From positions 1-33,095 of IMG/VR virus record IMGVR_UViG_3300032093_013277: 33,095 bases of DNA; one strand, given 5' to 3'. Both the position numbers and the translations under genes were made by a program. This DNA is from a virus. The notes beneath the pieces were generated by a model. The model made no database searches, was not told the origin of the DNA, and saw only the letters and a list, made by a program, of their open reading frames with translations. The number at the start of each line of letters is the position of its first letter. Within the stretch, counting starts at the first letter, position 1. Below are positions 1 through 33,095 of this stretch, in pieces.

Positions 1-2
1 CT

Positions 3-386
3 AAAATCGATGTAATGACTTTAGCAAATTTGATCAATCAAATGCAAATAGCTGAACATGCAATTACAACATTAATGAGAACCATAGATTCAGGAGAATT
101 TACTCCTCGGATGTTTGAAGTTCTTGGCGGCTTACAAAAAACCATGTTGGATATTATGAAGCATCAAACTCTTCATATGATGGCAGCCGAGGAGAATATG
201 AAAAAACTTAAAAGGGATATCGATATTTACTCTGATACAAAACCTATTGACGTAACAGAAGTTAAATCTGGTATTGTTAATAGAGGGACTCGTAATCTAA
301 TGAAAGAAATACAAGCAGAATTAGGTAACGAGGAAGAACAAACGGAAGAAACCGATTTTGATTCAGATGAACAAACGGGACTTTAA
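3..386 (+). CDS. Terminase small subunit, gp16-like (5' end outside window)
   Basis: Probable small terminase, which recognises phage DNA and regulates the packaging ATPase. The frame is open to the window edge (K-I-D-V precede the first Met at base 15), so the N-terminus is probably missing. The visible part is helical. It carries a segment with EFTPRMFEVLGGLQKTMLDI (about residues 28-47 counted from that Met), resembling the central helix of T4 gp16 proteins (pattern S-P-R-x-[YF]-E-V, then a helix), followed by a basic helix and an acidic C-terminal tail rich in Glu and Thr. The main support is position: the terminase large subunit and then sheath and tube follow, as in T4. An inserted glycosyltransferase gene now separates it from the large subunit. 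The family assignment comes from pattern and context, not from a catalytic motif. Confidence 0.6.
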   Translation, partial: KIDVMTLANLINQMQIAEHAITTLMRTIDSGEFTPRMFEVLGGLQKTMLDIMKHQTLHMMAAEENMKKLKRDIDIYSDTKPIDVTEVKSGIVNRGTRNLMKEIQAELGNEEEQTEETDFDSDEQTGL

Positions 387-603
387 TGAAAGGGTTCATC
401 AAGATTGGAAGGATGAACTAGGACACGATGATGAAATAAACGATAGAGAACTATATGAGCAAAAGATATTTGATGGATCAAAAAGGGAAGCTGATTCCAA
501 TCAAAGTAGAAGAAAAGAAGGAAGAGAACAAAAATTTACCGAAAGGAAGTGGAGTAGGAAGTGGATCTGGTTATGTAAATCTTTCAAGAAGGGAAAGACA
601 TAA
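367..603 (+). CDS. Possible small overlapping ORF, unknown
   Basis: An ORF of about 78 codons from ATG 367, overlapping the small terminase end by 20 bases and the start of the next glycosyltransferase by about 150 bases in another frame. Its first half is very charged (MNKRDFNERVHQDWKDELGH) and looks protein-like. The second half is Lys/Arg/Trp-rich and looks like an out-of-frame reading of the glycosyltransferase linker. It fills the 68-base gap between its neighbours, which is the main reason to keep it. It may be a short real protein, a remnant left by insertion of the glycosyltransferase gene, or chance. No function can be assigned. Confidence 0.2.
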   Translation: MNKRDFNERVHQDWKDELGHDDEINDRELYEQKIFDGSKREADSNQSRRKEGREQKFTERKWSRKWIWLCKSFKKGKT

Positions 604-2053
604 ATTAGAGTTAGAGAATAAAAAAACTGAACAGGACGAAAATCTATTAAGTAAAAAAATAAAAAACTTCGAGGATATTGAAAGTTTTAGCGTCATAATT
701 CCCGCATACAAATGTAAAAAATTCATCGAAGATTGCGTAAAATCTATAATAGAAAACCAATTTAGTGTTAAAAACTATGAAATATTGATAGGTATCGATA
801 AATGTAGAGAAACTTACGAATTCATAAAAAATAATGAATTGATAAAATCTAATTGTAAGATTTTTTACTTCCACGAAAATGTTGGACCTTATATAATTAG
901 GAATACACTGGCACAAAAATCGAAATATGATAATATCATTTTCTTTGATGCTGACGATATAATGATAGAAGGACAAATTGAAAAAACTCTAATCAATTTG
1001 AATTATGATGATATTGTTAGGTGGAAATTTTTTGATTTTGAAAATTCTACAGAAATATCAAGAAAAAATTATATGCATGCTCAAGGTGCTTTTGCTATTA
1101 AAAAGAAACCTTTTTTGGAGCTTAGAGGTTTTATACCATGGAAAATTTCTGCTGATTGGGAGTTTAATTTGAGATCAGAATTCTATAAAAAAACTACAAA
1201 TCTTTCTGATATCCATTTCTTTCGTAGGGTTCATGAAGAAAATCTTACTAGAAGGAAAGACACAGGAATGAAGAGTCCAGAAAGAATTAGAATTAACGAA
1301 ATAATAACAGAAAAAAAGCAAAAAGGAAATTTCCCTAATCCTGAAAAATTACATATTGGATTTCCTACAGAAATTGATTTCTCTTTCGATATAAACGAAT
1401 ACTTTGATAAAATATGGTGTCTAAATTTGGACAGAAGACCGGATAAATTCGAAAAAATATCTGAAAGATTTAATAGACTAAACATAAAAACAGAAAGATT
1501 TCCTGCTATTGACGGAAAAGATCTAAATATCGAAGATTTCGATTTAACCAAATACCAAACCGCAAATAAAAATGGAATTGTATATGAAATTGCTTGCTGT
1601 AAGAGTCATTCAGAGATAATAAAAAAATCTAAAGAATTAGGATCGAAAAGAATTATTGTTTTCGAAGATGATGTTTTATTTTCCGATGAATTTGATATTT
1701 ACATACAAAGAATAAATAAAATAGAGGATTGGAAGGTTTTCTATTTAGGATCCTCCCAATATGATTGGAGAGTGGAAATGTATGAGGAGAATTTCTTTTT
1801 TGCTAAAAAAACAGATGGATTTTTTGCTTATTGTTTAGATGAATCTGTTTTTGATGAATGCATAGAGATCTTAAATAGATTTGAACAACCTGCAGACACT
1901 TCAATTACAAAAATACAAGAAAACCATTACGGTAAATGTTTTTCTTTTTATCCTTCTATATGTTGTGCTGATGTTTCAAGTTCGGATATCCGAGGAGAAA
2001 GAAATCAAACAGAACATTCAAAAAGAATGAGATGGACACTAAATTACGAATAA
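455..2053 (+). CDS. Two-domain glycosyltransferase (GT2-type plus GT25-type)
   Basis: Predicted cytoplasmic glycosyltransferase with two catalytic-type domains. After a charged, Gly/Ser-containing linker (about residues 1-75), a GT-A domain of family 2 type begins at SVIIPAYKCKKFIEDCVKSI. It has the nucleotide-sugar/metal motif FFDADD near residues 164-168 and a later SADWEF. A second domain from about residue 316 has the family 25 (LPS-type) pattern CLNLDRRPDK, FPAIDGKDL, ACCKSH and IIVFEDDVLF (EDD near residues 404-406). ATG 455 is the first usable start, because stops lie just upstream in this frame. It ends one base before the large terminase gene. Its place inside the terminase pair suggests a late gene that modifies a virion component or a host surface sugar. 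Acceptor and donor are unknown. Confidence 0.8.
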   Translation: MSKRYLMDQKGKLIPIKVEEKKEENKNLPKGSGVGSGSGYVNLSRRERHKLELENKKTEQDENLLSKKIKNFEDIESFSVIIPAYKCKKFIEDCVKSIIENQFSVKNYEILIGIDKCRETYEFIKNNELIKSNCKIFYFHENVGPYIIRNTLAQKSKYDNIIFFDADDIMIEGQIEKTLINLNYDDIVRWKFFDFENSTEISRKNYMHAQGAFAIKKKPFLELRGFIPWKISADWEFNLRSEFYKKTTNLSDIHFFRRVHEENLTRRKDTGMKSPERIRINEIITEKKQKGNFPNPEKLHIGFPTEIDFSFDINEYFDKIWCLNLDRRPDKFEKISERFNRLNIKTERFPAIDGKDLNIEDFDLTKYQTANKNGIVYEIACCKSHSEIIKKSKELGSKRIIVFEDDVLFSDEFDIYIQRINKIEDWKVFYLGSSQYDWRVEMYEENFFFAKKTDGFFAYCLDESVFDECIEILNRFEQPADTSITKIQENHYGKCFSFYPSICCADVSSSDIRGERNQTEHSKRMRWTLNYE

Positions 2054-2054
2054 T

Positions 2055-3839
2055 ATGTTCAAAGTTAAAGAATATAAAGAAGAAAAAGACAATCGAGTAA
2101 TATGGACAACAGCAAAAGTTGAAAAACTTCTTGTTGCAATGGAAGAAGGATATAGCACAACGGATCATCCCTTTTTCGAAGGAAATCCTGATTACAAAGC
2201 CGGTAATATCGTATTCGAATATACTGACTGGGAAATGGAAGAATTAAAGCTTTGTGCTAGGGATATTGTTCATTTTGCTAATCATTATTGTCAAGTAATG
2301 ACTGATGAAGGTTATATGAAGATCAAGCTTCGTCCTTACCAAGAACGAGTTCTAAGATCATACCAAGACAATCGATGGAATATCTTCTTAGCTCCAAGAC
2401 AAATCGGTAAAACTATCACATCCTCCATATTTTTGACTTGGTTTCTCTTATTCCACTTCGATAAAAACGTTCTTCTTATGTCGAATAAAGGAGCTACAAC
2501 AAAAGAGATTATGGATAAAATCAAAGCTATTGTTGAAGGTCTTCCTTTCTTCCTAAAGCCCGGAGTTCTTAAGAAAGACGTTATGTCAATGATGTTTGAT
2601 AACAAATGTCGAATAATTGGACAAAACACTACAAAAACTGGTGGTATTGGTTTTACTATACATCTCTTATTCTTGGATGAGTTTGCTCATATTATGGAAA
2701 GTATTAAAAGACCTTTCTATGAAAACGTTTATCCTACTCTTTCATCATCAAAAATATCGAGAGTAATTATTACAAGTACACCTAATGGGTATGATCTATT
2801 CCATGATTTATATGAAGCGGCTATAAACGGTTTGAATGAATATACTGCAATCAGAGTGGATTGGTGGGATGTTCCAGGAAGAGATGAAGCTTGGAAAGCC
2901 AGAGAAATAGCGAATCTAGGGTCAGAAGAAGCGTTTAATCAACAATATGGATGTCAATTCCTTTCATCATCTTCATTGCTACTTTCTTCAGAAGAATTAC
3001 TCAAATTAAAACAGAATGAAAGGGAATTTGAATTTAGAGAAATTGATCCCCTTGATGATTTATGTATCGATTACTCAACATTGAAATGGGATCCTGAATT
3101 TGATGTTGATGAAATAGAAAATCCAGAAAACTTCTTTATGATGACAATAGATTTATCCGAAGGAGTTGGTCGAGATTTTACTGTTTTCAATATCTTCAAA
3201 ATTGTAGGAATAGACAAAATAGATATGCAATCAATTAAGTCTCCTAGTTCAATTGCAGATTTTTTTGGAATAGAGCAGATTGGAATTTTTCGATCAAATT
3301 TGCACTCAATAGAAGATTCTTCTAAAATCCTTTATGCTCTTTGTGTTAATTTCTTCAATCAAGAAAATCTTCGATTGGTTATAGAATACAATACTTATGG
3401 ATCTGACCTGATTAAAAATCTAGTTACACTCTATCCTGCTTCTAATGATTTCGATGAGGAAACTATCGTAAGATACTATCATCGAATAGGAGCAAAAACA
3501 AAGAATTTTGGGTTACGTATCCAAAAAGATTCAAAGAAACTTTATTGCGAAAAAGCAAAAAAACTAATATCCGAAGGGAGAATAAAAATCAAAGAGAAAA
3601 AATCTATACAAGAGGCAGAACTTTTTTCAAGAAATCCAAATGGAAGCTATTCAGCTCAAGCCGGCAATGATGATATTATGATGACTGTAGTTAACAGTTC
3701 CTCATTTTTTGATACTCTCGATTTTATGGAAATTATCGAGGAGTATTATGACTTTTTAGATCGAGAAAGGCAGAAAGAAATGGAAGACATATTGGATTTT
3801 GATGAAAAGGGGGATGATTCTATCTTCGATTTCTTCTAA
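2055..3839 (+). CDS. Terminase large subunit, gp17-like
   Basis: The DNA-packaging motor, with an N-terminal ATPase that drives translocation and a C-terminal RNase H-fold nuclease that cuts the concatemer. Walker A is seen as APRQIGKT near residues 113-120 (T4-like SRQxGKT form). Walker B plus catalytic Glu appears as LLFLDEFAHI near 203-212, and a coupling motif as ITSTPNG. Nuclease carboxylates appear as MTIDLSEGVGRDF (Asp near 366), VIEYNTYG, and GNDDIMMTVV near the C-terminus, matching the D-E-D set of T4 gp17. The 594-residue length is close to T4 gp17 (610). Sheath and tube genes follow, as in T4. Intact, with no sign of an intron or intein. Confidence 0.95.
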   Translation: MFKVKEYKEEKDNRVIWTTAKVEKLLVAMEEGYSTTDHPFFEGNPDYKAGNIVFEYTDWEMEELKLCARDIVHFANHYCQVMTDEGYMKIKLRPYQERVLRSYQDNRWNIFLAPRQIGKTITSSIFLTWFLLFHFDKNVLLMSNKGATTKEIMDKIKAIVEGLPFFLKPGVLKKDVMSMMFDNKCRIIGQNTTKTGGIGFTIHLLFLDEFAHIMESIKRPFYENVYPTLSSSKISRVIITSTPNGYDLFHDLYEAAINGLNEYTAIRVDWWDVPGRDEAWKAREIANLGSEEAFNQQYGCQFLSSSSLLLSSEELLKLKQNEREFEFREIDPLDDLCIDYSTLKWDPEFDVDEIENPENFFMMTIDLSEGVGRDFTVFNIFKIVGIDKIDMQSIKSPSSIADFFGIEQIGIFRSNLHSIEDSSKILYALCVNFFNQENLRLVIEYNTYGSDLIKNLVTLYPASNDFDEETIVRYYHRIGAKTKNFGLRIQKDSKKLYCEKAKKLISEGRIKIKEKKSIQEAELFSRNPNGSYSAQAGNDDIMMTVVNSSSFFDTLDFMEIIEEYYDFLDRERQKEMEDILDFDEKGDDSIFDFF

Positions 3840-3854
3840 AACATTTTATTTGAA

Positions 3855-3866
3855 CTGAGATATATA
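3855..3866 (+). promoter_or_regulatory. Late-promoter-like motif before tail sheath
   Basis: CTGAGATATATA lies 24 bases before the sheath ATG. It shares the CTGAGATA core with motifs before the 8054 and 17653 genes, and resembles the T4 late promoter TATAAATA. The 51-base gap has no other candidate element. Confidence 0.45.
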
Positions 3867-3889
3867 CAGTAAAAAAATAGTATATTAAA

Positions 3890-6800
3890 ATGGCACTTTC
3901 ACCAAGTTTACAACAATTCAAATCTTCAGGTGTTTATCGTCTAGAGTTTGACAAGAGCCAAATTATCAATATCCCTGCTGAGACTATTCGTCTTGTCATT
4001 GGATTTTCAAAGAAAGGACCTTTCAATACTCCTGTCTTTGTTCAAGATTCAACGTTCTTTAGAACGGTTTTTGGAGATATTGATTCTACTCTAGAGAGAA
4101 AAGGATCATTCTTCCATAGAACGGTTCTAACATGTCTTAACAGAGGTCCTGTTATTGTTTTGAATTTACTTAAATTGACAGATGCTGATACAAGTCAATT
4201 CCAGACTGTTTCTACTTCTGCTACAATGTTAAATAATTCTCCTATAACTGCTCCTGTTAAAGAATACTTTAACACCGACAAATTTTGGTTTACCGATCCA
4301 CGTACTCTAGTTGAGTATGCAAATCAGCAACAGCCTGGAAATGACGGGAACCAAGGAGAAAAAAAGCTTCTTAATTTAGCAAACGTAGGAAGAAAAACTT
4401 TATCGGTTGTTACAAAAAAATCGGAAGTATTAGGATTCGATATTCTTGCTAAGGATTGGTTCCAAGTTGGACAAATTCCTGAGTATATGAATGAAAATGA
4501 CTATATTAGTGATTATATGATTGACTTGATCGTTATCGAAGGAGATTTTTCTAACTATCAAGCACTATCTATTGATCCAATTTTTGGACCTTATTTTACA
4601 ACAACAGGTCTTAAAAAGACTTATGTTGATCAATTTGGATTCGAAAGAGATGGTTTAACTTCTTTCCTTGCATTAGATAATGTTAATGTATTAGGAGTTT
4701 ACACTGGTGCTCTTGCTCCAGAATTCCAATCAAAAAATGGTGAAAACTTATACATTCAAGACTTAGTTAACCTTGAAACTTCTAAAACAGGTCTTCTTTT
4801 AGGATTCGATAATGAATTCCTTGATGATGAACCTCTTAAGGTTTCAGGAGATTTTGTTGATCTTATAGGTCATACAATTGAATCTGAATCACCTACAGTA
4901 ATTGACTTCTTGTCTTATTATGGACCAGTTGCTGAAAGCTTAACTTATGCAAACGAAAGTGGTGTAAGTACATTTGTTATTGCAGCTACTGCGGGTCAAA
5001 CAGGTGCTAATGTTTTAGTACAAAAATCAACTGCTCTAACAACCGGAGCTACAGCGGTTCAACCGGAATTCTTTGATACAATGGTTATCTATGGTCCTTC
5101 TGCTACAGCTGTAACTAACGGAGATTTCTCTTCTGCTTTTGCAACTTATGCGGATTTCGCAGCATTTGCATCTACAGTTCAAAATGGTAATGTTTTTGTT
5201 CAAGCACAAGCAAATTACTCTACTTCGACTGTTAACTATACAAAAGTAATCGATGTTAATGCTAACTTTGGAGATCAAATTTTAACAATTAAAACATCAT
5301 TGACTGTGGGAGCCGGAGTTACAGGTCCTACTTCTGCTTCTGTAAGTTATCTTACAATTGCTAATGGAGCTTCAGCTGTTACTCCATCTGGAGGAACTGC
5401 TAATGTTTATGTTAATCTTGTAGATCAAATGACAAGTAACGGAACTGATATTTATGCTCTTGCTAATTCGACACTTTATCAATCTAATTTGAATGGTATT
5501 GTAATTGATGGTGATAGAGTATTACTCGGAGCAACAGCTTATGGATGGGCTACTTTTGACAGATTAGATACTAATTTAATTGGTACTCTTCCTTCATTAG
5601 GATTTAATCCAGGTCCTTCACCGGTACTTTCACATTCAGTTAATTACATAACTGTTAATGCATGGTTAAATGAAGATTTTACTGGTGCTACTTCAATCGG
5701 ATTTACAGCAGGTAATTACACATTTACTTCACTAGTTGGAAGTATTAACGAATCTCTTCCTTTATGGAATGGTGTTACATATACAAATCCAACAACAACA
5801 GTTTGGTTAGATAACAGTGCTTCAGGACCTTTCGGTCTCGGTGGATTTACAGGAAAAATCAAAAAAGGACAATTCCTAGTAATGAATCATGGTGGAACAG
5901 GAACTCCTACCACAATTGATCCAAATACTGGAAAATCGAGATTGACTAAGATTATTTCTGTTCAAGAAGTAAGCAATCCACTTGATGTTAATTACCAAAA
6001 AATTAAAGTAACTACAAATCAACCAATCTTCATTACAGCAAGTAATGAAATTGAAAGATATAAATCAGTAGAAAACTTTGCTACTCATTATAGATTCCAT
6101 ACACTTTCTGGATATACATTGACTGCTGATATGATGCCAAACGGTACTCTTGATCGTCAAAATGAAATCCTTGATGTAATGTATGATACAGGAATTTACA
6201 ATGCATTGATTGACAGAGAGGTAATTACTTATCGATATATTGTTGATACATTTGAAGGTGGAATTGAGCCTGCTTCTAAAGTTCGTCTTTCTAGACTTGC
6301 AAAAGCTCAACAATCTTCATTAGCTATCTTGAATATGCCTTCTGTTAAACAATTCAGAGACAGCACAAATCCTTTATTCAAATTTGATTCTACATCATCT
6401 TTTGAAGCAAGATATATTGCTGACGGAGGAAACTTAGATCTTAACCCATCTAATATATTCTCCCTTCCTGGAATCGCTGATGGAGCTAACTACTGTGCAT
6501 TCTACGGTCCAAACTTGAACATCAGAGAAAATGGTACTAACAAATCAATTCCTCCTGCTGCTCATATTTCTAATTTGTATATCGATAAATACAATTTGGC
6601 TCTTCCATATTCAATTGTTGCTGGTCCTCGTAGAGGAGTTGTAACAGGTGAAGGTCTTGTTGGAGTTGAATATGCATTTGATCGTACAGACTTAGATGCA
6701 ATTGAACCATTTGGATATAATGCAATTCTTAACAAACGAGGATTCGGACTTGTAATCAATGCTAACCAAACAGCACAACAAACTGTTAAGTCAGCACTTT

Positions 6801-7126
6801 CACAAATCCACGTTCGTGAGTTATTAATTTATATTCAAGACGGAATCGAAGCTATTCTTAAAAATTACCGTTGGGAATTCAATACTGCTCAAAATCGTTT
6901 AGAAATTAAAACTTTGGCAGATAACTTCTTAACTCAGATTCTTTCTGATGGTGGAGTTTATGATTTCCAAAACGTAATGGATAGCTCAAATAATACTCCT
7001 GAAATTATTGATTCTAATATCGGTATCCTTGATACTTATGTTGAACCAGTAAGAGGTATGGGAATCTTGATTCACAGAACTACAATTCTAAGAACAGGAG
7101 CTATCGCTACAGGAAACTTCATTTAA
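3890..7126 (+). CDS. Contractile tail sheath protein, gp18-like, with large insertion
   Basis: Forms the contractile sheath around the tail tube. The N-terminal region (SGVYRLEFDKSQI, VIGFSKKGPFNTP) and the C-terminal region (DRQNEILDVMYDTG, RYIVDTFEGGI, LLIYIQDGIEAILKNY, final VEPVRGMGILIHRTTI) match the pattern of T4-type sheath proteins, whose C-terminal domain forms the inter-subunit mesh. At 1078 residues it is far longer than T4 gp18 (659). The excess lies in the middle, roughly residues 345-700, a region rich in Ala, Thr, Ser, Gly and Asn, probably beta-rich and exposed on the outside of the tail. It is followed by terminator-like hairpin 7143-7164 and then holin-like and tail-tube genes. 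Confidence 0.92.
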   Translation: MALSPSLQQFKSSGVYRLEFDKSQIINIPAETIRLVIGFSKKGPFNTPVFVQDSTFFRTVFGDIDSTLERKGSFFHRTVLTCLNRGPVIVLNLLKLTDADTSQFQTVSTSATMLNNSPITAPVKEYFNTDKFWFTDPRTLVEYANQQQPGNDGNQGEKKLLNLANVGRKTLSVVTKKSEVLGFDILAKDWFQVGQIPEYMNENDYISDYMIDLIVIEGDFSNYQALSIDPIFGPYFTTTGLKKTYVDQFGFERDGLTSFLALDNVNVLGVYTGALAPEFQSKNGENLYIQDLVNLETSKTGLLLGFDNEFLDDEPLKVSGDFVDLIGHTIESESPTVIDFLSYYGPVAESLTYANESGVSTFVIAATAGQTGANVLVQKSTALTTGATAVQPEFFDTMVIYGPSATAVTNGDFSSAFATYADFAAFASTVQNGNVFVQAQANYSTSTVNYTKVIDVNANFGDQILTIKTSLTVGAGVTGPTSASVSYLTIANGASAVTPSGGTANVYVNLVDQMTSNGTDIYALANSTLYQSNLNGIVIDGDRVLLGATAYGWATFDRLDTNLIGTLPSLGFNPGPSPVLSHSVNYITVNAWLNEDFTGATSIGFTAGNYTFTSLVGSINESLPLWNGVTYTNPTTTVWLDNSASGPFGLGGFTGKIKKGQFLVMNHGGTGTPTTIDPNTGKSRLTKIISVQEVSNPLDVNYQKIKVTTNQPIFITASNEIERYKSVENFATHYRFHTLSGYTLTADMMPNGTLDRQNEILDVMYDTGIYNALIDREVITYRYIVDTFEGGIEPASKVRLSRLAKAQQSSLAILNMPSVKQFRDSTNPLFKFDSTSSFEARYIADGGNLDLNPSNIFSLPGIADGANYCAFYGPNLNIRENGTNKSIPPAAHISNLYIDKYNLALPYSIVAGPRRGVVTGEGLVGVEYAFDRTDLDAIEPFGYNAILNKRGFGLVINANQTAQQTVKSALSQIHVRELLIYIQDGIEAILKNYRWEFNTAQNRLEIKTLADNFLTQILSDGGVYDFQNVMDSSNNTPEIIDSNIGILDTYVEPVRGMGILIHRTTILRTGAIATGNFI

Positions 7127-7142
7127 TAAACTAATTCAATAA

Positions 7143-7164
7143 GAGGAGATCTTCGGATCTCCTC
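7143..7164 (+). terminator. Perfect hairpin with UUCG loop after sheath gene
   Basis: A 9-bp perfect stem (GAGGAGATC with GATCTCCTC) closes a cUUCGg tetraloop, an exceptionally stable RNA fold also common in T4 intergenic regions. It is not followed by a run of T, so it is more likely an RNA-stabilising or attenuating 3' end than a strong intrinsic terminator. Confidence 0.6.
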
Positions 7165-7175
7165 GATTGATCTTA

Positions 7176-7185
7176 GATAAATAAA
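7176..7185 (+). promoter_or_regulatory. Late-promoter-like GATAAATAAA
   Basis: GATAAATAAA lies 11 bases before the holin-like gene. It matches the TATAAATA-like motif seen before other structural genes here. It may also act as the A-rich translation leader typical of hosts without Shine-Dalgarno signals. Confidence 0.35.
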
Positions 7186-7196
7186 AAAATAAAACT

Positions 7197-7367
7197 ATGA
7201 AACTTACAAGAGAACAAGTACTAGGAATTGTACGACACACTTTGACTTTCGTTGGTGGTATCGTAATTGCAAAAGGTATTGCAGACGAAGCCGTTGTTAC
7301 GGAAATCGTTGGTGGTGTTGTTGCATTAGTTGGTGCTATTTGGTCAATAGTAACTAAAAACAAATAA
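7197..7367 (+). CDS. Small holin-like membrane protein (Pam3 gp28-type)
   Basis: A 56-residue protein. N-terminal MKLTREQVLGIVRHTLTFVG leads into a hydrophobic segment with GGIVIAKGIAD. A second hydrophobic segment, EIVGGVVALVGAIWSIV, is followed by a short Lys-rich tail. Two membrane spans of this size, the R-H near the start, the Gly-Gly and the W-S near the end fit the small phage holins of the Pam3 gp28 type, which permeabilise the inner membrane to release the endolysin. It sits between sheath and tube, preceded by an A-rich leader. No endolysin is seen in the window, so the role is inferred from sequence pattern only. A structural or superinfection-type membrane protein is the alternative. 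Confidence 0.6.
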   Translation: MKLTREQVLGIVRHTLTFVGGIVIAKGIADEAVVTEIVGGVVALVGAIWSIVTKNK

Positions 7368-7375
7368 ATAAAAAC

Positions 7376-7930
7376 ATGGCAGGTTTATCACATTTCTTAA
7401 ACAGTAAGGCGGCTACTAAATACTACGAACCGTTTTACCAAAACTTATTCGAGGTAACGATATTACCACCAGCTTCTGTTTCAGGTGGTGAACTACTTAT
7501 TGAGCATGTTAACAAAATAGGTGGTTTAGTTCAAGATAAAGGTTCAGAAGTTGTTGAACAAAAATACAAATGGGCAACTCGTTCATATGCATCTGGTGTT
7601 CCTACTGGTACAACAGTTGATTTGACAATTGATTTCTCATTAAACTTGAATGATGCTAACGAACTTTATGTTTACAAAACAATTCGTGATTGGTTCCGTA
7701 TTGTATGGAATCCACTTACAGGTGAACAAGGTTTGAAAAAAGATTATGTTGGAACAATTATTGTTACTAACTTTAATCGTAAAGGAGACATTTTCTGGCA
7801 AAGAACATTCCACGATGTAATACCAAAAGGTGATCTTGCTGAATTAGCTCTTGACTACGGTGGTGGTGAAAAGGTTGATATGGCTGGTGTTGCTTGGAGA
7901 GCTGACTGGTGGGAAGAAAACATCGTTTAA
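7376..7930 (+). CDS. Tail tube protein, gp19-like
   Basis: Major subunit of the inner tail tube through which DNA passes. At 184 residues it is close to T4 gp19 (163). The features are typical: an N-terminal SHFLNSKAATKYYEPFYQNL, an early strand FEVTILPP, a central WATRSYASG and a strand-rich half with IDFSLNLND, DWFRIVWNPLTGEQG and a final FHDVIPKGDLAELALDYGGG. Position straight after the sheath (with only the holin-like gene between) agrees with the T4 order. It begins 8 bases after the preceding stop, with an A-rich leader. An intrinsic terminator follows at 7984-8008, marking the end of this transcription unit. Confidence 0.92.
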   Translation: MAGLSHFLNSKAATKYYEPFYQNLFEVTILPPASVSGGELLIEHVNKIGGLVQDKGSEVVEQKYKWATRSYASGVPTGTTVDLTIDFSLNLNDANELYVYKTIRDWFRIVWNPLTGEQGLKKDYVGTIIVTNFNRKGDIFWQRTFHDVIPKGDLAELALDYGGGEKVDMAGVAWRADWWEENIV

Positions 7931-7941
7931 TTATGTAGCCC

Positions 7942-7965
7942 TGAGTTCGGGAAAATTAGGACTCA
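7942..7965 (+). other. Hairpin upstream of terminator
   Basis: TGAGTTC pairs with GGACTCA (one G-U pair) around a 10-base loop. Its stem sequence is almost the same as that of the terminator 20 bases downstream (GGAGTTC/GGACTCC), so the two arms could exchange partners. Confidence 0.4.
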
Positions 7966-7983
7966 CACTATACAAAGAAGCAG

Positions 7984-8008
7984 AGGAGTTCGAAAGGACT
8001 CCTTTTTT
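7984..8008 (+). terminator. Intrinsic terminator after tail tube
   Basis: An 8-bp stem (AGGAGTTC with GGACTCCT, one G-U pair) with a GAAA tetraloop is followed directly by six T residues. This is a textbook rho-independent terminator closing the sheath-holin-tube unit. Confidence 0.85.
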
Positions 8009-8015
8009 CTATTGA

Positions 8016-8029
8016 CTGAGATAAATAAA
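8016..8029 (+). promoter_or_regulatory. Late-promoter-like CTGAGATAAATAAA
   Basis: This 14-base string recurs exactly at 17625-17638, in front of another structural gene group. It lies just after a terminator and 25 bases before the next ATG, so it is well placed to be a promoter. Confidence 0.55.
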
Positions 8030-8053
8030 GAAAACAAAAAATTAAAATAACCC

Positions 8054-8353
8054 ATGGAAGAAATTAAAACATTTGAAAATTTTCTTAATGAAAGCTATAA
8101 TGAGGCTTATTTAGAAACTCTTAACGAAGAGATTGATGCAATGCTTTTTGAAGCTGCACCTCGTAGAAAATTTGCTGAAATTCAAAAAGATGCAGAAATG
8201 AAATTAAAAGAACAGTTAGAGAAATATACAGAGATGATTAAATCTAAGCCAGAAAAGGCTGATGTATATAAAGCTCAAATTGATCTAGTTAACGCTAAAA
8301 TGATGGTTCTTCAAGCAAAAGAACGCCTAGAAATGGTAAAAGCAAAAGCATAA
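8054..8353 (+). CDS. Small helical protein with capsid-targeting-like N-terminus
   Basis: A 99-residue, strongly helical, charged protein with Lys/Glu heptad-like spacing (about residues 40-95). Its start MEEIKTFENFLNES resembles the T4 capsid targeting sequence MKTYQEFIAEA of internal head proteins. That sequence is removed by the prohead protease after a hydrophobic-x-Glu site, here L-N-E before Ser. A second similar site (FEAAP near residue 32) is possible. It lies right after the tube gene, where T4-type genomes hold head and prohead-core genes, and is followed two bases later by another protein with the same type of N-terminus. Likely an internal head or prohead-core protein by inference; no known domain. 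Confidence 0.6.
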   Translation: MEEIKTFENFLNESYNEAYLETLNEEIDAMLFEAAPRRKFAEIQKDAEMKLKEQLEKYTEMIKSKPEKADVYKAQIDLVNAKMMVLQAKERLEMVKAKA

Positions 8354-8355
8354 AC

Positions 8356-8784
8356 ATGAAAAATTTATTAAATTTTGACGAATTTGTTAACGAATCTTTA
8401 TTAAATGAAAGAAGGATGGATCGAGACGAATTTGCTATTCTTTCTATAGGTACATTAAAAACTAAAACAGGAAAATCAAAGTTCTTTAATGTATATGATG
8501 AATGGGCAGGACAAGATAAAACTGTTGAGGTTTATAGAGAATCTCATCCTACACAAGGAATGATAAAACTTGTAATAACTGCAGGAACTTCACCGATAAG
8601 AAATAAAAACGGAAAGGATCCAGTTGAAGGAGATGTTCGACCTTTTGCTAACGATCAAACAGGAAGACCTATGTTTGTTGGAAAATACCTAGGATCCATT
8701 CAATTGAAAGATCTTAAATCAACAGATTTTTTTAGCAAATTAGGAATGAATTCAGATTCATTCGGAGCTTATGTTTACAAATAA
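8356..8784 (+). CDS. Protein with capsid-targeting-like N-terminus, unknown
   Basis: A 142-residue protein beginning MKNLLNFDEFVNESLLNERR. The first 14 residues match those of the preceding gene in pattern (F-x-x-F-[LV]-N-E-S) and resemble the T4 capsid targeting sequence. The rest is a compact alpha/beta sequence (FAILSIGTLKTKTGKSKFFNVYDEW, a Gly/Asn/Lys-rich turn, then MFVGKYLGSIQLKDL) with no motif I recognise. If the leader is cut after V-N-E, the mature protein of about 128 residues would be packaged in the head and possibly injected with the DNA. It is co-transcribed with the gene at 8054 and ends just before a strong double hairpin. Confidence 0.6.
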   Translation: MKNLLNFDEFVNESLLNERRMDRDEFAILSIGTLKTKTGKSKFFNVYDEWAGQDKTVEVYRESHPTQGMIKLVITAGTSPIRNKNGKDPVEGDVRPFANDQTGRPMFVGKYLGSIQLKDLKSTDFFSKLGMNSDSFGAYVYK

Positions 8785-8804
8785 AAAATTGGCTTAGGAC
8801 CAGT

Positions 8805-8820
8805 TATTGCTTCGGCAATA
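8805..8820 (+). other. UUCG-loop hairpin
   Basis: TATTGC and GCAATA form a 6-bp stem around a cUUCGg tetraloop, two bases before the main terminator stem. The pair of hairpins probably protects the 3' end of the upstream mRNA. Confidence 0.6.
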
Positions 8821-8821
8821 G

Positions 8822-8860
8822 AAACCTCAGTGATTCGCTATCGGCTGAGGTTTCGTTTTT
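8822..8860 (+). terminator. Intrinsic terminator before sugar operon
   Basis: AAACCTCAG (8822-8830) pairs perfectly with CTGAGGTTT (8845-8853). The loop can extend the stem through GAT/ATC, and the downstream arm runs into TTTCGTTTTT. This strong terminator separates the head-protein genes from the sugar operon. Confidence 0.85.
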
Positions 8861-9081
8861 GAATTAAAATACACATCTTACATATAAATAATAACAAGTA
8901 GGATTGCTTTAGATGATCCTAGATGTATCAAGAGGACACTTAATCTATTAAAGTTGGATATCTTTACTAAATAAATTGAATGAAACCCGGGTCATCAAGG
9001 GATCATATAACCATTAATGGTTGTTTAGGTAGAAAGGAAACAGTTATAGATGATACCTCCCATTGAAGTAAAGATTAGAGT
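8861..9081 (+). other. Long non-coding leader of sugar operon
   Basis: This region has no convincing gene. It starts with a TATAAATAA element (8883-8891), leaving a leader of about 190 bases before ATG 9082. It holds a 6-bp hairpin (TAGGAT 8899-8904 with ATCCTA 8916-8921), a 14-base perfect palindrome AACCATTAATGGTT, and a 28-codon ORF (8980-9066) in the same frame as the dehydratase but ended by TGA. It is less AT-rich in places (CCCGGG) than other spacers. No tRNA or known riboswitch is recognisable. Confidence 0.5.
8883..8891 (+). promoter_or_regulatory. Late-promoter-like TATAAATAA
   Basis: An exact match to the T4 late promoter core TATAAATA, located 22 bases after a strong terminator and before the sugar operon. 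Its position suggests the deoxysugar genes are expressed late. Confidence 0.5.
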
Positions 9082-10443
9082 ATGAAGCCAAGACAAGGAT
9101 TAAGATTCCTCCATTCACTAAATACAAGATCCATGAAAGATGGAGATATCCTTAAATGGATAGAAAAGAGAAGGAATGCTGTTAATTACAAAATCCGTAA
9201 AATCGATATAAGGAAACTGAAAGGTTGGACTTTTGATGAAAATGAAATTCGACATGATTCAGGTAAATTTTTTCAAATCAAATTCTTAAGATGTGAATTA
9301 AATGGTGAAAAATGGGATCAACCTATAATCAACCAACCAGAAATTGGTATATTAGGATTCATTACTAAAGAGATAAATGGAGTTTTACACTTCTTGGTTC
9401 AAGCAAAAATCGAACCAGGAAACATAAATATAGTTCAATTATCTCCAACTGTTCAATCAACAAAATCAAACTTCACAAAAGTTCATGGGGGTGCTTTAAC
9501 TCCTTTTGTTGATTATTTCCTAGATGGAAATTCTATCATATTGGTGGATCAATTACAATCGGAACAAGGAAGTAGATTTAATCAAAAAAGGAATCGTAAC
9601 ATCATAATTGAAACAAATGAAGATCTTAAGCATGAAAACTATATATGGCTAACATTAGGGGATTTAGTTTCTATGACTAAATATGCTAACACTGTAAATA
9701 TGGACAGTAGAACAATTATTAGCTGTATTCACTTTGGATCTTATGACTTTGAAAATTATGAAATAGCCTATTATATGGGATTGAATAATCAATCTCCGTG
9801 GTTAGATTCAATTATACGTAGAGATGTTTATCAACATTCCATTCCAGAAATCCTTTCAAAAATAACAGAATTCAAATTTCGTAGAGAATTCAGTAGAGAA
9901 ATAATTACTCTAGATCAATGTCAAGATTGGTCATATACGGATGGAATGATTAGACATAAAGATGAAAAATACTTCGACATAGTCGGTTACAATATCTTCA
10001 TTGAAAACAGAGAATCATCAGAATGGACACAACCTATGGTAAGACCTTCAGATGAAGGAATATGTTGTTTTTTTGCTAAAAAAATTGATGGAGTTTATCA
10101 TCTTCTTGTTCAATTCAAAGATGAAATCGGTTCATTCGATGGAGTTGAAATGGCACCAACTATACAAGCATCAGGAGAAAATTTAAGAAGCTCGATTCAC
10201 TACGATACATATAAAAAATTAATAAAAACTGATAAAGTCTTAATGAACATAATGCAATCGGAAGAAGGTGGTAGATTCTATAAAGAACAAAATCGTAATA
10301 TCATTATTGATGTTACAGATGAAGAGGTAACAGAAAATTGCAATTATTTTTGGATGACTGTTCATCAAATTAAAACTTTCTTACAATACAACAATTATGT
10401 TAATATACAGACTAGATCGATAATATCATCTTTACCATTATGA
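9082..10443 (+). CDS. NDP-hexose 2,3-dehydratase
   Basis: Removes water across C2-C3 of dTDP-4-keto-6-deoxyglucose to start 2-deoxysugar synthesis (the TylX3/EvaA/SpnO/KijB step). The 453-residue protein is an internal duplication, as in this family. Half one (about 38-215) and half two (about 270-453) repeat the same pattern: W-[ST]-[FY]-x-[DE]-G/E-x-I-R-H, F-[QD]-I-x-[FG]-, W-[DT]-Q-P, G-[IV]-x-x-F-x-x-K-x-x-[GD]-G-x-[LY]-H-[FL]-L-V-Q, [LM]-[AS]-P-T-[VI]-Q-[AS], QSE[QE]GGRF or QSEQGSRF, and NRNIII. The gene begins a tight operon: it overlaps the next gene by the four bases ATGA. Its product is unstable and needs a partner reductase or aminotransferase, both encoded directly downstream. The start at 9082 is the only upstream Met in frame after a TAG. 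Confidence 0.9.
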   Translation: MKPRQGLRFLHSLNTRSMKDGDILKWIEKRRNAVNYKIRKIDIRKLKGWTFDENEIRHDSGKFFQIKFLRCELNGEKWDQPIINQPEIGILGFITKEINGVLHFLVQAKIEPGNINIVQLSPTVQSTKSNFTKVHGGALTPFVDYFLDGNSIILVDQLQSEQGSRFNQKRNRNIIIETNEDLKHENYIWLTLGDLVSMTKYANTVNMDSRTIISCIHFGSYDFENYEIAYYMGLNNQSPWLDSIIRRDVYQHSIPEILSKITEFKFRREFSREIITLDQCQDWSYTDGMIRHKDEKYFDIVGYNIFIENRESSEWTQPMVRPSDEGICCFFAKKIDGVYHLLVQFKDEIGSFDGVEMAPTIQASGENLRSSIHYDTYKKLIKTDKVLMNIMQSEEGGRFYKEQNRNIIIDVTDEEVTENCNYFWMTVHQIKTFLQYNNYVNIQTRSIISSLPL

Positions 10444-11402
10444 AAATAGGCATACTAAACTGTTCCGATATAGCAAAACGTAGAATGATTCCTGCAATGA
10501 AATCGGTTGAAGGAATAAACATAACTATCGTATGTAGCCGAGACATTAAAAAAGCAAGGGAATTTGCTAAAGAATTTGGAATTCCTCAATATACAGACGA
10601 TCCAGATAGCATTAAAAATGTAGATGCTGTTTATATTTCATCTCCACCATCTGAACATTTCTTTCATGTAATGAAGTTTTTAGATAGAGGAATTAATGTT
10701 CTTTGTGAAAAATCACTAACAACATCAGATTCGCATACAGAAACAATAATCAAAGAAGCTGATAGGAATGGACTAATAGTTCAAGAAAATTATGGATTCA
10801 TTTTTCATGATCAATGGAAATGGATAACAAAAACACTTCCTGAATTAGGTGATATACTTTCTATAAATGCTGGATTCGAATTTCCTCCAAGGGACAAATC
10901 AACGGATTTCAGATACAACAAAGAACTTGGTGGAGGTGCACTATTAGATGCCGGAGGTTATCCTATTAAAGCTGCTTCTATGCTTATGAAAAAAATCAAT
11001 TTAGGAGAAATTTCAGGTTCACACAGACTTTCAGCAGAAGTTGAAGTAGATGTTTCTGGTAATGTTTATTTCCTCGATGAAAATGGAACAGCTGCTTATT
11101 TGACTTGGTCATTTGAATCTCCTTACAAATGCGAAATGGAAATTACAGGAAATAGAGGAAAAATAAAATCAAGAAAAATCTTTACTCCTAGACCTGATGA
11201 AACTGTTATAGTTGAAAGGACAGATGAATTCGGTAAAATAGTTGAAACTAAAGAATTCAAAACGGATCATTTTGTTGAATTGATAAAAGACTTCAAACGT
11301 AGAATTGATGAGAAAGATAATTCTCATCATAAAGAAATACTAAAACAATCAAATTGGCAATCATATGCAAAAACTACTAGTTTCAGAACCATCGTTAACT
11401 AA
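10440..11402 (+). CDS. Gfo/Idh/MocA oxidoreductase, probable sugar C-3 ketoreductase
   Basis: NAD(P)-dependent reductase expected to reduce the C3 keto group of the 3,4-diketo sugar made by the preceding dehydratase. The N-terminus IGILNCSDIAKRRMIPAM follows the signature G-V-L-G-C-A-D-I-A-x-R-R-x-x-P-A of KijD10/SpnN-type C-3 ketoreductases, with the usual third Gly replaced by Asn. The family motif appears as LCEKSL (Lys91, Ser in place of Pro), and the C-terminal beta domain starts with GGGALLDAGGYPIKAA (candidate catalytic Tyr174). At 320 residues the length is normal for the family. It overlaps the upstream gene by 4 bases and the downstream aminotransferase by 38, so translation is probably coupled. 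Sugar dehydrogenases of other types are less likely given the neighbours. Confidence 0.85.
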   Translation: MKIGILNCSDIAKRRMIPAMKSVEGINITIVCSRDIKKAREFAKEFGIPQYTDDPDSIKNVDAVYISSPPSEHFFHVMKFLDRGINVLCEKSLTTSDSHTETIIKEADRNGLIVQENYGFIFHDQWKWITKTLPELGDILSINAGFEFPPRDKSTDFRYNKELGGGALLDAGGYPIKAASMLMKKINLGEISGSHRLSAEVEVDVSGNVYFLDENGTAAYLTWSFESPYKCEMEITGNRGKIKSRKIFTPRPDETVIVERTDEFGKIVETKEFKTDHFVELIKDFKRRIDEKDNSHHKEILKQSNWQSYAKTTSFRTIVN

Positions 11403-12492
11403 TTTCGAAGAATTTACTCAGCTTGCAAAAGAAGTTTGGGAATCAGGTATATTAACACACAATGGACCTAAGGTTCAACAATTAGAAAATGAGCTTAAAG
11501 AAAAATGGTCAATACCACATCTTTCACTCGTAACAAATGGAACAATTGCTCTTGAAATTGCTATTAGAGCTCTTAATTTACCGAAAGGTTCAAGAATAAT
11601 CACAACACCTTTTACTTGGATAGCAACTGCTTCATCTATAGTTTGGCAACAACATACACCAATTTTTATTGATATTGATCCTAATACACTTAATATCGAT
11701 CCTATTAAAGTTGATGAATTCTTGAAGAATCGATTTACGATGTATCCTTCAGGATATCAACAATATGATGTTTCGGCAATTCTTGCAGTTCATGTTTTTT
11801 CGAACCCTTGTGATGTAAAAGCTCTCGATATTATAGCTGAAAAATACAAATTGAAAATTATCTATGATGGTGCACATGCAGTAAATGTTCATTATGAAGG
11901 TAAGGATCTTTCTCAATGGGGCCATATAACAACACATTCATATCATGCAACTAAGCTTTACAATTCAGGTGAAGGAGGTTCAATAATTACAACAGATCCT
12001 GAACTTGCAAAAAGAATCGAAAGACTTCGTTTCTTTGGGCATGATGAAAACAAAGACATTGTACACGAAGGAACAAATGGAAAAATGCATGAAATTTCTG
12101 CTTGTATAGGGTTAGCAAATCTTAAAATGATGGATAAATCTCAAGAACACAGAAAGGATCTTCAAACACAATACAAAAAACTTCTTGATGGATTGTCTGT
12201 TCGTTATCAAAGACATTCTGAATACAGTTACAATTACTCGTATTTCCCTGTTATATTTGAATCGGAAGAAATCGTTTTAGGTGTTATGAAGGCACTAGAA
12301 GAAATTGATGTAATAGCTCGTCGATATTTTTATCCTTCAGTAAATGAATTCAAAATCTTCAATCCTCAAGAATGTCCTATAAGTGAAGATATTTCAAGAA
12401 GGGTTATTTGTTTACCTTGTCACGATCGAGTAAAAGAAACTGATGTAAATCGTATTGTTTGGAAAATCCGTGATTACCTAGAAAATTGTTAA
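11365..12492 (+). CDS. DegT/DnrJ/EryC1-type PLP sugar aminotransferase
   Basis: Transfers an amino group from an amino acid (usually glutamate) to a keto-sugar nucleotide. The fold-type I signature is complete: TNGTIALEIAIRAL, ITTPFTWIATASSIVW, IYDGAHAVN (PLP-binding Asp168), YHATKLYNSGEGG (PLP Lys197) and RRYFYPSVNEF near the C-terminus. The start WESGILTHNGPKVQQLE is standard for the family, which supports ATG 11365 even though it overlaps the previous gene by 38 bases. After a 2,3-dehydratase and a C-3 ketoreductase, the free keto group is at C4, so a C-4 aminotransferase is favoured. A C-3 enzyme (EvaB-like) cannot be excluded. The stop codon lies inside the first element of the next promoter. 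Confidence 0.9.
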   Translation: MQKLLVSEPSLTNFEEFTQLAKEVWESGILTHNGPKVQQLENELKEKWSIPHLSLVTNGTIALEIAIRALNLPKGSRIITTPFTWIATASSIVWQQHTPIFIDIDPNTLNIDPIKVDEFLKNRFTMYPSGYQQYDVSAILAVHVFSNPCDVKALDIIAEKYKLKIIYDGAHAVNVHYEGKDLSQWGHITTHSYHATKLYNSGEGGSIITTDPELAKRIERLRFFGHDENKDIVHEGTNGKMHEISACIGLANLKMMDKSQEHRKDLQTQYKKLLDGLSVRYQRHSEYSYNYSYFPVIFESEEIVLGVMKALEEIDVIARRYFYPSVNEFKIFNPQECPISEDISRRVICLPCHDRVKETDVNRIVWKIRDYLENC

Positions 12493-12568
12493 TAAGTTTT
12501 TGAAAAAAAGTTGACTAGAATTTTTTTCTTTGGAAAATTGTGATTATATTTACTATATAATTAATTAA
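12486..12568 (+). promoter_or_regulatory. Two-part early-type promoter, copy 1
   Basis: Element A (TTGTTAATAAGTTTTT, 12486-12501) overlaps the aminotransferase stop. Element B (12529-12568) starts TTTGGAAAATTGTGATTATA and continues TTTACTATATAATTAATTAA. A-to-B start distance is 43. Four further copies precede the genes at 24841, 25488, 27095 and 27822. Confidence 0.7.
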
Positions 12569-12579
12569 ACAATAACCAA

Positions 12580-12873
12580 ATGAAAGTAACTTATTTCAAT
12601 CGCCACGAAAACATGGATTCAGAAACTCGATTTATGATCCTTGATGTAATCAAAGAACTTTGCTATAAATGCGAAACAACAAACACTGCAAGAATAGAAA
12701 ATTGGTTATATGGAACTTTCGATGGTTATGATTATTCTGAAATTGCAATCAAATCAAAAGATCTTGCAGATCTAACATTCGAAAACATTGAACTTGCTTG
12801 TAAGGTAACCGATATCTTTGCTATCATTGAAAAATATCCAAGAACATTAGATCCTAATAACAATCGATTTTAA
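12580..12873 (+). CDS. Hypothetical small protein, early-type promoter
   Basis: A 97-residue acidic protein with no recognised domain. Visible features are an N-terminal strand (MKVTYFNRHE), a helix with two Cys (LCYKCETT) that is too small for a zinc finger, a Trp/Tyr-rich centre (ENWLYGTFDGYDYSEIAI) and a final helix. It is headed by copy 1 of the strong two-part promoter, eleven bases after that element, so it is probably expressed early and at high level. That suits a host-takeover or regulatory role, but the sequence does not show one. It lies between the sugar operon and the topoisomerase genes. Confidence 0.7.
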   Translation: MKVTYFNRHENMDSETRFMILDVIKELCYKCETTNTARIENWLYGTFDGYDYSEIAIKSKDLADLTFENIELACKVTDIFAIIEKYPRTLDPNNNRF

Positions 12874-12874
12874 T

Positions 12875-12905
12875 CTCTTTTCGAAGAGTTCATATAATTA
12901 AAAAA
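12875..12905 (+). promoter_or_regulatory. UUCG hairpin plus TTCATATAATTAAAAA motif
   Basis: CTCTT/AAGAG with a TTCG loop (12875-12888) runs into GTTCATATAATTAAAAAA. Closely similar strings precede the genes at 29424 and 32876. The TATAAT-like box and short A-rich leader suggest a weaker promoter class for the topoisomerase genes. Confidence 0.4.
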
Positions 12906-12913
12906 TCTTTTTA

Positions 12914-14752
12914 ATGAGTGTAAAGGAAATTAGCAAAAAGTATCAGCTACTCGATGAAGTTGAACATGTTTTGAAACGTCCCGGTATGTATATCGGTTCA
13001 ACAAAACCTCATCAATCTGCTGAATGGCTTCAAAACGAAGAAGGAAAATTCGTAAAAACTGACATTGAATACAATCCAGGATTTCTAAAACTATTTGATG
13101 AAATTGTTTCCAATTCAGTTGATGAATCGAAACGAAATCCTAATCTAAACCAAATTGAAGTTAAGATCTCCGATAAAGGGGAAATTTCAATTTGGGATAA
13201 CGGTGGAATTCCTGTTATTATTCATGCTGAAGTCGGTATGTATATTCCAGAAATGATCTTTTCAAATCTTCGTGCCGGTTCAAACTTTGATGATAATGAA
13301 AGTCGTCAAGGTGCAGGAACAAATGGTGTTGGTTCAACACTTACAAATATCTTTTCAAACAAGTTTCGTATTCAAACATCAGATGGTAAAAATGAATTTG
13401 ATCAAACTTTTGAAAATAACATGTCGAAAAAATCGACACCTAAAACAAAACCATCAGATAAAAATTACACACAAATAACTTATCAACCTGACTTAGAAAG
13501 ATTTGGTATGGAATCAATTGATGAAACACATATCAAAATGCTACGTAAACGTATGGTTGATATTGCTGCTTGTAATCCAGGTCTTAAAGTAACCTTCAAT
13601 AAAGAAAAATTCAAATTCCGTACATTCAAAGAATATGCTGATTTGTATACTGAAGGTACTCTTTATGAAAGATCCGAAAACTGGGAAATAGGAATTGCAC
13701 CATCATCAAATGGTTATCAAACTATTTCTTATGTCAATTCAGTAGAAACAAAAGATGCTGGCACTCACGTCAATTTTATTCAAGGACAAATCGTTGATAA
13801 ACTACGTCAAATGATTTGGAAAAAACATAAAGTTGATATTAAACCAAACGATATCAGAAATCACATGATGATATTTGTTAATTCAACAATCATCAATCCT
13901 GCATTCTCATCACAAACTAAAGAAAAACTGATTACCGAACCTAAAGATTTTGGTTCAACTCATGTTGTTACAGATAAATTAATCAAAACAGCATTTCAAT
14001 CAGAAATAGTTGCTTCTATACTCGATTGGATTGATCGTAAAAAAGAAGCTGAAGAACGTGCTCAATTAAGAAAACTAAACAAAAACCTTTCAACTGCAAA
14101 AATTCTTAAACTGATTGATGCAAAATCTCGTGACAAAAGGGAATTATGTACTTTAGGAATTTTTGAGGGTATGTCTGCCCTTTCAGCAGTTCGTAAATTT
14201 AGAGATGCACAAACATTCGGTGCTTTCCCATTGAAAGGAAAATTCTTAAATGTTTCTGAATTAAAAAACAGTCAAATTATCGGATCTGAAGAAGTTATTC
14301 ACTTAATGGGTTCAATTGGTTTAAGACTTGGTGAAGAACCTGAAAATCTACGATATGGAAAAATTCTTATATACACTGATGCCGATCCAGATGGAGATGC
14401 TATTGCATCCTTACTCATTAATTTCTTCGATAAATTTTGGCCTGAACTATTTGATCAAAACAGAATTTACAAAGTCTTAACTCCGCTAGTTGTTGCTAAG
14501 AAAGGTAAGGAAATTTTGTATTTCTATTCAAACGATGAATACAGTCAATGGGAAACAAAACAGACAGATATCAAAAAATGGGATATTGAATATAAGAAAG
14601 GTCTTGCTTCTTTAGAAGATTATGAATATGAAGAAATCATAAAGAATCCAAGATTGGTAAGAATTAAAAATGACAAACTATATAGAGAATCACTAAAATC
14701 TTGGTTTGGTGGTGATTCTGCACCTAGAAAAGAAGCTTTACTTAAAAAATAA
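12914..14752 (+). CDS. DNA topoisomerase II large subunit (gp39 plus gp60 equivalent)
   Basis: ATPase and TOPRIM subunit of the phage type II topoisomerase, which relaxes and unlinks replicating DNA. GHKL ATPase motifs are FDEIVSNSVDES (near 55-68), SIWDNGGIPV and GAGTNGVGSTLTN. The TOPRIM centre has TLGIFEGMSA (Glu418) and YTDADPDGDAI (Asp489, Asp491, Asp493). In T4 this polypeptide is split between genes 39 and 60. Here one 612-residue ORF covers both. The breakage-rejoining subunit follows after three bases, so the two are co-transcribed and translated together. No C-terminal wrapping domain is present, in line with a T4-type relaxing enzyme rather than a gyrase. Confidence 0.95.
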   Translation: MSVKEISKKYQLLDEVEHVLKRPGMYIGSTKPHQSAEWLQNEEGKFVKTDIEYNPGFLKLFDEIVSNSVDESKRNPNLNQIEVKISDKGEISIWDNGGIPVIIHAEVGMYIPEMIFSNLRAGSNFDDNESRQGAGTNGVGSTLTNIFSNKFRIQTSDGKNEFDQTFENNMSKKSTPKTKPSDKNYTQITYQPDLERFGMESIDETHIKMLRKRMVDIAACNPGLKVTFNKEKFKFRTFKEYADLYTEGTLYERSENWEIGIAPSSNGYQTISYVNSVETKDAGTHVNFIQGQIVDKLRQMIWKKHKVDIKPNDIRNHMMIFVNSTIINPAFSSQTKEKLITEPKDFGSTHVVTDKLIKTAFQSEIVASILDWIDRKKEAEERAQLRKLNKNLSTAKILKLIDAKSRDKRELCTLGIFEGMSALSAVRKFRDAQTFGAFPLKGKFLNVSELKNSQIIGSEEVIHLMGSIGLRLGEEPENLRYGKILIYTDADPDGDAIASLLINFFDKFWPELFDQNRIYKVLTPLVVAKKGKEILYFYSNDEYSQWETKQTDIKKWDIEYKKGLASLEDYEYEEIIKNPRLVRIKNDKLYRESLKSWFGGDSAPRKEALLKK

Positions 14753-14755
14753 AAT

Positions 14756-16135
14756 ATGATTAGCGAAAAAGCAATTAAACAATCAACAGAAAAAACCGTA
14801 ACAGAGTATTTGTATGATGAATATGCAGCTTATGGTATGTACACAATTGAAAACCGAGCAATACCATCTGTAATTGACGGATTCAAACCAACTCAACGTA
14901 AAATCATTTATGTTGCTAATAAGGTTTGGAAAAATGGTTCAGAAAAGCCTGTAAAAGTTTTTCAACTTGGTGGAAGAATAGCTGCTGATGCACATTATCA
15001 TCATGGAGATGCTTCTCTAAATGCTGCAATTGTTGGTATGGCTCAATCATTTAAGAATTCACTTCCTCTACTTGACGAAATAGGTCAATTCGGTTCTTTA
15101 AGATCTCCTGAACCCGGTGCACCTCGATATATCAGTACTAAACTGAATGGTAATTTCCGACTACTTTACAAAGACTTTGAATTACTAGAAAAACAATTCG
15201 AGGAAGGTCAAGAAATCGAACCTAAATTTTTCTTACCAATCATTCCAACTGTTTTACTTAACGGTTCATCGGGAATTGCTGTTGGATTTGCAACTAATAT
15301 CCTAAACAGAAATCCTTTAGATTTGATTGATGCTTGTTTGAAATCTCTTGAAGGTAAGAAATTTACAGAACCTCTTCCTTGGTGGAAAGATTTTAGCGGT
15401 CCAGTAAGTAAAGTTGATGGATCTGATTCTTCATTCCAAATAAATGGAGTTTTCAGAATTAAAGATACAACAACCGTAGAAATTTCTGAATTACCTCCAT
15501 CAATGACTTATTTGAAGTATGAAAACTATCTGAATTCACTTGTTGAAGGGGGTCATATTCAAAACTATGATGATAACTGTACAAAAAACATCAATTATGT
15601 TCTGAAATTCTCTAGAGCACAATTACAAGAATGCACCAAAAAAGACAATCTACTTGCATACTTAAAACTTTCTGAAAAGGAATCAGAAAATATCACATGT
15701 CTCGATGAAAATGGTAAACTAATCATTTTCAATAATGTTATTGATCTGATCAACTACTTTGTTAAATTCAGATTAAGCTATTACGACAAACGTAAAGATT
15801 ATTTGCTAAATGAATTGAAACGTAGAAATATCTACTTGTCAAATCGTGCTAAGTTTATTAAATTAATCATTGACGGTAAATTGAATTTGCGTAACAAACC
15901 AAAATCTGATGTAGTTCAAGAATTAGAAAAACTTAAATTTGAACAAATCGAAGGAAATTACGATTACCTATTGAATATGGCTATTCAATCTATGACAAAA
16001 GAAAGATATGAAGCTCTTCTTAAAGAAGTTCAAGAAAATACTGATGAATCAATTCGAATCTCTAAGATTGCTCCAATCGATATGTATAAATCTGATTTGA
16101 AAGAATTGAAGAAAAAACTTGAAACTTCGAAGTAG
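14756..16135 (+). CDS. DNA topoisomerase II medium subunit (gp52-like)
   Basis: Breakage-rejoining subunit of the phage topoisomerase. Diagnostic motifs are ENRAIPSVIDGFKPTQRKII, then YHHGDASLNAAIVGMAQ, then FGSLRSPEPGAPRYISTKL, with the catalytic tyrosine at about residue 125 and the adjacent Arg124. It has the long C-gate coiled coil in its second half (FVKFRLSYYDKRKDYLLNEL and following). Length of 459 is close to T4 gp52 (about 440), and the gyrase-type C-terminal pinwheel domain is absent. It pairs with the preceding large subunit. A gap of 18 bases leads to the WbqC-family gene, so the two may share a transcript. Confidence 0.95.
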   Translation: MISEKAIKQSTEKTVTEYLYDEYAAYGMYTIENRAIPSVIDGFKPTQRKIIYVANKVWKNGSEKPVKVFQLGGRIAADAHYHHGDASLNAAIVGMAQSFKNSLPLLDEIGQFGSLRSPEPGAPRYISTKLNGNFRLLYKDFELLEKQFEEGQEIEPKFFLPIIPTVLLNGSSGIAVGFATNILNRNPLDLIDACLKSLEGKKFTEPLPWWKDFSGPVSKVDGSDSSFQINGVFRIKDTTTVEISELPPSMTYLKYENYLNSLVEGGHIQNYDDNCTKNINYVLKFSRAQLQECTKKDNLLAYLKLSEKESENITCLDENGKLIIFNNVIDLINYFVKFRLSYYDKRKDYLLNELKRRNIYLSNRAKFIKLIIDGKLNLRNKPKSDVVQELEKLKFEQIEGNYDYLLNMAIQSMTKERYEALLKEVQENTDESIRISKIAPIDMYKSDLKELKKKLETSK

Positions 16136-16153
16136 TAGATTCATAAAATTTGT

Positions 16154-16870
16154 ATGGAAAGAAAAGATACTCTATCTGTAATGCAACCTTATGCATTCCC
16201 ATATTTTGGGTATTTTTGTTTAATCAATTCGTCTGATCTTATAGTTTTTTATGATGATGTAAATTTCATAAAAGGAGGTTGGATAAATCGTAATCGAATA
16301 CTCAATAATGGTCAACCTGAATTATTCAATGTTTTCTTAAGTGGTGCTTCATCATTCAAACAAATTAAGGACACTATGCTTCTTAATGATTCGAATAAAA
16401 CTCAATTGACTCTAAACAAAATCAAATCAGCATATAAGAATGCACCGTTCTTTCAAAGAGCAAATCCTCATATTGAAAGAGTTTTTCTTGAAGAAACAGG
16501 TAGTATATCAGATTTTGCAATTCAAAGTATTAAAGCCGTTTATGATTATATCGGCTTAGAATTGAATTATGTTAAATCTTCCGAATCTTCACCTCATACC
16601 AAAGGTCTAAATCGAGTTGAAAGACTCGTAACAATGACCAAAGAATTCGGTTACAAAAACTACATCAATGTAATGGGCGGAAAAGACCTTTACAATAAAG
16701 AAGAATTTTCTCAATATGGAGTAAACCTCTACTTCAATAAACCTATCCTAACTCCTTACAATCAACAAAGCGAAGGAGATTTTCATCCTTACTTATCGAT
16801 TATAGATGTAATGATGTTTTGCTCTCCTGGAGAAATTAGGAAGATGATCCTCAATTACGAAACAATATAA
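16154..16870 (+). CDS. WbqC-family protein
   Basis: A 238-residue member of the WbqC family, recognised from LSVMQPYAFPYFGYFCLINS, VFYDDVNFIKGGWINRNRIL, a central KGLNRVERLVTM, NVMGGKDLY and the C-terminal YLSIIDVMMFCSPGEIRKMI. Members are found in O-antigen and amino-deoxysugar clusters and are thought to help build or modify amino-sugar nucleotides, but the reaction is not settled. Its presence fits the sugar operon 4 kb upstream, although the topoisomerase genes separate them. It is directly followed by a methyltransferase, and the two probably act on the same sugar. Family assignment is firm; substrate is inference. Confidence 0.85.
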   Translation: MERKDTLSVMQPYAFPYFGYFCLINSSDLIVFYDDVNFIKGGWINRNRILNNGQPELFNVFLSGASSFKQIKDTMLLNDSNKTQLTLNKIKSAYKNAPFFQRANPHIERVFLEETGSISDFAIQSIKAVYDYIGLELNYVKSSESSPHTKGLNRVERLVTMTKEFGYKNYINVMGGKDLYNKEEFSQYGVNLYFNKPILTPYNQQSEGDFHPYLSIIDVMMFCSPGEIRKMILNYETI

Positions 16871-16884
16871 AATAAATAAAAGCT

Positions 16885-17535
16885 ATGGCAAAATCAGAAT
16901 TTAAGCAAATGGTGGATGAAATAAGCAACAAAACCATTGAATTTTTTAAGGAACATGGAGATAACCATGCAGGAGTTGGTTGGTTCAAACCAAACGGATA
17001 TAACGAAAGATATGCTGCTCATTGTTCGGTTATTGATCAACCTGGAAGAGTTTTAGATTTCGGATGTGGTCTTGCAGGTCTATATGATTGGATGCAAAAT
17101 CACAAATATGGAGCATGTCAATATGTTGGATTGGACAATTCTCCTGAATATCTAGAAGCATGTAAGAAAAAATATCCTCATTTAGAATTCTTAAATGGTG
17201 ATATTCTTTCTGATGAAAATGCTTTTGGACAATTTGATTATATCATTATGTGTGGAATCTTTACTATGAAATTAGGTTACTCAAAAGAAATGATGTGGGA
17301 CTATACAAAGAAGATGTTAAAAGCAGTTTGGGAAAAAACCAATAATGGAATTTCTTTCAATTGTACATCCCCTTTTGTTGATTGGGAAAGAGAAGATTTG
17401 TACCATTTACCATTCGACCAAATACTTAAGTTTGTAAATGATGAACTTTCTAGAGATTTCGAAGTAAAAGCTCATTACGGTGGAACATATGAATATACGG
17501 TAATAGTTAGGAAAGAAAGACAGAAAGTATCCTAG
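16885..17535 (+). CDS. Class I SAM-dependent methyltransferase
   Basis: A 216-residue Rossmann-type methyltransferase. Motif I is RVLDFGCGLAGLYDW (residues 55-69), followed by the acidic loop YVGLDNSPEYLEACKKKYP that holds the SAM ribose, then the motif II-like FDYIIMCGIFTM. The acceptor-binding C-terminal part is not diagnostic. It sits 14 bases after the WbqC-family gene and ends before a structured spacer, so these two genes form a pair. In this setting N- or O-methylation of an amino-deoxysugar is the leading idea. Methylation of a small molecule or protein unrelated to the sugar remains possible. A base methyltransferase is unlikely because DPPY/NPPY-type motifs are absent. Confidence 0.8.
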   Translation: MAKSEFKQMVDEISNKTIEFFKEHGDNHAGVGWFKPNGYNERYAAHCSVIDQPGRVLDFGCGLAGLYDWMQNHKYGACQYVGLDNSPEYLEACKKKYPHLEFLNGDILSDENAFGQFDYIIMCGIFTMKLGYSKEMMWDYTKKMLKAVWEKTNNGISFNCTSPFVDWEREDLYHLPFDQILKFVNDELSRDFEVKAHYGGTYEYTVIVRKERQKVS

Positions 17536-17549
17536 CAATCAAAAAGGGA

Positions 17550-17624
17550 CATTCTAGGCAACTTTAATTCCCTTCATAATGATTATCTTATTATAGGAAT
17601 ATCATAATAAAATAATCTAGAATG
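17550..17624 (+). other. Nested inverted repeats in spacer
   Basis: CATTCTAG (17550-17557) is complementary to CTAGAATG (17617-17624), enclosing an inner hairpin TTATTAT (17588-17594) with ATAATAA (17604-17610). This folds the 117-base spacer between the methyltransferase and the next operon. It could be a terminator without a T-run, an RNA-processing signal or a protein-binding site. Confidence 0.45.
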
Positions 17625-17638
17625 CTGAGATAAATAAA
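17625..17638 (+). promoter_or_regulatory. Late-promoter-like CTGAGATAAATAAA
   Basis: Identical over 14 bases to 8016-8029. It abuts the spacer fold and lies 14 bases before ATG 17653, heading the tail-hub gene group. Confidence 0.55.
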
Positions 17639-17652
17639 ATAAACAATGAACA

Positions 17653-17892
17653 ATGAAGATTGCAAAGGACGAAAAAATACAAGTTCTCCTGTCTTCACAA
17701 GATCATCACAAACTAAAAAACATCATACTACAATACTCGATGGAAAAAGGTAAATTGATGACAACTTCCGCATATATTAGAGAACTTATTCTCTCACATA
17801 TAAAGGAATACGAAGGAGAACAAGTTTCATTCGTTAATGAAACAGTAAAAGAAATAATAGCAAAAACAAAAACAGAAAACAACCATGAGTGA
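17653..17892 (+). CDS. Small ribbon-helix-helix-like protein
   Basis: A 79-residue protein. After MKIAKDE comes a short strand KIQVLLSS, then helix DHHKLKNIILQYSMEKG, then TTSAYIRELILSHIKEYE. This strand-helix-helix pattern with S-x-Y-I-R-E-L-I is typical of CopG/Arc-type DNA-binding repressors. It is the first gene after a late-promoter-like motif and overlaps the hub gene by 8 bases, so it may regulate this operon or simply be a small structural-operon protein. The fold is a pattern-based guess. An ATG nine bases upstream (17644) is out of frame. Confidence 0.6.
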   Translation: MKIAKDEKIQVLLSSQDHHKLKNIILQYSMEKGKLMTTSAYIRELILSHIKEYEGEQVSFVNETVKEIIAKTKTENNHE

Positions 17893-18856
17893 AGAAACAA
17901 ACAATTTTGAAGACGCAGCTATGAGAGATCTCGAAAATCGAGAATTCACTGCATCAAAAGGGGAAATTTCCGAAGAGACAGTAAAACCTACTTCTCTTGG
18001 AAAAGCTTCAAGTTATGTTGATAGGGATAATGATGAACCAGCTTTATTGCCAGGTTATCATGAAATTTGGTCAACAAATTTCCCTTCAAAAGGACTTTTT
18101 TATCCAGAAAATGCAAGATTCTTTATTAGAGCTGCATCAGTTAAAGAGATTCGTCATTTCTCTACAATTAATGAACAAGATCCATTCTCAATTGACGAAG
18201 CATTAAATGAGATTTTGAAAGGATGTTTAATGATTAGATATCCAGGTAAACAAACAACATTTAAGGATCTTAGAGAAGAAGATCGTATTTATGTAATTAT
18301 GACAATTCGTGAATTAACTTTTGTTAATGGCGAAAACAAAATTGGAGTTAAAAAGAATTGTGATGAATGTGGACATGAAAATGAATTCACAATCGGAAAA
18401 GATTCTTTTGATCCTACAATTTTGCCTGATACAATTATGAGATATTACGATGAAGAAACTCGTAAATTCGTAATTCAAACAAAATCTTCGGGAACTATCG
18501 AAATGGTTGCACCTTCAATTGGAGTTATGATGGAAATTTCAAAATATATCCGTCAGCAACAACAAGAAGGACGTAAATTAGATCAATCTTTCTTGAAAGT
18601 CCTTCCTTACCTAGTTTTGGATTGGAGAGGTTTGAATTCAGAAAAAATCAAAAATTTAGAAGTCGAATGTATGCAATGGTCAGATATTAAATATCAGACT
18701 ATGAATAAATTGACTGAAATGGCTCGAGTTGGTGTTAAGGAAAAAATGCGTACTGAGTGCGAAAAATGTGGGACGGAGGTAACCACACCCATTAGCTTTC
18801 CCGGAGGCATCAAAAGTCTTTTCGTTATTTCAGATATCACTGGAGAACTTCTTTAA
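17885..18856 (+). CDS. Baseplate hub protein, gp26-like, with zinc-ribbon cysteines
   Basis: Probable T4 gp26-type baseplate protein. After a charged N-terminal tail (about 1-55) it has the family-type segment STNFPSKGLFYPENARFFIRAASVKEI, then a helical part beginning near SIDEALNEIL. Two cysteine pairs, CDEC (159/162) and CEKC (292/295), are far apart in sequence but would form one zinc ribbon, as in this family. T4 gp26 has 208 residues; the extra length here is at the N-terminus and in the centre. The gene ends CTT CTT TAA, a possible +1 shift site leading into the next ORF. The tape-measure gene follows, consistent with the hub and tail-length gene order of T4-like phages. Confidence 0.8.
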   Translation: MSEETNNFEDAAMRDLENREFTASKGEISEETVKPTSLGKASSYVDRDNDEPALLPGYHEIWSTNFPSKGLFYPENARFFIRAASVKEIRHFSTINEQDPFSIDEALNEILKGCLMIRYPGKQTTFKDLREEDRIYVIMTIRELTFVNGENKIGVKKNCDECGHENEFTIGKDSFDPTILPDTIMRYYDEETRKFVIQTKSSGTIEMVAPSIGVMMEISKYIRQQQQEGRKLDQSFLKVLPYLVLDWRGLNSEKIKNLEVECMQWSDIKYQTMNKLTEMARVGVKEKMRTECEKCGTEVTTPISFPGGIKSLFVISDITGELL

Positions 18857-18857
18857 G
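18848..18857 (+). promoter_or_regulatory. Possible +1 ribosomal frameshift site
   Basis: The hub gene ends CTT CTT TAA G. CTT next to a stop is the slip geometry of the bacterial release-factor-2 gene (CTT TGA): tRNA-Leu re-pairs from CTT to TTT and translation continues in the +1 frame. That frame is exactly the frame of the next ORF, which is open here and has no ATG near its start. A second possible slip place is CTT TTC at 18818-18823. Confidence 0.35.
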
Positions 18858-18869
18858 ACTAAAACATAT

Positions 18870-19148
18870 TTGTTGTATCATTTACGGCTACAGCCTTCAG
18901 AAGTGGAGGTTTTACCGTACTACGAATATGAGTATATCGTACAGAACTTGATAGATATACTAAAAGAGAAGAAAGAAGCGGAAGAGGGTGCTCAGGATAT
19001 GGATAAACAAAATTCTGAAGCGTCGAGAATGATGAAAAACGCAAAAAGTATGCTTCCTAGTGGTATGGGTAACATGGCCTCAGGAAAAATGCCAAGTATG
19101 CCATCAGTTTCTAATTTTCCAGGAATTCCCGCATCTCTGAAATTCTAG
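18870..19148 (+). CDS. Hub-associated small protein, TTG start or frameshift product
   Basis: A 92-residue frame from TTG 18870. The segment LLYHLRLQPSEVEVLPYYEYEYIVQNLIDILKEKKE is a compact helical module of the kind found at the end of hub or tail-chaperone proteins. It is followed by a Met/Pro/Ser/Gly-rich tail. No ATG exists before about base 18999. The frame is open upstream into the hub gene and there reads SLENFFKTKTY, which also looks natural. It may be made from a non-ATG start or as a C-terminal extension of the hub protein by +1 frameshifting. A sequencing or assembly indel is a third explanation. It lies directly before the tape-measure gene. Confidence 0.65.
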   Translation: MLYHLRLQPSEVEVLPYYEYEYIVQNLIDILKEKKEAEEGAQDMDKQNSEASRMMKNAKSMLPSGMGNMASGKMPSMPSVSNFPGIPASLKF

Positions 19149-19156
19149 TATAAATA
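19149..19156 (+). promoter_or_regulatory. Late-promoter-like TATAAATA
   Basis: Exact TATAAATA, overlapping the stop of the preceding ORF by its first base and six bases before the tape-measure ATG. Its closeness to the start makes a role as A-rich translation leader as likely as a promoter. Confidence 0.35.
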
Positions 19157-19161
19157 ACTAA

Positions 19162-22100
19162 ATGGCAGGAGCTCGACAAAACACAGGCCAAGAGGCAATA
19201 GTTAATCTTTCTAAGAAATTAGATGAAATGGTTAACGTTGTGGCTGAACAGTACGAACAACAAACATCTATTCTTAGCTCATTGGAAGTAACTATGAAAA
19301 GTGAAATACCCAATGAGCTAAAGAAGCAGACTTCGATACTTATGGCTATCGAAGCAAAAATTGGTGAGGCAAGTAAAACTCCATCCGTTGATACCGCTGG
19401 AATGAAGGACTATGCCGCAGCATTTGGTTCTATGGCTCAGGCTATACTTGATCTAATTGAAAAAGCTGACGAAAAAGCCGGAGATCAATTAGAAAAATTC
19501 TTTACTAAATTAGCTGATGGTATTAATCGATTAATTGAAAATGTAGATAAAGAAAAAGCAAAAGCTCTTGCTCAAGTTGTGGAAACAATAACAACAGGAG
19601 TAATCTTTTATGGTTTATTTTTAACATTAGCTATACCACTTTTGATTACAGCAAATATAGGGGCTTACTTATTTGGTTTATCCGTTAAATTGATGATATT
19701 AGGTGCTGGACAAGTATCTGAAGAATCGATTGCTGCCCTTTATTTAGCATCACAAATGGGTCTTGGTGTACTTTGGTTTGGATTGGTTATGACCCTTTAT
19801 GTTCCGTTAGCTATTCCTGCATTTTTAGGTGCTCTAGCTTTTGCATATACTGTTAGATTAATGATAAAAGCTGTAGGCGATCCAGGTGATTATGAACCAA
19901 AATTTGAGGCAATGAGGGCCGCTATTGGTTTAGCTTGGGGAATGTTAGTTTTTGGATTCTTTTCTTCTCTTTATGCAGTATTTGCTATACCGGCCTTTGT
20001 TGGAGCAATGGCTTTTGCTTTTACTGTTAGATTAATGTTAAAAGCAGTTGGTCAACCGTCTACTGATAGCATTGAACAAATGAAAGCTGTTATTGGTTTA
20101 GGTTGGGGAATGTTAGTATTTGGAGTAGTAGCTGCATTATACACGATTGTTGCTGTACCAGCAATGTTAGGTGCTGGATTGTTTGGGTTAACTATTAGAT
20201 TATTACTAAAAGCTGCAGGAACAGCAAAAGAAGGACAAAGAGAAGCAATTGAAGCTGTTTCAGGTTTAGGTTGGGGAGTTCTTTGGTTTGGACTTGCTAT
20301 GGCATTCTATACAATTATAGGAATACCTGCAATGTTAGGTGCAGTAATGTTTGGTTTAACAATCAGATTACTTTTATGGGTTGCCGGTGCTGCTGAAAAA
20401 GAGCAAGCTGATGCAATAGCTGCTATATCATCTTTATGGAAAGGTGTTTTACTTTTTGGTTTGGCAATGGGTCTTTGGTTAATAATTGGTATACCTGCAA
20501 TGATAGGTGCTGTTTTCTTTGGAATAACTGCATATATAACAATGTTAGTTCTTAAGGAATACGGTAAACATGAAGAAGTTGATAAAGGTATAAAAGGTTT
20601 ATTTTGGGCTGCTGGAGCTGTTGCTCTATTTGGGTTAGTATTTGTTTTATTCAATAAATTTGTTACATTTGAGGCTGTTCTATTTACTATAGGAACGATG
20701 GCATTGACTGCTCTTGTTTTCTTTTTAATAGGTAAAGGTGAAAAAGAAATTAAAGAAGGAGGTCAAGCACTTCTTTGGGCTGCTGGAGCTGTTGCTGCTA
20801 TGGGAATAGCAATGATAGTTTGGATGAAAGCTGAAACCACATGGGAAGCTATAGGAATGTTAGGAGCTACAATTGTAGGAATGGGACTTATCGCCACAGT
20901 TGCTGGTAAATTTGCTAAAGATATTGAAAAAGGTGCTATAGCTTTATTATTTACTTCTGCTCCAGTTATTGCTATGGCAACAGGAATGGCTATATGGATG
21001 GCCGCTGGAGTAACATGGGAAGGTATAGCATTGTTAGGAGCTACAATAATTGCAATGGGAGCTATAGGAGCTGTTGCTGGTATTGGTCCAGTACCTGGAT
21101 TTATTGTTGCTGGATCTTTAGCTTTAACCGCTGCAGCTTTACCAGTAGGAGCAATGAGTTTAGCAATGATGGCTTGGATGGCTGCTGGAGTTAAAATGCC
21201 GGATGTTGGAGTATTAGGAGCAACCATTGCAATGATTGGTGTTGAAATGGGTATATTTGGTCTTGCATCTCCTTTTATAGTTGCGGGATCAGCTGCAATG
21301 ACAATTGCTGCAGTACCTTTAGTTGCAATAACAGGAGCTGTGGCAGTATTCAAAGCTTCTGGATTTAAGCAATCAGATGCTGATACATTAGAATATACAT
21401 TAAATTCAATAGTTGCAGGTTTCTTAGGCGGAAGAATGCCAGGAGGTATTTTAGATATGTTAGAATTTGCTGCTTCAGCAGCTGCAAGAGCAGCTTTACT
21501 TTTTGTAAGTGTTCCTGCATTCTTATTTGCTGGAGTTGCATTAATTCCATTAGCAACATCATTATTGATATTCAAGAAAGCAGATTTCAAGACAACAGAT
21601 GCTGATAATCTTGAATATGCTTTGGGTGCTGTTGTTAGAGCTTTCGGTATAGTTACTGATTACGAAAGACAAAAGAAAATGGGATTCTATGTAAATCCAT
21701 GGGATCTTGCATTAGGTATTGAAGCTCTCTCTGGTGCTGGTAGAGTTCTTGCCGGATTGGCAGAAGGTGTTCAAGCATGGGCAAATCTAGAAGTTAATGA
21801 ATGGGAGGTAATAAATCCAGGAACAAAAGATGCCAAATTAGTTATTTCCAATAGAAGAAAACTAAACAAATCTGATTTTGAGGATGCTGCCTATGGTATG
21901 GGACAAGTAATTTCAGCCATAGCTGCACCATTCGCTAAAGTAGGTAGATTAGAAAAAGGACCTTCTTCTGGAGATCCCTTCTATGATGCTATATTTGGAG
22001 GAGGTTTTGTTTCCGCTGGTATCTCTGCTCTTAAGAGATCTGGTGATACTTTAGTTTCCTTAGCTGAAGGAGTTCAAGCTTTTGCTAATTTAGAAATCAC

Positions 22101-23487
22101 AAGTTATGTTGTTGCTAATCCTGGAACAAAAGATGCAGTTTTGGTTCCTTCCGAAAAAAGGAGAATGACTGATGATGAAATTAAAGCTGCCGGAGATAAC
22201 ATAGCTAAAATAATTACCGTTGTTGCTGGTGCTTTTGCTCAAATTGGATATTGGGAAAAGAATTCAGAAGGGATATTCTCTGGAGGATATGTTACTAAAG
22301 GGGTTCAAGCTTTAGCCGGAGTTGGAGATATACTAACATCGGTAACTGATGGTGTAATAAAAATGGCATATAATGAAATTCCTCAATTCACATTAATCGA
22401 TGGAGGAACTAAGGATGCCAAACTTGTGCCAGCAGAACCTTTGAGAATTACTGATTCTATGTTAGTCGATGCTGCTTACAATATAGGAGAAATTTTAGGA
22501 GTTGTAGCAGGATCTATTGCAGAAATTGGTAGAATGCAAGAGGAATCTGATGGATGGTTCTCTGATGGATATGTTGAAGCCGGTGTTAAAGCTTTGGGTA
22601 ATGTTGGAGATGTTGTTGCAAAAATTGCTGATGCGGTTATTAAATTTGCAACTGGAGAAATACCACAATTCACATTAATAAATGGAGGAACGAAAGATGC
22701 TAAATTAGTTCCAGCTCAACCTTTGAAATTGTCGAGTACAATGCTTAAAGATGCTGCTCATAACATTGGAGAGATCTTAATGATTATGGGTAAGGAAGTT
22801 GCTAAGTATGGTACATGGGTTGAAGAAACATCAAATTATGGAGTTAATGCAGCTGAATCAATCGATAACGTAGTAAAAGTAATTACTACTGCAGCAAAAG
22901 GAATTACAGAATGGATGAAGGTTCAAAAACCTGAAGAAGCTGCTGATTCTATAAAACTTTTCTTTACTAAAATAACCGATATATTTGATCCAAAAAAAGA
23001 TCCTCAATTAGCAGAAAAATCCAAATATTTCCAATTATTTGCCGAAAATGTTAAAGCTCTTGGAGCTAATTCTAGTCAAATTGCTAAAGTTGCAGATAAT
23101 ATGGATTCTATACAAAAATCAATGAAGCTATTCCAAACTCACGTAAATGGACTTGATTTGAAGAAACTTACATTGACTGATTCTATGTTTAATGCTATCG
23201 CCGCTATAGCAAAAAATCCTGATGCAATTGCTGCTTCAATTTCAAAATCGATGAATAAATCCTTTGAAGCTCTCATAAAAGCATTAAAGGAACTTGCTGC
23301 AGCAAATACACCTGCCGGAGGTGGAGGTGGAGGTGGAGGTGGTGGAACATCAACATTGGATAAAGCAGTTAATTGGGCAACTGGGAAAGATGATAAATCA
23401 AAAGATCAATCAAAAACTCAAAACAAGTCACAACCACCTGCTGGAGTTATGCAAGTATTTGTTACGAATATAAAAGACTTACGTTAA
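19162..23487 (+). CDS. Tape-measure-like tail protein, repeat-rich and hydrophobic
   Basis: A 1441-residue protein, the largest in the window. Size, position after the hub genes and composition fit the tail length-determining (tape measure) protein, which fills the tube lumen and is ejected during infection. In order it has: an N-terminal coiled-coil-like part (about 1-130, VNLSKKLDEMVNVVAEQYEQ); six tandem 56-residue hydrophobic repeats (about 140-465); a further Ala/Gly/Met-rich hydrophobic zone with shorter repeats (about 470-810); four repeats with GTKDAKLV cores (about 850-1220); a helical zone; a run of ten Gly; and a charged tail. The hydrophobic repeats could insert in the host membrane. 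T4 gp29 is much shorter (590), so a different tail length or extra function is likely. Confidence 0.8.
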   Translation: MAGARQNTGQEAIVNLSKKLDEMVNVVAEQYEQQTSILSSLEVTMKSEIPNELKKQTSILMAIEAKIGEASKTPSVDTAGMKDYAAAFGSMAQAILDLIEKADEKAGDQLEKFFTKLADGINRLIENVDKEKAKALAQVVETITTGVIFYGLFLTLAIPLLITANIGAYLFGLSVKLMILGAGQVSEESIAALYLASQMGLGVLWFGLVMTLYVPLAIPAFLGALAFAYTVRLMIKAVGDPGDYEPKFEAMRAAIGLAWGMLVFGFFSSLYAVFAIPAFVGAMAFAFTVRLMLKAVGQPSTDSIEQMKAVIGLGWGMLVFGVVAALYTIVAVPAMLGAGLFGLTIRLLLKAAGTAKEGQREAIEAVSGLGWGVLWFGLAMAFYTIIGIPAMLGAVMFGLTIRLLLWVAGAAEKEQADAIAAISSLWKGVLLFGLAMGLWLIIGIPAMIGAVFFGITAYITMLVLKEYGKHEEVDKGIKGLFWAAGAVALFGLVFVLFNKFVTFEAVLFTIGTMALTALVFFLIGKGEKEIKEGGQALLWAAGAVAAMGIAMIVWMKAETTWEAIGMLGATIVGMGLIATVAGKFAKDIEKGAIALLFTSAPVIAMATGMAIWMAAGVTWEGIALLGATIIAMGAIGAVAGIGPVPGFIVAGSLALTAAALPVGAMSLAMMAWMAAGVKMPDVGVLGATIAMIGVEMGIFGLASPFIVAGSAAMTIAAVPLVAITGAVAVFKASGFKQSDADTLEYTLNSIVAGFLGGRMPGGILDMLEFAASAAARAALLFVSVPAFLFAGVALIPLATSLLIFKKADFKTTDADNLEYALGAVVRAFGIVTDYERQKKMGFYVNPWDLALGIEALSGAGRVLAGLAEGVQAWANLEVNEWEVINPGTKDAKLVISNRRKLNKSDFEDAAYGMGQVISAIAAPFAKVGRLEKGPSSGDPFYDAIFGGGFVSAGISALKRSGDTLVSLAEGVQAFANLEITSYVVANPGTKDAVLVPSEKRRMTDDEIKAAGDNIAKIITVVAGAFAQIGYWEKNSEGIFSGGYVTKGVQALAGVGDILTSVTDGVIKMAYNEIPQFTLIDGGTKDAKLVPAEPLRITDSMLVDAAYNIGEILGVVAGSIAEIGRMQEESDGWFSDGYVEAGVKALGNVGDVVAKIADAVIKFATGEIPQFTLINGGTKDAKLVPAQPLKLSSTMLKDAAHNIGEILMIMGKEVAKYGTWVEETSNYGVNAAESIDNVVKVITTAAKGITEWMKVQKPEEAADSIKLFFTKITDIFDPKKDPQLAEKSKYFQLFAENVKALGANSSQIAKVADNMDSIQKSMKLFQTHVNGLDLKKLTLTDSMFNAIAAIAKNPDAIAASISKSMNKSFEALIKALKELAAANTPAGGGGGGGGGGTSTLDKAVNWATGKDDKSKDQSKTQNKSQPPAGVMQVFVTNIKDLR
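19579..20556 (+). repeat. Six tandem 56-residue hydrophobic repeats in tape measure
   Basis: Units begin at about 19579, 19747, 19918, 20086, 20254 and 20422, with a period of 168 bases (171 once). Each reads like GLGWGMLVFG, then a hydrophobic helix ending IPAMLGA, then FGLTIRLLLK. Units 3 to 5 are the most alike. DNA-level divergence shows an old duplication under protein-level selection. Confidence 0.85.
21715..22825 (+). repeat. Four approximately 92-100-residue repeats in tape measure
   Basis: Each unit runs from a helix such as GYVEAGVKALGNVGDVVAKI through a beta-like segment PQFTLINGGTKDAKLVPAQP to a helix DAAHNIGEIL. GTKDA cores lie near 21820, 22120, 22411 and 22687. Copies 3 and 4 are the closest pair. 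The hydrophilic pattern differs from the upstream membrane-like repeats. Confidence 0.85.
23317..23346 (+). repeat. GGAGGT microsatellite, ten glycines
   Basis: Alternating GGA and GGT codons encode ten consecutive Gly near residue 1386-1395 of the tape-measure-like protein. It probably acts as a flexible linker. Changes in unit number by 3 bases would keep the frame. Confidence 0.8.
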
Positions 23488-23497
23488 AACTAATCAT

Positions 23498-24250
23498 ATG
23501 ACAAAAAGAAAAGGAAAAATTAATACTCAAGAAGCCTACGATGAGTATTTAGAAAATGAAGCTGTTAATCGAGAATTTGGTTCTTACAAAACAGTCAAAT
23601 TAACAGAAAAACAATATGAACTTTTCAAGGGTCTAAAAAATAGTAGAATTTCCACTATAACCGGACCTCCAGGAACTTCAAAAACTTTTACTGCATGTTG
23701 GGCAGCTGTTAAAGCTCTTCAAAAAGGAGAAGTAAAAAGAATAATTCTTGTCAAACCTCTAGAAACTTCGGGAGAAGATCTTGGATTTCTACCAGGAACA
23801 GAAAAGGATAAAGTTCAACCTTTTATGGAATCATTTATAGACAATTTGGTTGAAATGGTTGAAGGTAAAACGTTAAAAATGTTTATAGACAATGGAACAA
23901 TTAAATTTGAACCTATTGCTTATATGAGAGGAAGAACATTCAAAGATTCATTTATTATTTGTGATGAAATGCAAAATGCTGATATAAAACAGCTAATGAC
24001 GACTATTACTCGTTTCGGTCAAGGATCTAAGATTGCCATAATTGGTGATACAAGACAAAATGACATTAATGAAAAATATGTTGCTCTTGAATTCTTCATC
24101 AAAGAAATTTTAGGTGAAGATGAACAAATGTTCCATTTCCGATTTGAACGTGAAGATATTGTTAGAGATCCTCTATTGATTAAGATTATAGATAATTACG
24201 AAAAGGCCCTTTCAGAAGGTAAAATACCAAATACTAAGAGACGTAATTAG
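23498..24250 (+). CDS. PhoH-like P-loop ATPase
   Basis: A 250-residue PhoH-family ATPase, common in large phages. Walker A is GPPGTSKT (Lys62; GPAGTGKT is usual), followed by the family sequence RIILVKPLETSGEDLGFLPGT and Walker B FIICDEMQNA (Asp156, Glu157), then QLMTTITRFGQGSKIAIIGDTRQND. All core PhoH motifs are thus present and the protein should be active. Its phage role is unproven (RNA handling or phosphate/nucleotide stress have been proposed). It starts 10 bases after the tape-measure gene and is followed 12 bases later by the phosphoesterase-like gene. Confidence 0.92.
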   Translation: MTKRKGKINTQEAYDEYLENEAVNREFGSYKTVKLTEKQYELFKGLKNSRISTITGPPGTSKTFTACWAAVKALQKGEVKRIILVKPLETSGEDLGFLPGTEKDKVQPFMESFIDNLVEMVEGKTLKMFIDNGTIKFEPIAYMRGRTFKDSFIICDEMQNADIKQLMTTITRFGQGSKIAIIGDTRQNDINEKYVALEFFIKEILGEDEQMFHFRFEREDIVRDPLLIKIIDNYEKALSEGKIPNTKRRN

Positions 24251-24262
24251 CATATAATAAAT

Positions 24263-24760
24263 ATGAAAGTATTCATTACAAGCGACACATTTTTTGGCCG
24301 TAAACTTAATGCGGTTTCTAATGGATTTGAAACATTAGAGGAAATGGAAGATCAAATTATAGAAAATTGGAATGGGAAAGTAAAACCAAATGATGTTGTT
24401 TATCATCTTGGCAATTTTGGTTGGGATCCTATCTCAACCGAATCTTCCATAATTCATCTCAATGGAACAATTTTCTTTGTTGGTGGTGAATATGATAAAC
24501 ATCTCTCGGAAAACTCTCTCATCAAAGTAGGTAAACATCACCTACTTCCCGTCATTGCCGAAATTCCTAAACTTAACCTTGTCCTTTCTCATTGGGCACT
24601 TGAAAATTGGTTAGGTAAATCTGAAGGAACTATACATCTACACGGTGGTGAAAAATCCCAAACTAAAATTGATAAACGTTTTTGTGTTAATGTGAAAAAT
24701 TGGAATTGGTCTCCTGTTGAATATGATTTCATCAAGGAAATAGTTGATGGTGTTAATTAA
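24263..24760 (+). CDS. Calcineurin-like phosphoesterase homologue with lost metal ligands
   Basis: A 165-residue relative of small phage metallophosphoesterases. The framework is clear: MKVFITSDTFFGRK, LEEMEDQIIENWNGKVKPND, VVYHLGNFGW, LNGTIFFVGGEYD, LVLSHWALENW and IHLHGGEKS. The catalytic positions are changed. SDTHF is SDTFF (His to Phe10), HLGDF is HLGNF (Asp to Asn51), GNHD is GEYD (Asn/His to Glu76/Tyr77) and GHSH is GGEK (both His lost). Only Asp8, Asp78, His110 and His127 remain. It is probably a non-enzymatic derivative retained for binding, not a broken gene, since the frame is intact. It ends just before promoter copy 2. Confidence 0.75.
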   Translation: MKVFITSDTFFGRKLNAVSNGFETLEEMEDQIIENWNGKVKPNDVVYHLGNFGWDPISTESSIIHLNGTIFFVGGEYDKHLSENSLIKVGKHHLLPVIAEIPKLNLVLSHWALENWLGKSEGTIHLHGGEKSQTKIDKRFCVNVKNWNWSPVEYDFIKEIVDGVN

Positions 24761-24761
24761 A

Positions 24762-24834
24762 TTGTTAATAAGTTTTTGATTAAAAATTTTCCACTTTGGA
24801 GAATTATGATTATATTTACTATATAATTAATTAA
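24762..24834 (+). promoter_or_regulatory. Two-part early-type promoter, copy 2
   Basis: Element A TTGTTAATAAGTTTTT (24762-24777) and element B (24795-24834), starting TTTGGAGAATTATGATTATA, ending TATATAATTAATTAA. A-to-B start distance is 33. The ATG follows element B by only six bases, so the leader must be very short. Confidence 0.7.
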
Positions 24835-24840
24835 TCAATA

Positions 24841-25182
24841 ATGTATAAACACGACGAAAACACTATCGATCCAAGAGATACAAATCTCGTAACTTATTCA
24901 CCCGAATCAAAACGATTTATCGTTGAAGCTTCTTCATTGAAAGCAAATGGTATTGAACCGATATCACATCTTTACACCATCGGTGGAACCAAATTTGTAG
25001 TTCATCTTTGGTCAGAAAAATTCCAAACTTATATTTGTTATCGATTCAAAGAACAAAAATGGTTTAGAGGTGAACTTATCGCTGATATATTCACACCATA
25101 CTTTGGAATTCTAACCGGTGGTAACGATTCAAAAGCTCATACTGCTTCCTTTGGTACAGAACTTCATATACTTAACGACTAA
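24841..25182 (+). CDS. Hypothetical protein behind early-type promoter
   Basis: A 113-residue protein with no recognised domain. The visible sequence is mostly strands and turns: TNLVTYSPESKRFIVEAS, LYTIGGTKFVVHLWSEKFQTYICYRF, then WFRGELIADIFTPYFGILTGG. A single compact beta-rich fold is plausible. It is the first gene of a run of small genes under copy 2 of the repeated promoter, with the next start 10 bases after its stop. Likely an early accessory protein. Confidence 0.7.
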   Translation: MYKHDENTIDPRDTNLVTYSPESKRFIVEASSLKANGIEPISHLYTIGGTKFVVHLWSEKFQTYICYRFKEQKWFRGELIADIFTPYFGILTGGNDSKAHTASFGTELHILND

Positions 25183-25192
25183 AAATAAAACC

Positions 25193-25399
25193 ATGAAAAA
25201 ATCAACAAAAACTCTAATCAAAGACGCAAAAATTCTTAATGCACAAAAATTTATGGACAAATATGGAGATGATCCAGAATTTGTTTTACTTGATGCAGAT
25301 AATCTTATGAACGTAAATGAAGGATTTCTAAATATCGACTATGATGGAATCAGTATTTTGTTTTGTGATGGTCAACTAGATTCGATTTCTGATTGTTAA
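25193..25399 (+). CDS. Hypothetical small protein
   Basis: A 68-residue protein from ATG 25193, beginning MKKSTKTLIKDAKILNAQKF and ending in an acidic, beta-like part (FVLLDADNLMNVNEGF, ISILFCDGQLDSISDC). A longer reading frame to 25118 has a start inside the upstream gene and no likely initiation signal. ATG 25193 follows a typical A-rich leader (AAAAATAAAACC). Its stop codon lies within element A of promoter copy 3. No function can be proposed. Confidence 0.65.
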   Translation: MKKSTKTLIKDAKILNAQKFMDKYGDDPEFVLLDADNLMNVNEGFLNIDYDGISILFCDGQLDSISDC

Positions 25400-25476
25400 T
25401 AACTTTTAACATTTTTTAACAGTCTAGATTTTTTTCTTTGGAGAATTATGATTATATTTACTATATAATTAATTAA
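25393..25476 (+). promoter_or_regulatory. Two-part early-type promoter, copy 3
   Basis: Element A TTGTTAATAACTTTTA (25393-25408), overlapping the preceding stop, and element B (25437-25476), nearly identical to copy 2. A-to-B start distance is 44. Confidence 0.7.
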
Positions 25477-25487
25477 ACAATACTAAA

Positions 25488-25742
25488 ATGACAAAATCAG
25501 TTCAACAAAAGCAAATTCAAAAAGTCCACAATGTTTCTATGCAATGTATAACTCACCTTGTAAAAAACAAAGGGGTTTCCGTAAAAGAAGCTGAAGATAT
25601 GATAATCGAAATTTTGAAAGAATCTGCTTCTTACATACAAAACGGTAATGTTGATTTTGTAATTGCAACATTGAAAATGACTTTCCTCGATCAATCAGTT
25701 GAACAAGCTTCTAAAGATATTCTTAAATCACTTCTTAAATAA
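25488..25742 (+). CDS. Hypothetical small helical protein
   Basis: An 84-residue, largely helical protein: MTKSVQQKQIQKVHNVSMQC leads to KNKGVSVKEAEDMIIEILKESASYI, then VDFVIATLKMTFLDQSVEQASKDILKSLLK. The middle reads like a small helix-turn-helix-like or UBA-like helical bundle, but no signature is certain. It is under copy 3 of the strong promoter and is followed six bases later by the next gene. Probably early. Confidence 0.7.
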   Translation: MTKSVQQKQIQKVHNVSMQCITHLVKNKGVSVKEAEDMIIEILKESASYIQNGNVDFVIATLKMTFLDQSVEQASKDILKSLLK

Positions 25743-25748
25743 TCAACA

Positions 25749-26018
25749 ATGACTCATACAGAATTCAAACTCATCGTAAAAACCCCAATCCTAGAATCTG
25801 CCGGTTATTCAACAAAAGCAATACATTACAAAATTGGTGATTCTATCACAGTTGATGAACAAACATTTATCAATCTTCAATCCGGACAAACAATCGAACG
25901 ATTTACTCGAGAGGGAATCATTCAATTCGACAAATACAACTTCGAAAATGAAGTTAATTATACTCAAGTTACAATAGAATACGGAACAAAAAAATTTGGT
26001 CAACGTAAAAACAAATAA
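25749..26018 (+). CDS. Hypothetical small protein
   Basis: An 89-residue protein, probably beta-rich in the first half (TEFKLIVKTPILESAG, IHYKIGDSITVDEQTFINLQSG), with a basic C-terminal tail (KKFGQRKNK). No domain recognised. It lies between the 84-residue early gene and the nucleotidyltransferase, ending one base before the latter's ATG, so the three are almost surely on one transcript from promoter copy 3. Confidence 0.65.
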   Translation: MTHTEFKLIVKTPILESAGYSTKAIHYKIGDSITVDEQTFINLQSGQTIERFTREGIIQFDKYNFENEVNYTQVTIEYGTKKFGQRKNK

Positions 26019-26019
26019 T

Positions 26020-26757
26020 ATGCCTCAAATTTTCAAAGTCGGTGGATGCGTAAGGGATTCAATACTTGGTATCGATTCCAAAGACATCGACTTCACATTT
26101 GTACTCGATAATCTAGATAGAACGGTAGAAGAAGGTTTCGAAATAATGACCAAATGGTTAGAACATAAAGAATTCACTATATTTCTTTCCACTCCTGCAA
26201 TGTTTACAATCAGAGCAAAATTTCCTAAAGGAGATCCAAACGAAGGTCTTGTAGCTGACTTTGTTCTTGCAAGAAAAGAAGTTGGTTACAAACCAGGTAC
26301 AAGACAACCTATACTTGAACTTGGAACTCTCGAAGATGATTTGATTAGAAGGGATTTCACACTCAATGCTCTAGCGGTTGATTATGATGGTAATCTAATT
26401 GACTTATTCGATGGACAATCCGATCTCAAGAAAGGAATTCTTAGAACTCCACTCGATCCTAAAATCACAATGATGGACGATCCATTGAGAATACTTAGAG
26501 CATTGAGATTTTCAATAACTAAAGGTTTTGAAATTGATCAATCTATATTCGATGCAATGTCCCAACCTGAAATACTACAAAAACTGAAAACAACAGTTTC
26601 TGTTGAAAGAATTAGGGATGAGGTTTTCAAAATGATGAAACATGATACTATAGCTTCTATCAAATTGCTTACTCATGTTGATACACATTTGATACCAGGT
26701 TTCTTTGAATTGGTGTTCTCGAAAGGTTTATGGTTAAAACCTACATTTGAATTGTAA
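26020..26757 (+). CDS. CCA-adding/poly(A) polymerase-type nucleotidyltransferase, short form
   Basis: A class II tRNA nucleotidyltransferase-type protein of 245 residues. The head motif is VGGCVRDSILG (8-17 region), followed by catalytic KDIDFTF (Asp22, Asp24), a third carboxylate in VADFVLARKEVGY (Asp80), the nucleotide-binding RRDFTLNALAVD (110-121), LIDLFDGQSDLKKG and DDPLRILRALRF (153-164). The head and neck are complete, but most of the body and tail of the usual 380-450-residue enzymes, which hold the tRNA, are missing. It may add CCA or single nucleotides to tRNA ends, or act on another RNA. The start ATG 26020 was chosen over a TTG eight codons upstream because it gives the normal N-terminus and does not overlap. 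Confidence 0.88.
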   Translation: MPQIFKVGGCVRDSILGIDSKDIDFTFVLDNLDRTVEEGFEIMTKWLEHKEFTIFLSTPAMFTIRAKFPKGDPNEGLVADFVLARKEVGYKPGTRQPILELGTLEDDLIRRDFTLNALAVDYDGNLIDLFDGQSDLKKGILRTPLDPKITMMDDPLRILRALRFSITKGFEIDQSIFDAMSQPEILQKLKTTVSVERIRDEVFKMMKHDTIASIKLLTHVDTHLIPGFFELVFSKGLWLKPTFEL

Positions 26758-26774
26758 AACTTAAAAACAAATAT

Positions 26775-27005
26775 ATGACAACAATCATCTCAAGTCCTTT
26801 GAGTAAGGCAAAAGAAGTAGAAATCGTTTATGAACGTATTTTACAATGTGAATCTATTGATGAAATGGGCTATGCCAGCAAGTTAGTAGATTTGTTACAA
26901 GAATCTCAACCTGAAGAAAAGGAAATCATTCAAGATATGAGAGACCTTGTATGTGATTTAACTTTTCGATTTTATTTTGAACGATATCCAATATCCAAGA
27001 ATTAA
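26775..27005 (+). CDS. Hypothetical small helical protein
   Basis: A 76-residue acidic protein, almost entirely helical (SKAKEVEIVYERILQCESID, ASKLVDLLQESQPEEKEI, MRDLVCDLTFRFYFERYP). No domain recognised. It is 17 bases after the nucleotidyltransferase with an A-rich leader, and ends just before promoter copy 4, so it is the last gene of the copy 3 unit. Confidence 0.6.
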   Translation: MTTIISSPLSKAKEVEIVYERILQCESIDEMGYASKLVDLLQESQPEEKEIIQDMRDLVCDLTFRFYFERYPISKN

Positions 27006-27010
27006 TAAAA

Positions 27011-27079
27011 ATGTTAATAACTTTTTGATCAAGAATTGTCAAATCTGAAAACTTTTTATTATTTTTACTATATAATTAA
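27011..27079 (+). promoter_or_regulatory. Two-part early-type promoter, copy 4
   Basis: Element A ATGTTAATAACTTTTT (27011-27026) and a more divergent element B (27044-27079) that starts TCTGAAAACTTTTTATTATT but keeps TTTACTATATAATTAA. A-to-B start distance is 33. The conserved part defines the core: TTTACTATATAATTAA. Confidence 0.6.
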
Positions 27080-27094
27080 AAACCATATAAATCA

Positions 27095-27481
27095 ATGAAG
27101 AACCTAATTCTATTCCGAGGTCTTCCTGGTTCAGGAAAATCCTCATTAGCTGAAACACTTTGTGAAGAAGTTTGGTCAGCTGACATGTATTTTGAAAAGC
27201 ATGGTGAATACTTTTTTGATGCAACTCTTTTGAAAGATGCACATCAATGGTGTCAATCTCATGTAGAAAAATCAATGTTTGATGAAGTTTCCAAGATTGG
27301 TGTAGCAAACACCTTTACACAAGAATGGGAAATGAAACCTTACTTTGATTTAGCCAAAAAATACGGCTATAGAATTTCAACAATTATCGTTGAAAATCGT
27401 CATGGTTCAGAAAATGTCCATGGGGTTCCAGTTGATAAAATAGAATTGATGGAAGACCGATTTGAAATTAAACTATACTAA
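27095..27481 (+). CDS. P-loop kinase-like protein (AAA_33/polynucleotide kinase type)
   Basis: A 128-residue P-loop protein: LILFRGLPGSGKSSLAETL with Walker A Lys15, then EVWSADMYFEKHGEYFFDATLLKDAHQWCQ (the D-x-[YF]-F segment of N4BP2-like and T4 Pnk-like kinases), ANTFTQEWEMKPYFDLAKKYGY and a strand ISTIIVENRHG with HGVP near the end. This pattern is typical of small nucleoside or 5'-polynucleotide kinases related to the N-terminal domain of T4 Pnk. The T4 Pnk phosphatase half is absent. RNA-end repair or nucleotide phosphorylation is likely. It is close to the nucleotidyltransferase gene, which also acts on RNA ends, and is under promoter copy 4. Confidence 0.8.
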   Translation: MKNLILFRGLPGSGKSSLAETLCEEVWSADMYFEKHGEYFFDATLLKDAHQWCQSHVEKSMFDEVSKIGVANTFTQEWEMKPYFDLAKKYGYRISTIIVENRHGSENVHGVPVDKIELMEDRFEIKLY

Positions 27482-27483
27482 AA

Positions 27484-27732
27484 ATGAAAGCAACATTAAA
27501 ATTTGACTTAGATGATATCGATGATAGAATGGCACACTTACGTTGTGTTAAATCTACAGATATGGCAATTGTTTTATGGCAAATTGTAACGAACCTTGAA
27601 AAGAAAGTTCAACACGAAGTAGAAAGTTTTGAAGCCGATTCAGATCCCTCGGATGGTGTATATGCAGCATTCAGGAATATCCGAGAATTGCTAGATGAAC
27701 ATGGAATTAATGTAGATGACCTCATAATGTAA
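27484..27732 (+). CDS. Small conserved-type phage protein, unknown
   Basis: An 82-residue acidic protein. Features are an N-terminal KATLKFDLDDIDDRMAHLRC and a long helix with STDMAIVLWQIVTNLEKKV, then a short acidic loop and a helix ending HGINVDDLIM. I recognise the type as a recurrent small phage protein found near nucleotide metabolism genes, but no function is known to me. It starts two bases after the kinase-like gene, so the two are co-translated. It ends just before promoter copy 5. Confidence 0.7.
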   Translation: MKATLKFDLDDIDDRMAHLRCVKSTDMAIVLWQIVTNLEKKVQHEVESFEADSDPSDGVYAAFRNIRELLDEHGINVDDLIM

Positions 27733-27735
27733 AAA

Positions 27736-27805
27736 TTGTTAATAACTTTTTACCACAAGTATTTACAATTTGAAGAATTATGATTATATTTACTATATAA
27801 ATTAA
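27736..27805 (+). promoter_or_regulatory. Two-part early-type promoter, copy 5, before sigma gene
   Basis: Element A TTGTTAATAACTTTTT (27736-27751) and element B (27769-27805) starting TTTGAAGAATTATGATTATA, with one extra base in TATATAAATTAA. A-to-B start distance is 33. It drives the sigma-factor gene 17 bases downstream. Confidence 0.7.
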
Positions 27806-27821
27806 AAACCAATATATACGT

Positions 27822-28430
27822 ATGAAAAAAACAAAGCAAGAATCACTAAAAGACTTGGGAATCCGTTTCAAAGAAACGAAATCAGAAAAAGCATTCAACG
27901 ATTTATACAATCGTATTAGACCCGGATTATTCCATTATGTCAACAACATCCTAAAATCACCTGAAGAATCAGATCACGTCGTTTCAGCCGTTATGTCTAC
28001 CGTATACGATAAAATCGATACATACGATACAAAATGGCATATCTCCACATGGATTTATCGAATAGCTTATACCGCTGCTTGCATGGAATTAAGATATCGT
28101 GGACAAAGAAAAACTACTCCACTTTCTTATTTCGAAAACAGCGAAAATAAAAATTGGACTTCCAAAATAGAATATGATGCCATAGAAAATTTTGCAGATC
28201 ATTTAGTAGTTCAAGAAGAACAAAACGAACACAATGCAGAAATGCAAAAAGTTCGTAGAGTAATTTCTAAACTACCTGCAGAATACCGAGATGTCATTCA
28301 TGAAAAATTCTATAACGAACTTTCTTACGAAGATATTCACAAGAAATTGGATATTCCGATTCATACAGTAAAAAATAGAGTAGCTCGTGGAAAACGAATC
28401 TTCAAAGAAATTTATGAAAAGGAATCTTAA
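27822..28430 (+). CDS. ECF-type RNA polymerase sigma factor, likely late-gene sigma
   Basis: A 202-residue sigma factor with region 2 and region 4 only. Region 2 (about residues 20-100) shows AFNDLYNRIRPGLFHYVNNI and the core-binding and -10-recognising KWHISTWIYRIAYTAACMEL. Region 4 (about 140-198) shows ISKLPAEYRDVIHEKFYNELSYEDI and a helix-turn-helix HKKLDIPIHTVKNRVARGKRIF. It directs RNA polymerase to specific promoters. In T4 the analogous small sigma is gp55, which reads TATAAATA. Here TATAAATA-like motifs precede structural and sugar genes, so this protein is the best candidate to use them. It is itself behind early-type promoter copy 5. Ends 17 bases inside the next gene. Confidence 0.88.
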   Translation: MKKTKQESLKDLGIRFKETKSEKAFNDLYNRIRPGLFHYVNNILKSPEESDHVVSAVMSTVYDKIDTYDTKWHISTWIYRIAYTAACMELRYRGQRKTTPLSYFENSENKNWTSKIEYDAIENFADHLVVQEEQNEHNAEMQKVRRVISKLPAEYRDVIHEKFYNELSYEDIHKKLDIPIHTVKNRVARGKRIFKEIYEKES

Positions 28431-29394
28431 AAATGTTATCGTAACCGGTGGTGCTGGGTTTATTGGTTCTCACGTCGTAAAGACTCTTAATCGAGTCTTA
28501 CCGGAAACGAATGTTTATATAGTTGATTGTTTAACTTATGCCGGCAGCATGGAAAATGTTGCCGGTACTGAGTCTCATTTATTCTATATGGATATTCGAG
28601 ATAGAGATGTTCTAGAAAATCTTGAAGAATATGATATTGATGCTATTATTCATTTGGCTGCAGAATCTCATGTAGATAGATCAATAGAAGATCCTCTAGT
28701 TTTTGTTGAAACCAATGTTATAGGAACTGTTAATTTACTTGATCTAGGTCTCAAATATAAAAAGAAAAATCCAGACTTTATATTCTATCACATTTCAACC
28801 GACGAGGTATTTGGAACTTTAGGATTTGGTGATAAACCTTTTAATGAGGAAACTCCTTACGATCCACATTCACCTTATTCAGCAAGTAAAGCTTCATCCG
28901 ATCATTTTGTTCGTGCTTATGCAGATACTTATGGATTGAATACATTGATTTCAAATTGTTCGAATAACTACGGACCTAATCAATATCCAGAAAAGCTAAT
29001 TCCAGTTGTAATCAAATCTCTAATAGAAAGAAAACCTATTCCTATTTACGGTAAAGGTGAAAATATCAGGGATTGGTTATATGTTGAAGATCATGCTGAA
29101 GCTATTGTAGAAATCTTACAAAAAGGTCGTTTTGGTGAAACTTATTGTATCGGTGGCGATTGTGAACTTTCAAATCTAGACCTTGTAAAAAGGATCATTC
29201 TAAAATTTGATGAAATAGAAAAAACTTATTCAACAGATTTGATTAGTTTTGTTACTGATCGTCCTGGACATGATTTAAGATATGCAATAGATCATTCTAA
29301 ATTAACTAAGGAAATTGGATGGAAACCTCGATATTCATTGAATTATGGGTTAACCTCGACAGTTGAATGGTATATTAGGTATTTCAAGGAATGA
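28414..29394 (+). CDS. rfbB: dTDP-glucose 4,6-dehydratase
   Basis: Converts dTDP-glucose to dTDP-4-keto-6-deoxyglucose, the entry point to most deoxysugars. It is an extended short-chain dehydrogenase of 326 residues with VTGGAGFIGSH for NAD, HLAAESHVDRSIEDP, STDEVFGTLG (the Thr-Asp-Glu triad specific for this enzyme), YSASKASSDH (Tyr155, Lys159), NNYGPNQYPEKLIP and GKGENIRDWLYVEDHAEAI. ATG 28414 gives the correct N-terminus. A GTG nine codons upstream would deepen the overlap with the sigma gene. It would supply the substrate of the 2,3-dehydratase encoded 19 kb upstream. No thymidylyltransferase (RfbA) or epimerase (RfbC) is in the window, so dTDP-glucose must come from the host or from genes outside. 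Confidence 0.93.
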   Translation: MKRNLKNVIVTGGAGFIGSHVVKTLNRVLPETNVYIVDCLTYAGSMENVAGTESHLFYMDIRDRDVLENLEEYDIDAIIHLAAESHVDRSIEDPLVFVETNVIGTVNLLDLGLKYKKKNPDFIFYHISTDEVFGTLGFGDKPFNEETPYDPHSPYSASKASSDHFVRAYADTYGLNTLISNCSNNYGPNQYPEKLIPVVIKSLIERKPIPIYGKGENIRDWLYVEDHAEAIVEILQKGRFGETYCIGGDCELSNLDLVKRIILKFDEIEKTYSTDLISFVTDRPGHDLRYAIDHSKLTKEIGWKPRYSLNYGLTSTVEWYIRYFKE

Positions 29395-29397
29395 ATA

Positions 29398-29420
29398 TAT
29401 AGTAAAAAAAGTTCATATAA
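29398..29420 (+). promoter_or_regulatory. Promoter-like string ATATAGTAAAAAAAGTTCATATAA-type
   Basis: A TATATAGTAAAAAAA block followed by GTTCATATAA, ending three bases before ATG 29424. The first part resembles 3861-3876 before the sheath gene and the second resembles the motifs at 12888 and 32848. Promoter or A-rich translation leader. Confidence 0.3.
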
Positions 29421-29423
29421 ATT

Positions 29424-29720
29424 ATGAAGGAAAAACTAAATAGCTTCAAGAAATTCAATTCGGTGAAAGAAAAACTTAAAGAGGAAAAAGCAAATGTTAA
29501 GTCACATAAAAAACTCGTTTCTTTAACTGAAGATTTTCATGATGCTCAATTAAAGCTACAATCTTTACAGAAGCAATATATCACAACAGAAAAACAAAAC
29601 AAAAGTGAAAGAGAAAGGCTTAAAGCAGAAATTATCGAACAAACTCGAATCGTTAAAGAAAAGGGTAAAGCGTTCAATAGAGCTTTGGGTGAACAGGAAA
29701 TTATTGACCTTGAAATCTAG
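29424..29720 (+). CDS. Small coiled-coil protein, unknown
   Basis: A 98-residue, very charged protein (mainly Lys and Glu) that is almost certainly one long helix or coiled coil: FNSVKEKLKEEKANVKSHKK, LTEDFHDAQLKLQSLQKQY, then SERERLKAEIIEQTRIVKEK. There is no Cys, Trp or catalytic motif. It could be an anti-termination, scaffolding or chaperone-type protein. It begins 29 bases after the RfbB gene and is followed four bases later by a membrane-anchored protein, with which it may act. Confidence 0.65.
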   Translation: MKEKLNSFKKFNSVKEKLKEEKANVKSHKKLVSLTEDFHDAQLKLQSLQKQYITTEKQNKSERERLKAEIIEQTRIVKEKGKAFNRALGEQEIIDLEI

Positions 29721-29724
29721 CAAA

Positions 29725-30207
29725 ATGAAATTATACAATTTTTGGTCTTGGCCAGCACAACTTATATCCGATATTCGTGAATGGAATATCGTTAGAAAAG
29801 CTCTAAAAGAAGTTGCTGTACAAGAAAAATTCAAAACGTTCAAATATGAATTAAGGATCGATAATCTTAGTCGAGTTTATACAGTAATAAACATTCCAGA
29901 AGAACTTTGGGAATATGATAAACGTAATATGGTTTGGCCTTGGATGCTTGAACAATTACGAGAATTAGATGAAATGTTAATGACTGTTCAATTAAACGAC
30001 CTCCTTTATCCTGAAGTAGATAAAATAGCTGATGCACCAGCTTATTTAGTTATTCTAAAATCATCTAGAGAATCCATATCTTTTTGGAAATTCTTAAGAT
30101 GGTTATTCAATTGTGTATTCGTAACATTTTCTTTAATAATCATTAATGCATTGATTGCCAAAATTTTTGGACAGTCAATTATTCAATTTTTCATATCCTT
30201 ATTTTGA
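29725..30207 (+). CDS. Membrane-anchored protein, unknown
   Basis: A 160-residue protein with a soluble N-terminal part (MKLYNFWSWPAQLISDIREW, then a strand segment YELRIDNLSRVYTVINIPEE and NMVWPWMLEQLRELDEML) and one C-terminal hydrophobic span (WLFNCVFVTFSLIIINALIA) near residues 128-150. It would be a tail-anchored inner-membrane protein. ATG 29725 is preferred over the longer frame from 29605, which lies wholly inside the upstream gene. Its TGA overlaps the TTG start of the nuclease gene. Function not recognised; presence of a membrane anchor suggests a role at the host envelope. Confidence 0.65.
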   Translation: MKLYNFWSWPAQLISDIREWNIVRKALKEVAVQEKFKTFKYELRIDNLSRVYTVINIPEELWEYDKRNMVWPWMLEQLRELDEMLMTVQLNDLLYPEVDKIADAPAYLVILKSSRESISFWKFLRWLFNCVFVTFSLIIINALIAKIFGQSIIQFFISLF

Positions 30208-30929
30208 AAACAATAACAGGTAACAACGGTGGAAGATACTATGTTGTAAACGAACAAACAGGTCTTGCACTACCATCGGTGACTACAATTCTTGGTCACA
30301 CATCAGATAAATCCGGTTTAGAAGCTTGGGTAAAACGAGTCGGTCAAGCAGAAGCTGATAGAATATCACAATTTGCTGCAAATCGAGGAACATATATGCA
30401 TTCACTCCATGAACACTATTTGAATGCAAAATTCATTGAAGATTTACAAAATCCTCTACAAATTGCATTTCAACGAGCAAGGGAAGATTGTTCTTCTCTT
30501 TCCCTGGAAGAAATTGAATGCGGTAAAGATTTATTCTTACAATTCCATCACAATTCTGATTTTTATGAGGATATAGGTGAAGTAATTTTTCAAGAAGTTC
30601 CCGTTTGGTCATTAAAAGGTGGTGGATATGCAGGTAGATTAGATTTGGGTATACGTTCAAAATCCGGAATTCCAAAAATTATAGATTTCAAAACGAGCAG
30701 AAAACCAAAAAAACGAGAATGGATTGAAGGTTATTTCAAACAAGTTTCTGCTTATTCAGTAGGTATGTTTGAACAATATGGAATCTTTCCTGAACAATGT
30801 GAAATTTGGATCAGTTGTGAATCAGGAGAAGTTCAAAAATTTATTCTTACTCAAGAAGAAATCAAAACCTGGTTCAAAGAATTTCATAAAAATGTAGTAC
30901 AATATCATAAACAATTTACTCAAGTTTAA
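30204..30929 (+). CDS. PD-(D/E)XK nuclease (exonuclease type)
   Basis: A 241-residue nuclease with a RecB/lambda-exonuclease-like core. Key pieces are LPSVTTILG near the start, RGTYMHSLHEHYL (helix with conserved His), EVPVWSLKGGGYAGRLDLGI (Asp147), KIIDFKTSRKPKK (Asp161, Lys163) and FKQVSAYSVGMFEQYG (the Q-x-x-x-Y motif). This set is seen in phage and mitochondrial MGME1-like exonucleases, which degrade DNA ends in recombination or maturation. It starts at TTG 30204, overlapping the stop of the membrane-protein gene, and its stop overlaps the next ATG by one base. Tight coupling suggests an operon with the following glycosyltransferase. Confidence 0.85.
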   Translation: MKTITGNNGGRYYVVNEQTGLALPSVTTILGHTSDKSGLEAWVKRVGQAEADRISQFAANRGTYMHSLHEHYLNAKFIEDLQNPLQIAFQRAREDCSSLSLEEIECGKDLFLQFHHNSDFYEDIGEVIFQEVPVWSLKGGGYAGRLDLGIRSKSGIPKIIDFKTSRKPKKREWIEGYFKQVSAYSVGMFEQYGIFPEQCEIWISCESGEVQKFILTQEEIKTWFKEFHKNVVQYHKQFTQV

Positions 30930-31570
30930 TGAAATACACTATTGGTTATATTGATCATAATAAAGAAGTTTTTAATAGACTTTTAGGTCCAAGTATTAAA
31001 TCGCTAAAAGGTGAATTTTCTGTAATAAGTGTTGAATCAGATAAATTTCCTGCAGAAAATTACAATCGATTAGTTAGTATGGCTAAAACTCCATACATAA
31101 TTTTAACACATCAGGATGTAACATTCTCTTCAGATTTATTAGAAAGGATCGATTTAACCATCGATGCATTAGATGGTGAATTTGGTGCATTAGGAATGGT
31201 AGGTGTTGATAAATTAGGAAATTACCATTGGTCAGAACTAGATAGAATATATGAATTAGACACAGCAGATTGCTGTTTCTTAGTTATTAGAACTGATAAT
31301 GATATTAAATTTGACACAGAAAAGTTCGGTGATTATCACCTTTATGTCGAAGATTATTGTGCTCAATTGAATAGAATAAAAAAGAAATCAATATACACAA
31401 TATCAACTATCTCTAGAGAATCAGATCCTAATTTTTTTCTAACTGAATCAGAAGGAACTTTTCTTAATCATCATTCTTGTACAGTATCAACTCGAGGTTT
31501 TTGTTGGGGAAGATACCCAGAATTTCGTAAAAAGTTAAATGAAAAATGGCCAAATATAAAAACAACATAA
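30929..31570 (+). CDS. Glycosyltransferase, GT-A fold
   Basis: A 213-residue short glycosyltransferase-like protein. The N-terminal half resembles family 2 enzymes: AENYNRLVSMAKTPYIILTHQDVTFSSDLL with the metal/nucleotide-sugar-type HQDV at 61-64, then GALGMVGVDKLGNYHWSELDR, followed by ADCCFLVIRTDN and DYHLYVEDYCAQLNR, where the E-D pair is the usual catalytic-base position. It starts on the last base of the nuclease stop (TAATG). The next gene follows after three bases, so three genes to 32843 form an operon. Donor and acceptor are unknown, although the phage's own dTDP-amino sugar is one possibility. Confidence 0.75.
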   Translation: MKYTIGYIDHNKEVFNRLLGPSIKSLKGEFSVISVESDKFPAENYNRLVSMAKTPYIILTHQDVTFSSDLLERIDLTIDALDGEFGALGMVGVDKLGNYHWSELDRIYELDTADCCFLVIRTDNDIKFDTEKFGDYHLYVEDYCAQLNRIKKKSIYTISTISRESDPNFFLTESEGTFLNHHSCTVSTRGFCWGRYPEFRKKLNEKWPNIKTT

Positions 31571-31573
31571 CAT

Positions 31574-32125
31574 ATGGAAAATTACATACCGGAAAAAAGG
31601 GAAACTCCCGAATTAATGAGATCTATGCCTACTGCATGGGGAGATATTCCGACAATCTTAAAAGACATAATTGAAAGATTTGAAGTTGGAAACAAAAAAT
31701 GTATAGAGTTTGGAGTTGAATTCGGATATTCAACATCTGCTTTAGCTAATTATTTCGAAGAAGTAATAGGCATTGATACATTCGAAGGAGATGTACATGC
31801 TGGGATAAGAACAAATCATTTTCAGATGACATCAGAAAATCTTTCATCATTCCCTAATATAAAATTAGTAGAATCAACATACCAAGATTATTGCAAAGAG
31901 GATTCAAAAGAAAGATTTGATTTTGCACACGTCGATATTGTACACACATATGAAGATACTTTTTCTTGTGGAGATTGGTGTGTTGCTCGATCTAAAGTTA
32001 CGATATTCCATGATACCGAATCATATCCAGAAGTAAAAAGAGCTGTTACAGATTTAGCAAAGAAACATAATGCTAAATGTTACAATTATTTAGGATCATA
32101 TGGACTCGGAATAATAGTTAAATAA
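31574..32125 (+). CDS. Class I SAM methyltransferase (sugar-cluster type)
   Basis: A 183-residue Rossmann methyltransferase. Motif I is KKCIEFGVEFGYSTSALANYF with the acidic ribose-binding EVIGIDTFEGD. A later RFDFAHVDIVHTYEDTFSCGDWC is the D-x-x-H-x-Y-E region of the Methyltransf_24 family, whose members often methylate sugars or small molecules and use an Asp/His metal site. FHDTESYPEVKRAV near the end matches the family too. It lies between two glycosyltransferase genes, so methylation of a sugar or glycan is favoured. It is distinct in sequence from the methyltransferase at 16885. Confidence 0.78.
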   Translation: MENYIPEKRETPELMRSMPTAWGDIPTILKDIIERFEVGNKKCIEFGVEFGYSTSALANYFEEVIGIDTFEGDVHAGIRTNHFQMTSENLSSFPNIKLVESTYQDYCKEDSKERFDFAHVDIVHTYEDTFSCGDWCVARSKVTIFHDTESYPEVKRAVTDLAKKHNAKCYNYLGSYGLGIIVK

Positions 32126-32126
32126 A

Positions 32127-32843
32127 ATGAAACATATAGACGTTGTAATAATCAGTTGGGCAAAAGATGATGCTCTTCTTCAAGTAACAAAAGATGGATT
32201 GAATACACTTTTTGATTCAGAAGGGGATATAGCTTTTCATGCTTATATTGTTGAATCAAACAAAGATATTCGATATGAAGATATGGAAGAATATCAAAAA
32301 AAATGGATTCATTCAGTCCAAACAATTCATACAGATCTACCTTTTGGATATCATCGATACTTGAATTTAGGTAGACGTGCAGGAAATTCACCTTATGTTG
32401 TTCTTTGTAATTCAGATTTAACATACGAAAAAGGATGGGCAACAGAAATCTTAAAAGCAATGGAACATGATCCTGAATATCTTTCTGCTTCTCCTTGGTG
32501 TCCACAAACTCAAAAAGAGAATACACCATATAAAGATCATATATTCGAAGGGTATCGTGTTCGTGGAGAATTGGCTGGTTGGTGTATATTTCAACAACGT
32601 AAAATCTATGAAAAGATCGGTGAATTAGATGAACAATTTGAATTTTGGTATTGTGATAACGATTATTCTATACAATTAGAAACTAATAAAATAAAGCATT
32701 GTTTAGTTGCAAATTCGGTTGTTAATCACCATGATGGAAATTTAGGAAAAACAGGTTTAACTCTTTCTGATAGTGAACAATACAAAATAACTCAAGCTCA
32801 AGCAAATGTATTTGCTGCAAAATATAGATTGAACCTCAAATAA
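32127..32843 (+). CDS. Family 2 glycosyltransferase
   Basis: A 238-residue GT-A protein: DVVIISWAKDDALLQVTKDGLNTL at the start, GYHRYLNLGRRAGNSPYVVLCNSDLTYEKGW with the NSDL metal/nucleotide-sugar motif at 95-98, then AGWCIFQQRKIYEKIGELDEQFEFWYCDNDYSIQLE, the acceptor and catalytic-base region with E/D-rich loop, and VNHHDGN. This is the layout of rhamnosyl- and related transferases. It is one base after the methyltransferase stop. With the enzymes at 455 and 30929, this makes three glycosyltransferases in one window, which is many for a T4-like phage. Confidence 0.85.
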   Translation: MKHIDVVIISWAKDDALLQVTKDGLNTLFDSEGDIAFHAYIVESNKDIRYEDMEEYQKKWIHSVQTIHTDLPFGYHRYLNLGRRAGNSPYVVLCNSDLTYEKGWATEILKAMEHDPEYLSASPWCPQTQKENTPYKDHIFEGYRVRGELAGWCIFQQRKIYEKIGELDEQFEFWYCDNDYSIQLETNKIKHCLVANSVVNHHDGNLGKTGLTLSDSEQYKITQAQANVFAAKYRLNLK

Positions 32844-32847
32844 AAAA

Positions 32848-32866
32848 TTTCATATAATTAAAAAAC
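32848..32866 (+). promoter_or_regulatory. Promoter-like TTTCATATAATTAAAAAAC
   Basis: Matches the GTTCATATAATTAAAAAA string at 12888-12905 almost exactly. It lies nine bases before ATG 32876 and may head the next transcription unit. Confidence 0.4.
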
Positions 32867-32875
32867 AAAAACAAA

Positions 32876-33095
32876 ATGGCAAAAATGAAAGTAGTAAAAG
32901 CTCAAGATGTAGCTGAAGTGGAACAAACTCCACAAAACGAAGGTCCTCAAGTAGATCCTAAAAAAATTGAAGAACTTCGTGAAAAATTCGACGTATTGAA
33001 TGCCGAATTAAACGAAAAACAATATCCAATTTTATTGGATTCCGAATTAACCGAAGTTTTAATGACAAAACTTTATCCCGAATTCTTATGGAAAG
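32876..33095 (+). CDS. Partial gene, unknown (3' end outside window)
   Basis: The first 73 codons of a gene that continues past the window. The N-terminus has a flexible Lys/Glu/Gln/Pro-rich stretch (MAKMKVVKAQDVAEVEQTPQ), then a helix EELREKFDVLNAELNEKQYP, and a more ordered part, LLDSELTEVLMTKLYPEFLW. The frame is open at base 33095. No domain is recognisable from this fragment. Its own promoter-like motif and clean ATG indicate a real gene separate from the glycosyltransferase operon. Confidence 0.65.
   Translation, partial: MAKMKVVKAQDVAEVEQTPQNEGPQVDPKKIEELREKFDVLNAELNEKQYPILLDSELTEVLMTKLYPEFLWK

Follow-up and report, generated by a model that had tools for sequence, protein, structure and literature searches.

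Why would a phage carry enzymes for a 2,6-dideoxy amino sugar, what would they make, and where would the product go? The question is raised by three overlapping genes at positions 9082 to 12492 of a viral sequence of 33,095 nucleotides (hereafter the window), a 33 kb portion of a larger viral genome. An initial annotation had read them, together with a distant rfbB gene, as an unbroken route from dTDP-glucose to a dTDP-4-amino-2,4,6-trideoxyhexose, akin to the sugar pathways of actinomycete antibiotic clusters. We consider it reasonably probable (about 0.68) that the phage encodes a nucleotide-sugar pathway leading to this compound, which would be tailored and then attached to a glycan. Enzyme families and catalytic residues were assigned by sequence; reaction order, stereochemistry and acceptor are predicted.

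Results

The phage and its probable host

The window contains a T4-type set of genes (terminase, contractile tail sheath and topoisomerase II), and the neighbours of the cassette are phage structural and topoisomerase genes. The gene for a gp21-type prohead protease, which scored above cut-off in the relatives G001-G003, lies outside the window. A Shine-Dalgarno motif was found at none of the 31 window genes and was depleted in G001. Absence or depletion of this motif is a Bacteroidota trait (PMC6847099). The source is a large, T4-related virus whose host is probably one of the Bacteroidota, and the cassette is a feature of a clade of large relatives of T4 that probably infect the same phylum. 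A bS21 gene, which would have tied the phages to published bS21 clades, was looked for in the contigs and not found.

Enzymes of the cassette

The three reading frames are intact, lie on one strand (plus, as for all features given below) and, overlapping as originally described, share 4 and 38 bases. They are preceded by a leader (8785..9081) with a terminator-like stem and a second block, both conserved in contigs L102 and L101; an Rfam search of the leader matched no RNA family.

The first gene (9082..10443, 453 aa) encodes an NDP-hexose 2,3-dehydratase of two fused PF03559 domains. Hexose_dehydrat was matched twice in tandem, at 444 bits against a cut-off of 25, which places the protein within the family; an assignment outside it had been named as the refuting outcome. 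The closest solved structure was EvaA (4j7g, E 3e-88). Residues E111 and E161 align to EvaA E139 and E190, the catalytic residues of that enzyme (PMC8987622), and both glutamates are kept in six phage copies. The protein would be expected to convert dTDP-4-keto-6-deoxyglucose to a 3,4-diketo-2,6-dideoxy sugar.

The second gene (10440..11402, 320 aa) encodes a Gfo/Idh/MocA sugar ketoreductase (GFO_IDH_MocA 72.7 bits, cut-off 24, plus the C-terminal domain of the family). The best PDB match was the sugar 3-ketoreductase 3rbv (E 2e-39), with the next family member at 9e-25, and the KijD10-like C-3 assignment made earlier is supported. Active-site Lys91 and Tyr174 are conserved; the lysine is the residue altered in 3rcb, and the equivalent of Tyr174 we take to have an active-site role in KijD10-type enzymes. 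The protein is presumed to be an NDP-3,4-diketo-2,6-dideoxyhexose 3-ketoreductase.

The third gene (11365..12492, 375 aa) encodes a DegT/DnrJ/EryC1 PLP aminotransferase. The proposed DegT family was recovered at 271 bits (PF01041, cut-off 19.8), and the PLP lysine of the SYHATK motif (Lys197) is invariant. The top NCBIfam model was DesI (TIGR04427, 207 bits); the protein was filed just as a DegT sugar aminotransferase because the equivalog cut-off of 650 was not reached. The best PDB match was DesI (2po3, E 2e-39), with LegC and PseC, likewise C-4 enzymes, also among the best. Amination at C-4 is presumed, the regiospecificity of DegT enzymes not being safely readable from sequence.

RfbB and the supply of substrate

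An RfbB/RmlB dTDP-glucose 4,6-dehydratase is encoded 16 kb from the cassette (28414..29394; start at ATG 28414, with GTG 28387 as an in-frame alternative). It scored 400 bits against the TIGR01181 equivalog cut-off of 365, matched RmlB in the PDB at E 3e-105 and has the catalytic TDE and YxxxK motifs. With the glutamate pair, the Lys/Tyr pair and the PLP lysine, the active-site motifs reported for all four proteins were thus located.

The route described as unbroken therefore stands for this phage as regards its four families and their motifs, but it is not general. At its locus rfbB is absent from the cassette-bearing sister phages G001 and G002, and relatives at the same locus were found only in L139 and L140 (67%); it was accordingly rejected as a conserved member of the cassette. 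A search of eight related viral records for a nucleotidylyltransferase (PF00483) found none; the host must therefore supply the dTDP-glucose.

Tailoring and transfer candidates

Genes that may act on the sugar had been overlooked in the initial annotation: in the window those for WbqC and a methyltransferase, in sister phages those for an acyltransferase and a GT2. The WbqC-family protein (16154..16870; PF08889, 206 bits; L102 copy 71%) is a candidate for sugar tailoring. No solved structural relative and no useful literature were found for it; in Prevotellaceae L047 a WbqC gene follows the dehydratase, reductase and aminotransferase genes. Adjoining it, here as in L102, is a SAM methyltransferase (16885..17535; Methyltransf_25, 43 bits), a candidate N- or O-methyltransferase of the sugar.

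Three proteins of the window are candidate users of the sugar: a two-domain GT2 and GT25 glycosyltransferase beside the terminase gene (455..2053; PF00535 and PF01755, 56 bits each), a glycosyltransferase-like protein (30929..31570; PF13712, 32.6 bits) with no homologue in G001 or G002, and a GT2 glycosyltransferase (32127..32843; PF00535, 30.8 bits; phrog_22332 glycosyltransferase). A further methyltransferase (31574..32125; PF13578, 32.5 bits) adjoins the latter two. In the window, the cassette has no acyltransferase or glycosyltransferase gene next to it. Sister-phage cassettes carry a GT2 and a PglD/VioB-like N-acyltransferase, closest to the C-4 amino N-acetyltransferases PglD (5e-24), VioB (3e-17) and PerB (6e-11); the C-3 enzyme QdtC was matched at 1e-9.

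Conservation and origin of the cassette

Independent viral contigs have the same dehydratase at the corresponding locus, and detection of the cassette is far beyond chance. Values of dN/dS for the three genes were 0.05-0.17 (close phage pairs); the cassette is under strong purifying selection, equal to that on topoisomerase and tail sheath. Its G+C content resembles the remainder of the window.

Another phage branch has, of the cassette, only the aminotransferase at this locus, so that 2-deoxygenation is a lineage-specific step; PF03559 was absent from a 246 kb contig of this type. The phage aminotransferases group in a single clade (98/100), whether or not a dehydratase accompanies them, and share a locus. 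In the best explanation, the dTDP-4-amino branch (aminotransferase, acyltransferase) is common to the wider phage clade, and one of two sister lineages either acquired or lost the dehydratase and reductase.

Cellular homologues were found by an alignment-based scan of genome contigs; a single-protein scan found none. The closest, with the same gene order, are mostly in Bacteroidota sugar loci, which speaks against the kinship to actinomycete antibiotic clusters suggested earlier. The gene order of the cassette recurs in 28 of 80 bacterial loci, and dehydratase and reductase are adjacent in 70 of the 80. In Gramella L071, rfbB, dehydratase, reductase, aminotransferase and a PglD-like gene stand in a single row. 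Actinomycete dehydratases branch apart (98, quick tree), and an actinomycete donor was rejected. In the dehydratase tree the phage clade is set off by a long stem (0.99), which leaves any particular donor tentative.

Discussion

In the pathway that we propose, RfbB, the phage's own or the host's, would convert host dTDP-glucose to dTDP-4-keto-6-deoxyglucose, from which the EvaA-type enzyme would strip the hydroxyl at C-2, producing the 3,4-diketo-2,6-dideoxy sugar. Reduction at C-3 by the KijD10-like enzyme and amination at C-4 by the DegT enzyme would yield dTDP-4-amino-2,4,6-trideoxyhexose. In the relatives the 4-amino group would then probably be N-acylated by the PglD/VioB-like enzyme; in the phage of the window, tailoring may fall to WbqC and the methyltransferase. 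Glycosyltransferases would attach it to a glycan, most likely of the host envelope or the virion.

The 2,3-dehydratases also supply C-3 amination in the daunosamine and vancosamine pathways. A 3-amino-2,3,6-trideoxyhexose of that type, made by DegT amination at C-3 of the diketo intermediate and Gfo/Idh reduction at C-4, is an unlikely product here. DegT enzymes acting on C-3 exist, and one of them, QdtB, matches the aminotransferase at E 3e-29, but the best matches are the C-4 enzymes DesI, LegC and PseC, the reductase matches a C-3 ketoreductase, and the sister-phage acyltransferase matches enzymes acting on C-4 amino groups. The sister lineage that has the aminotransferase without the dehydratase also suits a C-4 enzyme acting on a 4-keto sugar. 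That the genes are a functionless passenger, accidentally and recently transferred from the host, is very improbable: sugar genes do come and go at the locus, but selection as strict as on topoisomerase and tail sheath, an order and position conserved in several contigs with a long shared phage history, and the unremarkable G+C content all stand against it.

Among host surface, virion and DNA, a surface glycan is the favoured acceptor. T4 relatives glycosylate their DNA, and in G001 a kinase and an SDR sugar enzyme are encoded close to a second thymidylate-synthase-like protein of divergent sequence; a base hypermodification carrying the sugar and shielding phage DNA from host nucleases is nevertheless doubtful. 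In G001 some 130 kb separate this ThyA-like cluster from the cassette, the protein itself is only a putative hydroxymethylase, and other genes of that phage (probable GDP-fucose genes, a GT11 and a polysaccharide deacetylase) fit a surface glycan. It is also rather unlikely that a head-packaged glycosyltransferase decorates the phage's virion or DNA with the virus-made 2,4,6-trideoxy-4-amino sugar. About 35 residues at the N terminus of the sister-cassette GT2 form a conserved extension that bears some likeness to the capsid-targeting sequence present on some 30 further proteins encoded by that genome. A profile from the other N-termini gave E 0.6, within background, and the GT2 was rejected as a proven capsid-targeted protein; its structure model had a mean pLDDT of 54 and was not carried into fold searches.

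The cassette resembles known systems in part. With EvaA, SpnO and TylX3 the dehydratase shares the two-domain family and both pocket A active-site glutamates, but it is phage-borne, without antibiotic genes alongside, and its identity is about 40% to copies on actinomycete plasmids, against 48% to its closest cellular homologues (Bacteroidota). Unlike actinomycete deoxysugar clusters, the cassette has no polyketide or scaffold genes beside it, and its enzymes are not of actinomycete type. KijD10 is the best solved match of the reductase, with Lys and Tyr kept and the gene directly after the dehydratase; the kijanose pathway has further steps that are absent here. The aminotransferase shares family, PLP lysine and best profile with DesI/VioA-type C-4 enzymes, and in sister phages a VioB/PglD-like partner; its score falls short of the DesI equivalog, and it would act on a 2-deoxy sugar. 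Bacteroidota cassettes (Gramella L071, Prevotellaceae L047 and others) agree with that of the phage in all three genes and their order, and in some of them rfbB, PglD-like or WbqC genes lie alongside, but they are cellular, with aminotransferases 41-53% identical. No characterisation of their products was found in the literature, where an earlier description of 4-amino-2,4,6-trideoxyhexose from Bacteroidota glycans could have escaped notice.

Sugar, polysaccharide and LPS genes, a DegT aminotransferase among them, have been reported from other large phages with Bacteroidetes as assigned hosts and read there as cell-surface remodelling (PMC9723584); the main text mentions no dehydratase, and the contigs here differ in having no bS21 gene. 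Nucleotide-sugar genes in phages are already known, but the 2,3-dehydratase is present in none of 50,697 GenBank phage records, in line with the earlier remark that no described T4-like phage was known to have this exact set. The dehydratase was found in 2 of 296 sampled Bacteroidota genomes, one of the two chosen for having it, and given this rarity the sugar introduced by the phage is probably one beyond the host's own biosynthetic reach. Rare sugars of this 2-deoxy, 4-amino type have otherwise been associated with antibiotic producers; genes for them are met here also in bacterial surface-sugar gene clusters, and the enzymes offer a source of dTDP-2,6-dideoxy amino sugars outside the actinomycetes. 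Because one sister lineage has the 2-deoxygenation step at this locus and the other lacks it, the two offer a natural comparison of what one hydroxyl is worth to a phage.

Cassette genes and active sites

Within the virus record of 33,095 bases, three genes on one strand, overlapping by 4 and 38 bases and matching the window in G+C, encode an NDP-hexose 2,3-dehydratase (9082–10443; two PF03559 domains, 444 bits, Pfam), a Gfo/Idh/MocA reductase (10440–11402; N- and C-terminal domains both matched) and an aminotransferase (11365–12492; DegT/DnrJ/EryC1 domain matched). By sequence, the closest solved proteins were the 2,3-dehydratase EvaA (E = 3e-88), a PDB entry titled 'Sugar 3-ketoreductase', which we take to be KijD10 (2e-39; following family member 9e-25), and one titled '4-dehydrase', presumably DesI (2e-39). 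Domains and closest structures agree with the initial annotation of a 2,3-dehydratase, a KijD10-like reductase and a DegT aminotransferase.

EvaA pocket A residues E139 and E190 are required for activity (PMC8987622). The window dehydratase has E111 and E161 at the aligned positions, and both glutamates were kept in all six phage copies examined. KijD10's Lys and Tyr are retained in the reductase, as are the PLP lysine (Lys197) in the aminotransferase and the STDE and YSASK motifs in RfbB (28414–29394), so that the active-site motifs are intact in all four enzymes, as annotated. Judged by its sequence, the cassette is real and functional-looking.

The leader 5' of the dehydratase (8785–9081) gave no Rfam match. 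It contains two blocks kept in the related viral contigs L102 and L101, one terminator-like and the other with a stem, AACCATTAATGGTT, altered on both sides in L102 (AACCAATATTGGTT).

Predicted pathway

Ordered by enzyme family, the chemistry would run from 4,6-dehydration through 2,3-dehydration and 3-ketoreduction to amination, and the reactions that these families are known to catalyse would yield a dTDP-4-amino-2,4,6-trideoxyhexose. The aminotransferase scored 207 bits against the DesI equivalog, below its cut-off of 650. Amination at C-4 is nevertheless favoured on sequence kinship, since its top matches were DesI, LegC and PseC and an acyltransferase in sister cassettes was closest to PglD, VioB and perosamine N-acetyltransferase.

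The 28414 gene scored above the equivalog cut-off for dTDP-glucose 4,6-dehydratase and also matched RmlB structures. RfbB is flanked by an ECF sigma factor gene on one side and, on the other, by a short gene followed by an exonuclease; at that locus it is present in the window and in viral contigs L139/L140 (67%) and absent from the related viral records G001 and G002. The unbroken route first proposed would thus apply to the window and does not carry over to this locus in G001/G002. No 4,6-dehydratase scored above cut-off in five related records and no RmlA-type enzyme was found in eight, records that are possibly incomplete. Host RfbB would have to serve those cassette phages that have none of their own. 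The ECF-type sigma-70 factor gene (27822–28430), directly 5' of RfbB, is kept in relatives (54–70%).

Distribution in phages

The dehydratase was found in further viral contigs: L003 (identical), L101, L102 and L109 (75–78%), L004–L009 (69%) and L108 (64%). In contigs with flanks (window, L003, L102, L004–L007/L009) the cassette lies between a tail tube gene and topoisomerase II. The dehydratase was present in 0 of 50,697 GenBank phage records, in keeping with the earlier statement that no described T4-like phage was known to have this exact set. A much more divergent copy (40%), possibly a separate acquisition, lies in a long sugar cluster of L112 (6151–14927; viral record of 405 kb). Its upstream side holds a DegT-like aminotransferase and its downstream side a probable Gfo/Idh reductase, both judged by N-terminal sequence.

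dN/dS for the three cassette genes was 0.05–0.16 (L006 vs L007) and 0.10–0.17 (window vs L102), similar to tail sheath (0.14–0.23) and topoisomerase (0.06–0.09).

In viral contigs L226–L232 the same locus carries the aminotransferase only (51–54% identical); L226, L231 and L232 have an acyltransferase after topoisomerase II (51–66% to that of L007), and PF03559 is absent from the 246 kb record of L231. Aminotransferases with and without the dehydratase form a single clade (98/100), and the topoisomerase medium-subunit tree splits the two groups (100/98; large subunit 67/88 only). These trees indicate that the 4-amino branch is common to both lineages and that the dehydratase/reductase pair was, most simply, gained or lost once, the tree being compatible with either direction.

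Bacterial relatives and origin

The chemistry had been noted as known from actinomycete antibiotic sugars; the top cellular matches of the dehydratase were Bacteroidota, from 48% down, with actinomycetes at about 40%. Among the matches listed, the reductase directly followed the dehydratase in 70 of 80 bacterial loci and the full three-gene order occurred in 28 of 80, counts that are not frequencies because the loci were picked by similarity. In one Gramella locus rfbB comes first, the three cassette genes follow in the phage order and a PglD-like gene ends the row, and a Prevotellaceae locus has a WbqC gene directly 3' of the aminotransferase. PF03559 turned up in just two of 296 evenly drawn Bacteroidota genomes, and one of these was the genome on which the draw was centred. 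In trees, phage proteins of this clade cluster together, separate from bacteria on a long stem, which argues that transfer into phages is old.

Host and sugar target

Ranked by similarity to the terminase, an uncultured phage of 462 kb came first, followed by further uncultured phages and by Tenacibaculum phage PTm1 and Sphingomonas phage PAU. A gp21-type prohead protease was found in relatives, and the core genes of these phages are T4-related. A Shine-Dalgarno-like motif preceded 0 of 31 window gene starts and, in G001 (254 kb), 4% of starts vs 10% of random sites; such sequences are naturally missing in Bacteroidetes (PMC6847099). This scarcity and the terminase kinship make a Bacteroidota host likely, though not certain.

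N-termini of MKxIxTFxxFLNE type, resembling T4 capsid-targeting sequences, begin two genes just 5' of the cassette (8054–8353 and 8356–8784) and about 30 in G001 (23 of 218 N-termini vs 1 of 218 internal stretches); these are predicted to be a large set of internal head proteins.

Other sugar genes in the window encode a GT2+GT25 protein (455–2053), WbqC (206 bits) with a methyltransferase (16154–17535), and two glycosyltransferase-like proteins with a methyltransferase between (30929–32843). The acyltransferase is found in sister cassettes, and so is a GT2 (L007 13997–14875, L006 13999–14877, L108 11379–12263). This GT2 is extended at its N-terminus by some 35 conserved residues that look capsid-targeting-like, with a profile score no higher than background. 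G001 has a polysaccharide deacetylase beside its terminase gene, and a candidate GDP-fucose pathway (GDP-mannose-4,6-dehydratase-like protein; SDR resembling GDP-fucose synthase by eye) with GT11 and a further DegT aminotransferase (L121 13043–16710, L125 5801–6778). Together these genes have the look of a programme for glycans, which fits the remodelling of the cell surface that has been proposed for other large Bacteroidetes phages (PMC9723584).

Use of the sugar in phage DNA modification is possible, because G001 encodes a second, divergent thymidylate-synthase-like protein clustered with a kinase, a sugar enzyme of the SDR type and two proteins of no assigned family (L113 5474–10535; G001 5.4–10.5 kb), a candidate DNA hypermodification cluster. 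The glycosyltransferase set and the other sugar pathways favour a surface glycan, of host envelope or virion, as the target.

Phage-borne nucleotide-sugar pathways are of a known kind; this cassette is unreported among searchable deposited phages and, within reach of these searches, its chemistry is new for a phage.
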